From: Cellulosilyticum lentocellum DSM 5427
GTDB taxonomy: Bacteria > Bacillota > Clostridia > Lachnospirales > Cellulosilyticaceae
Assembly (NCBI RefSeq): GCF_000178835.2
Contig: NC_015275.1
Coordinates: forward strand, 3,811,001 to 3,875,000
Reading direction: 5' to 3'
DNA: 64,000 bases
A model generated the notes under the pieces. The model made no database searches and was not told the DNA's origin. It worked only from the letters and a program-made list of their open reading frames with translations. A program made the translations under genes and the position numbers. Shown here one piece after another: positions 1 through 64,000 of the stretch. Each line of letters starts with the position of its first letter. Within the stretch, counting starts at the first letter, position 1.

Positions 1-615
1 AACGCCACCTTCTATAGATGTTTTTCCCTTTAAATCACCCTGTATTTTTACATCCCCGACACCCATTTTTGTATCTGTCTCTTGGCTTACAAGGTTATTA
101 ATAACGACTTCTCCTACTCCCCCTTTAAGCTCAAACGCATCTGTTACCACATTATCAATATGTGCTTCTCCAATACCCATCTCAATATCCATATGCTCTA
201 ATGACTTGCCTTCAGGTATATATAAAGTCATCTTTCCTATTTTAGTATTAAATCCAAATAAAGAAGGATGTTTGGCACTTTGCTTTATGACTAATTCATC
301 CTTTTTGACTTCATAGGAGAATACACCTGCTTTAGCATACGTAGCCTCTAGCTGGTAAGTATCACCTGTTTTAATTTCTAAGTCCATTGTATCTATATTT
401 AAAGTAAGCTTATCAAAGTTCTCTAGCTTTTCAGTAATCGTATTAAACTCCTCGCTATCGTAGTCCCTACTTACATAGGTTACGCCATTTACACCAATCT
501 TTACATTATTCCAGGTAACAGAGGTATCAGCACCTGCTACATATGCCCCAAAACATAAAACGCCGCCACTAATAATCAGTCCTATAGCTAAACCTAGTAC
601 ACTTCTTCCTCTCAT
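1..615 (-). CDS. DUF4097-type putative adhesin/envelope protein, C-terminus cut by window edge
   Basis: The minus frame is open from an ATG at 615 to the window edge, so only the N-terminal ~205 residues are visible. An AAGGAGGT ribosome binding site lies just upstream (621-630). The product starts with a short basic stretch and a hydrophobic signal/anchor segment (about residues 5-28). After it comes a repetitive beta-strand pattern with recurring G-x-G-[ED] turns (MGIGEAHI, GGVGEVVI, MGVGDVKI), typical of the DUF4097 right-handed beta-helix family. DUF4097 proteins are commonly paired with DUF1700 (HAAS) and PadR genes, as here, and are thought to act at the cell envelope. The exact function is not known. 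It follows the DUF1700 gene with a few bases between and is surely in its operon. Confidence 0.8.
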   Translation of the reverse strand, partial: MRGRSVLGLAIGLIISGGVLCFGAYVAGADTSVTWNNVKIGVNGVTYVSRDYDSEEFNTITEKLENFDKLTLNIDTMDLEIKTGDTYQLEATYAKAGVFSYEVKKDELVIKQSAKHPSLFGFNTKIGKMTLYIPEGKSLEHMDIEMGIGEAHIDNVVTDAFELKGGVGEVVINNLVSQETDTKMGVGDVKIQGDLKGKTSIEGGV

Positions 616-620
616 TTGAC

Positions 621-1334
621 TTACCTCCTTCCATAACTTCTATTTGTAATCAAATCTTTTATACTTCCTAAGAGGAAGACATTCACGAATTTATTAGCAT
701 ACTTTGTAACAAGCCCCATAATTAGAGCAAAGCCAAATATCGCAAGTGCTATACCTATTACGAATAAACCTGTCATAAACTGCCCACCTAAAGTGGCTGC
801 TCCTGCCATTAAACAAACCACTCCAGCTACCGAAAGCACAAAACTCACTATTCCCAAAGCAAAGATAGTCACTTCTATGCCTATTAATACCCCTATTGCC
901 CCAAATAACAAAGGAACAATGACTGGGATGGCAATAACAAGGAGTATAATAACCAACGGAGATGATCCTAGTGATTTAAAGCTGCTCCTGCTTTCTTTAT
1001 TTTCTTGTAGCTTAATATCATCTAAATTAATTGATCCTGCACTACTAGTGAAATCATTATTAGTTTGATATCCCTTATTACTAAAATCATAACTATTTTC
1101 AGGTTCCTTAGCCGTAAACTCATTACCATTTTCAGTCTCCCTATTATGAAAGTCCTCCATAATCTGCTTAGCAATTGCCCTAGGGTCACCTAACTCCTCA
1201 AGCACTCTTTCTTCATTTTCAGCTCCAGCTTCTTCAAAGTATTCCTCATAATACTCTAATGCCGCCTCAGCTTCTTGGTAAGGTAATTTGACAATCCCCG
1301 CTCGCAATTCTTTCATAAAATCTGTTCTATTCAT
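621..1334 (-). CDS. DUF1700/HAAS-domain membrane protein
   Basis: The start is taken at the ATG at 1334 (MNRTDFMKEL), preceded by GAGGGGGT; an upstream in-frame codon at 1352 has no site of its own. Residues 1-60 form the alpha-helical HAAS/DUF1700 domain: the pattern F-x-x-x-L-x-x-x-L, then EEYFEEAG, then ELGDPRAIAKQI is characteristic. A low-complexity linker follows, then three to four hydrophobic segments in the second half. HAAS proteins are usually controlled by a neighbouring PadR-type repressor and are found with DUF4097 partners, exactly the three genes here. The ATG overlaps the end of padR (ATGAATAG), so the two are probably translationally coupled. Biochemical role unknown. Confidence 0.85.
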   Translation of the reverse strand: MNRTDFMKELRAGIVKLPYQEAEAALEYYEEYFEEAGAENEERVLEELGDPRAIAKQIMEDFHNRETENGNEFTAKEPENSYDFSNKGYQTNNDFTSSAGSINLDDIKLQENKESRSSFKSLGSSPLVIILLVIAIPVIVPLLFGAIGVLIGIEVTIFALGIVSFVLSVAGVVCLMAGAATLGGQFMTGLFVIGIALAIFGFALIMGLVTKYANKFVNVFLLGSIKDLITNRSYGRR

Positions 1335-1647
1335 TCCTTGATACCCCCTCAAGTACTAAATCTATTTTTTCCTTAAACCCAGTCCATTCTACCTTATAGG
1401 TTTGTAGCTTTTCCTTTCCTTCTTCTGTAATCCCGTAATATCTTCTATTTCTCCCCTGAAAAGCTTCATCGTAAGTATTTAAAAGGCCATCCTTTTGTAA
1501 TCTTCTAAGAACAGGATACAACGTAGATTCTGAAACCTCCATTAACTCTTTTGCTTCCTGTGTTAAACGATAGCCATAGACATCTTCTTTTTCTATAATT
1601 GCTAAAATACATGCTTCTAATAAATTTCCACCTAATTGCAATGCCAT
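1327..1647 (-). CDS. PadR family transcriptional regulator
   Basis: The start is placed at the ATG at 1647 (MALQLGGNLL) because AAGGAGGGGT lies immediately upstream. The open frame extends 30 codons further, but that stretch runs across the promoter and is unlikely to be translated. The ~106-residue product is a winged-helix protein: LEACILAIIEKEDVYGYRLTQ, then SESTLYPVLRRLQKDGLL, then the wing GRNRRYYGITEEGKEKL, which is the PadR signature. It is the short PadR-s2 form with a brief C-terminal helix for dimerisation. PadR proteins repress their own operon and release DNA on ligand or stress signals. It is the first gene of the padR-DUF1700-DUF4097 operon. Confidence 0.92.
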   Translation of the reverse strand: MALQLGGNLLEACILAIIEKEDVYGYRLTQEAKELMEVSESTLYPVLRRLQKDGLLNTYDEAFQGRNRRYYGITEEGKEKLQTYKVEWTGFKEKIDLVLEGVSRNE

Positions 1648-1670
1648 CTTACCCCTCCTTGCTCTCCTAG

Positions 1671-1683
1671 GCATACTGTATGC
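1671..1683. promoter_or_regulatory. Perfect 13-base palindrome, candidate PadR operator
   Basis: GCATACTGTATGC is a perfect palindrome just downstream of the promoter and about 24 bases before the padR start codon. PadR proteins bind dyad sites in their own promoter region, so autoregulation is a fair inference. A binding test is needed to prove it. Confidence 0.4.
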
Positions 1684-1709
1684 TACATGAGTATTGTGTT
1701 GATATCTAT

Positions 1710-1737
1710 AGTATACGCAATATAATATACATTTCAA
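1710..1737 (-). promoter_or_regulatory. Probable sigma-A promoter of the padR operon
   Basis: On the minus strand TTGAAA (1732-1737) is followed after 16 bases by TATACT (1710-1715). Transcription would start near 1703, leaving a ~55 base leader to padR. It overlaps nothing else. Confidence 0.5.
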
Positions 1738-1807
1738 CGTAATATTATGATTTTTAATTATATTCTAATCTTCTAATCTTTTTTTCATAAAAGCAAGGGC
1801 CGAGTCC

Positions 1808-2010
1808 GCTATGTAGTCCAGCTAGGTGTCTTACTTTCAGCTGCTGTCTCACATCGTCAAGAGGCTCTCAACTCATACTACTTATGAACGACCAAAAACT
1901 CGCATTCGCTCAAACAATTGGTCTAAGAACCATAAGTAGCATTTCGTTAAGAGCCTCTAGACTCCGCTCCAAGGCATCTTCCAGCAAGCCACCTAGCTTC
2001 CCTACATAGC
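1808..2010. repeat. Long nested inverted-repeat (hairpin) element, ~200 bases
   Basis: This non-coding stretch is clearly richer in GC than the AT-rich flanks and folds end to end. Paired arms seen directly: 1808-1816 with 2002-2010 (9 bp), 1820-1828 with 1990-1998 (9 bp), 1842-1846 with 1982-1986, 1861-1868 with 1950-1957 (8 bp), 1878-1886 with 1931-1939 (9 bp) and 1890-1895 with 1918-1923 (6 bp). There is no convincing open frame. It could be a palindromic repeat spread through the genome (MITE/REP-like) or a structured RNA. The overall shape resembles a long irregular hairpin, but I see no sequence match to a named RNA family. Confidence 0.6.
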
Positions 2011-2100
2011 TACTGCTGGGCAAGAAAAAACTAGTGGACAAATTTACACCTTGTTACGTTGAAATATAATCACTTATTTTATTATTCTCTCTGAGTAAGA

Positions 2101-2291
2101 TTAAGTATGACTTATTCTTAACTCCTTTACTTCATCAATAGGCAAACCTATTTTAGCTGCAATAGTTGCATCATCTAATACATCTAATAGCGCTTTAGCA
2201 AGCTCCAATTCTCGTACTCTATTAGATTTTGTATAGCTAGAAGTAGTTTATAAAAGTCCTCTCCTAAGATTTTATTCTCTTCAAATAGCAT
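2101..2291 (-). pseudogene. Frameshifted C-terminal remnant of an Rpn/PD-(D/E)XK nuclease-family protein
   Basis: Directly downstream of the helicase gene two short minus frames together look like the tail of a longer protein. The first begins MLFEENKILGEDF at 2291 and ends about 35 codons later. The second carries LELAKALLDVLDDATIAAKIGL and P-IDEVKELR, ending at 2101. The ending pattern (helical lead, then an A-x-K-x-G-L-x-x-[ED]-E-[VI] helix pair) is what Rpn-family recombination-promoting nucleases and related transposase-like proteins show at their C-terminus. There is no start region, no nuclease motif and a frame change, so this is a fossil. Family assignment is by motif resemblance only. 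Confidence 0.5.
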
Positions 2292-2298
2292 GTCTGCT

Positions 2299-4236
2299 TT
2301 ATATATGGTAATTTTCTACACCTTCTGCTATTAAACCTATTGTTTTCATTTCTCCATACTGTACTTTATTAATTTGCATTCTTTCCTTTAAGTACTTACC
2401 TAATTCAATATCTTCACAGAAAACATAACATCCCTTTTGCCCTCGCGTCATCAACGTACGATACGTATTCCTAATAATTTTGTCAGCTAATGCCAATGCC
2501 TCATTTTCTCTTTTTTTACACTTGCCTAGTAGTCCATTAAGAGATTTATCTGTCTTAGCTCTCTTCGTATAGTCTGTTATTACTTTACCATCTCTATAAA
2601 TCATGTCCATTCCAATAATAACACCTACATAGTCAAACTCTAATCCTTGACAAGTATGAATACACCCTACTTCCTGTACAGATTCTTCATCTATAGCCCA
2701 TGTATTAGTATTTCCAAGATTCCAGCTCATGGAAAAATCATAATCCGGTAAATTAATATCATGTACATTTGTATTTTCTTTGCCTGCTTTAATCCATTCC
2801 CAACAATATCCAGCAACCATTCTTGCTTTATTATTTATGCTATTTTTTTCATAAATAATCTGCTTTAGTTCATTAGGATTATCTAGTACTTCAAATAAAT
2901 AGTCATGCTCAAATCCTATATCATTCGCTGTTTCTCTTATTCCCAAAACATCATCTATCCATGCTAAATATCCATCTGAGCCATTGCACCTAAACTGAGA
3001 ATCTAAACCCACCTTAATTACCTGTGCCCCTTGTTTCTTTGCAAAACTTTCAATCTCTTCAATACTTCCTACATCACTTGCTGTAACACGTTGGCATTCA
3101 TCTATAAAAAATATAGCACATTTTGCTGCATGGATGATTTCCTTGGTTTGATTTTCTCCTATGTTCTTAAACATCCCCGATTTTTCATTTAAACGATGAG
3201 CTTCATCAACTATCAGCACATCCAACTCATTTTTATTACTATCTACATAACTTCCCGAGCCTTTAAAAAGGTTATCAATATAACTCTTTTTATAGTTACT
3301 TTGAAGCCTTCGCTTATAGACTTCCCTGGGTGCGCTATTTTTTGAAATATATTGACATACCATGCTTTCATTTGTTAGCTGTACTAAAAGATTAATCGCT
3401 AAAACTGATTTCCCTGTACCTGGTCCACCCTCTACTATAATAACTTGCTTTTTACCGGTATCAAACGCAAATCTTGCTTGATTTAAGGCTGTTTCATATA
3501 CTACCTTCTGAGAGTCTATCATAACAAACTCCTGATTACCCTGTAACATTTTTAATAATGCATCCTGCAAAGATTTTGAAGGTCTAATTTTTCCATGCTC
3601 TATTTTATATAAAGTTTTATTTTGGTCGGGTTTCTGGACATATCTTTCTATAAATTCCCTTAACTTTTTCACATCTCCATTTTTAAAGAGTGGCGCTTTT
3701 TTAAGGCAACCATAGATTTCTTCATCTAAAATAGGGTCACCGTCTTGCGTAATATAATTATGCAAATAAGAACAAGGATGTAATTCTATATCTTGATTTT
3801 GAACTGTTTCATTATAATCTCTAATTATAGCCGCATATGACCAAGCTTGATATGAAGGATGAGCAACCTCTCTTTCTTTATGACCAACAAAAGTACGTAC
3901 AACATCCTCTTTATTTACTCGCTCTGCCTTTTGCCACTGTTTTAATTCGATTATAATGACAGTCTCTTTACCAAACTCATTTTCACCTGTTATTATAAAG
4001 TCTACTCTTTTAGAAGTAGTAGGCAATCGATATTCTATAGCAATACCAGCTTTCCTAGGAACAGCATTAGTGTTTAAAACCTTATACATGTACTGCATTG
4101 AATGATTCCATGAAGCAATTTCACTTTGGCTTGTCCTACCTATCTTGGTAGAATACTGCTCATATATTTTTTGCTCAATTAGATCTTCTTCTACATGTTC
4201 TAGAAACTCCTCTTTTGTAGCTTGATAAATAATCAT
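2299..4236 (-). CDS. Nuclease-like/DUF2075-type DNA/RNA helicase domain protein
   Basis: 645 residues. The N-terminal ~200 residues hold a PD-(D/E)XK-like arrangement: E69, D79 (KRVDFIIT) and E97-L-K99 (IIIELKQ). Residues ~235-645 form a superfamily-1-like ATPase: Walker A GGPGTGKS at 270-277, DEAH box LIVDEAHRL near 341-349, a QFRCNGSDGYLAWID segment, then CQGLEFDYVGVIIG, and a C-terminal LMTRGQKGCYVF that matches helicase motif VI. This is the layout of DUF2075 (Schlafen group 3-like) helicases. It starts at an ATG with AAGGAAG upstream and follows the MazG-like gene by 14 bases, so they form an operon. Related helicase-nuclease fusions occur in phage defence loci. That role here is inference, and the substrate is unknown. 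Confidence 0.8.
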   Translation of the reverse strand: MIIYQATKEEFLEHVEEDLIEQKIYEQYSTKIGRTSQSEIASWNHSMQYMYKVLNTNAVPRKAGIAIEYRLPTTSKRVDFIITGENEFGKETVIIIELKQWQKAERVNKEDVVRTFVGHKEREVAHPSYQAWSYAAIIRDYNETVQNQDIELHPCSYLHNYITQDGDPILDEEIYGCLKKAPLFKNGDVKKLREFIERYVQKPDQNKTLYKIEHGKIRPSKSLQDALLKMLQGNQEFVMIDSQKVVYETALNQARFAFDTGKKQVIIVEGGPGTGKSVLAINLLVQLTNESMVCQYISKNSAPREVYKRRLQSNYKKSYIDNLFKGSGSYVDSNKNELDVLIVDEAHRLNEKSGMFKNIGENQTKEIIHAAKCAIFFIDECQRVTASDVGSIEEIESFAKKQGAQVIKVGLDSQFRCNGSDGYLAWIDDVLGIRETANDIGFEHDYLFEVLDNPNELKQIIYEKNSINNKARMVAGYCWEWIKAGKENTNVHDINLPDYDFSMSWNLGNTNTWAIDEESVQEVGCIHTCQGLEFDYVGVIIGMDMIYRDGKVITDYTKRAKTDKSLNGLLGKCKKRENEALALADKIIRNTYRTLMTRGQKGCYVFCEDIELGKYLKERMQINKVQYGEMKTIGLIAEGVENYHI

Positions 4237-4250
4237 TTATCTACCCTTCC

Positions 4251-4565
4251 TTATAGCTCAGTATATTTTTTACTTGTTCCTCTTGCTTTTTCTACGGGAT
4301 ATTTGTTTTCATTCTTACTCATTTTATTCATAATTATTTCTTTATAATCTACACCTAATGCATCTGCCATAAATAAGCAATATACTATTACATCTGCTAA
4401 TTCTTCTCCAACCATTTCCTTGTTAAATTCATTTCCCCATTGAAAATGTTCCAATAGTTCTCCTGCCTCGATATTAATGGACTTTGCTAGATTTTCAGGA
4501 GAATGAAATTGCTTAAAATCTCTATCATCTCTAAACTTTCGTATACGTTCTAATATCTCTTCCAC
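4251..4565 (-). CDS. MazG-like nucleotide pyrophosphohydrolase
   Basis: 104 residues, GTG start with AAAGGGG upstream. It is the small all-alpha NTP pyrophosphohydrolase fold of the MazG/RS21-C6 (dCTPase-like) group. The metal-binding ExxE...ExxD signature is complete: E33-x-x-E36 in IEAGELLEHFQWG and E55-x-x-D58 in EELADVIVY. Such enzymes hydrolyse (d)NTPs to monophosphate and pyrophosphate for nucleotide-pool cleaning. Some act in defence by depleting nucleotides. It lies 14 bases upstream of the helicase gene on the same strand and is its only clear operon partner. Substrate (dCTP, modified dNTP or other) cannot be read from the sequence. Confidence 0.88.
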   Translation of the reverse strand: MEEILERIRKFRDDRDFKQFHSPENLAKSINIEAGELLEHFQWGNEFNKEMVGEELADVIVYCLFMADALGVDYKEIIMNKMSKNENKYPVEKARGTSKKYTEL

Positions 4566-4654
4566 GTTAAAGCCCCTTTCTCTTTATTCTTATTAATATT
4601 AGTATATTAATTTTAAACAACTTTTTCAAATTTTATTAGGGACTTATCATTCTC

Positions 4655-5050
4655 GCGGCATATATATAAATGTAAAAGTAAATCAAGTAACTTCCTCGGC
4701 ATAATTACCACAGCTTCAATCTGAGGAACTGACCGGGTCAGCCAAGTCTCAATCTATTGTTATAGGTACCTCTGGACTTAAGGAAAATGTTCACTGATGC
4801 GCTGCAAGGAAGGCGCCATATATAAGTTGCAAAAAAGCTTTTACACTGTTTTACAAATAAAGTTTTAAACCAGAGTCTTAAAGCCTTAGCTTCCTCATCA
4901 TAAGGGTGCACCGGCTAAGACTTTTAAGAGCTCCTCACTCTTCGTTTAAACTTTCATAGCTTATACCTGTGGCCTCTTTAAGTGCAAAGCGTACTGAGGA
5001 GCTACCCTTATGCCCTGTTTCAGCTATTGGTATAGGTTATATAAGTGAAT
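4655..5050. other. ~400-base gene-free structured region upstream of the mazG-like gene
   Basis: No supportable ORF. The best structure is in 4899-5012: CATAAGGGT at 4899-4907 pairs perfectly with 5004-5012, and AGCTCCTCA at 4929-4937 pairs perfectly with 4995-5003, enclosing a ~57-base head. The left half (4655-4830) has a small hairpin CTGAC-CGG-GTCAG near 4728-4740, a possible TTCCTC/GAGGAA pairing (4692-4697 with 4723-4728) and imperfect direct repeats near 4655-4669 and 4813-4825. GC content is visibly above that of its surroundings. Together with 1808-2010 it brackets the helicase/MazG operon. Confidence 0.45.
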
Positions 5051-5066
5051 AACGAGAGTCTGGCAC

Positions 5067-5116
5067 ATAGCAAAAGCCACCCCTTTAGATTTTTCTAAAG
5101 GGGTGGCCTTTGCTAT
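5067..5116. terminator. Long perfect stem-loop, terminator-like
   Basis: A 23-base arm at 5067-5089 pairs with 5094-5116 around a 4-base loop, with only slight imperfection. It lies 48 bases past the stop of the PurK-like gene (minus strand). Neither side has a classical U-run, so it may be a weak terminator, an RNA-stabilising hairpin or a repeat. Confidence 0.5.
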
Positions 5117-5163
5117 ATGATAAATATCTATAGAAACTTCAAATTCAACTCTTTTATTTCTTA

Positions 5164-6192
5164 TTAAGCCTTAGGCTCTTCTTTATCTCTTTTAATATAT
5201 AATTGATTTTGTCCTAATTGATAAAAATGATAAATACCTTTTTCCTCTTTTTGCTCCTTAACAGGTTTAATAGTTCCCTGTACATAAGCTTCTAATTCTG
5301 GTTTATTAATAGACATGCCCACTAATAAATGTAGATACTGCTCATAAATAGAAAGTTCATATGCTTCTAAGGTGAGAAGTCCTGCCATAGAGAGCTCTGG
5401 TGTAATCTCAATAAGTTCCACACTTTTGTTTGCTTTAATACCATATTTGATTGTAAAAGCGCCAATACCATTTATTTCTTTAAGCAGCTTTTTATTATAA
5501 CGATTAAGACGTGTTAACATAGTCTTAGATAAGCTGTCAGAAATCTTTAGATGACAAGTTTTATCTTCATCATTTAATTCTTCTACTGGGTCGTATATAT
5601 ATGCTTTTTCATCTTCATCGACAATACAAAGAAAAGTTATGATGCGGCTATACTTAGTAATAGGTTGCAGAATAAAGCTATCTGCTCCTTCATCTACTTC
5701 TAAGATAAAGTCTGCCAAATCTTCTTTATTATAAACAGCCATCTGCTCAGTTCGGTCTGTATATTGCTTAATAAACCTAAATGGCATTTCTAAATTCTCC
5801 ATTTGAGAAAAAGCTTGCTGCTTATTATCTTGATAATAAACCTTAGGCACTGGAATATCTAGAAATTCTAAAATATCCTGTACATTTTTAAAATGGCAAA
5901 GGTCTTTCATTGTTTCCTTATTTGGATAAGTTTTTGCATGGAGTTTAACATTTAACTCGAAATCCAATTTCGTATTAAAAATAAGAACATCACATCTTAA
6001 ACTTAGCTTTTGAATACTTTCATTGGTAATAGCTGATATAATGTGTTCATTTGCCAATTGGGAGCCTATACATCCCACTTTAGGATCTAACAGACTTGTT
6101 CTTATACCCACCTTAGCAGCTTCAATACAAAGCATTAAAGCTGAAGTTCCTCCTCCAACTATACCTATTTGCTTAATACCATTAAAGTTCAT
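5164..6192 (-). CDS. Divergent PurK-like ATP-grasp protein of unknown function
   Basis: 342 residues with GAGGAG 8 bases before the ATG. The N-terminus (IGIVGGGTSALMLCIEAAKVG) is the Rossmann-like pre-ATP-grasp domain seen in PurK/PurT, followed by a central ATP-grasp region (residues ~100-280). The expected C-terminal metal/ATP segment of PurK, E-x-x-P-R-x-H-N-S-G-H, is reduced to EITPELSMAGLLT, so the arginine/histidine part is gone. True PurK sits with pur genes, while this gene sits alone between an unknown membrane protein and structured DNA. It is best described as an orphan, probably repurposed ATP-grasp paralogue. An N5-CAIR synthase call would be unsafe. Confidence 0.65.
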   Translation of the reverse strand: MNFNGIKQIGIVGGGTSALMLCIEAAKVGIRTSLLDPKVGCIGSQLANEHIISAITNESIQKLSLRCDVLIFNTKLDFELNVKLHAKTYPNKETMKDLCHFKNVQDILEFLDIPVPKVYYQDNKQQAFSQMENLEMPFRFIKQYTDRTEQMAVYNKEDLADFILEVDEGADSFILQPITKYSRIITFLCIVDEDEKAYIYDPVEELNDEDKTCHLKISDSLSKTMLTRLNRYNKKLLKEINGIGAFTIKYGIKANKSVELIEITPELSMAGLLTLEAYELSIYEQYLHLLVGMSINKPELEAYVQGTIKPVKEQKEEKGIYHFYQLGQNQLYIKRDKEEPKA

Positions 6193-6216
6193 CTCTTTAT
6201 CTCCTCATTAACTTTT

Positions 6217-6909
6217 TTACTCGTTACCTTCATCTAATAAATAGTCAAGTAACTGGGCTGTTTTCTCAAGGTCCTTAACTGTAGTTGTTACACCAATAAT
6301 AAACTCATCATTGGCAGTAATGCAAGGGATATTAGCAAACTTAGAAATACGGATACCATATATGTGCTCTTCAGCCTCAACTAACTCTTGGTCGTCATTA
6401 TACTTCTGATTATAAGTTACTAATCGGTCCTCATACTTTTCTAGTAATCCACTAAACTCTGGCACCGTCTCTAATGGTACAAACATATCAGCACCTAACT
6501 GTCTGGTATAACTTTCAAACATCATAGGCTCTAAACCTAATACATCAAGTTCATCTGTCTTTACTAATAAAGGAATCTTTTGGAGCATAGCCATTCCCAT
6601 CTCGCCCATATTATCCCAGTCAACAATTGATAACCCTAAATCTGCATTAAACATTTCCTTGTATGACTTTACTACTTCAGGCTGCGTTTCATCATAATTC
6701 ATTTTCCCTGCTAGGACAATATCTACATCATGCACTTCCTGAGGTGTAAAAATAGAAATCACTAAGCTTGAAATAACTGCTGCCCCAATAATAAATGATA
6801 AAATATACCATCTATAGTATTCCCATATATGATTTACTTTTTGCTTAAACGTAAGTTCCTTAAAGTCCTTACCATACTTCTCCATATTTTGCTTGTCCTC
6901 CTGTTTCAT
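6217..6909 (-). CDS. Membrane-anchored protein of unknown function
   Basis: 230 residues. A charged N-terminal ~32 residues (…EKYGKDFKELTFKQKVNHIWEYYR…) precedes a single transmembrane helix at about 35-55 (WYILSFIIGAAVISSLVISIF). A ~170-residue extracytoplasmic domain follows, with no motif I recognise. Its pattern of alternating strands and helices (DIVLAGKMNYDE, ELDVLGLEPMMFE, IIGVTTTV) loosely suggests a periplasmic-binding-like fold, but that is weak. It has an AAAGGGGAAG site and lies 24 bases upstream of the PurK-like gene, so the two are likely co-transcribed. Confidence 0.7.
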   Translation of the reverse strand: MKQEDKQNMEKYGKDFKELTFKQKVNHIWEYYRWYILSFIIGAAVISSLVISIFTPQEVHDVDIVLAGKMNYDETQPEVVKSYKEMFNADLGLSIVDWDNMGEMGMAMLQKIPLLVKTDELDVLGLEPMMFESYTRQLGADMFVPLETVPEFSGLLEKYEDRLVTYNQKYNDDQELVEAEEHIYGIRISKFANIPCITANDEFIIGVTTTVKDLEKTAQLLDYLLDEGNE

Positions 6910-7032
6910 TCTTCCCCTTTGCCTTAGGTATAGAGTGTGCTATACTTATAGCAAGATTTTCGATTTTATTATAAACTATGTTAAATTATAAAGCAAAATT
7001 ATATTATTTATATGAATGTTAAGGAGGAATTT

Positions 7033-7833
7033 ATGAACTTTTTAAATAAATTAGAACGTAAATATGGACGTTTTTCCATTCCTAATCTTATGCTCTATAT
7101 TATTATGGGAAACATCATTGTTTATATAGCTCAATTCTTATTAGGTTTACCTATTATAGAGTGGATTTACTTCGATCCAGCTTATATTATGCAGGGGCAA
7201 ATCTGGAGAATCATTTCATGGATTTTTATTCCTATCTCTAGTAGCCCTATATGGTTTATTTTTGCTATTTTACTTTATTATTCTATTGGTAGAGAATTAG
7301 AATACCAATGGGGCACTTTTAAATTTAATGTTTATTATTTATTAGGAATCATTTTTAACATTATTGCCTTCTTTATTTCTGGTGGAAATATGATTATTAC
7401 TGCAACTTATATGAACTTATCTTTATTCTTAGCTTATGCTGTACTTTTCCCAGATGTACAATTTTCACTTTATGGGATTATTCCTATTAAAGTTAAGTAT
7501 CTTGCAGCTCTAAATATTGCTTTCTTACTTGTTAATCTCATTCGAGGCACTACTAGTACCAGAATTCTTATTATTGTTTCTTTACTTAACTTTTTACTAT
7601 TCTTTGGTTCAACCCTTATGCGTGGGCGTCGTACAAGTACGCAGAAACAATTTAAGAAACAAAAGCGTGAGCTTAAACAAGGGGCTCCTATTAAGGTAGC
7701 CTTCCATAAATGTGCTGTGTGTGGGAAAACTGAGTTAACTGACCCTGAGGCAGAATTTCGTTACTGTTCTAGTTGTAATGGTAACTATGAATATTGTATG
7801 GAGCACTTACACAATCACGAGCACAAACAATAA
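7033..7833 (+). CDS. Rhomboid-like membrane protein with C-terminal zinc ribbon, catalytic serine absent
   Basis: The start is set at the ATG at 7033 (MNFLNKLERK) because AAGGAGG (7021-7027) lies directly before it and would fall inside the longer frame from 7012. About six hydrophobic helices cover residues ~20-195. The rhomboid signature of helix 2-3 (W-G-T-F-K-F-N-V-Y-Y-L-L-G-I) is present, but the G-x-S-G catalytic motif is replaced by TYMNLSLFLAYA, so it should be proteolytically inactive. The C-terminus has CAVC and CSSC pairs plus YCMEHLHNHEH, a likely zinc ribbon facing the cytoplasm. Likely a non-catalytic membrane adaptor; partner unknown. Confidence 0.7.
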   Translation: MNFLNKLERKYGRFSIPNLMLYIIMGNIIVYIAQFLLGLPIIEWIYFDPAYIMQGQIWRIISWIFIPISSSPIWFIFAILLYYSIGRELEYQWGTFKFNVYYLLGIIFNIIAFFISGGNMIITATYMNLSLFLAYAVLFPDVQFSLYGIIPIKVKYLAALNIAFLLVNLIRGTTSTRILIIVSLLNFLLFFGSTLMRGRRTSTQKQFKKQKRELKQGAPIKVAFHKCAVCGKTELTDPEAEFRYCSSCNGNYEYCMEHLHNHEHKQ

Positions 7834-7843
7834 TCGCATGTAT

Positions 7844-7890
7844 AAAGGACCTACTATTTCTTTCTTAGAAATGGTACGTCCTTTTTGTTT
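7844..7890 (+). terminator. Rho-independent terminator after the rhomboid-like gene
   Basis: AAAGGAC (7844-7850) pairs with GTCCTTT (7078+800 series, 7878-7884), with an inner ATTTCT/AGAAAT pairing and a T-run after it on the plus strand. It sits between two convergent genes. Confidence 0.65.
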
Positions 7891-7896
7891 ATCTTC

Positions 7897-8820
7897 CTAT
7901 TCCCTAGGTAAGATAATAATCTCGAGTTTCTCATATTCCTCTTTATCAAAACTAAGTATTTTTTTATTTCCATCTAAATCCTCTATCATCATAACAAGCC
8001 TTTTTTCTAAAAGCTGTTTATAATATTCCTCTTCACCTATTATGTTTTTACCATTAACCTTTAAAATCACGTCACCACGCTTAATATTGTTTCTTTGTTT
8101 CTGCTCCTTGTTAATCTCAATAACCCTAACACCCTTTTTAGGTAAGCTATACATATAGGGACCTCGCTCCATGAAATCATTTATCACAAATAATAACTCA
8201 TGTGCAATTGGCATCATGATCATGCCTAATACTAAAGGCACTTTTCTTAAACAAACTAATAGCCCAATAAGTAGAATAATACTCCCATACATCCAAATGC
8301 ATTTACCACTCTTTTTAGCTTTAGCCTCAGGTTTCATAGTATAAGTTTCATCAGCATAAACTAGCACACAAAGTAATGGTACATAAAAGCCCTTAATCGT
8401 AAATAAAAACAGGGGGATATACCACTTCCTATAAGCTTGATATCCTCCTGTTATTTGGTTTCTTTTGTAATTAATAATACACTGATTCTCTCTTGCACCG
8501 AACAGATACGTTAGTAATCCTTCAAGCATATGAAGGGCACCAACAATGAGTATGAGCTTTTCATAAGGTAAAGTAAAATACATTGCTTTTAACTTAAATC
8601 CTACCAATATTGTGTCCATTAAATATACTAAGGCAGTGACATAAGCTAAACAAGTCAATTTTTTATCTATAAAGCCTAGTATCAGGCTCATTAATAGTAA
8701 TATAACAAGTTCCCAGGAAACAGGCTCACCATAGTTTTTTAAGATGATTCCTGCACTTAATAAAATTCCTATTGCGCTACCTATTACTACTTCTCTTTTA
8801 CTCTCCCTAATGAAAATCAC
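7897..8820 (-). CDS. MinJ-like PDZ-domain multi-pass membrane protein
   Basis: About 307 residues with six to seven hydrophobic helices over residues ~10-210 and a C-terminal PDZ domain (~225-305; RVIEI..., IKRGDVILKVNGKNI). Topology and position match MinJ (YvjD) of Bacillus, which links DivIVA to MinCD and lies at the end of the ftsEX-ctpB-swrA-minJ region. Here it follows ftsE-ftsX-M23-S41-ctpA, with 11 bases between it and the protease. MinJ identity is therefore inference from topology plus synteny. The start is odd: the only standard codon, GTG at 8820, overlaps its AGGAGG (8820-8825), and the best-spaced codon is an ATT at 8811. Confidence 0.65.
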   Translation of the reverse strand: MIFIRESKREVVIGSAIGILLSAGIILKNYGEPVSWELVILLLMSLILGFIDKKLTCLAYVTALVYLMDTILVGFKLKAMYFTLPYEKLILIVGALHMLEGLLTYLFGARENQCIINYKRNQITGGYQAYRKWYIPLFLFTIKGFYVPLLCVLVYADETYTMKPEAKAKKSGKCIWMYGSIILLIGLLVCLRKVPLVLGMIMMPIAHELLFVINDFMERGPYMYSLPKKGVRVIEINKEQKQRNNIKRGDVILKVNGKNIIGEEEYYKQLLEKRLVMMIEDLDGNKKILSFDKEEYEKLEIIILPRE

Positions 8821-8831
8821 CTCCTACAATA

Positions 8832-9995
8832 CTACTTGAGTTTTTCTTTAACCACCTTAATAGCAGTTTGTAATTGGTCATCTTCTGTATCTGTTAATTC
8901 TCTACCCTTTAAAATCTTTTCAGTACTTAACTTAACTTCATAATCAGGTGCGATTCCTATACCTTGAATACATACACCACTAGGGGTGAAATATTGAGAA
9001 GTTGTTAGTTTAATAGCTGAGCCATCTGATAAAGGAATGATTGTTTGTACAACACCTTTTCCAAAGGTGGTTGTTCCTATTAACTCTGCTCTACTATAGT
9101 CTTTTAAAGCACCTGCTAATACTTCTGAGGCACTTGCACTATTACCGTTAATGAGTACCACCATAGGAATATCTGTATACTTACCATCAGCGTAATATTC
9201 GCTGCCTTTACCTTGCTTATCCTTGGTAGATACAATAATACCTTCTGGTACTAATTCATCGGCTATTTGTTCCACAATGTTTAAAAGACCACCTGGATTA
9301 TCTCTTAAATCTAATACTAGTCCTTTTGCTTTTTCTTTCTTTAATTTATCTAGTGCCACCTTAAACTGGTCATAAGTTACTGCTTCAAATTGTTTGATTT
9401 GAATATAGCCTACTTCATTATCTAACATTCTAAAATAAACCGTAGGAGAAGCCACACTAGCTCTTTCTATGGTAAAATCATAATTTTTTTCTTCCGAAGG
9501 TCTATAAACAGTAATATCAACAGTTGTTCCCGGTGTTCCTTTTACTAAGGTTGGCAGTATTTCAAATTCATCGCCAGTAACACGTTTACCAGCTGCCTTA
9601 ATAATTCTATCCTTTGGTTTTATACCAGCCTTCTCAGCAGGTGAGCCCTCAAATACCTCTGTCACTTCTATACTATTATCATAGGTTTGAAGTGTCATTT
9701 GTATGCCTATTCCAGCATACATACCACTAGATTTCTCTTTAAAGCTTGCATATTCATCAGAAGTATAGTAGTTCGTATAAGCATCACCTACACCTGCAAC
9801 AAAACCTTTATAGATGCCCTCCTCTAGTTTTTGTTCATCAATATCTCCCACATAATAATCTTTCAACACTGCTTCTATTGCTTGCAATTTTTTATCCACA
9901 TAATGATACTTATCTACAAATGCTGTAGTAACTAAGACCATTGTAACGAGTAAAAAACTTACAGCAGCACCACGAAAAATAGTTTTCTTTTTCAT
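8832..9995 (-). CDS. ctpA: S41 family carboxy-terminal processing protease (CtpA/CtpB type)
   Basis: About 387 residues. The start is taken as ATG at 9995, with AAGGAGGTAG 8 bases upstream (a TTG one codon earlier is possible). It has an N-terminal signal-anchor (~8-27), an N-terminal helical dimerisation region, a PDZ domain (~95-175; GIGIQM, SPAEKAGIKPKDRI), then the S41 protease core. The catalytic set is intact: Ser of NGNSASASE (about 288), Lys of TTFGKGVVQ (about 313) and Gln four residues later. CtpB-type enzymes cleave exposed C-termini outside the membrane and in related bacteria act on signalling or wall-hydrolase partners. It is in one operon with ftsEX and the M23 hydrolase. Confidence 0.92.
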   Translation of the reverse strand: MKKKTIFRGAAVSFLLVTMVLVTTAFVDKYHYVDKKLQAIEAVLKDYYVGDIDEQKLEEGIYKGFVAGVGDAYTNYYTSDEYASFKEKSSGMYAGIGIQMTLQTYDNSIEVTEVFEGSPAEKAGIKPKDRIIKAAGKRVTGDEFEILPTLVKGTPGTTVDITVYRPSEEKNYDFTIERASVASPTVYFRMLDNEVGYIQIKQFEAVTYDQFKVALDKLKKEKAKGLVLDLRDNPGGLLNIVEQIADELVPEGIIVSTKDKQGKGSEYYADGKYTDIPMVVLINGNSASASEVLAGALKDYSRAELIGTTTFGKGVVQTIIPLSDGSAIKLTTSQYFTPSGVCIQGIGIAPDYEVKLSTEKILKGRELTDTEDDQLQTAIKVVKEKLK

Positions 9996-10124
9996 CAATG
10001 CTACCTCCTTAGTATAAAATTAAATGCGCTTACTATTATTTTATGTTGTTTTCCTCTGTATTATCCTTATAAATATCACCCATAAAATGTATTTATTAGA
10101 ATAGAAAAACTTAGAGCCCTTCTC

Positions 10125-11297
10125 TTAATTTGAGAATTGCTCTAAGGCTTTTTTAAGTAAGCTATCATTTTCTTTACTGATGCTTCCCTTTTCTATATAT
10201 TCCACTTTTTCCTGCTCAGTCATAAATACCATTTCATCTGGTTCTATACCTTTATCTGATAGCTGCTTGCCAAACTTGTCATATAATACGCCAGTGGCCA
10301 CACTAAGCCCACTGCCATCTTCTAAAGCAACTAACTCGCTTACATAAGCTAATCCATAAGTATCTGTCCCCATTTGAACAGCTACATCCTCCATGGCACT
10401 TACAAAAGCTTCTGCCCCGCCTCTTGTATAACGGTCTGTTAATAACACAACTTTTTGATCATATTTACCTGATGACATTTCGAAACCCTGTATGTCACTT
10501 TTACCATGTTTCAATTTAAAGGCAATACCTTCATCTAAGAATAAGTCGCACATTTTACTAACTTCGTCAACATTATTGGTATAAAGCTCTCTCACATCAA
10601 GTATAATACCCTTTATCTTCTGAGCTTCAAATTCCTTGATTACCTGATCAAGATGCTCACTTGTTCCATTTCTAATACTTTTTAGTTTAATATAGCCAAC
10701 TTGATCTATCATTTCATATGATAAATCATCTAATGGAACTAGTGCTGCTGTAAGATTAATTATTTCTTCTTTTTCATCTGCACTTCTTTTTATCTTATAT
10801 GAAATGGATTGTTCTCCTGTGTAAGCTAGCTTATCAAGTACTTCTTTTTGATTAGCACCCACTACTTCTATACCATCAATAGCTATAATATGATCACCAG
10901 CTTTAAGACCGGCTTTGGCAGCTGGTGACTCAGGAATAACATCTGTAATTAAAACAGACCTACCATCAGCTTCCCAAGTCATCATTAAACCTACACCTAA
11001 ATAGTTACCTTGGCTAGTAGCTTCAGCTTGTTTAAATTCATCTGTTCCAAGATAATATGTAGCTGAATTTTCTAAGCCACTTACATAGCTAGTGTAGATA
11101 CTATGTGTGATTTCTTCTTCGCTTATTTCATCAATATCATATAAATAGCCACTTGATAAATATTTATTAATCATTTCCAGCTTGCTAGTAGAATAATAGG
11201 CGCTACTGCTTTTAGAACTACATCCTACCACTAATGTAATCACGCCAAGGCTAGCTGTAATAAGAATAACTTTTTTTAATAAATTTGCTGGTTTCAA
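10125..11297 (-). CDS. S41-like lipoprotein with all catalytic residues lost (pseudoprotease)
   Basis: 390 residues with a lipobox ending VVGC at Cys26, so a lipoprotein. It has the same order as the neighbouring CtpA protein: helical region, PDZ (~100-170; GVGLMM, SPAAKAGLKAGDHI), S41 core. At the positions of the protease triad the alignment gives DRYTRGGAEAF instead of NGNSASASEVL (Ser becomes Gly, about 293), GTDTYGLAYVS instead of GTTTFGKGVVQ (Lys becomes Leu, about 316; Gln becomes Ser). It should not cut peptide bonds. PDZ and overall fold are kept, which points to a binding or regulatory role, possibly as a partner of CtpA or the wall hydrolase. Confidence 0.85.
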   Translation of the reverse strand: MKPANLLKKVILITASLGVITLVVGCSSKSSSAYYSTSKLEMINKYLSSGYLYDIDEISEEEITHSIYTSYVSGLENSATYYLGTDEFKQAEATSQGNYLGVGLMMTWEADGRSVLITDVIPESPAAKAGLKAGDHIIAIDGIEVVGANQKEVLDKLAYTGEQSISYKIKRSADEKEEIINLTAALVPLDDLSYEMIDQVGYIKLKSIRNGTSEHLDQVIKEFEAQKIKGIILDVRELYTNNVDEVSKMCDLFLDEGIAFKLKHGKSDIQGFEMSSGKYDQKVVLLTDRYTRGGAEAFVSAMEDVAVQMGTDTYGLAYVSELVALEDGSGLSVATGVLYDKFGKQLSDKGIEPDEMVFMTEQEKVEYIEKGSISKENDSLLKKALEQFSN

Positions 11298-11365
11298 TGT
11301 AGTCTCCTTGCCTTATTTGTCTCTTTTTATTTATTATTTACCTAACTCTGGCGATTTAATACTCA

Positions 11366-12508
11366 TTAGTTTAAATATGGCCATGGACTTGTATGGCTAC
11401 CATTGACACGAACTTCAAAGTGACAGTGGTTACCTGTAGAATAGCCAGTGCTACCGATCTTAGCAACAACTTGCCCTTTGCTTACTGTCTGTCCTTGACT
11501 TACCACTACAGATGAATTATGTCCATATAAGGTTACAATGCCACTACCATGACTAATCATAACAGTATTGCCATATCCATTGATCCAACCTGCTGTAATA
11601 ACAACACCATCTCCTGCTGCTACAACATCCTCTCCATAGCCAGCTGGAATATCTATTCCTGTATGGAATTCATAATTACCTGAAATAGGACTTGTTCTAG
11701 GGTTATATTCTGAACTAATGCGGTAGTACCCTGGTACTGGCCAAGTAAAGGTACCTCCTGTATATTGAGTTGGTATCTGATTCTTGTTTTTTGCTTCCAT
11801 TTCTTCTGTAAGCTTTTTAATATCTTCTTCTAGTTGCTCAGATATTTCTTCTAGCTTAGAAATTTCACCCGCTAGTTTACCTTCTTCACTTTCTAACTTA
11901 TCAATAGCTACTTGTTTTGCAGCTCTAGCTTCTTCTAATTCATTCTTTTTACTAATTTCTTTCTTTTGAAGTAAATCTAAATCAGATTTTTCGGATTCAA
12001 TTTTTTCTTTTTGAACCTCTATATAATCAATCTGAGCTTGATAGGTATCTAGCAACGTATTATCCTTTTCTGATATACGTCTGATATATTCTAGACGATT
12101 AATGGCTTCCCAAAAACTATTAGAAGAAAAAACAACTTGTATATAACCTACTTTTTGATTCTTATACATTTGAACCATACGTGCTTTGGTAGCCTCGTAT
12201 TGTTCATCTTTTTTAATATTAGCAGCTTCTAGCTCTTTTTCGCTTTCTTCAATCTCAAGCTTTTTCTGTTCTAACTGATCACCTAGTTCTTTAATATTAT
12301 CTTGTATAGCAACCATTTTCGTATCAACTTCTTTAATCTCCGCTTCAATAGCCGCTCTTTCCTGTTTTCGCTCTTCAAGAAGTTGTTCTTTATCTTTGAT
12401 ATGCTGCTCGGCACTGCTTAGTTGATTCTTCTTATCATTAATAGTATCTGCATAAACAGGAACCAGTAGCAATGTAAATGCTAATAAAATACTAATTTGC
12501 TTTTTCAT
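11366..12508 (-). CDS. M23 peptidase with N-terminal coiled coil (EnvC/PcsB-type murein hydrolase or activator)
   Basis: 380 residues. Cleavable signal peptide (~1-20), then ~225 residues of charged coiled coil (repeated KQELEE/EIKEL-type heptads), then a LytM/M23 domain (~255-375). The zinc ligands are all present: H and D of HTGIDIP and HxH of NHCHFEVR, so it may itself be an active endopeptidase, unlike E. coli EnvC. FtsX extracellular loops activate proteins of this layout (PcsB, CwlO, EnvC). It lies directly after ftsX (12 bases), which strongly supports being the FtsEX client. It acts outside the membrane on septal peptidoglycan. Confidence 0.9.
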   Translation of the reverse strand: MKKQISILLAFTLLLVPVYADTINDKKNQLSSAEQHIKDKEQLLEERKQERAAIEAEIKEVDTKMVAIQDNIKELGDQLEQKKLEIEESEKELEAANIKKDEQYEATKARMVQMYKNQKVGYIQVVFSSNSFWEAINRLEYIRRISEKDNTLLDTYQAQIDYIEVQKEKIESEKSDLDLLQKKEISKKNELEEARAAKQVAIDKLESEEGKLAGEISKLEEISEQLEEDIKKLTEEMEAKNKNQIPTQYTGGTFTWPVPGYYRISSEYNPRTSPISGNYEFHTGIDIPAGYGEDVVAAGDGVVITAGWINGYGNTVMISHGSGIVTLYGHNSSVVVSQGQTVSKGQVVAKIGSTGYSTGNHCHFEVRVNGSHTSPWPYLN

Positions 12509-12520
12509 AGTTCCTCCTGA

Positions 12521-13414
12521 TTATACTTTTAAGTGTTTATGTATAGCAAAAGCACTTCCGATAAGACCTATTCCAATACCTAGACTTAAGTACATAGGAA
12601 TTAAAGAAGTCATAATAGTTGCTGTAGGCATTAATGCAATTTCACCTAATATACCGGTTGCATTTTGAGACATTCCTTGAACCCAATTATAGGCAGATGC
12701 TACTGCAAGGATAGCTACTAATGCACCAATAAGTCCTACTAACATCCCTTCAATCAGAAATGGGACACGAATAAAACCATCTGTTGCTCCTACATACTTC
12801 ATAATATTGATTTCTCTTTTTCGAATATAAACGGTTAGCTTTATCGTATTAGACATAAGTAAAAGACCCACTACTATAAGACATATGATAATAGCATAAC
12901 AAACATAGTTTACAGTATTTCTAATGTTAATAAAGGCTTCTGTTTCATTTTTAAGGTAAACTGCTTCATCAATTCCCTCTAATTCTTGAACCTTTTTAAC
13001 CAATTCACTTTGATTTTTAATATCTATAGCGGTAATTTCAAAAGAAGCTGGTAAAGGATTATCCTCCTTAAACATAGCAAATAAGCTTGCATCTTCATTT
13101 TCTTCGCTAAAGTTCTTTAGCGCATCGTCCTTTGAAATATAGGAAACACCTGCTACGTTAGGCATTGCTTCTATTTTATTTTTAAGACCTAGGATGGCTG
13201 TATCACTTAAGCCATCTTCAAGATAAGCTGTAATGCCAAACTTACTTTCTATTTGTTCAATCATATAGTCAATGTTGGTACCAACTGAATAGGACATTCC
13301 CAATATAAGCAAACATAGTACAATTGTTCCTGCTGAAGCAAATGCCATTGTCCTGTTTCTCCATAGCCCTACGATACCCTCTTTAAATAAATACTTGAGA
13401 GTATTCCACTTCAT
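12521..13414 (-). CDS. ftsX: Cell division protein FtsX (permease-like subunit)
   Basis: About 297 residues from the ATG at 13414 (MKWNTLKYLF). AAGGAGG stands 8 bases before it, while earlier in-frame Met codons are too close to that site. Four transmembrane helices: one at ~20-42, then an extracellular loop ~45-165 (contains ISKDDALKNFSEENED, typical of FtsX ECD), then three near the C-terminus. FtsX transmits FtsE ATPase cycles to an extracellular murein hydrolase. It overlaps the end of ftsE by 32 bases, as in other Firmicutes. Confidence 0.95.
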   Translation of the reverse strand: MKWNTLKYLFKEGIVGLWRNRTMAFASAGTIVLCLLILGMSYSVGTNIDYMIEQIESKFGITAYLEDGLSDTAILGLKNKIEAMPNVAGVSYISKDDALKNFSEENEDASLFAMFKEDNPLPASFEITAIDIKNQSELVKKVQELEGIDEAVYLKNETEAFINIRNTVNYVCYAIIICLIVVGLLLMSNTIKLTVYIRKREINIMKYVGATDGFIRVPFLIEGMLVGLIGALVAILAVASAYNWVQGMSQNATGILGEIALMPTATIMTSLIPMYLSLGIGIGLIGSAFAIHKHLKV

Positions 13415-14090
13415 CGTCATATCCTCCTTCATGCACATCCTTGCTTATTTGTCCATTAGAAATTTCTATCACACGTTTCTTTAAAGTGTTAACTATTTCT
13501 CTCTCGTGAGTAGCCATAATAATAGTGACTCCTCTTCGGTTGATATCCTGTAAACAGTTCATAATCTCCCAGGAAGTCGCTGGATCTAAATTCCCTGTAG
13601 GCTCATCTGCAATTAATATTGGATTATTATTAACAATAGCTCTTGCTAAAGCTGTTCTTTGTTGCTCTCCCCCTGATAATTCATTAGGATAACAGCGTGC
13701 TTTTCTTGCAAGGCCTACAAGTCCTAATACGATAGGTACATTTTTTCTAATTTCTCTAGAGGTAGCACCTACAATCTGCATAGCAAAGGCTACATTCTCA
13801 TAAACAGTTTTATTAGGAAGTAGTCTAAAGTCCTGAAATACCATACCTAGGTCTCTTCGTAAGTAAGGAATCTGTCTTCTCTTTAGTTTAGAAATATCTT
13901 TGTTGTTGATAATAATTTTGCCATGATCAGGGTCAATTTCTTTAAAAAGCAGCCTTAAAAAAGTGGATTTACCAGAACCACTGTTTCCAGTGATAAATAC
14001 AAATTCACCCTTTTCAATTGTTAAGCTGACATTATTAAGTCCAACTGCCCCATTAGAATATACTTTAGATACACCCTGTAATTGAATCAT
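13383..14090 (-). CDS. ftsE: Cell division ATP-binding protein FtsE
   Basis: 235 residues of ABC ATPase. Walker A GNSGSGKST, Q-loop VFQDFRLLP, signature LSGGEQQRT, Walker B ILIADEPT and D-loop GNLDP are all intact, and the H-loop ATHE follows. MIQLQGVSKVYSNGAVGLNNV is the usual FtsE N-terminus. Cytoplasmic partner of FtsX; together they gate the cell-wall hydrolase encoded two genes later. It follows the PucR-type regulator gene by 16 bases. Confidence 0.95.
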   Translation of the reverse strand: MIQLQGVSKVYSNGAVGLNNVSLTIEKGEFVFITGNSGSGKSTFLRLLFKEIDPDHGKIIINNKDISKLKRRQIPYLRRDLGMVFQDFRLLPNKTVYENVAFAMQIVGATSREIRKNVPIVLGLVGLARKARCYPNELSGGEQQRTALARAIVNNNPILIADEPTGNLDPATSWEIMNCLQDINRRGVTIIMATHEREIVNTLKKRVIEISNGQISKDVHEGGYDDEVEYSQVFI

Positions 14091-14106
14091 TTACTATCCC
14101 CTGTTT

Positions 14107-15204
14107 CTACATTCTATTTTGACTTTGTCTTTCCATATAGTCCATATACTGACTTACCATAATTGTAATTTTGAAAATAATAGCATCATCAAATTTACGT
14201 AAATCAAGTCCTGTTGTTTTTAATAATTTATCTAAACGATAAACTAAGGTATTTCTATGAATATAAAGTTGTCTTGAAGTTTCAGATACATTTAAGCTGT
14301 TTTCAAAGAATTTATTAACAGTCATTAATGTTTCTTCATCAAAACTATCTACGCGTTTATCTTTTAATACTTCCTTAATGAAAAGCTTGCATAAAGATAA
14401 AGGCAATTGATAGATAATTCTTCCAATACCTAATTTAGAGTAATGTGAAATGTGTCCTTCACAGTTAAAAATCTTACCTACTTCAAGAGCCATATTAGCT
14501 TCTTTATAAGAATTAGAGACATCCTTAAGATCACTTACTACAGCACCAACAGCTACATATACTTTGCTCATAGCTTCAGCACTTAAAGTATCATAAATCA
14601 TCTTAGCATAATTTTCGATTTCTACTGGATTGTCAGTATTAACTTCTTTTACTAAAATAATATTTTTTTCATCTACTGCTGTTACAAAATCTTTTGTTTT
14701 ATCTGGGAAAATGTTTCTTAAGATATCAGACATACTGCTATCTTTTTTCTCTTCACATTCAATTAAATAGACAATACGTTGTACATTATTTTTAATATGA
14801 AGTTTTTTAGCTCTTGTATAAATATCCACTAATAATAAGTTATCAAGTAATAGATTTTTAATGAAGTTATCTCTATCAAAACGCTCTTTATAAGCAACTA
14901 ATAAGCTTTTAATTTGAAAAGCTGCTAGCTTACCTAATTTATACGCTTCATCATCTGCACCACTTACAGAAAGAACATATTCAACTAAGTATTCGTCATA
15001 AATCTTAAAATAGTGTGATGCTTGCATTTCTTGGCTATCTGCCTGTGAATTAATAAAAGCTTCTACTTGTGGTACATATTCTCCTGCACTTTTTCCATCT
15101 GTAGTTACTACAATTTTAGATTCCGCATCTAATACGCAAAAGTCTCTTCTTGTAATACCCTTGAGGCCATCAATTGTATTTTGTAAAATTTGATTAGATA
15201 TCAT
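14107..15204 (-). CDS. PucR-type helix-turn-helix regulator (CdaR/PucR C-terminal domain)
   Basis: About 365 residues. The start is set at ATG 15204 (MISNQILQN), which has GGGAGT about 8-10 bases upstream; a TTG at 15222 is a weak alternative. The C-terminal ~65 residues are the PucR-type HTH: TVNKFFENSLNVSETSRQLY, then IHRNTLVYRLDKLLKTTGLD, then an amphipathic helix. The N-terminal ~100 residues resemble a sugar-diacid/CdaR ligand domain and the middle a GGDEF-like region (found in this family). The ligand is unknown. Its gene is the first of the ftsEX operon, only 16 bases before ftsE. It is therefore likely to control or sense cell-wall growth, but this is inference. Confidence 0.85.
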   Translation of the reverse strand: MISNQILQNTIDGLKGITRRDFCVLDAESKIVVTTDGKSAGEYVPQVEAFINSQADSQEMQASHYFKIYDEYLVEYVLSVSGADDEAYKLGKLAAFQIKSLLVAYKERFDRDNFIKNLLLDNLLLVDIYTRAKKLHIKNNVQRIVYLIECEEKKDSSMSDILRNIFPDKTKDFVTAVDEKNIILVKEVNTDNPVEIENYAKMIYDTLSAEAMSKVYVAVGAVVSDLKDVSNSYKEANMALEVGKIFNCEGHISHYSKLGIGRIIYQLPLSLCKLFIKEVLKDKRVDSFDEETLMTVNKFFENSLNVSETSRQLYIHRNTLVYRLDKLLKTTGLDLRKFDDAIIFKITIMVSQYMDYMERQSQNRM

Positions 15205-15254
15205 ATATTTATCAACTCCCAATTATTAAATAATTTATATTCCCAGTATCTTTA

Positions 15255-15282
15255 ATACTATTCTATCCTATTTAGGTGTAAA
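15255..15282 (-). promoter_or_regulatory. Possible promoter of the pucR-ftsEX operon
   Basis: On the minus strand TTTACA (15277-15282) and TAGTAT (15255-15260) are 16 bases apart, upstream of the regulator. The -10 is one base from consensus, the -35 two. Moderately weak support. Confidence 0.4.
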
Positions 15283-15345
15283 AAAAAGTTATATTTTATT
15301 ATTTATCCACAAAAACCGTTATTATGCCACCTATTTCTCTTATTA

Positions 15346-15381
15346 ATAAATAAAAGCACTAAGATGTTACATCTTAGTGCT
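15346..15381 (-). terminator. Rho-independent terminator after the sugar-ABC ATPase gene
   Basis: Arms AGCACTAAGATG (15355-15366) and CATCTTAGTGCT (15370-15381) pair fully around a 3-base loop. On the minus strand a TTTTATTTATT tail follows. Confidence 0.85.
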
Positions 15382-15394
15382 TCTTAAGTCTAAA

Positions 15395-16513
15395 TTAGTT
15401 TGTGATTGTTTGTTGGCTTTCTAAGTCAAATACATGAACTTTAGTTACATCAAACGCAATTTTAACTTCATCATCTGGACCAGCTTGGCAAGATGTGTCA
15501 AAACGTCCTGTAATGTTGTTACCTTCACAGATCATGTAGAAGTTCTTTTCTGCACCAAGCATTTCTACTACTTCAACTGTAGCTGAAGCAACAATGTAGT
15601 CTGCTTTTTGTTCTTCGAAAAGTGTTGATGGTTCTGCGATGTGTTCTGGACGAATACCCATCATAACATCTTTACCTATGTATCCACCTGCAACTACTTT
15701 TTCTGCTTTTTCTTTTGGAAGCTTAATTTCTACGCTACCAAATGTAAGCACAACGTCTTCGCCTCTTTTAACAGCTTTAGCTTCGATTAAGTTCATTTGT
15801 GGTGAACCAATGAATCCAGCTACGAATAAGTTTTGTGGTTTGCTATAAAGATTAGATGGAGAATCTACTTGTTGGATAACACCATCTTTAAGAACTACGA
15901 TTCTTGTACCAAGTGTCATAGCTTCTACTTGGTCATGAGTAACGTAGATGAATGTTGTTTGTAATCTGTGGTGCATTTTAGAGATTTCTGTTCTCATTTG
16001 TACACGAAGTTTAGCATCAAGGTTTGATAAAGGTTCGTCCATAAGGAATACTTTTGGTTCACGAACGATAGCACGACCCATGGCAACACGTTGACGTTGT
16101 CCACCTGATAATGCTTTTGGTTTACGATCTAAGCATTGGTCGATATCAAGGATTTTAGCTGCTTCACGTACACGACGATCGATTTCTTCTTTTGGAGTTT
16201 TACGAAGTTTTAAACCGAATGCCATGTTATCATATACAGTCATGTGTGGGTATAAAGCGTAGTTTTGGAATACCATTGCGATGTCACGATCTTTTGGAGC
16301 AACATCGTTACAAAGTTTGTCACCAATCCATAATTCACCTGAAGAAATTTCTTCAAGACCAGCGATCATACGTAATGTAGTAGATTTACCACATCCTGAT
16401 GGACCTACGAAGATGATGAATTCTTTATCTTCAATATCTAAATTGAAATCTTTAACTGCTACGAAGCCGTTTGAGTAACGTTTTTCGATGTTTTTTAATT
16501 TTAAACCTGCCAC
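15395..16513 (-). CDS. ugpC: Carbohydrate ABC transporter ATPase (MsmX/UgpC type)
   Basis: About 372 residues from a GTG at 16513 (read M-AGLKLKNIEKRY); AAGGGGGAA lies 6 bases upstream. A longer frame exists but has no site. Walker A GPSGCGKST, Q-loop FQNYALYPHM, signature LSGGQRQR, Walker B FLMDEPLSNLDAKLR, and a C-terminal MalK-like TOBE regulatory domain (RPEHI). No permease or binding-protein genes are near. In Firmicutes such lone ATPases (MsmX) energise several sugar importers at once, which I infer here. The monocistronic unit ends at the terminator at 15346-15381. Confidence 0.92.
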   Translation of the reverse strand: MAGLKLKNIEKRYSNGFVAVKDFNLDIEDKEFIIFVGPSGCGKSTTLRMIAGLEEISSGELWIGDKLCNDVAPKDRDIAMVFQNYALYPHMTVYDNMAFGLKLRKTPKEEIDRRVREAAKILDIDQCLDRKPKALSGGQRQRVAMGRAIVREPKVFLMDEPLSNLDAKLRVQMRTEISKMHHRLQTTFIYVTHDQVEAMTLGTRIVVLKDGVIQQVDSPSNLYSKPQNLFVAGFIGSPQMNLIEAKAVKRGEDVVLTFGSVEIKLPKEKAEKVVAGGYIGKDVMMGIRPEHIAEPSTLFEEQKADYIVASATVEVVEMLGAEKNFYMICEGNNITGRFDTSCQAGPDDEVKIAFDVTKVHVFDLESQQTITN

Positions 16514-16816
16514 TTTGATTTCCCCCTTAAGTTTGGATAATTCATATGTCATTGGACTTACTTTACTATACTATACTTTTCTTTAGTTTCGCTATTGACT
16601 ATTTTTATAAAAACAATTCTAGCATTTTGGCTAATAGTCCTAAATATCCCTCATCTCCTAATTATTAGGAGGTATAAACCTACTTTCACCATGAATATCA
16701 ACAAATTCACTGGGGTATTCTTTATAAACATTTACATAACAACTGTTATAATCTGTAATTTTAAGTCACATTAACAAAGATTTTTATACATTTTGAGCGT
16801 ATACTACGTATTTTTA
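16514..16816. other. 303-base intergenic region, leader of the sugar-ABC ATPase gene
   Basis: AT-rich with no supportable gene. It must hold the ugpC promoter, but I see no pair of hexamers good enough to call. A 27-codon plus frame near 16691 has a distant AGGAGGT only. Confidence 0.4.
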
Positions 16817-17551
16817 CTAAGATTTTCTATCAAATACCACTTCCTTCAAAAATAGTGGTAGTACAAGCATACGTTTAAAACGTGTTGGTTGTTGTAACAA
16901 TCGATAAAACCATTCTAATCCTAGTTTTTGAAAAGCAATAGGAGCTCTTTTTACTCTACCTGCCATACCATCTAAGCTTCCACCCACACCTATGGCTACT
17001 CTCACATTTGGTAATAAGTGCTTATTTTCCTCTATCCACATTTCTTGCTTTGGTGCCCCTAATGCCACTAGTAAAATATTAGCACCTGAAGCATTAATAT
17101 CCTCTATAATAGCTGGTTCATCTTCTTTTTTAAAATAGCCATCTCTAGTTCCAACAATCTGAATACCAGGATAAGTTTCTCTCATCTTCTGTGCAGCCTC
17201 TTCTGCAATCCCTGGCTTACTTCCAAAGAAATAATACTTGTAGCCTTCCTTCACAGCTCTTTTCATTGTATTTTGTACTAAGTCATAACCTGCTACACGT
17301 TCTGGAAGTCTTTCTCCCTTTTGGAGCTTTGATGCAATAACAACCCCTATGCCATCTGGTACTACTAAATCTGCTTTTTTTATAACCTCTAAAAACGCTT
17401 TGTTTCCTTTGGCTAGCATAACAATCTCTGGATTAGGTGTATATACTGGATGAAGGCCATCTGACTTCATGAATTCACTTACTTTCTCCACTGCCCCATC
17501 CATTGTTATATTCGAAATAGGTACACCTAAAATTTCTATTGTATTCATCAT
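16817..17551 (-). CDS. WecB/TagA/CpsF family glycosyltransferase
   Basis: 244 residues, GGAGG 6 bases before the ATG. The family signature is clear: TPNPEIVMLAKGNKAF, DGIGVVIASK, YFFGSKPGIAEEAAQKM, then LLVALGAPKQEMWI. These enzymes (TagA, WecG) transfer N-acetylmannosamine from UDP to undecaprenyl-diphosphate-GlcNAc, the committed step of teichoic-acid-like or secondary wall polymer assembly. The substrate can vary, so ManNAc is inference. Last gene of the surface-polymer cluster, separated from csaB by a 246-base gap containing a terminator. Confidence 0.9.
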   Translation of the reverse strand: MMNTIEILGVPISNITMDGAVEKVSEFMKSDGLHPVYTPNPEIVMLAKGNKAFLEVIKKADLVVPDGIGVVIASKLQKGERLPERVAGYDLVQNTMKRAVKEGYKYYFFGSKPGIAEEAAQKMRETYPGIQIVGTRDGYFKKEDEPAIIEDINASGANILLVALGAPKQEMWIEENKHLLPNVRVAIGVGGSLDGMAGRVKRAPIAFQKLGLEWFYRLLQQPTRFKRMLVLPLFLKEVVFDRKS

Positions 17552-17559
17552 ATTCTACC

Positions 17560-17690
17560 TCCACAACTCTTCATTGTTCATGCTTAATTGTTTATTATTC
17601 ATCCATCATTATTTACTATTCTTTTTAACGCTTCAATCTAATTTTTCATTTTTCTAATTCTTCATTATTAATTCTTCATTGCTTTCCTGT
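17560..17690. repeat. AT-rich degenerate TTCATTATTAATT-type repeat tract
   Basis: Many copies of loose TTCATT/TTATT/AATT motifs. The 17-base word at 17657-17673 recurs identically at 31085-31101, beside truA. No coding potential. Such tracts occur downstream of genes in several Clostridia. Confidence 0.45.
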
Positions 17691-17736
17691 TTATATTACT
17701 CATATCTTTATAGATATGCAAGTATTATAAACAAAT

Positions 17737-17776
17737 TGGGGATTTTATATATGACATAACATATATAAAATCCCCA
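17737..17776 (-). terminator. Terminator of the csaB cluster
   Basis: A 17-base arm (17737-17753) pairs perfectly with 17760-17776, with a 6-base loop. On the minus strand AATTTGTTT follows. It is placed 22 bases past the csaB stop. Confidence 0.75.
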
Positions 17777-17797
17777 TTCCATTTTTCTAGCTTATCT

Positions 17798-18904
17798 CTA
17801 GTTTATCTTTAGTAATTTCTTTATACACTCTATTGGCAAATAAAGACGAGATAGGTTAGCTTCATAGCTTATCTTTAATTGCTTCTTTTGCTCTGTTAAA
17901 TTTTTCTCTAAATCTAATAAGCTTGTTTTAAAGCTTTCTTCCGTCACTTCACTCACATCTAAACAATAAGGTACTCTAGCTTCTTTTAAGAAAGCATCTA
18001 CCTTAGGATCATAGGATAAACCTAACATAGGTACCTTAGTTGCTGCTGCCATGATTAAACTGTGAAGTCTCATCCCTATAATGAATTCAAATCCTGCTGT
18101 GTAAGTAAGAACCTCTTCAATAGAAAGCTTTTTAGCTATCACCTTGATCTGATCTTCACATGCCATGCCTTCATTTTGCATTTCCATAACAAGGGCAGCT
18201 TCTAAAGCTTTAGCAATGTCTAAATCTTGTTCATAGTGCATAGGAATAAGATACAGCTTATAGCCTTTTTTAATAAATTCTATTAAACCTTCTTTCATAG
18301 CTGAAATAAGCTTTTGATTTTGATCTTCATTTTGCCAAGGCCTAATATATATACCTATGGTTTTCTCAGTTGTCTTAACATCATTAGGCAAACTAATACC
18401 CAATACAGGGTCAATAGCTACACCTATTGATTTTTTAACCCCTATTTCTTCTAACAAAGCTTTGGAAGCTGGGTCCCTGACAAAGATACCATCTACCTTA
18501 TTAACTACCTTTTTAATCAGCCACCTACTAAATCCTTTATTAACTGGTCCTATCCCCTGAGAATAAAACACTACTTTTTTCTTATAAAATTGTGCCATTT
18601 TAACAATCGCTAAATAATAAGGAATGGTTTTACTACTTGTAACATCTTGGAGCAAGCTGCCTCCACCACTAATGAGCAAATCACATGCTTTAATAATCTT
18701 AGCTACATTTTTCATATCCCATCGATTAATACTTTCTACCTGATATAAGCGTGCAGTTTTCTCTGGATTATTAGATAATACAGTAATTTGTACCTGTGGT
18801 ATTTCTTTTTTCAGCATAGCTATAATGGAATAAAGTACTGCTTCATCTCCAATATTATCAAAGCCATAGTAACCTGATAATACTATTTTGTTTGTATTTG
18901 CCAT
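17798..18904 (-). CDS. csaB: Polysaccharide pyruvyl transferase CsaB
   Basis: 368 residues. Conserved CsaB/PssM features: GYYGFDNIGDEAVL at the N-terminus, SGGGSLLQD, YSQGIGP, then GMRLHSLIMAA near the C-terminus. CsaB adds a ketal pyruvate from PEP onto the secondary cell-wall polysaccharide so that SLH-domain surface proteins can bind. It overlaps the end of the DUF5693 gene by 22 bases and is in the same operon. No SLH gene is in the window, so anchoring is inference from family knowledge. Confidence 0.92.
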   Translation of the reverse strand: MANTNKIVLSGYYGFDNIGDEAVLYSIIAMLKKEIPQVQITVLSNNPEKTARLYQVESINRWDMKNVAKIIKACDLLISGGGSLLQDVTSSKTIPYYLAIVKMAQFYKKKVVFYSQGIGPVNKGFSRWLIKKVVNKVDGIFVRDPASKALLEEIGVKKSIGVAIDPVLGISLPNDVKTTEKTIGIYIRPWQNEDQNQKLISAMKEGLIEFIKKGYKLYLIPMHYEQDLDIAKALEAALVMEMQNEGMACEDQIKVIAKKLSIEEVLTYTAGFEFIIGMRLHSLIMAAATKVPMLGLSYDPKVDAFLKEARVPYCLDVSEVTEESFKTSLLDLEKNLTEQKKQLKISYEANLSRLYLPIECIKKLLKIN

Positions 18905-20808
18905 TTTTTCATCATCCTACTTAATAATTTTAATACCCCTATTAAAATAAGGCCTAAAATAATTCCTAAAATAATACCATATGCACTTCTTAATAACGAA
19001 ATAAGAATTGGTGTATGAATATGTGCATAAGTATTGACTAAAGAAACTGGTCCTATAGTAGCTAATATAACAAAAGGTATATAAGCTTCTTTGTATCCGT
19101 AATATAGTAAACACATTAAAATAGGATAGGCAATTAAAAATTCCTTTGTACGTGGTCTAACGCCAAGAATGTTATCTAGTAATTGTCTAAATTGCAACTC
19201 TAAATCTGATGCTGTTCCGCTATTCCCTGTTCTTGTTACATAGATAGCGAGCACACCACCTAGTAAAGCTATAAGAATAAGGGCTCCATAGCTAATCTTT
19301 CTATCTAGAATTCCCTTATAATATTTAAAGTCCCATTGATGCTTCTTAAAAATAAGGATTAATAAAACTAATACAATTGGCACTACTGTTGCTACTTTTA
19401 CACCTGCAAACACATTAATTCCTAATGCAAAATTAGTTCTTGAGAGTGTTCCTATAATAGTAAGTACACCTCCAAATGAAATCGCACCTATTTTAAGGAA
19501 GCTTAAAATAGTTTCTTTCATATTTCTAGGTGTTTCTTTTAACCCTTTAACCATAGCATAGGTTGGGAACATAATAGACCCAAAGAGTGCCATAAGCTGG
19601 CTAGCTATTACAACATTTAGTTTGAGTAAACCAATATAGCCTATGATTCCTATAATCCCTAAAATATAGCCTACTTTAACCATACCTAGCTCTGCTAGTA
19701 ATAATATAAAAATCATAATAGCTGCTAACCCTGCTAAAATAGCTACAAATACAGGAATAGGTGGTAAATTATAATCCTCTACGGTTCCTGTTAAAGTATA
19801 GCCCTTAGAAGTCGTATAGTTTACAAAACTTGATATAGCATCTTGTAAGTAATCAATATCTTCTTCAATATTAACTGTTGTAGGCATCTTGAATAAAAAG
19901 GCACGGATATTCCTTTCTCTAAGAGCTAGTTCATAACGCTCCATAAGCTGTGGTACTGTAAAGGTAGAGAGTTGTGTATCACCTATTGTATGAAGCCTAA
20001 TCACCTTATAGTGTTTACCTTCTTCACTCGTTTTTTTAGCTAATGTATCAAACCCTTTTTGTTTATTACTTGTAAACTCTATAAATCCTAATTGATGATC
20101 TTGTATAAGTTTCTGCATTTCTTCATTATCTACACCTGGTACATCTGTATCAGCAAAGTAAATGGTATCTACACCATTGATACGTTCTATTTCCTGTACC
20201 ACATAGTCAAGTGATTCTGGTGTAATATTAGTCCAGCTTTTAAGCTGAGGAGAAATAGTATAACCTAAGCTTGCTGCAAGATTAAGTGAGTCTACATCAA
20301 AGCCTACACCTGTATTAGTCAGTTCATTTGCAAATTCACCAATACTAATAAAATAAACGCCATCTTGCTCTAAATACTCTAATTCAATCCCTTTTGTTGC
20401 ATAGCTTTCATAAATATTTTCTGCTACTACTTTATCCTCTGTTACAATGTAACGTGATTCTGGTTTAACCCCTTCTACATCAGGATAATAAAATTTCAAT
20501 ATATAACCTTCTAAAAGACTTATTTTACCTAAGCCTCTATACGTATAAAGGTCAGCTTCTACTGGGGAAGCTACTGTATTTTCTCTTACAAATAAAGTAG
20601 TCACACCTAGCTCTTTGAACCTTAATAATACTTCTTCTAGTGATCTATCTGTTTCAGTAGCGATTCTAAGAACATCGCTATAACGTATGGCTACTTCTAC
20701 TCCCTTGTAGCTTTCTTCAGTTTGAATTCTTCTAACTCCTACAAATGAGCAAGCTATAAGTGAGATGACCATTACGGTATAAATTAGGATTTTAACTTGT
20801 TTTTTCAT
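18883..20808 (-). CDS. DUF5693 family multi-pass membrane protein
   Basis: About 641 residues from ATG 20808; GGAGG stands 5 bases before it, while the earlier in-frame ATG at 20820 has no proper site. One N-terminal anchor (~8-25) is followed by a large extracytoplasmic region (~30-345), then ten or so C-terminal helices (~350-630). This is the DUF5693 layout. These proteins travel with csaB in Firmicutes and are thought to help in polymer pyruvylation or export; the mechanism is unknown. The long ORF has no transport or catalytic motif that I can recognise. Confidence 0.75.
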   Translation of the reverse strand: MKKQVKILIYTVMVISLIACSFVGVRRIQTEESYKGVEVAIRYSDVLRIATETDRSLEEVLLRFKELGVTTLFVRENTVASPVEADLYTYRGLGKISLLEGYILKFYYPDVEGVKPESRYIVTEDKVVAENIYESYATKGIELEYLEQDGVYFISIGEFANELTNTGVGFDVDSLNLAASLGYTISPQLKSWTNITPESLDYVVQEIERINGVDTIYFADTDVPGVDNEEMQKLIQDHQLGFIEFTSNKQKGFDTLAKKTSEEGKHYKVIRLHTIGDTQLSTFTVPQLMERYELALRERNIRAFLFKMPTTVNIEEDIDYLQDAISSFVNYTTSKGYTLTGTVEDYNLPPIPVFVAILAGLAAIMIFILLLAELGMVKVGYILGIIGIIGYIGLLKLNVVIASQLMALFGSIMFPTYAMVKGLKETPRNMKETILSFLKIGAISFGGVLTIIGTLSRTNFALGINVFAGVKVATVVPIVLVLLILIFKKHQWDFKYYKGILDRKISYGALILIALLGGVLAIYVTRTGNSGTASDLELQFRQLLDNILGVRPRTKEFLIAYPILMCLLYYGYKEAYIPFVILATIGPVSLVNTYAHIHTPILISLLRSAYGIILGIILGLILIGVLKLLSRMMKKWQIQTK

Positions 20809-20835
20809 CTTTTCCTCCATTGGCTGTATAAATCA

Positions 20836-21342
20836 TTAGTTTAATATATAGCCACCTCTCACCATTACTGTAAGCTGTTTTGTTGCCATTAAGCCTCTTC
20901 CATCTTCTCTTGGAATAAGTAATAAATTGTTTTTAGGTGCTACGGTATCCCCACTTAAATCTTTACCCTCTGTAATATCTTGAACACCACCTACGCTTGA
21001 AGCAACTATTTTCCCTTCACCAGCTCTAATAATCATTTCAGAGCCTTGTTTACCAAATATGATTTTTCCTTCTGGTACAACTACAATCTCATAAGTGCTA
21101 CTTCCGCCTTGTTTTAACTCTGCGATTTCATCTCTTAATGTTAAGATGAGCTGCTCTTGTTCTTTTAATTGGTTAGCTAAAACAGTATTGCTAGTCCCCC
21201 CTGTTATTTGTGAAATTTTTTGGTCTACATAGCTCTTTGTCACTAGTGGGTCTTGTTCTGTTCCTATTAACCCATCAGCTGCATAAAGTGTTGTTGCCCC
21301 TATCATGAGTAAGCCTAATGTAAGTTTTAATTTTTTATTCAT
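20836..21342 (-). CDS. Small exported coiled-coil protein of unknown function
   Basis: 168 residues. Signal peptide ~1-22 ending LYAADG; then KSYVDQKISQI, a short coiled coil (ANQLKEQEQLILTLRDEIAELK), and a small beta-rich tail (YEIVVVPEGKIIFGKQGSEMIIRAGEG). It starts with AGGAGGTAT 6 bases upstream. It lies between DUF5693 and the NAGPA-type gene in the same operon. No family recognised. Confidence 0.7.
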   Translation of the reverse strand: MNKKLKLTLGLLMIGATTLYAADGLIGTEQDPLVTKSYVDQKISQITGGTSNTVLANQLKEQEQLILTLRDEIAELKQGGSSTYEIVVVPEGKIIFGKQGSEMIIRAGEGKIVASSVGGVQDITEGKDLSGDTVAPKNNLLLIPREDGRGLMATKQLTVMVRGGYILN

Positions 21343-21369
21343 AGTATACCTCCTCTTAGTTAGTAATAT

Positions 21370-24198
21370 TTATTTAAATTTCTCAAAGGTGTAATAAATT
21401 TTGTCTCCATCTATTTTGAACTTAAGGAAAGTACCTTCTTTATAGTTATCAGTAGTAACATTCATTCCATGCGTTCTTATGTATCTGATGCCATCTTCTA
21501 TACGGACTTCATTTTCACTACCACCAGTAGTAACGACAAATATATTTCTTCCTGTGCTTTCTTTATAGGTCTTCAAATACTCATGTAATGCTTGTCCTTC
21601 TAGTGCATCATTGAACTGAGTAAGTGGATTTTTGCTCATCACTATAATAATATGTTTTGCATTGGTCTTATCTAAAGACTGTTTCAAGTAAATCCATGCT
21701 TGCTCTTGTGTTGTTCTCAGCCCTCCATTACCTGTTCCTAACATAATCATTTTCGTATTGTTATAATCAATAGCTTCATATGTATTTTTGTAAACATAGT
21801 TTGGCGCCCCAAGTGATAGCTCACTATTACTATTAGAGGCTAATAGTACTGCACCTGCTCCCTCTGATAACTGCTTACTTATACTAGCTAATGTATCTTT
21901 CCCTAGCATCATGCTAGATACCTTTGTTGGCCCCACTGCATTAATGATGTATTGATTTTGTATAGCTTGTTGCAGTGTAGGTTTATAAAAAGGATCTGCA
22001 CTAGTATCATTTCTTGTTGCTATCCCTACCGTGTCTCTAAAACCTCTTGTTATGGAGACGTGATCTATATAAAGTGTAGTTGTTACCTTAGTAGCATTAC
22101 TATTAGCATAAGTGTATAACTTTGTTACCTTTGCTGGCAAGCTTATTTCCTGTGGCAAAGTGGCACTTACATACTTCCATCCATCAAAATCAAGGCTGTC
22201 AGCAAGTTTCAGATAAAAGGTCTTACCCTCTTTATCTACCACTTCTATCTTGGCTACATGTCCTTGTTTTTTTGCCTTTAACCACATATTAACACTTGCT
22301 GCATCTTCTGGAATCTGTATAGGATTACTAAATACAGTATATGCCACTTGTTTATTAGCGCTAGGCATAAAAGTATAGGTCATTTTTAGTGCTTGGTTAC
22401 CATGGTATTTGTCATCTTTAGAAATTTCTACTTTACCTACAACAGAAGAAGTGTCCCCTGCCCAAGTAGCTCCATTAGTTTCAAAGGACTCTAATGGCAC
22501 AGCTGTGTTACCCACTATAACACCCATCTCCTTAGTGATGCCTTTATAATTAGCTGTAAGTTTCCCAAGTGTATTGGTAGTAGATACTATTGTATTATTA
22601 GTGGCTGCTAACTTAGTATTAGCACTTGTCCAACTTACATTTTCTGCTTTAAGTGGAATTTTATATCCCTCTTTGTCTAGTCCATAAACCTGAACTGTCT
22701 TTGTGCTATTCTCATTTAATTGTACAAGGCTAGGTTCTATTACTAAACCTAATGGCGCACTACTTACTTTAATTTCCGTTGCTGCCTGAGCACCATTATA
22801 CTGAGCAATAACCATTAACTTACCTTCACTACTAGGTGTAAAAGTTGCTCCATTAAATTGCCCACTTCCTCCTTCTACAGAAAACTTCACTTTTGAGGTA
22901 TCTATCGTTACAGGATTACTATTTTCATCAATACCTTTTAATTTTAAGGTAATATTCTCTCCTATAAAGGTTCTGCTGTAAGTAGGTTCTATGTATAAGG
23001 TGCTTATCTCTCCAGGCGCCGAGTTACTAAAAACGCCTAGGCCATTAATAACTTTTCTTTGACTACCATCAGATGGATTATTCTGCAACTTAACTTCTTT
23101 TTCTCCTAAGTTCCTAGCAACAAAAGTAGTTGAACCACCACCATCTAAATACATGGCATTGTCTACATTATAACGTTGTAGTATTTCTACAAGTTGGTTA
23201 TGTGTTACCCCTGTGTAGCTACCTTTCCCATCAATTGTAATAAGTAATATTTCATTGCTACCTTTGGTTGTTGCAATAATAGTACGTGCCACTGCTGAAT
23301 TAGGTGTTACTTTATGTGCTGAACCTGTATACGCCATGCCATTTTTCATAATAATACCACTACCACCTATACCTAGCTTTAACTCATTAATGGCAGTAAT
23401 GACATTGTCACCGACATACAGGAACTCTTGAAGGTCTACGCTTGTTCCTATAGGCATTTTTGTATAGTACTCGTTAGCACTGGTTTCTGGTACTAAAATA
23501 ACATATCCATTTGTAGGAATGGTTACACTCTCTCCTGCTTTTGCTAAATAAATGACTGTATCATTTTCTACTACAATGGTATAAACACTTTTATGCTTTG
23601 TTACAATATTATTAGTTGTTTTGTAATAACTAGAATCCACAATAATCGGTCTAGTAATCGTATTAGGAATATTATTCTTTGTAGCTGCCCCACCAACAAA
23701 GTTCCCATTGGCATTGATACGAATAGATACACCATAATACGCCATAGAAGGCGTATTATTAGTGTCTAAAGTAAAGGTTGCCATGCTTTTATTAACACCT
23801 AACTCAGAGTAGTTACTATTATAACCATGCTTTAATACACCACCCTCAATATAGGTTCCCAAACTAGGTGTATTACTTGTACTCATATCAAAATAATCCG
23901 CATTTACCCCTGCTATGGCTCCTGTATTATTAACCATTTGTAATACGGTTTGCCTTTCTACTCCTGTAGCAGATTCCATAGGCTTTAACGATACATTACT
24001 ATCATTCAAATCTATTTTTAAAATATTAATATTTCTCCAGCCTTCACTCATTAGAAGCTTATCATTAATATGAACAGCACCTTTAGTAATGACTTGCTGC
24101 GTTCTTTGTTCATGTAGTATGCTCCCATATACTGCTGTACTGCAACTTATACCTGCTAATAGCATAAAACTTATTAATCTCTTTCTTATGCCTTTCAT
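21370..24198 (-). CDS. Secreted phosphodiester glycosidase (NAGPA) domain multi-domain protein
   Basis: 942 residues with a signal peptide (~1-25). Residues ~40-395 are the NAGPA/DUF2233 domain: VNADYFD, GIGGSGIIMKNG, NSAVARTIIATT, LLITIDGKGSYTG, and MYLDGGGSTTF. Then comes an immunoglobulin-like Big-type stretch (~400-570), a jelly-roll carbohydrate-binding-like region (~570-720), and a C-terminal ~220 residues that resemble a metallophosphatase fold without obvious metal ligands. NAGPA domains remove or modify phosphodiester-linked sugars, often on wall teichoic polymers. Function in the csaB/LCP cluster fits turnover of a secondary wall polymer; this is inference. Extra C-terminal domains make it larger than most NAGPA proteins. 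Confidence 0.85.
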   Translation of the reverse strand: MKGIRKRLISFMLLAGISCSTAVYGSILHEQRTQQVITKGAVHINDKLLMSEGWRNINILKIDLNDSNVSLKPMESATGVERQTVLQMVNNTGAIAGVNADYFDMSTSNTPSLGTYIEGGVLKHGYNSNYSELGVNKSMATFTLDTNNTPSMAYYGVSIRINANGNFVGGAATKNNIPNTITRPIIVDSSYYKTTNNIVTKHKSVYTIVVENDTVIYLAKAGESVTIPTNGYVILVPETSANEYYTKMPIGTSVDLQEFLYVGDNVITAINELKLGIGGSGIIMKNGMAYTGSAHKVTPNSAVARTIIATTKGSNEILLITIDGKGSYTGVTHNQLVEILQRYNVDNAMYLDGGGSTTFVARNLGEKEVKLQNNPSDGSQRKVINGLGVFSNSAPGEISTLYIEPTYSRTFIGENITLKLKGIDENSNPVTIDTSKVKFSVEGGSGQFNGATFTPSSEGKLMVIAQYNGAQAATEIKVSSAPLGLVIEPSLVQLNENSTKTVQVYGLDKEGYKIPLKAENVSWTSANTKLAATNNTIVSTTNTLGKLTANYKGITKEMGVIVGNTAVPLESFETNGATWAGDTSSVVGKVEISKDDKYHGNQALKMTYTFMPSANKQVAYTVFSNPIQIPEDAASVNMWLKAKKQGHVAKIEVVDKEGKTFYLKLADSLDFDGWKYVSATLPQEISLPAKVTKLYTYANSNATKVTTTLYIDHVSITRGFRDTVGIATRNDTSADPFYKPTLQQAIQNQYIINAVGPTKVSSMMLGKDTLASISKQLSEGAGAVLLASNSNSELSLGAPNYVYKNTYEAIDYNNTKMIMLGTGNGGLRTTQEQAWIYLKQSLDKTNAKHIIIVMSKNPLTQFNDALEGQALHEYLKTYKESTGRNIFVVTTGGSENEVRIEDGIRYIRTHGMNVTTDNYKEGTFLKFKIDGDKIYYTFEKFK

Positions 24199-24209
24199 TT
24201 TAATCCCCC

Positions 24210-25475
24210 TTACTGGATATCATTGCCTAATATAATCTGTATATCATAGTTCATATTTTGATTCTGTTTAATAATCGCATTCGGATAATACTTCTTAAAT
24301 TGATTTGCTTTTTCCACTTCTTTAGCATAAATAACTGTTGTACTTGGTTCTTCTAAAGTAGAATTACCTATTATATTAACGGTATAACCGACTGCTTCTA
24401 AATTTTCCTGAGCTGCCGCAGCTGCTCCCCTGATAGCTGTAGCATTTAGAATTTCTATACTTACACTTTTATCTTCTATCACTTTTGATTCTGTACTAGT
24501 CTCATCATCATTAAATACGCCTTCAACAAATCCTGGCATAGCCTCCATATCAGGGAAATAATAAGATTTACCGCCTTCATATGCACCTTCACCTGGAATA
24601 ATATTAAAGCTTAAGTTACTTGAATCCATTGATTTTAAATAAGGTAAATAACTTGGTATATCACTTAATTTAATGTCAGTGGTAACTGTTTTAAAAATAG
24701 TATTAATAATGTTTGGCACCTTTGTGATAATACCAGGACTTGTTACTTTTTTAGCAAATGCTTCTAAGAATAGCTGTTGTGTTTTAATACGTCCTACATC
24801 GCCTTCTGCGTAACCTTTTCTAAATCTTACAAGACCTTCTGCTGCCTCACCATCTAATAATTGTGGGCCTGGGTCTAAATGTATGTGTAAATCAGCATAA
24901 TTATCATCATAATGAAGACCATTACCATCAAGTACAGGTACATCTACCTCTACTCCACCAATAGCATCTACAATTTGTTTAAATGCATCAATAGTAATAA
25001 TGACATAGTTGTCAATCTGGATACCTAACATATTCTCTATTTCATCTATAGTAAATTCTCTAATGTGCTCGATACCTGCATAGCTGGTCATTTCATTAAT
25101 TTTTGAAACATTAACAGAATAACCTTTGTATTCTTCCATTCTTTCTTGTTGCTCCTGGGACCACTCAACCTTTGTGTCACGAGGAATAGAAATAACTTTT
25201 GATTTACCGGTTTCACTATTGTAATTTAAAACAAAAATAACATCTGTACGGTATCCATCTTCATCTACACCAAATACTGCTAATGTTTTGTTGATAGGGT
25301 CTGGTTCTTTATTGCTTCCATTGAAAGGATTTCCTTTATATAAAAAGTGATTATAGGCAAAAATAAGCCCTCCTATTACAAGAGCAGCTATAATAAAGGT
25401 AATAACCATCACCCTAAAAAAAATTCGACCCAATGCTTTTTTTTGTTTTTTCTTTAATTTTTTCTTCTCACTCAT
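24210..25475 (-). CDS. LytR-CpsA-Psr (LCP) family protein with LytR C-terminal domain
   Basis: About 421 residues (start at the second of two tandem ATG codons, 6 bases after AGGAG). One anchor helix (~22-42), then the LCP domain with its conserved residues (SIPRDTKVEW, NEMTSYAG, VDAIGGVEVDVP, VRFRKGYAEGDVGRIKTQQ), then a LytR_C domain near the end (VSIEILNAT..., GYTVNIIG). LCP enzymes move polymers from undecaprenyl-phosphate onto peptidoglycan. It is the first gene of the surface-polymer operon, 12 bases before the NAGPA gene. Confidence 0.93.
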   Translation of the reverse strand: MSEKKKLKKKQKKALGRIFFRVMVITFIIAALVIGGLIFAYNHFLYKGNPFNGSNKEPDPINKTLAVFGVDEDGYRTDVIFVLNYNSETGKSKVISIPRDTKVEWSQEQQERMEEYKGYSVNVSKINEMTSYAGIEHIREFTIDEIENMLGIQIDNYVIITIDAFKQIVDAIGGVEVDVPVLDGNGLHYDDNYADLHIHLDPGPQLLDGEAAEGLVRFRKGYAEGDVGRIKTQQLFLEAFAKKVTSPGIITKVPNIINTIFKTVTTDIKLSDIPSYLPYLKSMDSSNLSFNIIPGEGAYEGGKSYYFPDMEAMPGFVEGVFNDDETSTESKVIEDKSVSIEILNATAIRGAAAAAQENLEAVGYTVNIIGNSTLEEPSTTVIYAKEVEKANQFKKYYPNAIIKQNQNMNYDIQIILGNDIQ

Positions 25476-25478
25476 CAT

Positions 25479-25770
25479 TTTCTCCTATGGTGCTTATATA
25501 TTCTGTCATGCTCAAAAATATTTGTCACAAGATATGCATTCTTACTAGATATGCTTAGCATTTTTCGGTTATTCTATAATATATAGTTTCCCTAAAATCA
25601 TATTTATAGTATAATTTCTGCTAACACTTCCTATATTGTAGTAAAATATAGCTGAGATGTCTATTATAATACGGTAATTTTATATAAATTTAATATCTGT
25701 CATTTATTTGTTAGATTTAAATTGGAAGAATAACATATATCATATTTTTCATTCAGAAAGGATTATAAAA
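25479..25770. other. 292-base divergent promoter region (LCP gene vs nfo)
   Basis: No gene. It must hold both promoters. AGATATGC occurs twice around 25533-25555 and several TATAAT-like words occur, but no -35/-10 pair is good enough to mark. Confidence 0.4.
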
Positions 25771-26640
25771 ATGCTTAAAATTGGTTCTCATGTTTCTATT
25801 AGTGGTGGCTTAATTGGTGCCGCTAAAGAAGCTTATTCTTATGGTGCAAATACCTTTATGATTTATACTGGTGCACCTCAAAATACAAAACGTTCTCCTA
25901 TTGAAAATTTAAAAATTAAAGAAGGACGTGCTTTTATGGAGGCTCATGGACTTTCTGACCTAGTAGTACATGCACCTTATATTATTAACTTAGCTTCTTA
26001 TAAGGATGAAATCTATAAGTTAGCTAAAGAGTGTCTTGCTCTAGAAATTGAACGTACTACAGCCATTGGTTCTAACTACTTAGTACTTCATCCGGGTTCT
26101 TTTACAGATAAAACCTATGAATATGGTGCCCAGCGTATTGCTGCTGGTCTTAATGAAGTCCTCACCGAAGAGACTAAGCCTCTTATTTGTTTAGAAACTA
26201 TGGCTGGAAAAGGAAAGGAAATCGGTCGTTCTTTTGAGGAACTACGTGATATTATTGACCGAATTGAATTAAAACATAAAATTGGTGTCTGTTTCGATAC
26301 TTGTCATGTTCACGATAGTGGTTATGATATTATTAATAACTTAGATGAAGTGTTTGCTGAGTTTGATCGTATTATCGGTCTAGATAGGCTTAAAGTATTT
26401 CATCTCAATGGCTCTCTTAATCCTTGTGGTGCAAAAAAAGATCGTCATGCTAACTTGGGTGCGTCTGAAGATAATCCAAAGGGGAAAGACTTTATAGGTA
26501 AAGCTGCACTCTATCATGTTGTACACCATCCTGTAGCAGTTGGTAAACCTATTATTTTAGAGACACCTTGGTTAGATAAAAAAACAAACTTATATAAAGA
26601 AGAAATTGCTTTCTTAAGAGGTGATCAAATTGAACTTTAG
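25771..26640 (+). CDS. nfo: Endonuclease IV (AP endonuclease)
   Basis: 289 residues from ATG 25771 (MLKIGSHVSI); GAAAGGA is 9 bases before it, whereas the open frame upstream has no site. The three-zinc TIM barrel motifs are intact: GSHVSISGG, HPGS, CLETMAG, FDTCHVHDSGYD, HLNGS, DRHANLG, LETPW. It nicks abasic sites in base-excision repair. It overlaps the following SDR gene and is the first of a two-gene plus-strand operon. Confidence 0.96.
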   Translation: MLKIGSHVSISGGLIGAAKEAYSYGANTFMIYTGAPQNTKRSPIENLKIKEGRAFMEAHGLSDLVVHAPYIINLASYKDEIYKLAKECLALEIERTTAIGSNYLVLHPGSFTDKTYEYGAQRIAAGLNEVLTEETKPLICLETMAGKGKEIGRSFEELRDIIDRIELKHKIGVCFDTCHVHDSGYDIINNLDEVFAEFDRIIGLDRLKVFHLNGSLNPCGAKKDRHANLGASEDNPKGKDFIGKAALYHVVHHPVAVGKPIILETPWLDKKTNLYKEEIAFLRGDQIEL

Positions 26641-27373
26641 TCATGAGCTTGTTCTTGTTACAGGTTCTTCCCGTGGCATTGGCAAGGCTATTGCTTTTGC
26701 TTTTGCCGAAAAAGGTGCCACTGTTATTTTAAATGGCGCTACTAATGAAGCACGTTTAAAAGAAACTTATGAATCCTTTTTAAATAAAGGCTTTAAAGTC
26801 TATGCTTACTTTGGAGATTTATCAGATTATAACGTAGCTAGTTCTATGATGGATACCATTAAAAGCCATTATGGCAAGCTTCCTTCAATAGTTATCAACA
26901 ATGCTGGCATTAGTCATGTTGGGTTATTCACAGATACCACTCCTGAAATGTGGAATAAAATTTTGACAACAAACTTAAATTCTGCTTATCACTGTAGTTA
27001 TCTAACAATTCCTTCAATGCTCCAACGTGAAGGTGGTATTATTATTAATATCTCATCTATCTGGGGGATGGTTGGTGCTTCCTGTGAAGTGGCTTATTCA
27101 ACTAGTAAAGCCGCTCTTAATGGCTTTACCAAAGCTTTAGCCAAAGAGCTTGGGCCATCTCATATCAGGGTAAATGGTATTGCTTGCGGTTGGATAGATA
27201 CTGATATGACCAGTTGCTACACTGAAGAGGAAAAATCCGCATTTGTAGATGAAATTCCTTTATGTAAAACAGGTTCACCTCAGGATGTAGCTAATACTTG
27301 TTTATATTTAGCTTCTCCTCTAGCTTCTTATGTAACTGGGCAAATCATTACTTTAGATGGTGGATTGTTATAA
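26630..27373 (+). CDS. SDR family oxidoreductase (FabG-like)
   Basis: 247 residues from a TTG at 26630 (MNFSHELVLVTG); AGAGGTGAT is 4-6 bases upstream and lies in the end of nfo. A GTG at 26621 is an alternative but has no spacing to a site. Motifs: TGSSRGIGKA, NNAG, catalytic Ser of ISSIWG, YSTSK, and the C-terminal GQIITLDGGLL. Length 247 matches FabG (3-oxoacyl-ACP reductase), but other SDR substrates are possible as no fatty-acid genes adjoin. Confidence 0.9.
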   Translation: MNFSHELVLVTGSSRGIGKAIAFAFAEKGATVILNGATNEARLKETYESFLNKGFKVYAYFGDLSDYNVASSMMDTIKSHYGKLPSIVINNAGISHVGLFTDTTPEMWNKILTTNLNSAYHCSYLTIPSMLQREGGIIINISSIWGMVGASCEVAYSTSKAALNGFTKALAKELGPSHIRVNGIACGWIDTDMTSCYTEEEKSAFVDEIPLCKTGSPQDVANTCLYLASPLASYVTGQIITLDGGLL

Positions 27374-27421
27374 TCAAAACTTTAGACATGCTATTTTCTA
27401 GTTACTAAAAATCAACATTTC

Positions 27422-27540
27422 AATAATATAAAAGAGCTGCTTCTATACTCCTATGAAATACACAGTAATAGATCTGACAAGTTAATTGCTAGACTATATC
27501 TTGTATTAAAGAATTATTTAAGCGGCTCTTTTATATTATT
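27422..27540. repeat. 21-base near-perfect inverted repeat enclosing 77 bases (intergenic)
   Basis: 27422-27442 pairs with 27520-27540 with only one G:U pair, and the outer part is AT-rich followed by CTC/GAG. It lies between convergent genes (SDR and dedA), so it may terminate both or be a small inserted hairpin element. Loop content has no ORF. Confidence 0.5.
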
Positions 27541-27545
27541 ATAAT

Positions 27546-28040
27546 TTATAATGCAGTACCTACCAAATAGCCTACTAAAATAAATAGGAGATTCCAAATG
27601 CTAACTCCTATAAATGAGTATACTATAAAGTCTCTTGCTTGAATCTCAAAAGTCCCAGCTAATAAACTAACTACAGTTCTTACTCCTGGTATGATGTGTC
27701 CAATAAGACATACTTTACTTCCATGTTGCTTACTTATCTTCTGCGCCTTCTCTAAAGATTTTCGAATTCCTTTAAACTTGTTGTAAAAGTAATTATAAAT
27801 CTTTGGTCCTATATAACGTACTACTACATAATAAGTGATATTTCCTAACATACTTCCTAAAATAGTTATCCCTAATATGGTCATAAAACTATGTGTACTA
27901 TAATGCACAAATAAACCAATGGCTGGTAATAATACAATGGCCGGAATACCTGTCAGATTTAATCCTTCTAAATACATAATAGCCAAAACTAACAATAATC
28001 CATATTGATTAAAATATCCTACTATTTCTTGTGATGTAAT
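27546..28040 (-). CDS. DedA family membrane protein, short, probably with a non-standard start
   Basis: About 164 residues if read from an ATT at 28040. The only standard start in frame is a TTG at 27995, without a binding site and with part of the first helix missing. The perfect AGGAGG (28048-28053) is 7 bases from the ATT. Upstream residues SQEIVGYFNQYGLLLVLAI fit the DedA start. The SNARE-associated domain is kept: MYLEGLNLTGIPAIV, LGSMLGNITYYVVVRYIG, GHIIPGVRTVVSLLAGTF. It lacks the usual last helix (~35 residues), so it is short at the C-terminus as well. Lipid flippase-like role in this family. Confidence 0.7.
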   Translation of the reverse strand: MTSQEIVGYFNQYGLLLVLAIMYLEGLNLTGIPAIVLLPAIGLFVHYSTHSFMTILGITILGSMLGNITYYVVVRYIGPKIYNYFYNKFKGIRKSLEKAQKISKQHGSKVCLIGHIIPGVRTVVSLLAGTFEIQARDFIVYSFIGVSIWNLLFILVGYLVGTAL

Positions 28041-28218
28041 GATGTCTCCTCCTAGCTGCTAATCGTCCTGTCATCTCTTCTATGCTTATTCCATATTGTA
28101 AGCTGTCTTTAAGTTAAGTTTGAAATTTTCGTTTCAAAAAAGCACTTATAATAAGCATACTAAAATATTGGATAGTTCGCAAGGTAATACTCTACGCTCC
28201 ACCCTCAAAGGTATTTTA

Positions 28219-28243
28219 AAAGGGGCCCTTTAGGAGCCCCTTT
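28219..28243 (-). terminator. Terminator of the second LCP gene
   Basis: AAAGGGGC (28219-28226) pairs with GCCCCTTT (28236-28243), loop 9; on the minus strand a TTTTAAAAT tail follows. Placed right after the stop at 28247. Confidence 0.7.
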
Positions 28244-28246
28244 GTT

Positions 28247-29611
28247 CTACTGTAGTGCACTAGCTGAATTTTTACCTATTACTATTTTAATATCACTTTC
28301 CAAGGAACTATCTTCCACAATAGTTGCGTCTTCTAAGTACTCTAAAAATTGGTTTGCTTTTGTTTTATCTTTGGCATAAATAGTACTTTCTTCAATATCA
28401 CCGTCACTATAGTTATCAATACGCGCTACATTATAGCCCTTTTTCTTTAAAGTATCCTTTAAAGTTCCAGCTAATCCTCTTACTCCTGTAGCATTATAAA
28501 CTTCTATAGATACATCTTGATCTATAATAATTTCTGTACTATCACTATCTTCTGTAGCTTCAGAACTGCTTGTAGGCTCTTCTCCTGCAATCGTCGTATC
28601 ATAAAAAACATCTTTTACTAAATCATCTAATTGTTCTTGATCAATATAGAAGTAAGCTGGCCCTTCATAGCTTGCACCTTCTCCAGGTAACGTATGGAAT
28701 TCCAAATTGTTTAAATCAAATTCCTTTAGTAAAGATAAATAGCTAAATATTTCTGTTAATGATACATCTGTTTTAACGTAAGTAAATAAGCTAGTAATAA
28801 TAGATGGCAAGTTATTCATTATAGCAGGACTCATAACTTTCTTAGCAAAAGCTTGTAAGAAGATTTGTTGCGTCTTAATACGTCCCACATCACCTTCTGC
28901 ATAGCCATATCGGTATCTTACAAGGCCTTCTGCATCCTTACCATATACCGTTTGAAGTCCCGGTTGTAAATCAATATGTAAATCTTGAGAATTATCATTA
29001 TAGTACATTCTTTGTGGTACGTCTACCTCTACTCCATCAATAGCATCTACAATCTTATTAAAAGCTTCTATATTAACAATAACGTAATTATCAATAGGGA
29101 CAGTTAAAATGTTTTCAATTTCGTTAATAGTAATGTCTCTAATATTACCTGGATTATTCTTAATATCTGCATAAGCAGACATTTCGTTAAGTTTACTTAT
29201 GTCCCATTCATAGCCAACTAACTGCTTTAACTTACTGCGTTGCCTCTCTGTCCATATAACCTTTGTATCACGTGGAATATTGATGACTTTTACCTTATTA
29301 GTTATACTATTAAAATTAACTACAATAATAACATCTGTACGTGTTTCATCTTTATCCACACCAAACACAGCGATTGTTTTATTTATTTCGCCGCGTCCTT
29401 TTCTATCATCTTCTTTTTGTTGTTCCTCTTCACTCAATTCCTCATTTTGAAAAGTGCTAGCAGGCTTTTGTAAAATAATCTTATTATAAGCAATAACAAC
29501 ACCTATGATAGCTACCAAGCATACTGCCAAGGTGATACCTGCTGATATCCCAAATGTCTTTAAGAGCTTCTTTTGCTGCTTTTTAGTAAGCCCTTTCTTA
29601 TTCTGATCCAT
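28247..29611 (-). CDS. LytR-CpsA-Psr (LCP) family protein, second copy
   Basis: About 454 residues from ATG 29611 (MDQNKKG) with GGGGGA 9 bases before it; the frame extends 15 codons further without support. Same layout as the copy at 24210: anchor, LCP domain (NIPRDTKVIW, NEMSAYAD, VDAIDGVEVDVP, VRYRYGYAEGDVGRIKTQQ), a Ser/Thr/Glu-rich linker and LytR_C. A likely paralogue of the first copy. It stands alone, between dedA and the ribosomal rpsI operon. Cell-wall polymer ligase by family. Confidence 0.92.
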   Translation of the reverse strand: MDQNKKGLTKKQQKKLLKTFGISAGITLAVCLVAIIGVVIAYNKIILQKPASTFQNEELSEEEQQKEDDRKGRGEINKTIAVFGVDKDETRTDVIIVVNFNSITNKVKVINIPRDTKVIWTERQRSKLKQLVGYEWDISKLNEMSAYADIKNNPGNIRDITINEIENILTVPIDNYVIVNIEAFNKIVDAIDGVEVDVPQRMYYNDNSQDLHIDLQPGLQTVYGKDAEGLVRYRYGYAEGDVGRIKTQQIFLQAFAKKVMSPAIMNNLPSIITSLFTYVKTDVSLTEIFSYLSLLKEFDLNNLEFHTLPGEGASYEGPAYFYIDQEQLDDLVKDVFYDTTIAGEEPTSSSEATEDSDSTEIIIDQDVSIEVYNATGVRGLAGTLKDTLKKKGYNVARIDNYSDGDIEESTIYAKDKTKANQFLEYLEDATIVEDSSLESDIKIVIGKNSASALQ

Positions 29612-29734
29612 AAAAAATAATCCCCCTAAGTATACATATGCCCTATTTCTTATCATTATAATATATTTAGTTTGATAAAATAAACGATGTATACATTTGT
29701 AATTAAATTGTAATGTGGAATGTTAGAACTTTAT

Positions 29735-29765
29735 GTAAAAAAAGCCAATCCATTGGATTGGCTTT
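29735..29765 (-). terminator. Terminator of the rplM-rpsI operon
   Basis: AAGCCAATCC (29742-29751) pairs with GGATTGGCTT; on the minus strand a run of seven T follows. Confidence 0.85.
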
Positions 29766-29795
29766 TGTATAGTCCAAATTTGGACATCTTCCCAA

Positions 29796-30188
29796 TTAAC
29801 GTTTTGAGAATTGAGGTGCACGTCTCGCTGCTTTGAGACCGTATTTTTTTCTTTCTTTCATTCTTGGATCTCTTGTTAAGAAACCTGCTTTTTTAAGAGC
29901 TGGACGGAAATCAGCGTCAGCTTGAAGTAATGCACGGCTAATTCCGTGACGGATTGCTCCAGCTTGTCCTGTTGTTCCACCACCATATACGTTTACAAGT
30001 ACATCAAATTTGCTTAATGTATCTGTTAATGTTAATGGTTGACGAGTGATAACTTTTAAAGTTTCTAAACCGAAGTATTCTTCGATATCTCTTTTATTGA
30101 TTGTAATTTTACCTGTTCCAGGTACAAGGTATACTCTAGCTACTGAGCTTTTACGTCTACCTGTTCCGTAATATCTAACTGCTGCCAT
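29796..30188 (-). CDS. rpsI: 30S ribosomal protein S9
   Basis: 130 residues, standard length. Universal S9 signatures: [17 protein letters not shown] at the start, [19 protein letters not shown], and the C-terminal [17 protein letters not shown] whose last Lys-Arg contacts P-site tRNA. Follows rplM by 23 bases in the usual pair. Confidence 0.99.
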
Positions 30189-30211
30189 TTAATTTTCCTC
30201 CTCCCGAGTGA

Positions 30212-30643
30212 TTAGAATTTTAACTCTACTGGTTTTTGTGCTTCGTGGTTGTGCTCTGTTCCAGCATATACACGAAGGTTAGTAAGCATTTTTCTTCCTA
30301 AGCTGTTTTTTGGAAGCATCCCTTTAACAGCGTTCATGATAACTCTTTCAGGATGAGTATCCATCATTTCACGAGCTGTAGTTTCTTTTAAACCACCAGC
30401 GTATCCTGTATGTCTTCTATATAATTTTTGATCTAATTTTTTACCTGTAAATACTACTTTATCTGCGTTAATAACAATTACGTGATCTCCACAATCTACG
30501 TGTGGTGTGTAAGTTGGTTTGTTTTTACCTCTTAATACTGTTGCAATTTGGCTAGAAAGTCTACCTACTGTTTGACCTTCTGCGTCAATAACATACCATT
30601 GCTTTTCAACGTTTTGGGCATTTGCCATGTATGTTGTTCTCAT
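30212..30643 (-). CDS. rplM: 50S ribosomal protein L13
   Basis: 143 residues, starting [10 protein letters not shown], the usual Firmicutes L13 start; AGGAGGTAT is upstream. Motifs: [46 protein letters not shown] good promoter lies 98 bases upstream, so it heads the operon. Confidence 0.99.
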
Positions 30644-30741
30644 TGAATATACCTCCTTTGGATCTTATAAAACTAGGTTAATTTCTATTTGTCATATAAA
30701 ATCCGGGGCTATTGGATTTTATAAGTGGTCTCATTAACACA
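30644..30741 (-). promoter_or_regulatory. Leader of rplM with a hairpin (candidate L13-type autoregulatory leader)
   Basis: The leader from the inferred start (~30741) to rplM holds a hairpin, 30695-30704 with 30714-30723 (10 bp). L13 leaders are known in Firmicutes; homology to that family is not shown here. Confidence 0.4.
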
Positions 30742-30747
30742 AACTAT

Positions 30748-30776
30748 ATTATATTATTTACAAAATAAACTGTCAA
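30748..30776 (-). promoter_or_regulatory. Strong sigma-A promoter of rplM-rpsI
   Basis: TTGACA (30771-30776) and TATAAT (30748-30753), both consensus, are 17 bases apart on the minus strand. Confidence 0.85.
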
Positions 30777-30949
30777 GCTTTTTCCTGTGGATTATTTTTA
30801 CTATTTCTACATATTTTTTTGTTTTAAAATCACTAAATAGACCTAAGTTCATATTTAGATTATCATGCCTTTCTACTTACTGTATATAAACTTGTAGACT
30901 TCTACTCTTTTTTCAAAATACTATTACGTCTCTGTGGATAACTTATAGC

Positions 30950-31101
30950 AATTAAGAGTTAAAAATTAATAATGAAAATTTGTTTATTTTTCCTCACTAT
31001 TTATCATTAATCTTTCGTTTTTCACTGTTTATCTCTAATTCTTATTTATTAATTCTTATTCCTCATCTTTGTTTTTAATTCTTTATTCTTCATTATTAAT
31101 T
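30950..31101. repeat. AT-rich degenerate repeat tract upstream of the rplM promoter / 3' of truA
   Basis: The rest of the 30644-31095 gap is of the TTCATT/TTAATT kind and shares a 17-base word (31085-31101) with 17657-17673. No gene seen. Confidence 0.4.
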
Positions 31102-31833
31102 GTACACTATATTAAGCATGGTTAATCCTTGAGGTGGTACTGTTGGGCCTGCTAGTTCACGATTCTTCGATTCTATAATTGTTTTTATGCTATCTTTAGT
31201 GATCTTATTTTCATTAACATCTAACAGTGTACCAATAATAATTCTTACCATATTATATAAAAATCCATTTCCACAAACATCAATAGAAACAAGGTCTCCT
31301 TCTTTTTTGACATCTATAGAATAAATAATACGTACAGTATCTTTAACTGTGCTTCCTGCTGCACAAAAACATGCGAAATCATGCTCTCCTATCATCTCAT
31401 TAGCAGCCTCTTGCATACGCTCTACATCTAATTCATATGGATATAAAAGTGCATACTTATATAAAAATGGATCTCTTATTTTTGCATTTAAAATCTGATA
31501 ACGATAAGTTTTTCTTTTAGCTCCAAAACGTGGATGAAAATCTTCACTTACTTCTTCTACCGATTTTACTGAAATATCGGCTGGTAACTGACTATTAATA
31601 GCTTTAGCTAATCTATCTGCTGGTATTTTCGTATCTGAATCAAATACGCAGCATTGAGCAAAGGCATGTACCCCTCTATCTGTTCTTCCCGCTCCAAGTG
31701 TACGTACTTCATGCTGCACAATTTTAGCAATAGCAACATCTAAAGTCCCTTGAATCGTAGTGGCATTTGGCTGCTTTGCAAATCCATTATAGTTAGTCCC
31801 ATCATATGCCACGATTAATTTAAATCTCTTCAT
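31096..31833 (-). CDS. truA: tRNA pseudouridine synthase A
   Basis: 245 residues. TruA makes pseudouridine at tRNA positions 38-40. The catalytic Asp52 is in GAGRTDRGVHAFAQ; RYQILN and NGFLYNMVRIIIGTL are family motifs. It stands 76 bases downstream of ecfT in the usual ecfA1-ecfA2-ecfT-truA order. Confidence 0.97.
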   Translation of the reverse strand: MKRFKLIVAYDGTNYNGFAKQPNATTIQGTLDVAIAKIVQHEVRTLGAGRTDRGVHAFAQCCVFDSDTKIPADRLAKAINSQLPADISVKSVEEVSEDFHPRFGAKRKTYRYQILNAKIRDPFLYKYALLYPYELDVERMQEAANEMIGEHDFACFCAAGSTVKDTVRIIYSIDVKKEGDLVSIDVCGNGFLYNMVRIIIGTLLDVNENKITKDSIKTIIESKNRELAGPTVPPQGLTMLNIVYN

Positions 31834-31909
31834 CCCTCATACTTCCTCCTATGATACACAATTCTTTATTATTTATAGCTACATAATTGGAATTACAACA
31901 AAGAATAAT

Positions 31910-32701
31910 TTATAATAAAATACACCCTATTATAAACGCTGTTGCAAATAAAAATGCTATTAAATCCTTCTTTGTGTACTTCAAGCTATTTAATCTGGTT
32001 CTACCTACTCCTCCACGATAACAACGTGCTTCCATAGCCATAGCTAATTCATCTGCACGTCTAAATGCAGAAATGAATAGGGGTACCATAATAGGCACCA
32101 TTGCCTTAGCTCTCTGCACGATATTGCCACTTTCAAAATCAGCACCTCTAGCTGTTTGTGCTTTCATTATTTTATCCGTTTCTTCTAATAAGATAGGGAT
32201 AAAGCGAAGAGAAATACTCATCATCATGGCTATCTCATGAGCAGGCACTCCAATCCTTCTAAAAGGATTTAATAGATTCTCTATGCCATCAGTTAGCTCA
32301 ATAGGTGATGTTGTCAAAGTCAAAAGAGATGAACCTACAATTAATAATACTAGTCTAATTCCCATTTTAGCTGCTAATACTAATCCATTATCAGTAATTC
32401 TAAAAATCCACCACTTAAATATTTCATTACCTGTAGAAGTAAAAAACATATTGAGTATCACTGTAAATAATAAAATAAACATAATACTCTTTAACCCTTT
32501 TAGCATATATTTAAGTGGCACCTTACTTACTCTAACAGCGCCGTAAAAACATAATGCAACAAAAGCATATCCAATAAAGTAATTAATAAAAAACAATCCT
32601 ATAATATAGGCAAAGGTAATAAGGATTTTTGTTCTTGGATCTAATTTATGAACTGGAGAACCTGAAGGATAATATTGTCCTATAGTAATGTCTCTAATCA
32701 T
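31910..32701 (-). CDS. ecfT: Energy-coupling factor transporter transmembrane protein EcfT
   Basis: 263 residues, five or six helices. The two coupling Ala-Arg-Gly type motifs are present: QTARGAD and MEARCYRGGVGRT, with the C-terminal arginines that touch EcfA. N-terminus HKLDPRTKILITF is typical. It overlaps ecfA2 by 8 bases. It forms the common transport module for vitamin/metal S-components coded elsewhere. Confidence 0.95.
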   Translation of the reverse strand: MIRDITIGQYYPSGSPVHKLDPRTKILITFAYIIGLFFINYFIGYAFVALCFYGAVRVSKVPLKYMLKGLKSIMFILLFTVILNMFFTSTGNEIFKWWIFRITDNGLVLAAKMGIRLVLLIVGSSLLTLTTSPIELTDGIENLLNPFRRIGVPAHEIAMMMSISLRFIPILLEETDKIMKAQTARGADFESGNIVQRAKAMVPIMVPLFISAFRRADELAMAMEARCYRGGVGRTRLNSLKYTKKDLIAFLFATAFIIGCILL

Positions 32702-33560
32702 GTTGTTCTCCTTTCTCCTTTAAATACGCTATAATTTTAGCTGCTGCCTCTTCTACTGTTAATACATCGGTATCTATATCCATTCCTTTTTGTTTTAAGT
32801 CTTCCATAATGTATTTAATCTGAGGCATAGCAAGTCCAATCTTTTCTAGCTCCTTACCATGAGCAAAAACCTCTCTTGGTGAACCTGTATAAGCAATTCT
32901 TCCCTTATAAAGTACAAATAACTTTTCTACGTACTTCGCCACATCCTCCATACTATGTGAAATAAGTACAATGGTAAGCCCTAGTTCCTGATGCATCTTT
33001 TTTAACTGTTCGAATAATTCATTTCTACCTTTTGGATCTAATCCTGCTGTAGGCTCATCTAAGATAAGTATTTCTGGGTTCATTGCTAAGACACCAGCAA
33101 TAGCCACTCTTCTTTTTTGTCCTCCAGAAAGCTCAAAAGGCGACTTTTCATAATAAGATTCATCTAGACCAACTGCATCTAACCCAAATTTCACTTGCTT
33201 GTCTATTTCTTCTTTAGTTAACCCCATATTCTTTGGTCCAAAAGCTACATCATCTTTCACCGTCATCTCAAAAAGCTGATACTCAGGGTATTGAAAAACC
33301 AAACCCACCCTTTGTCTCATTTCTTTTTTATTAATCTTCTCGCCATGGATGTTCTGCTGATTAACATAGACCTCACCTTTTGTCGGTTTTAAAAGTCCGT
33401 TAAACATTTGAATAAGAGTGCTTTTGCCTGAGCCAGTATGGCCTATAATACCTACAAACTCACCTTTTTCTATACTCATATTAATATCTTCTAATGCTAC
33501 CTTTTGAAAAGGCGTTCCTTCATTATATATATGTGTTAAATGATCTATCTTAATTGACAT
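32694..33560 (-). CDS. ecfA2: Energy-coupling factor ATPase EcfA2
   Basis: 288 residues. Walker [11 protein letters not shown]-loop [14 protein letters not shown], signature LSGGQKRR, Walker [16 protein letters not shown]. The YPEYQLFE segment marks the ECF type. It overlaps ecfA1 by 16 bases and ecfT by 8, so translation is coupled. Confidence 0.96.
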
Positions 33561-34399
33561 ATTGCGTCTGTCACCTCTTCTACTGTTAGTAAATCTATAG
33601 GTAAATCAAATCCTTCTTGATTTAATAAGTATACGAGATAAGTTGTATCTGGCACATCTAAACCTATATCTTTGATTCTTTTTACTTCTTTAAAAACTTC
33701 TTTTGGAGTTCCTTCTAAAACAACTTTTCCCTTATCCATTACTATAATACGGTCTGCAAGTATTGCTTCTTGCATATAGTGGGTAATATGAATAATTGTA
33801 ATCCCATATTCTTTGTTTAATTTTTGCATGGTACTCATAACTTGTCTTCTACCAATAGGATCAAGCATAGCCGTAGATTCATCAAATACAATGCATTTAG
33901 GCTTCATAGCTATAACACCTGCTATTGCTATACGTTGTTTTTGCCCTCCTGAAAGTTGATTAGGTGAACCTTTTTTGTAATCGCTCATCCCAACCGTCTC
34001 TAAAGCATCATCTACACGTTTTCTAATTTCGCTTGGTTCTATTCCCAAATTCTCTGGACCAAACGCTACATCTTCTTCTATAATGGTAGCTACAATTTGA
34101 TTATCGGGGTTTTGAAATACCATCCCAACCTGTTTTCGAATATCCCACGTATTCTTTTTATCTGTAGCATCGATACCACTAACTATTAAAGTTCCTTCTT
34201 TAGGCGTTAAAATACTATTTAAATGCTTAGCAAAGGTAGATTTACCTGAGCCATTATGGCCAAGAATGACTAGGAATTCTCCCTCTTTTACATCTACACT
34301 AATGTGATTTAACGCTGTTACGCTATCTTTTACTTGTCCATCATCATCATAATTATAATACTCAAAAACAAGGTTTTTAGCTTCAATAATGTTCTGCAT
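33545..34399 (-). CDS. ecfA1: Energy-coupling factor ATPase EcfA1
   Basis: 284 residues. Walker [11 protein letters not shown]-loop [13 protein letters not shown], signature LSGGQKQR, Walker [17 protein letters not shown]. The [14 protein letters not shown] segment is the ECF hallmark. First gene of the ecfA1-ecfA2-ecfT-truA run. Confidence 0.96.
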
Positions 34400-34670
34400 A
34401 GTTACACCTCTTAATTATATATACTTATTAATACTTAAATTAAATCATCCAAGCACGAATCTAGAGTAAATGCTTCGTAATATAAATAACTTTTCATTAT
34501 TATTATTCACTATTCATTCTTTTAACTACTCATAACTATATATAATATAAACTAACCCATTAGGTTTTGGCTACCTCTTACCTTATTTAAACTCTTTTTA
34601 TCCATAATCGTACCGATACACTATAATCATTAATTTACTCTTAATAACTTTACTATATATTAATATAATA
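34400..34670. other. AT-rich intergenic region between rplQ and ecfA1
   Basis: No gene seen. Contains TTCATTATTATTATTCACT-like words (about 34493-34520) of the same loose kind as at 17560 and 30950, and presumably the ecf promoter. Confidence 0.35.
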
Positions 34671-34701
34671 AGAAAGGGATTAAGAACAGTTCTTAATCCC
34701 T
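34671..34701 (-). terminator. Terminator of the S10-spc-alpha ribosomal operon (after rplQ)
   Basis: AGGGATTAAGAA (34675-34686) pairs fully with TTCTTAATCCCT (34690-34701), loop 3; on the minus strand TTTCTTATTAT follows. Confidence 0.85.
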
Positions 34702-34706
34702 AGATA

Positions 34707-35234
34707 TTATACTAATTCGATAATAACTTCTTCAGCTGCGTCACCTTTACGTGGTCCGATTTTGATGATTCTTGTGTAACCACCATTACGGTCAGCGTAT
34801 TTAGGAGCGATTTCGCTAAATAATTTGTCGCACATGTCAACTTTTTTAGCTTGTCTTCTTTTAGCACCTTGTACTTCTGTTACTGGGTATAATACCTTTA
34901 ACATTTGTCTTCTTGCATGTAAGCGAGTAGCACTATCTTTTTTGATAGTTTTTTCTACTTCATCATAAACAGTTACTTTTTTGCCATCTACAACTTCTTT
35001 AACACGTTTACCGTCTTTATCTAATTTAGGTTGTTTTGCTTTAATAGTAACTTCTTCATAGTTGTCTTTTTCGCGAACAGCCATTGCGATTAAGCCTTCA
35101 GCGATTTTACGAATCTCTTTTGCTTTTGGAGCAGTTGTTTTAATCTTTCCATGGTATAAGAGATTTGTAACTTGGTTACGAAGTAACGCTTTACGTCCTG
35201 CTGCGTCACGTCCGAGCTTTCTTTGTCCAGCCAT
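34707..35234 (-). CDS. rplQ: 50S ribosomal protein L17, with an internal insertion
   Basis: 175 residues, where most bacterial L17 are 115-130. The ends match L17 ([23 protein letters not shown] at the start, [25 protein letters not shown] at the end). A Lys-rich stretch of roughly 55-60 residues sits between (around 65-125). Long L17 forms are known in Clostridia. Last gene of the ribosomal operon; terminator follows at once. Confidence 0.97.
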
Positions 35235-35259
35235 GCCCTAACCTCCTTAAATATTCTGC

Positions 35260-36225
35260 TTATTCTTCACTTGGTTTAAGTTGAAAACCAAGTTCGTTGA
35301 GTTTTTGGAATACCTCTTCTAATGATTTACGTCCAAGATTACGAACTTTCATCATTTCTTCTTCTGTCTTGTTTGTTAAGTCTTCAACTGTGTTGATTCC
35401 CGCACGTTTTAAACAGTTGAATGATCTAACTGAGAGGTCTAACTCTTCGATTGTCATTTCTAAAGTTTTTTCTTTAGAATCATCTTCTTTTGTTACCATA
35501 ATTTCTGTAGTACGTGCATTCTCTGATAAGTCAATGAAAAGGTTTAAATGTTCACTTAAAACTTTTGCAGCTAAAGATACAGCTTCATCTGGCTTAAGTG
35601 TACCATTTGTCCAAACCTCTAATGTAAGTTTATCATAGTCAGTTTGTTGCCCAACACGTGTATCCTCTACAATAAAGTTTACACGCTCTACTGGTGTGTA
35701 GTTAGCATTAGCATCAACTGGGATCACTCCTATTGGAAGATCAGTTTTCTTCAGCTTATCAACACCTTCATATCCACGGCCAGTTGTTACTGTCATTTCA
35801 ATTGAAAGGTTAGAGTTTGCTCCACCATTTAAAGTAGCAATATGATGTTCTGGATTAAGGATTTCAATTTCTGGACCACATTTAATATCTGCTCCAGTTA
35901 CTGGGCCTTCTCCAGATTTCTCAATATAAATTACTTTAGGTTCTGTACCTTGACTTGTATCGCGGATAGCAAGACCTTTAAGGTTAAGGATAATTTCAAC
36001 AACATCCTCTTTTACTCCAGGAATTGAACTAAACTCATGAAGTACACCATCCACTTTGACGCTGCTAATAGCAGAGCCAGGAAGAGAAGAAGAAAGAATG
36101 CGACGAAGGCTATTGCCTAATGTGATTCCATATCCTCTTTCTAATGGTTCTACTACGAAACAGCCATATTTACCATCTTGCGATAATTCTTTAATCTCAA
36201 TTTGTGGTTTTTCAAATTCCAACAC
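35260..36225 (-). CDS. rpoA: RNA polymerase alpha subunit
   Basis: 321 residues from a GTG at 36225 with AGGAGGG 8 bases before it. N-terminal dimer/assembly domain ([18 protein letters not shown]-type GNSLRR motif, [14 protein letters not shown]) and C-terminal helix-hairpin-helix domain ([30 protein letters not shown]) that binds UP elements and regulators. Lies between rpsD and rplQ as in other bacteria. Confidence 0.99.
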
Positions 36226-36276
36226 CGGATAAACCCTCCTTTGGTTTTAAAATAAAATATTGAGGGTGACGAACTA

Positions 36277-36903
36277 TTACTTAGAGTAAAGCTCAACGAT
36301 AAGTGTTTCTGCAATATCAGTATCGATTTGTTCTCTAGTTGGAAGTGCTTTAACTGTACCTCTAAGGTTTTCAATATCGCCTTCTAACCATTCTGGAACA
36401 ATACGAGATCCTGTTACTTCTGCAGTAAGTTTGAAGCGTTCGAATGATTTAGCATCTTCTTTAACTTCAATTACATCGCCAACTTTAACTTGGTAAGATG
36501 GGATGTTTACTCTTTTACCGTTAACAGTAATAAGGTTGTGTCTTACTACTTGTCTAGCTTCTGTACGAGAACGTCCAAGACCAATACGGTAACAAACGTT
36601 ATCTAAACGAAGTTCGAGAAGACGAAGTAAGTTTTCACCTGTAATTCCTTGTTTACGATCTGCTTCTTCAAAGTAAGTTCTGAATTTACCTTCAAGAACA
36701 CCATAGATTCTTTTAGCTTTTTGTTTTTCACGTAATTGTAATCCGTACTCAGATAATTTCTTTTTAGCTTGACCGTGTTGCCCTGGAGCATAAGGTCTTT
36801 TTTCAACTGAACAAGCAGCTGAGAAACATCTTTCACCTTTAAGGAATAATTTTTTTCCTTCGCGACGACATTGTTTACATTTAGAACCAATATATCTAGC
36901 CAT
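36277..36903 (-). CDS. rpsD: 30S ribosomal protein S4
   Basis: 208 residues from ATG 36903 ([10 protein letters not shown]) with GGAGGG 7 bases upstream; the longer frame runs into rpsK. This is the zinc form (C-x2-C ... C-x4-[13 protein letters not shown]..., [11 protein letters not shown]). Central S4 RNA-binding domain ([22 protein letters not shown]). S4 starts 30S assembly and can repress its operon. Confidence 0.98.
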
Positions 36904-36916
36904 TTTTACCCTCCTA

Positions 36917-37324
36917 TTACACTCTTCTACGTTTTGGTGGACGGCAACCATTGTGTGGTACAGGAGTTACATCTTTGATTAATGTTACTTCTAAGCCTGC
37001 AGCTTGAAGTGCACGAATCGCAGCTTCTCTACCAGAACCTGGTCCTTTAACCATAACTTCTACTGATTTTAATCCATGTTCCATTGCTGCTTTAGCTGCT
37101 GTTTCAGCTGCCATTTGAGCTGCATATGGAGTTGATTTTCTTGAACCTCTAAATCCAAGACCGCCAGCACTTGCCCATGAAAGAGCATTTCCGTTTGTGT
37201 CTGTTAATGTTACCATTGTATTGTTAAAAGTTGATTGAATGTGTGCAACACCGCGTTCAACGTGTTTTCTGTCACGACGTTTACGAGTTACAACTTTTTT
37301 ACCACCTTTTTTTGCAACTGCCAT
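36917..37324 (-). CDS. rpsK: 30S ribosomal protein S11
   Basis: 135 residues. S11 motifs: [49 protein letters not shown], and the C-terminal [18 protein letters not shown]. Standard gene order rpsM-rpsK-rpsD. Confidence 0.99.
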
Positions 37325-37348
37325 GAGATTCTTAACCTCCTTTATTTA

Positions 37349-37720
37349 CTATTTTTTCTTATTAGCTACTGTCTTTTTAGGACCTTTACGTGTACGAGCA
37401 TTTGTTTTTGTTTTTTGTCCTCTAACTGGAAGACCACGTCTATGACGAATTCCTCTGTAGCAACCGATTTCCATTAATCTCTTAATGTTTAAAGCGATTT
37501 CACGACGAAGATCACCTTCAACGATGATTCCTAATTTTTCAATAAGTTCACGAATCTTAGAAACTTGTTCTTCAGTTAAGTCTTTGATACGAGTATCGAA
37601 ATCAATGCCAGCTTCTGTTAAAATTTGACGAGAAGTTGGGCGGCCAATACCGAAAATATAAGTAAGACCAATTTCAACACGTTTATTTTTTGGTAAGTCT
37701 ACACCTGCAATACGTGCCAC
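37349..37720 (-). CDS. rpsM: 30S ribosomal protein S13
   Basis: 123 residues from a GTG at 37720 ([14 protein letters not shown]), 8 bases after AGGAGG; an earlier GTG at 37729 sits too close to it. Motifs: [21 protein letters not shown] and the C-terminal [22 protein letters not shown] that reaches the P site. Confidence 0.98.
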
Positions 37721-37741
37721 TCTCTGCACCTCCTATAGGTT

Positions 37742-37871
37742 TTTTAAAATATATATAATACAGCATAAATGACTCTATGCCGCAGCCGCTTCTAAGTTAA
37801 ATACCACAGAATATTATAGCTTACTATTACTCATAAATCAATGAGTTAAAGTGCCAATATTCAAGGTAATA
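37742..37871. other. ~130-base gap between rpmJ and rpsM with small hairpins
   Basis: No gene. Palindromes CTCATAAATCAATGAG (about 37829) and CAAGGT...ACCTTG (around 37861-37880, touching the rpmJ stop) are visible. A local processing site or weak attenuator is possible. Confidence 0.3.
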
Positions 37872-37985
37872 TTAACCTTGTTTTTGTTTGTGTTTTGGAT
37901 TCTCACAGATAACGCAAACACGACCTTTTCTTTTAATAATTTTACATTTTTCGCAAATCTTTTTTACTGATGGACGTACTTTCAT
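37872..37985 (-). CDS. rpmJ: 50S ribosomal protein L36
   Basis: 37 residues, read directly from the minus strand: [20 protein letters not shown] at the start and [11 protein letters not shown] at the end. It carries the C-x2-C ... C-x2-C-x4-H zinc signature of the zinc-type L36. AAAGGAG stands upstream. Between infA and rpsM as usual. Confidence 0.98.
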
Positions 37986-38012
37986 TTTCTGTTCTCCTTT
38001 CTATTATACCAT

Positions 38013-38231
38013 TTATTTAGAACGCCAAATAATGCGCCCTTTGGTTAAATCATATGGAGAAAGTTCTATGGTTACCTTATCACCCGGTAATACACGGATG
38101 AAGTTCATACGAAGTTTTCCTGAAATATGACCAAGGACAATGTGTCCTCCTTCAATCTCAACCTTAAACATCGCATTTGGTAACTTCTCTATCACTGTTC
38201 CCTCTACTTCTATAACATCACCTTTAGCCAA
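38013..38231 (-). CDS. infA: Translation initiation factor IF-1
   Basis: 72 residues, an S1/OB-fold. Motifs: [56 protein letters not shown]... shortened in writing, matching IF-1 across its length with no gap. Binds the 30S A site. Confidence 0.99.
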
Positions 38232-38246
38232 GTTACAAACCTCCTC

Positions 38247-38525
38247 TTACACAGAAGATTGCCCTAGATACTCTTCAAGAGCTCGTCTAACATCACTATT
38301 TGTTAGTCGATTTTCTTCTATAATTTTTTGTTTTATCCATTCATTAGTAGTCAGCGTTGGCTGAATATGTTTTTTCTTCTTTAGTTTCGGGTTATCTACT
38401 TTACGGAGACTCCCATCTACTAAGTAAACATATTCTTCCTCTATACTTACAACAATAAATGGTTTCCCTTGATCACGACCGCACTTTGAGAAAACAATCT
38501 GCCCTAGCGAATACTTGTTATTCAT
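38247..38525 (-). CDS. KOW-domain RNA-binding protein (L14e-like)
   Basis: 92 residues. Residues ~8-45 have the KOW fold: GQIVFSKCGRDQGKPFIVV, then VYLVDGSLRKVDNPK-KKKKH. The C-terminal helices are charged. Genes of this kind sit between map and infA in many Clostridia. Probably ribosome-associated; role not established. Confidence 0.8.
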   Translation of the reverse strand: MNNKYSLGQIVFSKCGRDQGKPFIVVSIEEEYVYLVDGSLRKVDNPKLKKKKHIQPTLTTNEWIKQKIIEENRLTNSDVRRALEEYLGQSSV

Positions 38526-38536
38526 TTAATCACCTC

Positions 38537-39289
38537 TTACTTACCTATAGTAAGTATTTCTGGAATATCATCTGTAATAACCACTGTGTTCTCATAATGT
38601 GCAGATACACTGCCATCTCTAGTTACGAACGTCCAATCATCTTCTAGTACCCTAACTTGCCATGTTCCCATGTTTATCATTGGTTCAATAGCGAGTACCA
38701 TACCTTTTTGAAGTTTTGGTCCTCTTCCAGGTGTTTTGTAGTTTGGAACTTGTGGTTCTTCATGCAATTGTTTACCTATTCCGTGTCCAACTAGGTCTCT
38801 CACTACGCCATAACCATGAGCTTCAGCATGACGCTGAATTGCCGATGATATATCACTTAAATGATTGCCTGGTTTTGCATATTTTAAACCTTCAAAAAAG
38901 CTTTCTTTCGTCACTCTTATTAGGTCTAACTTGGCAGCATCAACTGTGCCAACCGGATAGGTTCTTGCAGCATCTGAGTGATATCCCTTATAGTATACCC
39001 CGAGGTCAACACTTACTATGTCTCCCTCTTGTAGCTTTCTCTTCCCAGGAATACCGTGAACAACTTCATCATTTATAGAAATACAAGCTGACCCTGGATA
39101 TCCATGATAATTAAGAAATGAAGGATATGCATCTTTACTTTTAATAAACTTTTCAGCTATGCTATCAAGTTCTTTAGTAGTAATGCCTTCCTTTATATGA
39201 GCTGCTACTAAATCATGGGCTTCTACAAGAATTTGGGCGGCTTCCCTCATCAAGCTGATTTCATCAGCTGATTTAATGTGAATGGCCAT
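38537..39289 (-). CDS. map: Methionine aminopeptidase, type I
   Basis: 250 residues. The metal ligands of type I enzymes are present (D of DLGVYYKGYHSDAARTY, D/H of GHGIGKQLHEEP, E of LAIEPMI, E of HYENTVVI). It cuts the first Met from nascent proteins. The gene uses a site within the end of adk (AGTGAAATAAG). Confidence 0.97.
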   Translation of the reverse strand: MAIHIKSADEISLMREAAQILVEAHDLVAAHIKEGITTKELDSIAEKFIKSKDAYPSFLNYHGYPGSACISINDEVVHGIPGKRKLQEGDIVSVDLGVYYKGYHSDAARTYPVGTVDAAKLDLIRVTKESFFEGLKYAKPGNHLSDISSAIQRHAEAHGYGVVRDLVGHGIGKQLHEEPQVPNYKTPGRGPKLQKGMVLAIEPMINMGTWQVRVLEDDWTFVTRDGSVSAHYENTVVITDDIPEILTIGK

Positions 39290-39290
39290 C

Positions 39291-39938
39291 TTATTTCACT
39301 CCCAATGCTTTTTTTACTCTATCACGTACTTCTTCAACTGTACCTACACCATCAATGTCTAATACTTTACCTTGAGCTTTATAGTATGCAATTAAAGGTT
39401 CCGTTTGTTCATGATATACATCTAATCTTTTCTTAACAGTTTCTGCTCTATCGTCATCTCTTTGGATAAGTGTTTCACCGCAAAGATCACATTTACCAGC
39501 AACTGTTTCAACTTTATTTACTTTATGGTAAGAAGCGCCGCAGCTAGGACAAACTGTTCTACCACTCATACGATCAACAATGAGTTCATCAGGTACATCT
39601 ACATTGATAACAAAGTCAATTGGAATACTTAACTCCTTAAGCATTACATCTAATGCCTCGGCTTGAGGAATTGTTCTTGGGAAACCATCAAAAATCATAC
39701 CATTTTTGCAGTCATCCTGAGTAATTCTACTTTTGACAAGCTCAATAACAAGTGAGTCTGGCACCAATTTTCCTTCATCCATGTATGCTTTAGCTTTTTG
39801 ACCTAGCTCAGTATTGTTAGAAATATGCTCTCTAAAAATATTACCTGTAGAGATACATGGAATATCATATAGTTTAGTTAGCATTTCTGCTTGTGTCCCT
39901 TTACCTGCTCCAGGCGCACCTAATAATATTAATCTCAC
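39291..39938 (-). CDS. adk: Adenylate kinase
   Basis: 215 residues. P-loop GAPGAGKGT, GFPRTIPQAE, and the LID zinc set C-x2-C ... C-x2-C (CPSCGASYH, CDLCGETL) of the long, zinc-type form common in Firmicutes. Overall length and order secY-adk-map are standard. Confidence 0.98.
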   Translation of the reverse strand: MRLILLGAPGAGKGTQAEMLTKLYDIPCISTGNIFREHISNNTELGQKAKAYMDEGKLVPDSLVIELVKSRITQDDCKNGMIFDGFPRTIPQAEALDVMLKELSIPIDFVINVDVPDELIVDRMSGRTVCPSCGASYHKVNKVETVAGKCDLCGETLIQRDDDRAETVKKRLDVYHEQTEPLIAYYKAQGKVLDIDGVGTVEEVRDRVKKALGVK

Positions 39939-39960
39939 AGCGGCCTACCTCCTATTCATT

Positions 39961-41229
39961 CTATAAAAATCCTTTATAATGTCTCATTAACATTTGTGAT
40001 TCGATTTGTTTAAGTGTTTCAAGTACAACCCCTACTACGATGAGTAATGATGTTCCTGAGAAGGCAACGTCTACTTTGAATAAATAGTTAAATGCTAAAG
40101 GCATTATCGCAAGTATAACTAAGAATATAGCTCCAAGTAATGTAATGCGTGTTCCTAAAGCTGCTAAATAATCAGAGGTAGGCTTTCCTGGTCTAATACC
40201 TGGAACGAACCCTCCACTTTTCTTCATATTGCTTGCAATCTCCATTGGATTAAAAGCAATTGTTGAATAAAAGAACGCAAATGCAAAGATAAGAATGATA
40301 TAAATCACTGATCCAACTGGATTAGTCCAGTTTAACCAATTAAGCACCGTCTGCCAGTTTTCAGATACTTGAGCCCCTACCAAGTTAATAATAATTTGTG
40401 GGAAGTTCATAATAGACATAGCAAAGATAATAGGAAGAACCCCGCCAAGGTTAACCTTAACTGGAATGTATTGTGATTGACCACCATACACCTTACGTCC
40501 AGCCATACGTTTTGCATACTGAACTGATACTCTTCTTTCACCTTGTGCCATGAGTACTGTAAATCCTACTAAAGCAATAAATGCAATAAGCACAATGATT
40601 GGGATATAGATTCTATCTTTATTCAAAACAAAAATTCCTGCAAAGTTAGTTGGTAGTGAATAAATAATACCAATAAAGATGTAAAGTGACATACCATTAC
40701 CTACACCTTTTGAAGTGATTTGTTCACCAATCCACATAACTAGCATTGAACCAGCAATAAATGCAATCATAACAAGTAAAAAGGTCCAAATGCTATCATC
40801 AACTAACACATTTCTATTTGTCAATACCATAGCCCATGATTGTACAACTGCTAAACCAAGTGTTACATAGCGTGTATACTTGTTGATTTTTTTTCTACCT
40901 TCTTCTCCCTCTTTTGCCAACTCTTCTAATTTAGAGATAGCTACTTGAAGAAGTTGCATGATGATACTAGCAGTAATATAAGGACCTACTCCTAATGCAA
41001 ATAGTGCCAAATCTTGATTTGCACCACCTGTTATCATGCTCATAAATTGGTTTACAAAACCGGAGTTAGCATTAGCGGCATTTGCTGCTGCTAGCGCTGC
41101 TCTGTCTACTCCTGGTACAGTAATAGATACCCCGATTCTGATAAAAAGAAACATCCAAAGTGTGTATATCAATTTGTTGCGTAGTTCTGGCACTTTCCAA
41201 GCATTTCTAAGAGTTTTGAATAAATCCAC
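39961..41229 (-). CDS. secY: Protein translocase subunit SecY
   Basis: 422 residues, ten helices. SecY signatures: GVDRAALAAAN (helix 1 exit), GVGPYITASIIMQLLQ (plug/helix 2), NFPQIIINLV, and GIRPGKPTSDYLAALGTRITLLG. Core channel of the Sec system. Confidence 0.98.
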   Translation of the reverse strand: MDLFKTLRNAWKVPELRNKLIYTLWMFLFIRIGVSITVPGVDRAALAAANAANANSGFVNQFMSMITGGANQDLALFALGVGPYITASIIMQLLQVAISKLEELAKEGEEGRKKINKYTRYVTLGLAVVQSWAMVLTNRNVLVDDSIWTFLLVMIAFIAGSMLVMWIGEQITSKGVGNGMSLYIFIGIIYSLPTNFAGIFVLNKDRIYIPIIVLIAFIALVGFTVLMAQGERRVSVQYAKRMAGRKVYGGQSQYIPVKVNLGGVLPIIFAMSIMNFPQIIINLVGAQVSENWQTVLNWLNWTNPVGSVIYIILIFAFAFFYSTIAFNPMEIASNMKKSGGFVPGIRPGKPTSDYLAALGTRITLLGAIFLVILAIMPLAFNYLFKVDVAFSGTSLLIVVGVVLETLKQIESQMLMRHYKGFL

Positions 41230-41231
41230 CT

Positions 41232-41675
41232 TTACATCACCTCTTCTGCTTTACCACCCACAGCTTCAATTTTTTCTTTAGCGCTTGCGCTAAATGCGTT
41301 TGCTTGTACAGTTAATTTTTTGCTGATTTCACCTTTACCAAGAATTTTTACCCCGTCTCTTGGATTTTTGATGATACCTGCTTCAATCATTGCGTCGATA
41401 GTTACTACTGCACCATCTTCGAAACGATTTAATAAGTCAACGTTGATACCAACGATTTCTACACTGTTACGGTTTGTAAATCCACGTTTTGGAAGACGTC
41501 TGTATAATGGCATTTGACCACCTTCAAAACCAGGTCTTACACCACCGCCACTTCTAGCTTTTTGCCCTTTGTGTCCTTTACCAGCAGTTTTACCATTACC
41601 TGAACCATGACCTCTACCAACACGGAAAGTTCCTTTTTTAGATCCTTCATTTGGTCTTAATGTACTTAAATTCAT
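41232..41675 (-). CDS. rplO: 50S ribosomal protein L15
   Basis: 147 residues. Motifs [21 protein letters not shown] and [18 protein letters not shown] are L15 hallmarks. Two bases before secY stop-start, so coupled. Confidence 0.98.
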
Positions 41676-41709
41676 GTCCTTGGCACCTCCTTCTATTTGT
41701 AAATATCTA

Positions 41710-41895
41710 TTACTCGTTAATTTCTTCTACTTTTACTAAGTGTGTAACTTGGTCAATCATACCACGGATAGCTGCGTTATCTTCGTGAATGTTTGCACTG
41801 TTAATCTTTCTTAATCCTAGCGCTTCAACAGTTTTTTTGTGTTTTGGAAGTGCTCCGATTGTAGATCTAACTAATGTAACTTTGATCTTTGCCAT
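41710..41895 (-). CDS. rpmD: 50S ribosomal protein L30
   Basis: 61 residues: [20 protein letters not shown] and LGLRKI match L30. Normal size for Gram-positives. Confidence 0.98.
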
Positions 41896-41911
41896 CTTTT
41901 ACTTCCTCCTC

Positions 41912-42424
41912 TTAGCCTAGAATCTCTTCTACTGATTTTCCACGAAGTTTAGCTACTTGTGAAGGTGTTTTTAACGCTCTAAGACCTTCGATTGTAGCAT
42001 GAACTACGTTTTTCTTGTTGTTTGAACCTAAAGATTTAGTTCTGATGTTACGAATACCTGCAAGTTCAAGTACAGCACGAGCTGGACCACCTGCGATAAC
42101 TCCAGTACCTTCTTTAGCTGGTTTAAGAAGTACTCTTGCACTTCCAAATTCACCATAGAATTCATGATAAATACTATCTGCATCGTTTCTTTCGATGTAA
42201 ATAAGGTTTTTCTTAGCATCGTCGATAGCTTTTTGGATAGCATTTGGAATTTCCATTGCTTTTCCTAAGCCTACACCAACGTGACCATTACCGTCACCAA
42301 CTACTACTAAAGCAGAGAAACGGAATGTACGACCACCTTTTACTACTTTTGTTACACGTTTAATTGTAACAACTTTTTCTTGAAGATCCATTGTACTAGG
42401 ATCAATAGTTAATCTTTTAGCCAT
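41912..42424 (-). CDS. rpsE: 30S ribosomal protein S5
   Basis: 170 residues. S5 dsRBD-like ([19 protein letters not shown]) and C-terminal domain ([33 protein letters not shown]). Length standard. Confidence 0.98.
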
Positions 42425-42444
42425 GTTCTTATTTCCCTCCTTTA

Positions 42445-42813
42445 CTAGAATTGTAACCCAGCTTCGCGAGCTGCGTCAGCTAATGCTTTAACTCTACCAT
42501 GATATAAGAAACCACCACGGTCAAATACTACGTTTTCAATACCTTTTGCTACTGCTTTTTTAGCAACTGCTGTTCCAACTGCTGCTGCTGCTTCAACGTT
42601 AGAAGTTGCTTTTAATTCTTTAGCAATTTCTTTTTCAACTGTTGATGCTGCAACTAAAGTTGTTCCAGTCATGTCATCTATAATTTGAGCGTAGATGTGT
42701 TTTTCACTTCTGAATACGGCAAGTCTAGGTCTCTCTGTTGTACCTTGAACTTTATTACGCATTCTATTGTGTTTTTTAACACGAATATCGCTTCTAGATT
42801 GCTTTCTGATCAT
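42445..42813 (-). CDS. rplR: 50S ribosomal protein L18
   Basis: 122 residues. [20 protein letters not shown] and [24 protein letters not shown] are L18 motifs (5S rRNA contact). Confidence 0.98.
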
Positions 42814-42835
42814 GCGGATGTCACTCCTTTACTTA

Positions 42836-43375
42836 TTATTTTTTACCTGTTTTACCTTCTTTACGACGAATAACTTCATCAATGTATTTAATACCTTTAC
42901 CTTTGTATGGTTCTGGTCTACGTTTATCTCTAATTTCTGCTGCATATTGACCTACAGCTGCTTTATCGATACCTGCTACAGTGATTTTGTTACCATCTAA
43001 TGTTGTTGTAAGACCTTCTGGGTCTTCCATTTCAACTGGGTGAGAATACCCTAAAGAAAGAACTAATTTTTTGCCTTGTTTTTGTGCTCTATATCCAACA
43101 CCGTTGATTTCTAACACTTTTGTGAAACCGTTAGTTACGCCTTCTACCATGTTAGCAATAAGTGTTCTTGTTAAACCGTGAAGAGATCTATTTCTTTTTA
43201 AGTCGTTTGGTCTTGTTACCACAACTTCATTTTCTTCTAATGCAATGTTCATTGCTGTATCAAATGTTTGAGTAAGTGTTCCTTTTGGTCCTTTTACAAC
43301 TACTTCGTTAGCTGGGCTAATAGTAACTGTAACACCTGCTGGAACAGCGATTGGTTGTTTACCAATACGTGACAT
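42836..43375 (-). CDS. rplF: 50S ribosomal protein L6
   Basis: 179 residues from ATG 43375 ([12 protein letters not shown]), 8 bases after AAGGAGG; a GTG at 43384 abuts the site and is unlikely. C-terminal [26 protein letters not shown] motif present. Confidence 0.98.
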
Positions 43376-43405
43376 ATTCGGCACCTCCTTAACTTATTGT
43401 CTTTA

Positions 43406-43807
43406 TTACCAAATGAATGCGATTACTTCGCCACCTACACCAAGTTTTCTAGCTTCTTTGTCAGTGATTACACCTTTGTTTGTAGAAATAATCGCTGTAC
43501 CAAGTCCACCAAGAACTTTTGGAAGGTTGTCTGTATCTGCGTATACACGAAGACCTGGTTTAGAGATCTTTTTGATACCAGAAATAACTTTCTCGTTTTT
43601 ATCTTTTCCGTATTTTAAAGTCATGCGAATTGTTGATTTAACACCATCTTCTTTAACTTCAAAACCTTTAATATATCCTTCATTTACAAGAATTTCAGAA
43701 ATAGCTTTTTTCATTTTTGAAGCAGGAACCTCAACTACATCGTGTTTTGCGATGTTGGCATTTCTGATTCTTGTTAACATATCTGCAATAGGATCGCTCA
43801 TTGTCAT
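43406..43807 (-). CDS. rpsH: 30S ribosomal protein S8
   Basis: 133 residues, [21 protein letters not shown] as in other Firmicutes; C-terminal [23 protein letters not shown]8 can repress the spc operon. Confidence 0.98.
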
Positions 43808-43829
43808 TGTTATTTGCCTCCTTTCTTTC

Positions 43830-44015
43830 TTACCAGCTAGCTTTTTTAACGCCAGGGATTTGACCTTTATATGCTAATTCTCTGAAACAAATACGGCAGA
43901 TACCATATTTTCTAAGGTAACCATGTGGACGACCACAGATACGGCATCTTGTATATGCTTGAGTTGAAAATTTAGCAGGTCTTTGTTGCTTAACTTTCAT
44001 TGATTTCTTTGCCAT
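43830..44015 (-). CDS. rpsN: 30S ribosomal protein S14, zinc type (type Z)
   Basis: 61 residues, the short four-cysteine form: [21 protein letters not shown]. Type Z is usual in Gram-positives; no other S14 is seen. Confidence 0.98.
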
Positions 44016-44028
44016 TTATTTACCCTCC

Positions 44029-44568
44029 TTATTTTTGAAAAGGCATCCCGAATTGTGTTAACAGTTCACGAGCTTCTTCGTCTGTATGAGCTGTTGTTAC
44101 GATGATAACATCCATACCACGAACTTTATCTACTTTATCGTACTCGATTTCTGGGAAAATAAGTTGTTCTTTAACGCCTAAAGCGTAGTTACCACGACCA
44201 TCGAAAGCTGTAGCACTTACACCACGGAAGTCACGTACACGTGGAAGAGCTAAGTTTACTAAACGATCTAAGAACTCATACATTTTTTCACCACGAAGAG
44301 TTACTTTACATCCGATTGGCATACCTTCACGAAGTTTGAACGCAGCCACTGATTTTTTAGCTTTTGTGATAACAGGTTTTTGACCTGCGATCATTTGCAT
44401 ATCGTTTACAGCATTTTCTAATACTTTCGCATTATCTCTTGCTTCACCAACACCCATGTTGATAACGATTTTTTCAATTTTAGGTACTTCCATTTGGTTT
44501 TTGTAACCAAACTTTGCTGTCATAGCACCCATGATCTCATTTTTATAAGTTTCTCTTAATCTACTCAT
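44029..44568 (-). CDS. rplE: 50S ribosomal protein L5
   Basis: 179 residues. [49 protein letters not shown] are L5 motifs (5S rRNA binding). Confidence 0.98.
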
Positions 44569-44593
44569 CGTTCACATTGCCTCCTTTCACTAA

Positions 44594-44905
44594 TTAGTCG
44601 ATTACAAAACGTTCTTTGTTAACGATTGCTACGCGAACTTTTTTACCGTCTTTAATTTCTACACCTAAACGTGCTGCTTTACCGCTGTGCACGTACATTA
44701 CATTTGACATGTGAATAGGTGCTTCTCTTTCAATTAAACCACCTTGGTTAGCTGCATTTGCTTTTTGGTGCTTTGTAATCATGTTACAACCTTCAACAAC
44801 AACTCTACCATTTTTACGGTCGATTAATGTGATGTTACCTTCTTTACCTTTATCTTTACCGGCAATAATAACTACTCTATCACCTTTTTTAAGTTTAGTT
44901 TTCAC
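44594..44905 (-). CDS. rplX: 50S ribosomal protein L24
   Basis: 103 residues. KOW start KKGDRVVIIAGKDKGKEGNIT and the following GGLIEREAPIHMSNVM are typical. Confidence 0.98.
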   Translation of the reverse strand: MKTKLKKGDRVVIIAGKDKGKEGNITLIDRKNGRVVVEGCNMITKHQKANAANQGGLIEREAPIHMSNVMYVHSGKAARLGVEIKDGKKVRVAIVNKERFVID

Positions 44906-44918
44906 TATTCACACCTCC

Positions 44919-45287
44919 TTATAGAACTTCTGGAGCAAGTGATAAGATTTTTGTGTATTTCTTTTCTCTTAACTCTCTTGCTACTGGTCCAAAAATACGA
45001 GTCCCTCTTGGGTTTTTGTCTTCTTTAATAATTACAGCTGCATTTTCATCGAATTTGATGTAAGAACCATCTTGACGTCTTACGCCTTTTTTAGTACGAA
45101 CGATAACAGCTTTAACTACATCACCTTTTTTAACAACGCCGCCTGGTGTTGCATCTTTAACTGATGCTACGATAACATCACCGATATTACCATATCTTCT
45201 TGTTGAGCCACCAAGAACACGGATACAAAGAAGTTCTTTAGCACCTGTGTTATCAGCTACTCTTAATCTACTCTCTTGTTGAATCAT
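44919..45287 (-). CDS. rplN: 50S ribosomal protein L14
   Basis: 122 residues: [20 protein letters not shown] and [11 protein letters not shown]. Standard length and place. Confidence 0.99.
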
Positions 45288-45318
45288 GAGAAGTGACCTC
45301 CTTTCAAGATTTCTATTA

Positions 45319-45576
45319 CTATTTAGCTTTTTCTACGATTTCTACAAGTCTAAATCTTTTTGATTTAGATAAAGGTCTTGTTTCCATTACTTTTACTCTA
45401 TCACCGATTTGGCACTCATTATTTTCATCATGAGCGTGTAATTTGTAAGTTCTTTTTACGATTTTTCCGTAAAGAGGGTGTTTTACATTGTTTACAACTG
45501 CTACAGTAATAGTTTTGTCCATTTTATTGCTAACTACATTACCAATTAATGTTTTACGTAAATTTCTTTCAGACAC
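45319..45576 (-). CDS. rpsQ: 30S ribosomal protein S17
   Basis: 85 residues: [27 protein letters not shown], and [20 protein letters not shown]. Standard S17. Confidence 0.98.
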
Positions 45577-45594
45577 GAGCTTGCCTCCTCTCTA

Positions 45595-45798
45595 CTACAC
45601 AGTTGCTTTTTGTGTAATAATAGTTTGAATACGTGCTATATTCTTTCTTACTTCTTTGATTCTTGCTGTGTTATCTAATTGATTGGTAGCGTTTTGGAAT
45701 CTTAAATTAAAGAGTTCTTTTTTCGCATTTACCAATTCAACTTGTAATTCATCAGCTGATTTAGTTCTAATTTCTTCTAAGAATGCTTTAGTTTTCAC
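45595..45798 (-). CDS. rpmC: 50S ribosomal protein L29
   Basis: 67 residues from a GTG at 45798 ([11 protein letters not shown]). AGGTGAT is 4 bases before it; the ATG at 45804 has no space to the site. The gene overlaps the end of rplP by 11 bases, suggesting coupling. [15 protein letters not shown] is the L29 motif. Confidence 0.95.
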
Positions 45799-46228
45799 TA
45801 CCATCACCTGCCATTTCTTGTTCAGCACGAGAAACGATTTTACACTTCATTGGTAACTTGTGTACCGCAAGTCTTAAAGCTTCTCTAGCTGTTTCTTCTG
45901 CTACGCCTGATAACTCAAACATAACTCTTCCTGGTTTAACTACTGCTACCCAGTAATCTACCGAACCTTTACCTTTACCCATACGAGTTTCAGCTGGTGT
46001 AGCTGTAACTGGTTTATCTGGGAAGATTTTAATCCAAACTTTACCACCACGTTTGATATAACGTGTCATCGCAATACGGGCTGCTTCAATTTGATTTGAT
46101 TTAACCCAAGATGGCTCCATTGCAACAATACCGTATTCACCATAAGTGATTTTATTTCCACGGGTAGCTTGGCCTTTCATACGTCCGCGTGATTGTTTGC
46201 GGCGTTTTACTCTTTTAGGCATTAACAT
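45788..46228 (-). CDS. rplP: 50S ribosomal protein L16
   Basis: 146 residues: [19 protein letters not shown], then GTRMGKGKG-like [21 protein letters not shown]. Arg near the end of this region belongs to the site for A-site tRNA passage. Shares a base with rpsC. Confidence 0.98.
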
Positions 46229-46887
46229 TAGTTTTCGCTCCCTTCCTTTTTAACTTTAGTTGGAAGTACTTCTCCTTTGTAGATCCATACTTTAACGCCG
46301 ATTTTACCGTATGTTGTATCTGCTTCTGCAAATCCATACTCGATGTCAGCTCTTAATGTTTGAAGTGGAATGTTACCATCTGAATATTGTTCAGTACGTG
46401 CCATTTCAGCTCCACCTAAACGACCAGAACAAGATACTTTAATACCTTTTGCTCCAGATTTGAATGCTTTACCCATTGCTTGTTTCATAGCACGACGGAA
46501 AGAAACACGGTTTTCTAATTGAAGTGCAATGTTTTCTGCTACTAATTGAGCACAAGCTTCTGGTCTTTTAACCTCTACAATGTTGATAGCAACTTTGTTT
46601 GCAGTTAATTTTTCTACTTCTTTACGAAGTAAATCGATAGATGCTCCACCTTTACCAATTACGATACCTGGTTTTGATGTGTGAACGTGAACTCTTACAC
46701 GTTTAGACATTCTTTCGATTTCTACTTTATCAATGCCAGCAGCATATAATTTTTTCTTGATGAATTTTCTAATTTTATCATCTTCTACTAGGTTGTTAGC
46801 AAAGTCTTTTTTATCAGCATACCATCTAGCATCCCATTCTTTGATAACACCAACTCTTAATCCATGTGGATTTACCTTTTGGCCCAT
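46228..46887 (-). CDS. rpsC: 30S ribosomal protein S3
   Basis: 219 residues. KH domain ([21 protein letters not shown]) and [33 protein letters not shown] motifs. Normal S3. Confidence 0.98.
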
Positions 46888-46899
46888 GTGTTTACCTCC

Positions 46900-47286
46900 T
46901 TATCTCGCATTTAATACCACTGTAATGTGGCTAGTTTGTTTTTGAATTTGATATGCACGACCTTGAGCACGTGGACGAATTCTTTTAAGAGTTGGTCCTT
47001 TTGTTGAGAATGCTTCATCCACATATAATGTTGAAGCGTCCATACCCATATTGTGTTCAGCGTTTGCAATTGCAGATTTTAATACTTTCTCTACTACACG
47101 AGCACCCCATCTTGGTGTGTATGCTAAGATAGCTAATGCTGTATTAACATCTTTTCCTTTAATTTGGTCAAGCACGATATTTGCTTTTGTACTTGATAAA
47201 CGTACGAATGTTACTCTAGCTTTTGGTCTTGAGTCTTTTTGAGCGTTTCTCTCTTTTTTGATCTGGCTTCTATGTCCTTTTGCCAT
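46900..47286 (-). CDS. rplV: 50S ribosomal protein L22
   Basis: 128 residues. [19 protein letters not shown] and the loop with [24 protein letters not shown] that lines the exit tunnel. N-terminal extension of about 18 basic residues relative to some L22. Confidence 0.98.
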
Positions 47287-47317
47287 GATGAAAGACCTCC
47301 TTCCGTATAAATATTAA

Positions 47318-47599
47318 TTAGCGAACTCTTGATTTTTTCTCATCTTTACCATGTCCACGGTAAGTTCTTGTTAACGCAAATTCACCTAATTTGTGTCCTA
47401 CCATATCTTCTGTAACGAATACAGGAACGTGTTTTCTTCCGTCATGTACAGCGATTGTATGACCTACCATTGTAGGGAAAATTGTTGAACGACGTGACCA
47501 TGATTTAATAACTTTTTTCTCATCTGCTGCGTTCATAGCGTCTATTTTCTTTAATAAACTTTGATCAGCAAATGGTCCTTTTTTGATGGAACGAGCCAT
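47318..47599 (-). CDS. rpsS: 30S ribosomal protein S19
   Basis: 93 residues: [42 protein letters not shown]. Standard. Confidence 0.99.
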
Positions 47600-47630
47600 T
47601 AATGATGCCTCCTTTCACGCAACCACGTTA

Positions 47631-48464
47631 TTATTTTTTGTTACGTGGACGTACAATATATTTATTAGAATGTTTGTTTTTCTTTCTTGTTTTATATCCA
47701 AGAGCTGGTTTACCCCATGGAGTACATGGATTTGGTCTACCGATTGGTGATCTACCTTCACCACCACCGTGAGGGTGATCGTTAGGGTTCATTACAGAAC
47801 CACGAACTGTTGGACGAATACCCATGTGACGTTTACGTCCTGCTTTACCAATGTTGATAAGTTCGTGATCGATGTTTCCAACTTGACCGATTGTAGCACG
47901 GCAGTTGATTGGAAGTAATCTCATTTCTCCTGATGGTAATTTAACTGTAGCGTATTTACCTTCTTTAGCCATAAGCTGAGCTGACATACCAGCAGCACGA
48001 ACAAGTTGTCCACCTTTACCTGGTTTCATCTCGATGTTATGAATTGTAGCACCTACTGGCATATCTTTCATTTCAAGACAGTTACCGATACGTACTTCTG
48101 CAGTTTCACCGCTCATAATAGTGTCATTTACATTAAGTCCTAATGGAGCTAAGATGTAACGTTTTTCACCATCTGCGTAAGCAAGTAATGCAATGTTAGC
48201 TGATCTGTTTGGATCATATTCAATACCTACTACTCTTGCTGGAACACCATCTTTATTACGTTTGAAGTCGATGATTCTGTATTTAATTGTAGCGCCGCCT
48301 CCACGGTGACGTACTGTGATTTTCCCTTGATTGTTTCTACCTGAGTTTTTCTTTAAAGTTACTAATAAAGATTTTTCAGGAGATGCTTTAGTGATTTCTT
48401 CAAATGTTGAAGAAGTCATATGTCTTCTTGAAGGGGTATATGGTCTAAATTTTCTGATACCCAT
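47631..48464 (-). CDS. rplB: 50S ribosomal protein L2
   Basis: 277 residues from ATG 48464 ([12 protein letters not shown]), 6 bases after [26 protein letters not shown] has the conserved His of the peptidyl-transferase area. Confidence 0.99.
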
Positions 48465-48541
48465 CGTGTTCACTCCTTTCAATCGATTAATTTACACGAT
48501 TCTTTTACACTTAGCCGTGTGTTTCATCTTTTTCTATTAAA

Positions 48542-48841
48542 CTACATTCCTTGGAAAAAGTCAATGTCTTTGCTTTCAGCTGTAAGTTTAACGATTGCTT
48601 TTTTGTAAGCGTTTGTTTTACCAACTGTTCTTCCACGACGTTTTGTTTTTCCATCGTAGTTAGCTGTATTTACTTTCTCAACTTTTGTTCCTTCGAACAT
48701 TTTTTCTACTGCTTCTCTGATTTGAGCTTTAGTAGCACTTTTTTCAACTAGGAATGTGTATTTTTTCTCAGCCATGCTGTTCATAGATTTCTCTGTAACA
48801 ACTGGTTTTAAAATGACGTCATAAAATTTTAAGTCTGCCAT
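48542..48841 (-). CDS. rplW: 50S ribosomal protein L23
   Basis: 99 residues: [28 protein letters not shown] and [18 protein letters not shown]. Exit-tunnel rim protein; docks SRP and trigger factor. It shares a base with rplD. Confidence 0.98.
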
Positions 48842-49464
48842 TATGCGTACACCTCCTCGATTTTATTAAGAGCATCTTTAGTTACTACGAATGTATCGTA
48901 TTTTAAGATGTCGTATACATTAATATTGTTTACAGCTGCTGTTTTAATACCTTGGATGTTTTTAGCTGATAACATAACGTTTTTGCTAGCTTCACCTTCA
49001 GTAACGATTAAAGCTTTATTTAATTTAAGAGCTTCTAAAACATTAGCCATAGCTTTTGTTTTGATTTCTGCTAATTCTAATGAATCAAGAACGATGAATT
49101 TAGACTCGTTTACTCTGCTTGTTAAAGCTGATTTAAGAGCTAATCTTCTTTCTTTAGCATTCACTTTAATTGAGTAATTTCTTGGTTTTGGTGCGAATGC
49201 AACTCCACCACCTACCCATTGTACTGCACGAATAGAACCTTGTCTTGCTCTACCTGTACCTTTTTGTTTCCATGGTTTTCTACCACCACCACGTACTTCT
49301 GCACGAGTTTTAGCACTTTGTGTACCTTGACGTCTGTTTGCAAGGTGTGCAACTACTGCTTGGTGTACTAAGTGTTCTTTAACTTCTACCGCAAAAATTG
49401 AGTCGTTTAATTCAACTTCTCCAACTTGTGCGCCTGTCATATTTAATACAGCTACTTTTGCCAT
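48841..49464 (-). CDS. rplD: 50S ribosomal protein L4
   Basis: 207 residues. Extended loop [20 protein letters not shown] is plain. L4 is the classical repressor of S10 operons, so it is the natural ligand candidate for the structured rpsJ leader. Confidence 0.98.
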
Positions 49465-49491
49465 TACTAATTTCCTCCTTTCTCGCTATCC

Positions 49492-50121
49492 TTAAGCTTT
49501 ACAGCTATCTTTGATAGTGATGATTGTACCTTTTGGTCCTGGTACTGCACCTTTAATTAAGATTAAGTTTTTATCTGCATCTACACGTGCAACTTCTAAG
49601 TTTTGTACTGTTACTTGTACACAACCCATGTGTGATGGAAGGCCTTTACCTTTCATAACGCGTCCTGGGCTTGTTGCAGCACCCATAGAACCTGCTACTC
49701 TGTGTGATTTAGAACCGTGTCCCATTGGTCCACGAGATTGACCATATTTTTTGATAGCGCCTTGGTAACCTTTACCTTTTGAAGTACCAACTACATCTAC
49801 TTTGTCTCCAGCAGCAAATGCATCAGCTTTGATTTCTGTTCCAACTTCATAAGCACTTGTATCTTCTAATCTGAATTCTTTTAAGAATTTTTTAGCCTCA
49901 ACGCCAGCTTTTGCGAAGTGACCAGCAACTGGTTTGATTACGTGTTTAGATTTAACTTCACCGAAACCAACTTGAATTGCTTCGTAACCATCATTTTCCA
50001 TAGTTTTCTTTTGAGTTACAACACATGGACCTGCTTCTAATACTGTTACAGGAATTAGGTTTGCGTTTTCATCAAAAATTTGAGTCATACCAATTTTTTT
50101 ACCTAAAATTGCCTTTTTCAT
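49492..50121 (-). CDS. rplC: 50S ribosomal protein L3
   Basis: 209 residues from ATG 50121 ([16 protein letters not shown]), AGGAGG 8 bases before. Loop [20 protein letters not shown] and [10 protein letters not shown] are L3 motifs. Confidence 0.98.
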
Positions 50122-50217
50122 TTCTTGCACCTCCTAATATCTACAGCGGATTACCATCTTCGGGTAATCATACTAGACGATTATTTAACCGTCCGTTTGT
50201 TATCAAGTTTGCTAAAA

Positions 50218-50526
50218 TTATTTAGCGTCAACTTTGATATCTACACCAGCTGGTAAATCAATTCTCATAAGAGCATCGCCAGTTTTTGGTGTTGCTTCTA
50301 CGTCGATAAGTCTTTTGTGAGTTCTTTGTTCGAATTGCTCACGAGAATCTTTGTATTTGTGTACAGCACGTAGAATTGTTACAACTTCTTTTTTAGTTGG
50401 AAGTGGGATTGGTCCACTTACTTGAGCGCCAGTTTTTTTAGCGATCTCTACGATTTGTGCAGCTGTTTGATCGATTAATTTGTGATCATAAGCTTTTAAT
50501 GTAATACGGATTTTTTGACTTGCCAT
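50218..50526 (-). CDS. rpsJ: 30S ribosomal protein S10
   Basis: 102 residues: [52 protein letters not shown]. Head gene of the S10 operon; GGAGGGG is 9 bases upstream. Confidence 0.99.
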
Positions 50527-50539
50527 AAAAAAAGTCCCC

Positions 50540-50769
50540 TCCTTTTCGTACTTTTTTGAACCTAGTACGACTAGTGGTGACTGTACACTCTGCTGGTGTT
50601 AATAAGCGCAAACTTATATCAAGCATTTCCATATAACTATGGACACGCCTAACACCTATTCAATATAGTACAGTGACCTGCCGCCTGGTTTCTTGAACCT
50701 GACATTCGCTCCCCAGAAATCCATCTTGCGATGCGTAACCTCCTGGATCATAGTTCTCAATGTCACAAC
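50540..50769 (-). promoter_or_regulatory. Structured leader of the S10 operon (candidate L4-responsive r-leader)
   Basis: About 230 bases between promoter and rpsJ with clear pairings: 50576-50586 with 50668-50678 (10 of 11), 50595-50601 with 50650-50656 (7 of 7), 50606-50608 with 50646-50648, and a hairpin 50628-50633 with 50638-50643. A smaller hairpin is at 50687-50699. The nested stems are preserved as one large folded domain just upstream of rpsJ. L4 feedback on S10 leaders is known in other bacteria; for this leader it is inference. Confidence 0.6.
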
Positions 50770-50775
50770 GTATTT

Positions 50776-50804
50776 ATTATATACTATCTTCTTGTACATG
50801 ACAA
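50776..50804 (-). promoter_or_regulatory. Strong sigma-A promoter of the S10 operon
   Basis: TTGTCA (50799-50804) and TATAAT (50776-50781) with exactly 17 bases between, on the minus strand. Confidence 0.85.
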
Positions 50805-51140
50805 GGATTTTTTTATTTTTTTTACAATTTTATTCTGGTAATTTATGCATTATTTTTCATACGCCTATTGTAATAAAAATGAGTTTCTTCCTATATAATA
50901 GCTATTTACTTTTTAACCTTTTCGTTTCTTTAACGATTTATATTCTACACGCTTTTATAATGATGTTCAAATCATAATTTCTTCCATCTGTAGACTCTAC
51001 ATGAGGAATCAAGAATACATATTAGTTTCTGCACCTTCTTCACTCTTAAGAATTTACCTTGCCATCATTACTCCTTACGCCTATGGTAAGCCTATATTCT
51101 TCATCATTCCTTTATCTATTATTCAGTGATTATAGATTTA
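50805..51140. other. AT-rich gap between the S10 promoter and the tuf terminator
   Basis: No gene seen on either strand beyond chance frames; a 94-codon plus frame from 50693 runs through the leader and is not credible. Confidence 0.4.
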
Positions 51141-51171
51141 AAAAAAGACACATCCTAAGATGTGTCTTTTT
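51141..51171 (-). terminator. Terminator of tuf
   Basis: GACACATC (51147-51154) pairs with GATGTGTC (51159-51166) with flanking A/T runs; seven T on the minus strand follow. Confidence 0.85.
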
Positions 51172-51190
51172 ATAATCAAATAATCAGAGA

Positions 51191-52384
51191 TTACTCAATG
51201 ATTGATGCAACAGCACCAGAACCTACTGTTCTACCACCTTCACGGATAGCAAAACGTAAACCTTGTGCCATAGCGATTGGATGGATAAGCTCGATAGTCA
51301 TTTCTACGTTATCCCCAGGCATACACATTTCTGTACCTTCTGGTAACTCGATAACACCTGTTACGTCAGTTGTACGGAAATAGAATTGTGGTCTATAGTG
51401 AGAGAAGAATGGTTTATGACGGCCACCTTCTTCTTTTTTAAGAACGTATACTTGAGCTTTGAATTTTGTATGTGGTGTGATTGAACCTGGTTTACAAAGA
51501 ACTTGCCCTCTTTCGATTTCTGTTCTTTGGATACCACGAAGAAGAGCACCGATGTTGTCACCAGCTTCAGCTTGGTCAAGAAGTTTACGGAACATTTCTA
51601 CTCCTGTACAAACTACTTTACGAGTTTCTTCATGAATACCTACTAATTCAACTTCATCTTGAACTTTAAGAACACCTGATTCTACTCTACCAGTTGCAAC
51701 TGTACCACGACCTGTGATAGAGAATACGTCTTCTACTGGCATTAAGAATGGTTTGTCTACAGCACGTTCTGGAGTTGGGATATATTCGTCAATGATTTCG
51801 AATAATTCAACGATTTTATCTCCCCATGGACCCATTGGATCGTTAAGTGCTTGAAGAGCTGAACCACGGATGATTGGAGTATCATCACCAGGGAAATCGT
51901 AAGAGCTTAATAAGTCTCTGATTTCCATTTCAACTAATTCTAATAATTCTTCGTCATCAACCATATCACATTTGTTTAAGAAAACAACGATGTATGGTAC
52001 ACCAACTTGACGAGATAATAAGATATGCTCTCTAGTTTGAGCCATTGGACCATCTGTAGCTGCACAAACAAGGATAGTACCATCCATTTGAGCTGCTCCT
52101 GTGATCATGTTTTTAACGTAGTCAGCATGTCCTGGACAGTCAACGTGAGCATAGTGACGAGCTGGAGTTTCATATTCAACGTGAGCTGTAGAAATTGTGA
52201 TACCACGTTCTCTTTCTTCTGGAGCTTTATCAATATTTGCGAAGTCAACTGCTTCACCTAAGTGATATCTTTCGTGAAGAGTTTTTGTAATTGCTGCTGT
52301 TAATGTTGTTTTACCATGGTCAACGTGTCCGATTGTACCAATGTTAACGTGTGGCTTGGTTCTTTCAAATTTAGCTTTAGCCAT
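51191..52384 (-). CDS. tuf: Elongation factor Tu
   Basis: 397 residues. G1 [10 protein letters not shown]2 region [21 protein letters not shown] and SAL(Q) motifs intact. Delivers aminoacyl-tRNA. Own promoter in the fusA-tuf gap (see 52433). Confidence 0.99.
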
Positions 52385-52432
52385 TTGTCATTTCCTCCTT
52401 TAATTTCGGCTGAGTTTTTCTCAGATAATTTG

Positions 52433-52461
52433 ATTATATTCAATTTGCAGCTACTTTTCAA
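52433..52461 (-). promoter_or_regulatory. Internal promoter of tuf
   Basis: TTGAAA (52456-52461) and TATAAT (52433-52438), 17 bases apart on the minus strand. A 14-base-pair hairpin (52443-52456 with 52460-52473) overlaps it, so fusA read-through and tuf initiation may be separated here. Confidence 0.7.
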
Positions 52462-52505
52462 GTAGCTGCAAATGATTTATTTTGTTAATATCCTTTTTAA
52501 GATAA

Positions 52506-54593
52506 TTAGTTACCTCTACGGTCTGAAATTACTTTGTCTTGGATATTTTTTGGACATGGTTCATAATGGTCGAATTCCATTGATGAGTTACCACGACCTT
52601 GTGTTCTTGAACGAAGGTCAGTTGTATATCCGAACATTTCTGCAAGAGGAACGAATGCTCTAACTTCTTGTCCGCCACCAACTGCGTTCATACCTTCCAT
52701 ACGTCCACGACGTGAGTTAAGACTTCCGATAACATCTCCTAAATATTCTTCTGGAGCTGTTACAACAACTTTCATGATAGGTTCAAGAAGTACACCACCT
52801 GCTTTTTTCATAGCATCTTTGAATGCCATAGAACCAGCAATTTTGAATGCCATTTCTGATGAATCGACATCGTGGTATGAACCATCATAACAGTCTGCTT
52901 TAACACCAAGAACTTTAAATCCAGCTAAAGGACCAGCATTCATAGCTTCTTGGATACCTTTGTCAACAGCTGGAATGTATTCTTTAGGAATAGATCCACC
53001 AACTACTGAACTTACGAATTCGTAAGTGTGTTCAGAGTTAGGGTCAAGTTGTGAGAAACGAACTTTACAGTGACCGTATTGACCACTACCACCAGATTGT
53101 TTAACGTATTTAGATTCAACGTCAACATCTTTAGCAATTGTTTCTTTATATGCAACTTGAGGTGCACCTACATTAGCTTCTACTTTGAATTCTCTCATTA
53201 AACGGTCAACGATGATTTCAAGGTGAAGCTCACCCATACCTGCAATGATTGTTTGACCTGTTTCTTCATCTGTCCAAGTTTTAAATGTTGGATCTTCTTC
53301 TGCAAGTTTTGCAAGACCAAGTCCCATTTTTTCTTGTCCAGCTTTAGTTTTAGGTTCAATAGCAACTTGAATAACTGGTTCTGGGAATTCCATTGACTCT
53401 AAAATTACTGGGTGATCTTCATCACATAATGTATCACCTGTTGTAGTCATTTTTAAACCTACAGCAGCAGCGATATCTCCAGAGTAAACTTCAGAGATTT
53501 CTTTACGTTCATTAGCATGCATCTGTAAGATACGGCCTAAACGTTCTTTTCTGTTCTTAGTTGAGTTAAGAACATATGATCCTGATGAAATGCTTCCTGA
53601 GTACACACGGAAGAAAGCAAGCTTCCCTACGAATGGGTCAGTCATGATTTTGAATGCAAGAGCAGCAAATGGTTCATCATCAGATGAATGTTTGTCCATT
53701 TCTTCTCCTGTTTCAGGATTAACACCTTTAATAGCTGGGATATCTGTTGGTGCTGGCATAAATTCTACGATAGCATCAAGTAATTTTTGTACCCCTTTGT
53801 TTTTGTAAGCCGAACCACAAAGAACTGGAATGATTTGTACGTTGATAACTGCTTGACGAAGAGCCGCACGAAGTTGTTCTTCACCAATTTCTTCACCTTC
53901 AAGGTACATCATCATTAATTCTTCATCAGTTTCACAAATTGCTTCAATCATCTCAGCACGATATTGTGCAGCCATTTCAGCCATATCTGCTGGGATTTCT
54001 TGTTCTTCAATTTCTTTACCTAAATCGTCTTTGTAGATGAATGCTTTGTTTTTGAATAAGTCAATTACTCCAACAAAGTTTTCTTCTGCACCGATTGGTA
54101 ATTCGATAGGAACAGCATTTGCCCCTAATCTTTCTCTCATCATGCCTACTGCTCTTAAGAAGTCAGCACCCATGATATCCATTTTATTTACAAACGCCAT
54201 ACGTGGTACGTGGTATTTGTCAGCTTGACGCCATACTGTCTCAGATTGAGGTTCAACCCCACCTTTTGCACAGAATACGCCTACAGCACTATCAAGTACA
54301 CGTAATGAACGCTCAACTTCTACAGTAAAGTCAACGTGTCCAGGAGTATCAATGATATTGATACGGTTATTTAACCAGAAACAAGTTGTTGCAGCGGATG
54401 TGATTGTGATACCACGTTCTTGCTCTTGTTCCATCCAGTCCATAGTAGCAGTACCTTCATGGCTCTCACCAATCTTATGGTTTCTACCTGTATAGAAAAG
54501 GATACGTTCTGTAAGAGTTGTTTTACCTGCATCGATATGAGCCATGATACCAATATTTCTGGTACGCTCAAGTGGATATTCTCTTCCTGCCAA
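52506..54593 (-). CDS. fusA: Elongation factor G
   Basis: 695 residues. G1 [32 protein letters not shown]; then domains II-V with [16 protein letters not shown] and [15 protein letters not shown] in domain V. Translocase. Follows rpsG. Confidence 0.99.
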
Positions 54594-54620
54594 GGTATTT
54601 CCTCCTTTAAATTAAATAGC

Positions 54621-55091
54621 CTACCATCTGTAGTGAGCAAATGCTTTGTTTGCTTCTGCCATTTTGTGTGTATCTTCTTTTTTCTTAACTGATCCACCTG
54701 TGTTATTAAGTGCATCTAATAACTCAGCTGCAAGAGCTTCAGTTGTAGTTTTTTCACCACGTTTACGTGTGTGAACTGTTAACCAACGAAGTCCTAATGT
54801 TTGACGTCTTTCTGGACGAACTTCCATAGGTACTTGGTAAGTTGCACCCCCTACACGGCGTGCTTTTACTTCTAATACTGGCATGATGTTTTCTAAAGCT
54901 TCTTGGAAAACTTCTAATGCATCTCTACCTGTTTTTTCTGCAATGATGTCAAACGCACCATATACTATTTTTTGAGCTTTTCCTCTTTTACCGTCTAGCA
55001 TAATGTTGTTAATAAGCTTTGTTACTAACTTGCTGTTGTACATAGGATCAGCTAATACGTCTCTTTTTGCTACATGTCCTTTACGTGGCAC
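54621..55091 (-). CDS. rpsG: 30S ribosomal protein S7
   Basis: 156 residues: [39 protein letters not shown], and NKAFAHYRW end. In several bacteria S7 represses its operon from the rpsL-rpsG gap. Confidence 0.99.
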
Positions 55092-55129
55092 GGTCTTCCC
55101 TCCTTAACTAATTTCATTCGAAATATCAT

Positions 55130-55220
55130 CGGTACTCGTCCTCATTAACGAGGATCGTGCGTGCCCACTCATCTATTTAAAATCTGACTAGTCAGCTTTT
55201 TATCGTAAGTTGGGCACCAA
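55130..55220 (-). promoter_or_regulatory. Structured rpsL-rpsG intercistronic region, candidate S7-type regulatory site
   Basis: In the 142-base gap, GTGCCCA (55161-55167) pairs with TGGGCAC (55211-55217), a TCCTC/GAGGA hairpin lies at about 55139-55154, and CTGACTAGTCAG (55184-55195) is a palindrome inside the first stem. The gap is long for this operon. S7 binding is known in E. coli at the same place, not shown here. Confidence 0.5.
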
Positions 55221-55233
55221 TTCATTTCTTAGA

Positions 55234-55653
55234 TTATTTTTTAACTTTTGGTCTCTTAGCACCGTATTTTGAACGAGCTTGTTTTCTGTTCGCAACACCT
55301 GCTGTATCAAGAGTACCACGAACGATATGGTAACGTGTACCTGGTAAGTCTTTTACCCTACCTCCGCGGATTAATACTACACTGTGTTCTTGAAGGTTAT
55401 GACCTTCACCTGGAATGTAAGCTGTTACTTCAATCCCGTTTGTTAAACGAACTCTGGCAATCTTACGAAGAGCTGAGTTAGGTTTTTTAGGTGTAGCTGT
55501 TTTAACTGCTGTACAAACACCTCTTTTTTGTGGTGAAGAGATATCTGTAGGACGTTTTCTTAAAGAGTTGAACCCTTTTTGTAACGCTGGCGCAGTTGAT
55601 TTTTTCTCGATTTCTTTTCTGCCTTTACGAACTAATTGGTTAAATGTAGGCAT
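55234..55653 (-). CDS. rpsL: 30S ribosomal protein S12
   Basis: 139 residues. [19 protein letters not shown] has the wild-type, streptomycin-sensitive Lys; GVRYHIVRG-like [17 protein letters not shown] is standard. Gene order rpsL-rpsG-fusA-tuf. Confidence 0.99.
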
Positions 55654-55668
55654 TCTGGCACCTCCTCC

Positions 55669-55911
55669 TTACGCGATAATTGCTGCTACTGCAGTTTTTA
55701 CTTCTATGTTACATTTTTCGCCAAGTTCTTTCATTGTATCAACGAATTCAACTTGTACATTTTTCGCTTTTGCAAGCTCTACCACCTGACCCGTAACACG
55801 GTCATCGGCATCTTTAGCGACAAATACAACTTTAGCATCACCTTTTTCAAGATGTTTGATCGTTTGTTTTGTCCCCACAATTTGAATTGTGTTTTCCAAA
55901 TCGTACAACAT
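55669..55911 (-). CDS. L7Ae-family K-turn-binding protein (YbxF-like)
   Basis: 80 residues from ATG 55911 (MLYDLENTIQIVG), 6 bases after AAAGGGGG; the longer frame is unsupported. L7Ae pattern: GTKQTIKHLEKGDAKVVFVAKDADDRVTGQVVELA shortened here, then VEFVDTMKELGEKCNIEVKTA. The position before rpsL matches ybxF in Bacillus. Binds K-turns; role in the ribosome not settled. Confidence 0.92.
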   Translation of the reverse strand: MLYDLENTIQIVGTKQTIKHLEKGDAKVVFVAKDADDRVTGQVVELAKAKNVQVEFVDTMKELGEKCNIEVKTAVAAIIA

Positions 55912-55959
55912 AAATCCCCCTTTAGGTTCATTTTTATGCATACTATTACACACTGACCT

Positions 55960-55988
55960 AGTCTATCACTCTAAGTCTTAGTTGTCAA
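55960..55988 (-). promoter_or_regulatory. Strong promoter of the L7Ae-rpsL-rpsG-fusA operon
   Basis: TTGACA (55983-55988) and TAGACT (55960-55965), 17 bases apart on the minus strand. The -35 is perfect consensus and the -10 one or two bases off. Confidence 0.75.
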
Positions 55989-56316
55989 GAATTATTTTGT
56001 TTTCTTTATTACTTTTGTGTAGCTGGGGCATTTACAATTATAACGCATTCATCCTTGCTTTTCTCTAAGTAAATTATGTTAATTCTCCTTTATCTTGGTG
56101 GTTCTTTTATTTATAGTATATTTATTATAGTTTAGTAATTGATTTTGCCTACATCTAAATTGTTTACTAAAAACTCTTTTTTTATACGACGCTATAAATT
56201 TTATATACATATATAAGGATAAATTACATTCTCCATGTCTTTATCATTTAATATCTGCTAGTTTATTGCATAAACTATACTTTAATTAATGTATACAAGC
56301 TAAGACTTCTACCCCT
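55989..56316. other. AT-rich gap between the rps promoter and the small ORF
   Basis: 328 bases with no coding potential seen. It marks the break between the str operon and rpoBC. Confidence 0.4.
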
Positions 56317-56508
56317 CTATCCCTCATATACATACAGGTATTTCTCATATAACTCATCACAAATCGGTTCAGATAAGTATTGTTCTTCTATATAAAACAC
56401 TTCTTCTATATCATCTTTATGCACCTCTACTCTTGTCTTGCCAAATCTTTGTTCTATATCTGGTATTTCGAATATCCAACCTTTCCATTCTATCCTTGTT
56501 CTATACAC
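56317..56508 (-). CDS. Small protein of unknown function (63 residues)
   Basis: Start set at a GTG at 56508 (MYRTRIEWKGWIFEIP), because AAAGGAG lies 6 bases before it. A longer 91-codon frame from 56592 has an AAAGG with no spacing. The product is acidic, with WKGWIFEIPDIEQRFGKTRVEVHK and a Glu/Tyr-rich tail (EEQYLSEPICDELYEKYLYVY). No domain recognised. It sits alone between operons. Confidence 0.45.
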   Translation of the reverse strand: MYRTRIEWKGWIFEIPDIEQRFGKTRVEVHKDDIEEVFYIEEQYLSEPICDELYEKYLYVYEG

Positions 56509-56693
56509 ATTTTGCTCCTTTATTTTATTTACAATGTATTTTATCAGTCTTATATTAATGCTGCCTATAATTGTACTTATTAATTGAAACATCCTTTAAT
56601 ATGTTTCTTAATTATCTATTTATTCAGATTTTTAATTGTTTATTTCTAATCTATTTGTTACTATAAATTTAACACATTACTAAGGAGGAATAC

Positions 56694-57395
56694 ATGAAAA
56701 AGAAAACTTTGCTTACATATACTTTACGCACTCTAGTATTTATTATAGGTTTAGGCTTTTTTACTTTTTTAGCTTCACTACTTATCAATCTCTATATGAT
56801 TAATACTGCTAATACTTACATTTACTCTTCCCCAAATGATACACCTTTATTAGATTCTGGCGTTATTATTGTATTAGGTGCACAAGTTCATTCAAATGGT
56901 AATCCATCTGGTATTTTAAAAGATCGATTAGATACAGCTTATGCTATTTATAAAAATAACTCTCAATTAAAAATTTTAGTATCTGGTGACCATGGACAAA
57001 AAAATTATGATGAAGTTAATGCCATGAAAGATTATCTTATTAGTCTAGGTATTCCTACAAAACAAATTTATCTGGATCATGCAGGTTTTAGTACCTACGA
57101 AACTATGTATCGCGCAAAAGAAATATTCGAAGTTAACAAGGCTATTATTGTAACCCAAGATTATCATCTTAAGAGAGCTGTTTATTTAGCAAATGGTAGG
57201 GGTATTGAAGCCTACGGCGTAAAAGCGGATATACTTTCATATCCCAACATTAAATATTTTGAAGCTAGAGAATACTTGGCACGTGTTAAAGATTTCTGTT
57301 ATTCATTATTTAATCCTAAGCCTACTTATTTAGGCGATAAAATTCCTATCATGTCCACTGATAGTTCGCTTACCTACGATAAGAAAGTGGACTAG
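56694..57395 (+). CDS. YdcF/SanA-type DUF218 membrane protein
   Basis: 233 residues. Starts with AAGGAGG 6 bases upstream. One N-terminal helix (~12-35), then the DUF218 Rossmann-like domain: VIIVLGAQVHSNGNPS, LVSGDHGQ, STYETMYRAKEI, VTQDYHLKRAVYLANGRG. SanA/YdcF proteins are tied to envelope functions; the reaction is unknown. It is a single plus-strand gene within an otherwise minus-strand area, separating rpoC from the str operon. Confidence 0.85.
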   Translation: MKKKTLLTYTLRTLVFIIGLGFFTFLASLLINLYMINTANTYIYSSPNDTPLLDSGVIIVLGAQVHSNGNPSGILKDRLDTAYAIYKNNSQLKILVSGDHGQKNYDEVNAMKDYLISLGIPTKQIYLDHAGFSTYETMYRAKEIFEVNKAIIVTQDYHLKRAVYLANGRGIEAYGVKADILSYPNIKYFEAREYLARVKDFCYSLFNPKPTYLGDKIPIMSTDSSLTYDKKVD

Positions 57396-57558
57396 CGTCC
57401 ACATTTCTTCCGCTAGGAAACCCTAGGTTCCCTGCGGCGCTGACAAAAAACATGTCAGCTGAGCACCCTCCTGAATACGGCAGGAAATACTTTCCCTGCA
57501 CCCCTTATAGTCTAGGAAAATTCTATTTTTATACAAAAGTAGAACTTTCCTAGACTAT
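57387..57558 (+). other. Array of tandem hairpins downstream of the ydcF-like gene
   Basis: Five consecutive stem-loops read directly: 57387-57392/57397-57402 (spans the stop codon), 57410-57413/57434-57437 with inner pairing, 57439-57444/57454-57459, 57480-57499 (GCAGGAAATACTTTCCCTGC), and 57507-57519/57546-57558 (13 bp). It is GC-richer than its flanks and has no ORF. Possibly a structured RNA, an mRNA 3' stabiliser or a repeat cluster. Confidence 0.5.
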
Positions 57559-57569
57559 GAAAAATAATT

Positions 57570-57613
57570 ATAAAACCCCTCTTAAGTTTAAATAAACTTA
57601 AGAGGGGTTTTAT
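57570..57613. terminator. Bidirectional terminator between ydcF-like gene and rpoC
   Basis: A 21-base arm (57570-57590) pairs perfectly with 57593-57613; A and T runs flank it on both sides. It ends rpoBC (minus) and can end the plus-strand gene. Confidence 0.85.
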
Positions 57614-57616
57614 AAT

Positions 57617-60600
57617 TTATTCTGTTACCATTTCAATATCTAGTTTACGATATCTATCCATACCTGTACCGGCTGGAATAAGTTTACCAATGATAACATT
57701 TTCTTTAAGACCGATAAGTGGGTCAGTTTTACCTTTAATTGCTGCTTCTGTAAGAACTTTAGTTGTTTCTTGGAAGGAAGCTGCTGATAAGAAGCTTTCA
57801 GTAGCAAGAGAAGCTTTTGTAATACCAAGTAATACATTTTTACCTTCTGCTGGCTCTAAACCTTCTGCTTCTGCTTTTTTATTTACCTCTTCGAATTCTA
57901 AGATATCGATAGAGCTTCCTGGAAGTAATCCAGTATCTCCACTTTCCTCAATCTTAATTTTCTTAAGCATTTGGCGAACGATAACCTCTATGTGCTTATC
58001 GTTGATATCTACACCTTGAAGACGGTATACACGTTGAACTTCTTGAATCATGTAATGTTGTACACCAAGGATACCTTTAACTTTAAGGATATCATGTGGA
58101 TTTACACTACCTTCTGTAAGTTCATCCCCTGCTTCAACATACATATCATCTTGTACTTTAATTCTTGAACCATAAGGGATTACATATGATTTTACATTGC
58201 CTGTTTCATTATCAGTTACTGTAACTTCACGCTTTTTCTTGTTATCAGTAATTGTAACAACACCATTAATTTCAGAGATGATTGCAAGTCCTTTTGGTTT
58301 ACGTGCTTCAAATAACTCTTCAACACGAGGAAGACCTTGTGTGATATCATCTCCAGCAATACCTCCTGTATGGAAAGTACGCATTGTAAGCTGTGTACCT
58401 GGTTCACCGATAGATTGAGCTGCAATAATACCAACAGACTCACCAATTCTTACTTGGTTACCAGATGACATGTTGGCACCGTAACATTTAGCGCAAACAC
58501 CAATCTTAGATTTACATCTAAGGACATTACGGATACGAACTTTTTGAATACCGATTTCTTCGATATAATCAGCTTGGTTTGGTTTAATCATTTGATTTGC
58601 TGGTACAATTACTTCACCTGTTTCTGGGTGAACAATATCATCAGCTGCTACACGACCAGCTAAACGTTCATTTAGTGGTTCGATAACTTCTGCACCATCT
58701 TTGTATGCAGACACCCACATACCTGGGATTGGTTCATTTGGTGCATGCTCATGACAATCTTCCTCACGAATGATAACGTCTTGAGATACGTCAACAAGAC
58801 GACGTGTAAGGTATCCAGAGTCAGCTGTTCTAAGTGCTGTATCGGCAAGACCTTTACGCGCACCATGCGCTGAGATGAAGTATTCAAGAACAGAAAGACC
58901 TTCACGGAAGTTAGCTTTAATAGGAAGCTCGATTGTACGACCTGATGTAGATGCCATCAGACCACGCATACCAGCTAACTGTTTAATCTGGTTAGTAGAA
59001 CCACGGGCACCAGAGTGTGCCATCATGTAGATATTATTGTATTTACCAAGATTATCAAGAAGGGCTTTTGTAATCTTATCATTAGCCTTATTCCATGCTT
59101 GGATAACTTTATTGTAACGTTCTTCATCTGTCATAAGACCACGTCTGAAGAGTTTTGTTACATGATCTACTTCTGCTTGAGCTTCATCTAAGAAGCCTTG
59201 TTTCTCCTCTGGAACAACCATATCTGATACAGATACAGTAAGTGATCCTCTTGTAGAGAACTTGTAACCAAGATCCTTAACATTATCAAGGAAGATAGCT
59301 GTCTCAGTAGCACCATGTGTATTGATACATTTCTTGATTAATTTACCAAGTTCTTTTTTACCAACTAAGAAATCTACTTCATATTTAAATGTGTTTTCTT
59401 CTTTACTTCTATCTACAAAACCAAGGTCTTGTGGTACGATTTCGTTGAAAATGATACGTCCTGCAGTTGTATCTGTAAGACCCATTTGTTCTTCACCATT
59501 AATCATTAAAGTACGTCTTACTTTAATCGGTGCATGAAGTGTAATAACTTTATTATCATAAGCAAGTAATGCTTCTTTTTCATCATGGAAGATTTTGTGC
59601 GCACCAATTTGACGTTTAACCCAAACTACTGTGCCATCTTCTTTTGTTACTTTCTCAACTTCATCTTTGTCAGTAAGAGCCCCTACTTCTCCTTCAGTAG
59701 CATACTCTTCGTCATCTTTTTTAAGTGTTAAATAGTATGTCCCAAGAACCATATCTTGTGATGGTACTGCAACTGGTGCTCCATCAGAAGGTTTAAGAAG
59801 GTTGTTTGGTGCTAAAAGTAAGAATCTACATTCAGCTTGTGCTTCAACTGATAAAGGAACGTGAACAGCCATTTGGTCACCATCGAAGTCAGCGTTGTAA
59901 GCTGTACATACAAGTGGGTGAAGTTTAATCGCACGACCTTCAACTAAGATTGGTTCAAATGCTTGAATACCAAGTCTGTGAAGTGTTGGTGCACGGTTAA
60001 GCATTACTGGATGTTCTCTGATTACTTCTTCTAAAACATCCCAAACTTGTGGTTGTAATCTTTCAATCATGTGCTTAGCATTTTTGATATTGTGTGCAAT
60101 ACCATCAGATACTAATTTTTTCATAACAAATGGTTTGAAGAGCTCAATCGCCATTTCTTTTGGAAGACCACATTGATAAATTTTAAGGCTTGGTCCAACT
60201 ACGATAACCGAACGTCCTGAGTAGTCAACACGTTTACCAAGTAAGTTTTGACGGAAACGTCCTGATTTACCTTTAAGCATATCTGAAAGTGATTTAAGTG
60301 GTCTGTTACCAGGTCCTGTTACTGGTTTACCACGACGACCATTATCAATAAGGGCATCAACAGCTTCTTGTAACATACGTTTTTCATTTCTTACAATAAT
60401 ATTAGGTGCACCTAAATCAAGTAATCTTTTAAGACGATTGTTACGGTTAATAACTCTTCTATAGAGGTCATTAAGGTCAGATGTAGCAAAACGTCCACCA
60501 TCAAGTTGAATCATAGGTCTAAGGTCAGGTGGAAGAACTGGAACAACGTCCATAATCATCCATTCAGGTTTATTATCTGATAAACGGAATGCTTCAATAA

Positions 60601-61246
60601 CTTCAAGACGTTTAATAACACGAATTCTCTTTTGACCTGTTGTTGTTTTAAGTTGAGCCTTAAGATCAATACTTTCTGCTTCTAAATCAATGTCAGAAAG
60701 TAATTTCTTAATAGCTTCAGCACCCATTTCTGCTACGAATGAGCCTGGGCCATATTTTTCTTCCGCTTCTCTGTATTCTTTTTCGCCTAAGATTTCTTTA
60801 TACTCAAGCCCAGTATCTTTTGGGTCTAGTACAATGTAAGCTGCGAAATATAAAATTTTCTCAAGTTTACCTGGAGTGATATCTAAGATAAGACCCATTC
60901 TACTTGGAATACCTTTAAAGTACCAAATATGAGATACTGGGGCAGCCAGTTCAATATGCCCCATTCTCTCACGTCTAACTTTAGCTTTTGTAACCTCTAC
61001 TCCACAACGGTCACAAATAACGCCTTTATATCTAATTCTCTTATACTTTCCACAGTGACATTCCCAGTCTTTGCTAGGCCCGAAAATTCTTTCGCAGAAG
61101 AGACCATCTCTTTCCGGTCTTTGTGTACGGTAATTAATTGTTTCTGGTTTTTTTACTTCTCCTCGTGACCACTCGCGGATTTTTTCAGGGGAAGCCAGTC
61201 CTATCTTAATTTGTTCAAAATAGATAGATTGATCCAAGTTTGACAT
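57617..61246 (-). CDS. rpoC: RNA polymerase beta' subunit
   Basis: 1209 residues from ATG 61246 ([10 protein letters not shown]), 8 bases after AAGGGAG; a start at 61264 has no site. N-terminal zinc site CHCGKY...CDRCGVEV, the catalytic [12 protein letters not shown], and the second zinc cluster ([13 protein letters not shown] type: [15 protein letters not shown]) are present. Length fits Firmicutes beta'. It follows rpoB by 22 bases. Confidence 0.99.
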
Positions 61247-61268
61247 GCTACGCACTCCCTTCATACTT

Positions 61269-64000
61269 TTATAAATCTAAATCACCTAATCCATCCTCTT
61301 CGAAGATTATGTCGTCTTCAGGCTCAAAATCCAATTCAATATTATCATCGAATAAATCTGGTTCTACATCAAGTTCTCCATCGGCATCAATATTTTCTTC
61401 AATGTAACCATCCTCTGGTATTTCTTCTAATACTTCAACGTTAGGTGCAATGCCTTCACCTTCATCAACACTTTCTTTAATATCAATTTCTGTCATATTA
61501 CTTGTTAATACTCTAATATCAAGTGAAAGTGATTGAAGCTCTTTGAGTAATACTTTAAATGATTCTGGGATACCTGGTTCAGGTATATTTTCACCTTTAA
61601 CGATAGATTCATAAGTTTTAACACGGCCTACCACGTCATCGGACTTAATTGTTAAGATTTCTTGAAGTGTGTATGCAGCACCATATGCTTCAAGTGCCCA
61701 AACCTCCATCTCACCAAAACGTTGTCCACCGAATTGTGCTTTACCACCAAGTGGTTGTTGTGTGATTGTTGCATAAGGACCAGTTGAACGAGCATGCATT
61801 TTATCATCAACTAAATGGTGAAGTTTAAGGTAGTGCATGTATCCAACAGTTACAGGGTTATCAAACTCTTCACCAGTACGTCCATCTCTTAAACGGATTT
61901 TACCAGTCCTATCAAGTGGTACCCCTTTCCATTCTGCTCTATGATCTCTGTTATCAGAAAGATACTTAATAACACTTTCATCAACTCTTTGTGACCATTT
62001 TGCTTCAAACTCTTCCCATGACCAGTTAACATAGTCGTTAGCCATTTCAAGAGTACTCATAATATCTTGCTCTGTTGCACCATTAAATACTGGTGTTTCA
62101 ATCTTGAAGCCAAGGGCTTTAGCTGCAAGTCCTAAGTGGACTTCAAGTACCTGACCGATATTCATACGTGATGGTACCCCTAATGGATTAAGAACAATAT
62201 CAAGAGGACGACCATTTGGAAGAAATGGCATATCTTCTACTGGAAGTACTCTCGAGATAACACCCTTGTTACCGTGACGTCCCGCCATTTTATCCCCTAC
62301 AGAGATTTTTCTCTTTTGAGCGATATAACAACGAACCATTTTGTTAACACCTGGATCAAGTTCATCTCCATTTTCACGAGTGAAAATCTTAACATCTACG
62401 ATAATACCAGCTTCACCATGAGGTACACGAAGTGAAGTATCTCTTACTTCTCTTACCTTTTCACCAAAGATTGCACGAAGTAATCTTTCTTCAGCTGTAA
62501 GCTCTGTTTCACCTTTAGGTGTTACACGACCTACTAAAATATCTCCAGAACGAACTTCAGCACCAATACGGATAATACCTCTTTCATCAAGGTCTTTAAG
62601 TGTATCTTCACCAACGTTTGGAATATCCCTTGTGATTTCCTCTGGTCCTACTTTTGTATCACGTGCTTCAACTTCATATTCTTCAATATGAATTGAAGTA
62701 TAAATATCATCTTGAACAAGTCTTTCACTAAGAAGAATAGCATCCTCATAGTTGTAACCTTCCCATGTCATGAATCCAATAAGTGGATTTTGACCAAGAG
62801 CAAGTTCACCATTTTGAGTAGAAGGTCCATCAGCTAAGACATCACCTTTCTTAACAATATCTCCTTTGTTAACTACTGGTCTTTGGTTAATACATGTACC
62901 AGCATTACTACGTTCAAATTTTTCTAATTTATATGAGTGCTTTTTGCCCTCATTATCTTTAACAACAATTTCTTTTGCAGTACATTTGTCTACAATACCA
63001 TCTTCTCTAGCTACAGCTAATGCACCTGAGTCGATACCAATTTTGTATTCCATACCTGTTGCTACGATTGGACTGTTTGTAGCAATTAATGGTACTGCCT
63101 GACGTTGCATGTTCGCCCCCATTAAGGCACGGTTAGCATCATCGTTTTCAAGGAAAGGAATTAATGCAGTCGCTACAGAAACGATTTGTTTTGTAGATAC
63201 ATCCATTAAATCTATTTTCTTATAATCATAATCAAGAATATCTTCTGCATGACGTGCAGTTACACGTTTATTAATGAAGTAACCCTCTTCATCAAACTGT
63301 TCTGTAGCTTGACAAACAGTGTATTTTTCTTCTTCATCAGCAGTAATATAAATTACTTCATCTGTAAGTCTTGGTTCTGGTCCTGACTTATCAATAACAC
63401 GATATGGTGCTTCAATAAATCCATATTCATTAATACGAGCGAATGTCGCAAGTGAGTTGATAAGACCGATGTTTGGACCTTCAGGAGTCTCAATAGGACA
63501 CATACGCCCATAGTGAGAGTAGTGAACGTCACGAACTTCGAAGCCTGCACGCTCTCTAGAAAGACCACCTAGTCCAAGAGCTGATAATCTTCTTTTATGA
63601 GTAAGTTCGGCAAGTGGGTTGTTATGGTCCATGAATTGTGACAATTGTGAACTACCAAAGAATTCTTTGATAGCTGATGACACTGGGCGGATATTTATAA
63701 ACGCTTGTGGACTAACAGCTTCTTGATCTTGAATAGTCATTCTTTCACGAACTACTCTTTCCATACGAGAAAGACCGATACGGAATTGGTTTTGGAATAA
63801 TTCGCCTACACCACGGATACGTCTGTTCCCTAAGTGGTCGATATCATCTGTATTACCAATTTCATATTCTAAATGCATATTATAGTTAATAGATGCAAAA
63901 ATATCATCTAAAGTGATACATTTTGGAATAAGATCAGCTTTTCTAGCTTTAATTTCTGCTTTGATTTCTTCTATATCATGATATTGTTCTAAAATTTCTT
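61269..64000 (-). CDS. rpoB: RNA polymerase beta subunit, N-terminal part outside the window
   Basis: The frame stays open to the right edge: 40 more codons (…[20 protein letters not shown]…) precede the Met at 63878, so about 909 residues are visible. The rifampicin region ([28 protein letters not shown]) is wild-type-like, and the later part holds [10 protein letters not shown] and the acidic, Glu/Asp-rich C-terminal tail. Only the 3' part of the gene is here. rpoB-rpoC pair as usual. Confidence 0.98.

What the first reader, a model, noticed from the sequence alone, without database searches (positions are those of the whole stretch)
2299..4565. MazG-like hydrolase + DUF2075-type nuclease-helicase operon: candidate anti-phage module
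A two-gene operon (14-base gap) pairs a small NTP pyrophosphohydrolase (ExxE...ExxD intact) with a protein that joins a PD-(D/E)XK-like N-terminus to a DEAH superfamily-1 ATPase. Nucleotide hydrolases and helicase-nucleases are both used in known defence systems. The genes sit among structured DNA and next to a nuclease-family fossil, as accessory genes often do. Function is inference.
Basis: partly seen in the sequence, partly recalled or inferred. Interest (0 to 1): 0.65.

Follow-up and report, generated by a model that had tools for sequence, protein, structure and literature searches.

The report
MazG–nuclease-helicase pair, probable defence module
A small enzyme that breaks down DNA building blocks sits next to a DNA-cutting motor protein, and because the same two genes travel together through very different microbes, often beside anti-virus genes, they are probably an undescribed bacterial defence unit, although nobody has yet shown that it stops a virus.

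Summary
Both genes are real and intact. Gene 1 (window 4565-4251, minus) is a DCTPP1-like MazG pyrophosphohydrolase. Gene 2 (4236-2299, minus) joins a PD-(D/E)XK nuclease to a Schlafen-group-3 helicase (PF09848, formerly DUF2075). Key catalytic residues are invariant in 65 and 56 aligned sequences.

The pairing is strong. Of 79 homologous loci, 65 carry the MazG: 50 directly upstream (24 overlapping), 9 directly downstream, 2 on the opposite strand, 4 separated. It persists when the nuclease domain is replaced by GIY-YIG. It is not obligatory: seven of 40 genomes searched lack such a MazG.

In 30 of 79 loci the pair has a PLD-DUF3427 type IV restriction helicase, C5-methylase, HNH, NUDIX or HIT gene nearby; matched control regions do not share these. 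In the window the pair lies in a segment of about 5.4 kb absent from 9 of 11 relatives' loci.

I judge it an accessory defence module of a known kind (helicase-nuclease) in an apparently undescribed combination. Likeliest mechanism: the motor-nuclease cuts invading DNA while MazG removes dCTP or 5-modified dCTP. Anti-phage activity, substrate and complex formation are untested. Eight full-text searches on the pair found no description.

The parts
4251..4565 (-). Gene 1: MazG-like (DCTPP1/RS21-C6-type all-alpha) NTP pyrophosphohydrolase, 104 aa, GTG start
   Evidence: PF12643 E=3.4e-24; solved relatives 4qgp E=6.5e-21 and DCTPP1/RS21-C6 E=2.5e-16
2299..4236 (-). Gene 2: PD-(D/E)XK nuclease fused to Schlafen-group-3 (PF09848/DUF2075) SF1 helicase, 645 aa, ATG start
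   Evidence: PF09848 E=4.8e-102, residues 263-609; AlphaFold pLDDT 85.1
3628..4236 (-). PD-(D/E)XK domain, about residues 1-203; D79 (codon 4002-4000), E97 (3948-3946), K99 (3942-3940)
   Evidence: D79, E97, K99 and E68 invariant in 65 rows; domain model pLDDT 87.7; VIA-align top rows Can2/Cdn1 Z 8.0-8.7 over 132-154 residues, then lower Z for EndoMS, McrBC, NucC, Cap4 and type II enzymes; Foldseek alone nothing at E<=0.001
2410..3450 (-). SF1 helicase domain, residues 263-609; Walker A 3429-3406, DEAH 3207-3196
   Evidence: Foldseek best match human SLFN11 7zel E=1.8e-10, then RecBCD chain D and RecD2
4458..4469 (-). MazG metal-binding motif E33xxE36
   Evidence: invariant in 56 rows
4392..4403 (-). 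MazG metal-binding motif E55xxD58
   Evidence: invariant in 56 rows
4237..4250 (-). 14-base intergenic gap with Shine-Dalgarno GGAAGGG (4250-4244)
   Evidence: read
4573..4579 (-). Shine-Dalgarno AAAGGGG of the MazG gene
   Evidence: read
4601..4629 (-). promoter-like site TTGAAA-17-TATACT just upstream of the MazG gene
   Evidence: 10 of 12 consensus positions; 25 such sites found in the region against 16.8 expected, so weak evidence

Best explanation
An accessory, horizontally spread two-gene defence module against invading DNA. The Schlafen-group-3 motor travels on DNA and its PD-(D/E)XK domain (GIY-YIG in sister versions) cuts it. The co-transcribed MazG enzyme hydrolyses a dNTP, most likely dCTP or 5-modified dCTP. 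That either keeps modified cytosine out of host DNA, so that modification-directed cutters spare the host, or starves and cleans the precursor pool of the invader. Shown here: gene pairing, intact catalytic motifs, both folds (MazG by sequence), the accessory segment, the recurrent neighbours and the nuclease swap. Inferred: co-transcription (from spacing), anti-phage function, DNA rather than RNA as target, the dCTP substrate, and any physical contact between the proteins. I give about 0.6 for 'defence module' and about 0.3 for the dCTP-pool mechanism.
For: Pair in 65 of 79 loci, among them Bacillota, Bacteroidota, Mycoplasmatota, Patescibacteria-type groups and Pseudomonadota, with several arrangements, and on a haloarchaeal plasmid. 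Gene order needs 3 changes on the tree. Distances of the two proteins correlate, r=0.75 over 48 pairs, permutation maximum 0.19. MazG stays when the nuclease becomes GIY-YIG: Pfam hit in L110 and L130, by eye in L107, L129 and L131. Recurrent neighbours in the 79 loci: PLD-ResIII-DUF3427 type IV enzyme 11, NUDIX 11, HNH 10, HIT 9, C5-methylase 9; 30 of 79 have at least one (one NUDIX tested matches PADLOC candidate PDC-S07, E=6.2e-47). In 27 loci against 27 control regions, families in at least 4 regions: 6 against 1 (an ABC ATPase). Segment of about 5.4 kb absent from 9 of 11 relatives' loci. dCTP lead: nearest characterised MazG relative is DCTPP1, described in the abstract of PMC7162842 as having high affinity for dCTP and modified dCTP derivatives (abstract opening in search listing); the best solved relative of two NUDIX neighbours is a putative CTP pyrophosphohydrolase.
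Against: No phage assay exists. Of 40 genomes searched (of 79 loci), 7 have no such MazG (L006, L010, L018, L021, L025, L030, L081), so the helicase can do without it. Of 17 Bacillota MazG loci from genomes without the strong helicase, 15 have no such helicase in the stretch fetched, so MazG of this family also works alone. 49 of 79 loci have none of the five recurrent families in the fetched flanks. Families shared by at least 2 regions are fewer near the pair than in controls, 9 against 19. PADLOC: 220 distinct families from 107 neighbours against 70 from 108 controls, but the best single family is matched by 4 proteins in each set (methylases here; mad3 in controls), many models are redundant methylases, and only 25 families were shown. 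The inserted segment in the window holds no recognised defence gene besides the pair. MazG scores nothing in PADLOC. One NUDIX of four (L089) passes the MutT cut-off, which favours purine sanitation. Few phage matches: 4 of 50,697 records, one of them close, and none in IMG/VR by strict peptide patterns.
Confidence: 0.5

Rival explanations
1. A DNA-damage or genome-maintenance module: the helicase-nuclease processes damaged DNA and MazG (with MutT- and HIT-like neighbours) cleans damaged dNTPs; induction follows DNA damage.
For: NUDIX, HIT and MazG hydrolases recur together. Four NUDIX neighbours scanned match MutT models about as well as the pyrimidine diphosphatase model, and one (L089) passes a MutT cut-off. 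A C-terminal S24 (LexA-type) peptidase is fused to the helicase in L042 (Pfam E=4.8e-19) and by eye in L046. RadC and RmuC genes were seen as neighbours in L055 and L037.
Against: Sporadic presence (12 of 398 Bacillota genomes), a segment absent from relatives' loci, restriction enzymes and methylases as neighbours. House-keeping repair genes are rarely so patchy (general knowledge).
Confidence: 0.2
2. A nucleotide-gated switch: MazG is not an effector but sets or senses the dNTP level that holds the nuclease off, so that phage-driven changes of the pool release cutting (Gabija-like logic, recalled).
For: MazG and helicase are tightly coupled (24 of 50 upstream pairs overlap), the MazG metal ligands are invariant, and MazG stays while the nuclease fold changes, as expected of a regulator of the motor.
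Against: Seven of 40 genomes keep the helicase without any such MazG. No further nucleotide-binding domain was listed for the helicase beyond its own P-loop matches (25 of 33 rows shown).
Confidence: 0.15
3. Selfish or plasmid/phage-maintenance genes rather than host defence, carried as cargo of mobile elements.
For: Homologues on plasmids (18 records at E<=1e-40) and in a Microcystis phage record with MazG and a TPR gene; transposase or integrase genes near three plasmid copies.
Against: At least 20 of the 79 loci lie on contigs over 200 kb, several of them multi-megabase (counted by eye); no match in IMG/VR by peptide pattern; cargo on mobile elements is common for defence genes too.
Confidence: 0.1
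4. Chance neighbours with unrelated roles.
For: MazG is missing in 14 of 79 loci (at least three of them cut by contig ends).
Against: Fisher p=2.4e-6, several gene orders kept together, correlated distances.
Confidence: 0.02

Closest known systems
PF09848 / DUF2075 Schlafen group 3 helicase family (human SLFN11 as solved relative)
   Same: whole helicase domain (E=4.8e-102); SLFN11 is the best Foldseek match
   Different: N-terminus is PD-(D/E)XK or GIY-YIG; no Schlafen-core RNase domain among the Pfam rows shown; a MazG partner gene
DCTPP1 / RS21-C6 (MazG-like dCTP pyrophosphatase)
   Same: sequence family and metal site; residues 4-104 align
   Different: bacterial, encoded with a nuclease-helicase; the Trp47 equivalent is Phe17 in the window copy (Trp in at least 90% of aligned rows); substrate untested
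Nhi and AbiO (phage-defence proteins in PADLOC)
   Same: helicase part matches (Nhi E=6.3e-15, AbiO E=2.7e-16); nuclease-helicase logic of Nhi recalled
   Different: best stretches cover only part of the protein; no MazG partner in those systems as I recall them
PDC-S41 (PADLOC phage-defence candidate)
   Same: two stretches match, the better one residues 3-316 (E=1.5e-15)
   Different: weak score (54.6 bits); candidate only, mechanism unknown
Type IV PLD-ResIII-DUF3427 restriction enzymes (SauUSI-like, name recalled)
   Same: frequent neighbour (11 of 79 loci; mREase_IV E=4.8e-197 for the one scanned); also a motor fused to a nuclease
   Different: ResIII-type motor and PLD nuclease, another protein; absent from the window segment

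Membership tests
PF09848 SLFN-g3 helicase (DUF2075) | full-length match above the curated cut-off | tested here: met
   342.3 bits against 24, profile 1-354 of 354
PF09848 SLFN-g3 helicase (DUF2075) | Walker A, DEAH and later SF1 motifs conserved | tested here: met
   G270-K276, D344/E345/H347, Q382, Q530/G531, R598 invariant in 65 rows
PD-(D/E)XK nuclease superfamily | D-(x)n-ExK catalytic residues on the core strands | tested here: met
   D79, E97, K99 invariant, on strands 77-85 and 91-99 of the model
PD-(D/E)XK nuclease superfamily | fold | tested here: met
   Can2/Cdn1 Z 8.0-8.7, several restriction enzymes, NucC, McrBC, Cap4 at lower Z; the tool warns that best Z of 7-8 is usual even without a clear match, and Foldseek alone gave nothing at E<=0.001, so this rests on the motif as well
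Schlafen (vertebrate group III) | N-terminal Schlafen-core RNase domain | tested here: not met
   no Schlafen-core domain among the 25 of 33 Pfam rows shown; N-terminus is PD-(D/E)XK
MazG-like (PF12643) / DCTPP1 type | profile match and ExxE / ExxD metal site | tested here: met
   85.3 bits against 27; E33, E36, E55, D58 invariant
MazG-like (PF12643) / DCTPP1 type | hydrolysis of dCTP or 5-modified dCTP | not testable with these tools
   needs purified enzyme
Nhi / AbiO defence proteins | match over the whole protein, nuclease part included | tested here: inconclusive
   three stretches each; best 234-418 (Nhi) and 182-418 (AbiO)
Gabija | TOPRIM nuclease gene next to a UvrD helicase gene (recalled) | tested here: not met
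   no Gabija model among the six PADLOC matches up to E=10; nuclease is PD-(D/E)XK in the same chain
Anti-phage defence system (general) | accessory, defence-island context | tested here: met
   restriction, methylase, HNH, NUDIX or HIT families in 30 of 79 loci and not recurrent in controls; segment absent from 9 of 11 relatives' loci. PADLOC family counts alone are weak support
Anti-phage defence system (general) | measured protection | not testable with these tools

The most novel reading that the evidence does not exclude
A two-level defence against invaders that use modified cytosine: the MazG enzyme (with NUDIX and HIT partners in larger versions) strips 5-modified dCTP from the nucleotide pool while a Schlafen-type motor with an exchangeable nuclease (PD-(D/E)XK or GIY-YIG) and a neighbouring type IV enzyme destroy DNA that already carries the modification. 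Precursor sanitation would then be the part that lets a host tolerate modification-directed nucleases.
Probability: 0.17. Interest if true: 0.78.

Novelty: new variant of a known kind. Interest (0 to 1): 0.55.

Why it matters
If the module protects cells, it adds a recurrent MazG plus Schlafen-type nuclease-helicase pair to the known arsenal, links the family of human SLFN11 to prokaryotic defence through its motor, and makes testable why nucleotide pyrophosphohydrolases (MazG, NUDIX, HIT) recur beside modification-dependent restriction enzymes.

Tried and rejected
Chance adjacency: rejected by co-occurrence and by linkage kept through several gene orders. Core housekeeping pair: rejected by patchy presence and the empty site. 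Phage-borne gene: 4 of 50,697 phage records, none in IMG/VR by peptide pattern. Filing under Nhi, AbiO, Gabija or PDC-S41: weak, partial or no matches. A close solved structure of the whole protein by sequence: phmmer gave only RecA chains and spermidine synthases at weak scores. E. coli homologues by DNA with the Halomonas gene: none. Naming the upstream repeat: no Rfam family at gathering, and at E<=1 only a microRNA hit far below its cut-off; none on plasmids. Literature: nine answered full-text searches; eight bear on the pair or its families, one on DCTPP1. I saw listings (30 of 136 papers) and read passages of one paper (PMC12839542); none described the pair. The library lacks most subscription papers and holds no bioRxiv set, so 'undescribed' is limited to that.

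Rows dropped or limited: one search used six peptide patterns and kept the best 80 matches, so its 79 loci are close relatives only, with near-duplicates (for example L037/L039, L027/L068) and two loci of one MAG (L083, L084). L078 (probably a recoded organism, recalled) and its control L162 were dropped. Three distant paralogous rows were dropped. L039 and L045 were left out of A1; L039, L084, L014 and L016 out of A2. One search covered 40 of the 79 loci's genomes. Of 41 Bacillota genomes with the MazG, 8 have the helicase, 17 were examined by region, 16 (mostly weak or partial matches) were not.
Full report
What is there. Two genes on the minus strand, 14 bases apart: a 104-residue MazG-like protein (window 4565-4251) and a 645-residue protein (4236-2299). 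Each has a ribosome site by eye, and a promoter-like site lies just upstream of the first. Pfam gives MazG-like PF12643 at E=3.4e-24 for the first and SLFN-g3_helicase PF09848 (the former DUF2075, recalled) at E=4.8e-102 for the second. The nearest solved relatives of the first are a pyrophosphatase (4qgp) and DCTPP1/RS21-C6.

Catalytic state. In 65 aligned rows of the large protein D79, E97 and K99 of the nuclease, the Walker A lysine K276 and the DEAH residues D344, E345 and H347 are invariant. In 56 rows of the MazG the four metal ligands E33, E36, E55 and D58 are invariant. AlphaFold models have mean pLDDT 85.1 (whole) and 87.7 (residues 1-243). The whole model matches human SLFN11 first by Foldseek, then RecBCD chain D and RecD2; VIA-align puts UvrD and SLFN11 together at Z 19.9-20.8, the SLFN11 rows at rmsd near 18 A. 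The N-terminal model alone gave no Foldseek match at E<=0.001. In the second look Can2 and Cdn1, with the entry 1xmx, lead (Z 8.0-8.7 over 129-154 residues), followed by EndoMS, McrBC, NucC, Cap4 and type II enzymes at lower Z. The tool warns that best Z of 7-8 is usual even without a clear match. Together with the invariant D-ExK on the right strands I take it as a real PD-(D/E)XK domain.

The pair is conserved as a pair. A scan of the species-genome collection with six peptide patterns gave 79 loci (best 80 matches kept) from Bacillota, Bacteroidota, Mycoplasmatota, Pseudomonadota, Patescibacteria-type groups and an archaeon. A MazG homologue lies in 65 of the 79: 50 directly upstream (24 of these overlapping, 21 by exactly 4 bases), 9 directly downstream, 2 on the opposite strand, 4 separated but within the locus; 14 have none. 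On the tree, order needs 3 changes and presence 6, so linkage was kept or rebuilt. Pairwise distances of the two proteins correlate (r=0.75, 48 loci; highest of 2000 permutations 0.19; shared species history is not removed). In a separate draw of 398 Bacillota genomes the helicase occurs in 12 (E<=1e-60) and the MazG in 41 (E<=1e-8); 8 of the 12 have it, within about 1.1 kb as read from the listed positions, against 33 of the other 386 (p=2.4e-6). The four without are G258 (its helicase gene is split), G341, G358 and G391.

Nuclease swap. The helicases of G315 (L110) and G377 (L130) have a Pfam GIY-YIG domain in place of PD-(D/E)XK. The same kind of N-terminus is read by eye in L107, L129 and L131, for which Pfam listed none at E<=0.001. 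All five sit next to the MazG. The partner therefore follows the motor, not the nuclease fold. Two homologues carry a further C-terminal S24 (LexA-type) peptidase: L042 (Pfam) and, by eye, L046, which hints at control by DNA damage in some lineages.

Limits of the pairing. Of 40 host genomes searched whole (of the 79 loci), 33 have a MazG; those of L006, L010, L018, L021, L025, L030 and L081 have none at E<=1e-12, while L026 and L028 have one on another contig (for L028 inferred from position). Conversely, of 17 Bacillota MazG loci from genomes without a strong helicase match, 2 have a GIY-YIG-type helicase adjacent and 15 have none in the fetched stretch; 16 further MazG genomes were not examined. 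Among eight plasmid or phage records read around the helicase (L085-L092), five hold the MazG in the stretch and a sixth has it across the record's origin. Asked the other way, eight plasmid records hold a close MazG: two (Priestia, Marivirga) have the helicase adjacent, four have one about 4-10 kb away (Hymenobacter, Nocardiopsis, two Paenibacillus), and in two (Streptomyces, Caballeronia) none was found in the stretch fetched. In Nocardiopsis the MazG overlaps an HNH gene instead.

Neighbourhood. Clustering of the genes in the loci finds recurrent families besides the pair. In the 79 loci: NUDIX 11, a ~1,040-residue PLD-ResIII-DUF3427 protein 11, an HNH_4 protein 10, HIT hydrolase 9, C5-cytosine methylase 9, a TPR protein 6; 30 of 79 have at least one of the first five, 49 have none in the fetched flanks. 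PADLOC calls the one large protein scanned a type IV methyl-directed restriction enzyme (E=4.8e-197) and the one NUDIX scanned a phage-defence candidate, PDC-S07. As a control I took 28 regions elsewhere on the same contigs and dropped one pair (L078/L162). Families present in at least four of 27 regions: 6 near the pair (methylase, PLD-DUF3427, TPR, HIT, NUDIX and an unknown family confined to four Paenibacillus loci) against 1 (an ABC ATPase) in controls; in at least three, 8 against 3; in at least two, 9 against 19. So near the pair few families recur, but most of them recur across distant hosts and are restriction- or nucleotide-related. Distinct PADLOC families hit at E<=1e-15: 220 from 107 neighbours, 70 from 108 controls; but the best single family is matched by 4 proteins in either set, and the lists are full of redundant methylase models. 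I give this comparison little weight.

Accessory status in this genome. In relatives the ATP-grasp gene that flanks the pair (window 5164-6192) is followed at 23-317 bases by a convergent gene of about 350-410 residues, in 9 of 11 relatives' loci (L188-L196; L186 has another gene, L187 is cut off by its contig end). Here that gene lies at G000 3809656-3810714, so about 5.4 kb separates the two. The extra segment holds an uncharacterised gene with HAAS and PadR genes (a similar set is found elsewhere in three relatives), an inverted-repeat element, the Rpn-like remnant, the pair and one copy of a dispersed repeat. Only 2 of 24 genomes of the family have a match at E<=1e-30, and the other (G017) is the GIY-YIG-like type by eye.

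Mechanism. The helicase-nuclease architecture, patchy spread and company of restriction genes point to defence against foreign DNA. For the MazG, DCTPP1 is described in the abstract of PMC7162842 as having high affinity for dCTP and modified dCTP derivatives (abstract opening seen in the search listing). The company of type IV enzymes, C5-methylases and NUDIX proteins, two of which have a putative CTP pyrophosphohydrolase as best solved relative, makes cytosine-nucleotide sanitation the most economical guess. Against it, NCBIfam scores four NUDIX neighbours about equally near MutT, and one passes the MutT cut-off. The repair rival and the nucleotide-switch rival remain open; the listed experiments separate them.

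Known or new. The parts belong to known families. No description of the pair was found in the eight searches that bear on it (see Tried and rejected); a BREX survey (PMC12839542, passages seen) mentions Schlafen-family RNases, with no occurrence of MazG or DUF2075 in its main text. I call it a new variant of a known kind: a helicase-nuclease defence protein with a frequent but dispensable nucleotide hydrolase partner.

Noticed in passing
window 4630-5070: Copy of a dispersed non-coding repeat of about 440 bp: 38 matches in this genome, itself included, the others at 73-89% identity in both orientations, several partial. A 17-copy alignment folds with 10 pairs changed on both sides. No Rfam family; no match in the six genus relatives searched, short fragments in two other genera (133 and about 45 bases). 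Looks like a structured mobile or RNA element worth its own study.
   Followed up: partly
window 1785-2060: Inverted-repeat element (arms 1808-1844 and 1974-2010) with one diverged relative elsewhere in the genome (73%, G000:C1:404842-405029) and two short matches.
   Followed up: no
window about 2100-2260, minus: C-terminal remnant that translates like an Rpn-family (PD-(D/E)XK) transposase with its frame broken upstream; family name recalled, no profile search run.
   Followed up: partly
window 1-5163: Segment of about 5.4 kb (starting just left of the window) present here and absent from the conserved ATP-grasp neighbourhood in 9 of 11 relatives' loci.
   Followed up: yes
L042:3170-5470 and L046:2460-4868: S24 (LexA-type) peptidase fused to the C-terminus of the nuclease-helicase in two lineages (Pfam for L042, by eye for L046).
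   Followed up: partly
L008, L045, L049, L060, L070, L077, L082: Larger clusters that mix the pair with PLD-DUF3427 restriction helicase, HNH, NUDIX and HIT genes in shuffled order.
   Followed up: partly
L041, L043, L056, L069, L072, L075, L090, L092: A TPR protein of about 650 residues (split in L043 and L092) just upstream of the MazG, also in the Microcystis phage record PP438423.1.
   Followed up: no
L041, L056, L061, L035, L071, L086: Tandem, diverged copies of the helicase side by side.
   Followed up: no
L069, L072, L075: MazG with an extra N-terminal segment of about 95 residues in three Flavobacteriaceae loci.
   Followed up: no
window 50678-50759 and 57427-57513, minus: Rfam S10-Clostridia leader and Clostridiales-2 RNA.
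   Followed up: no
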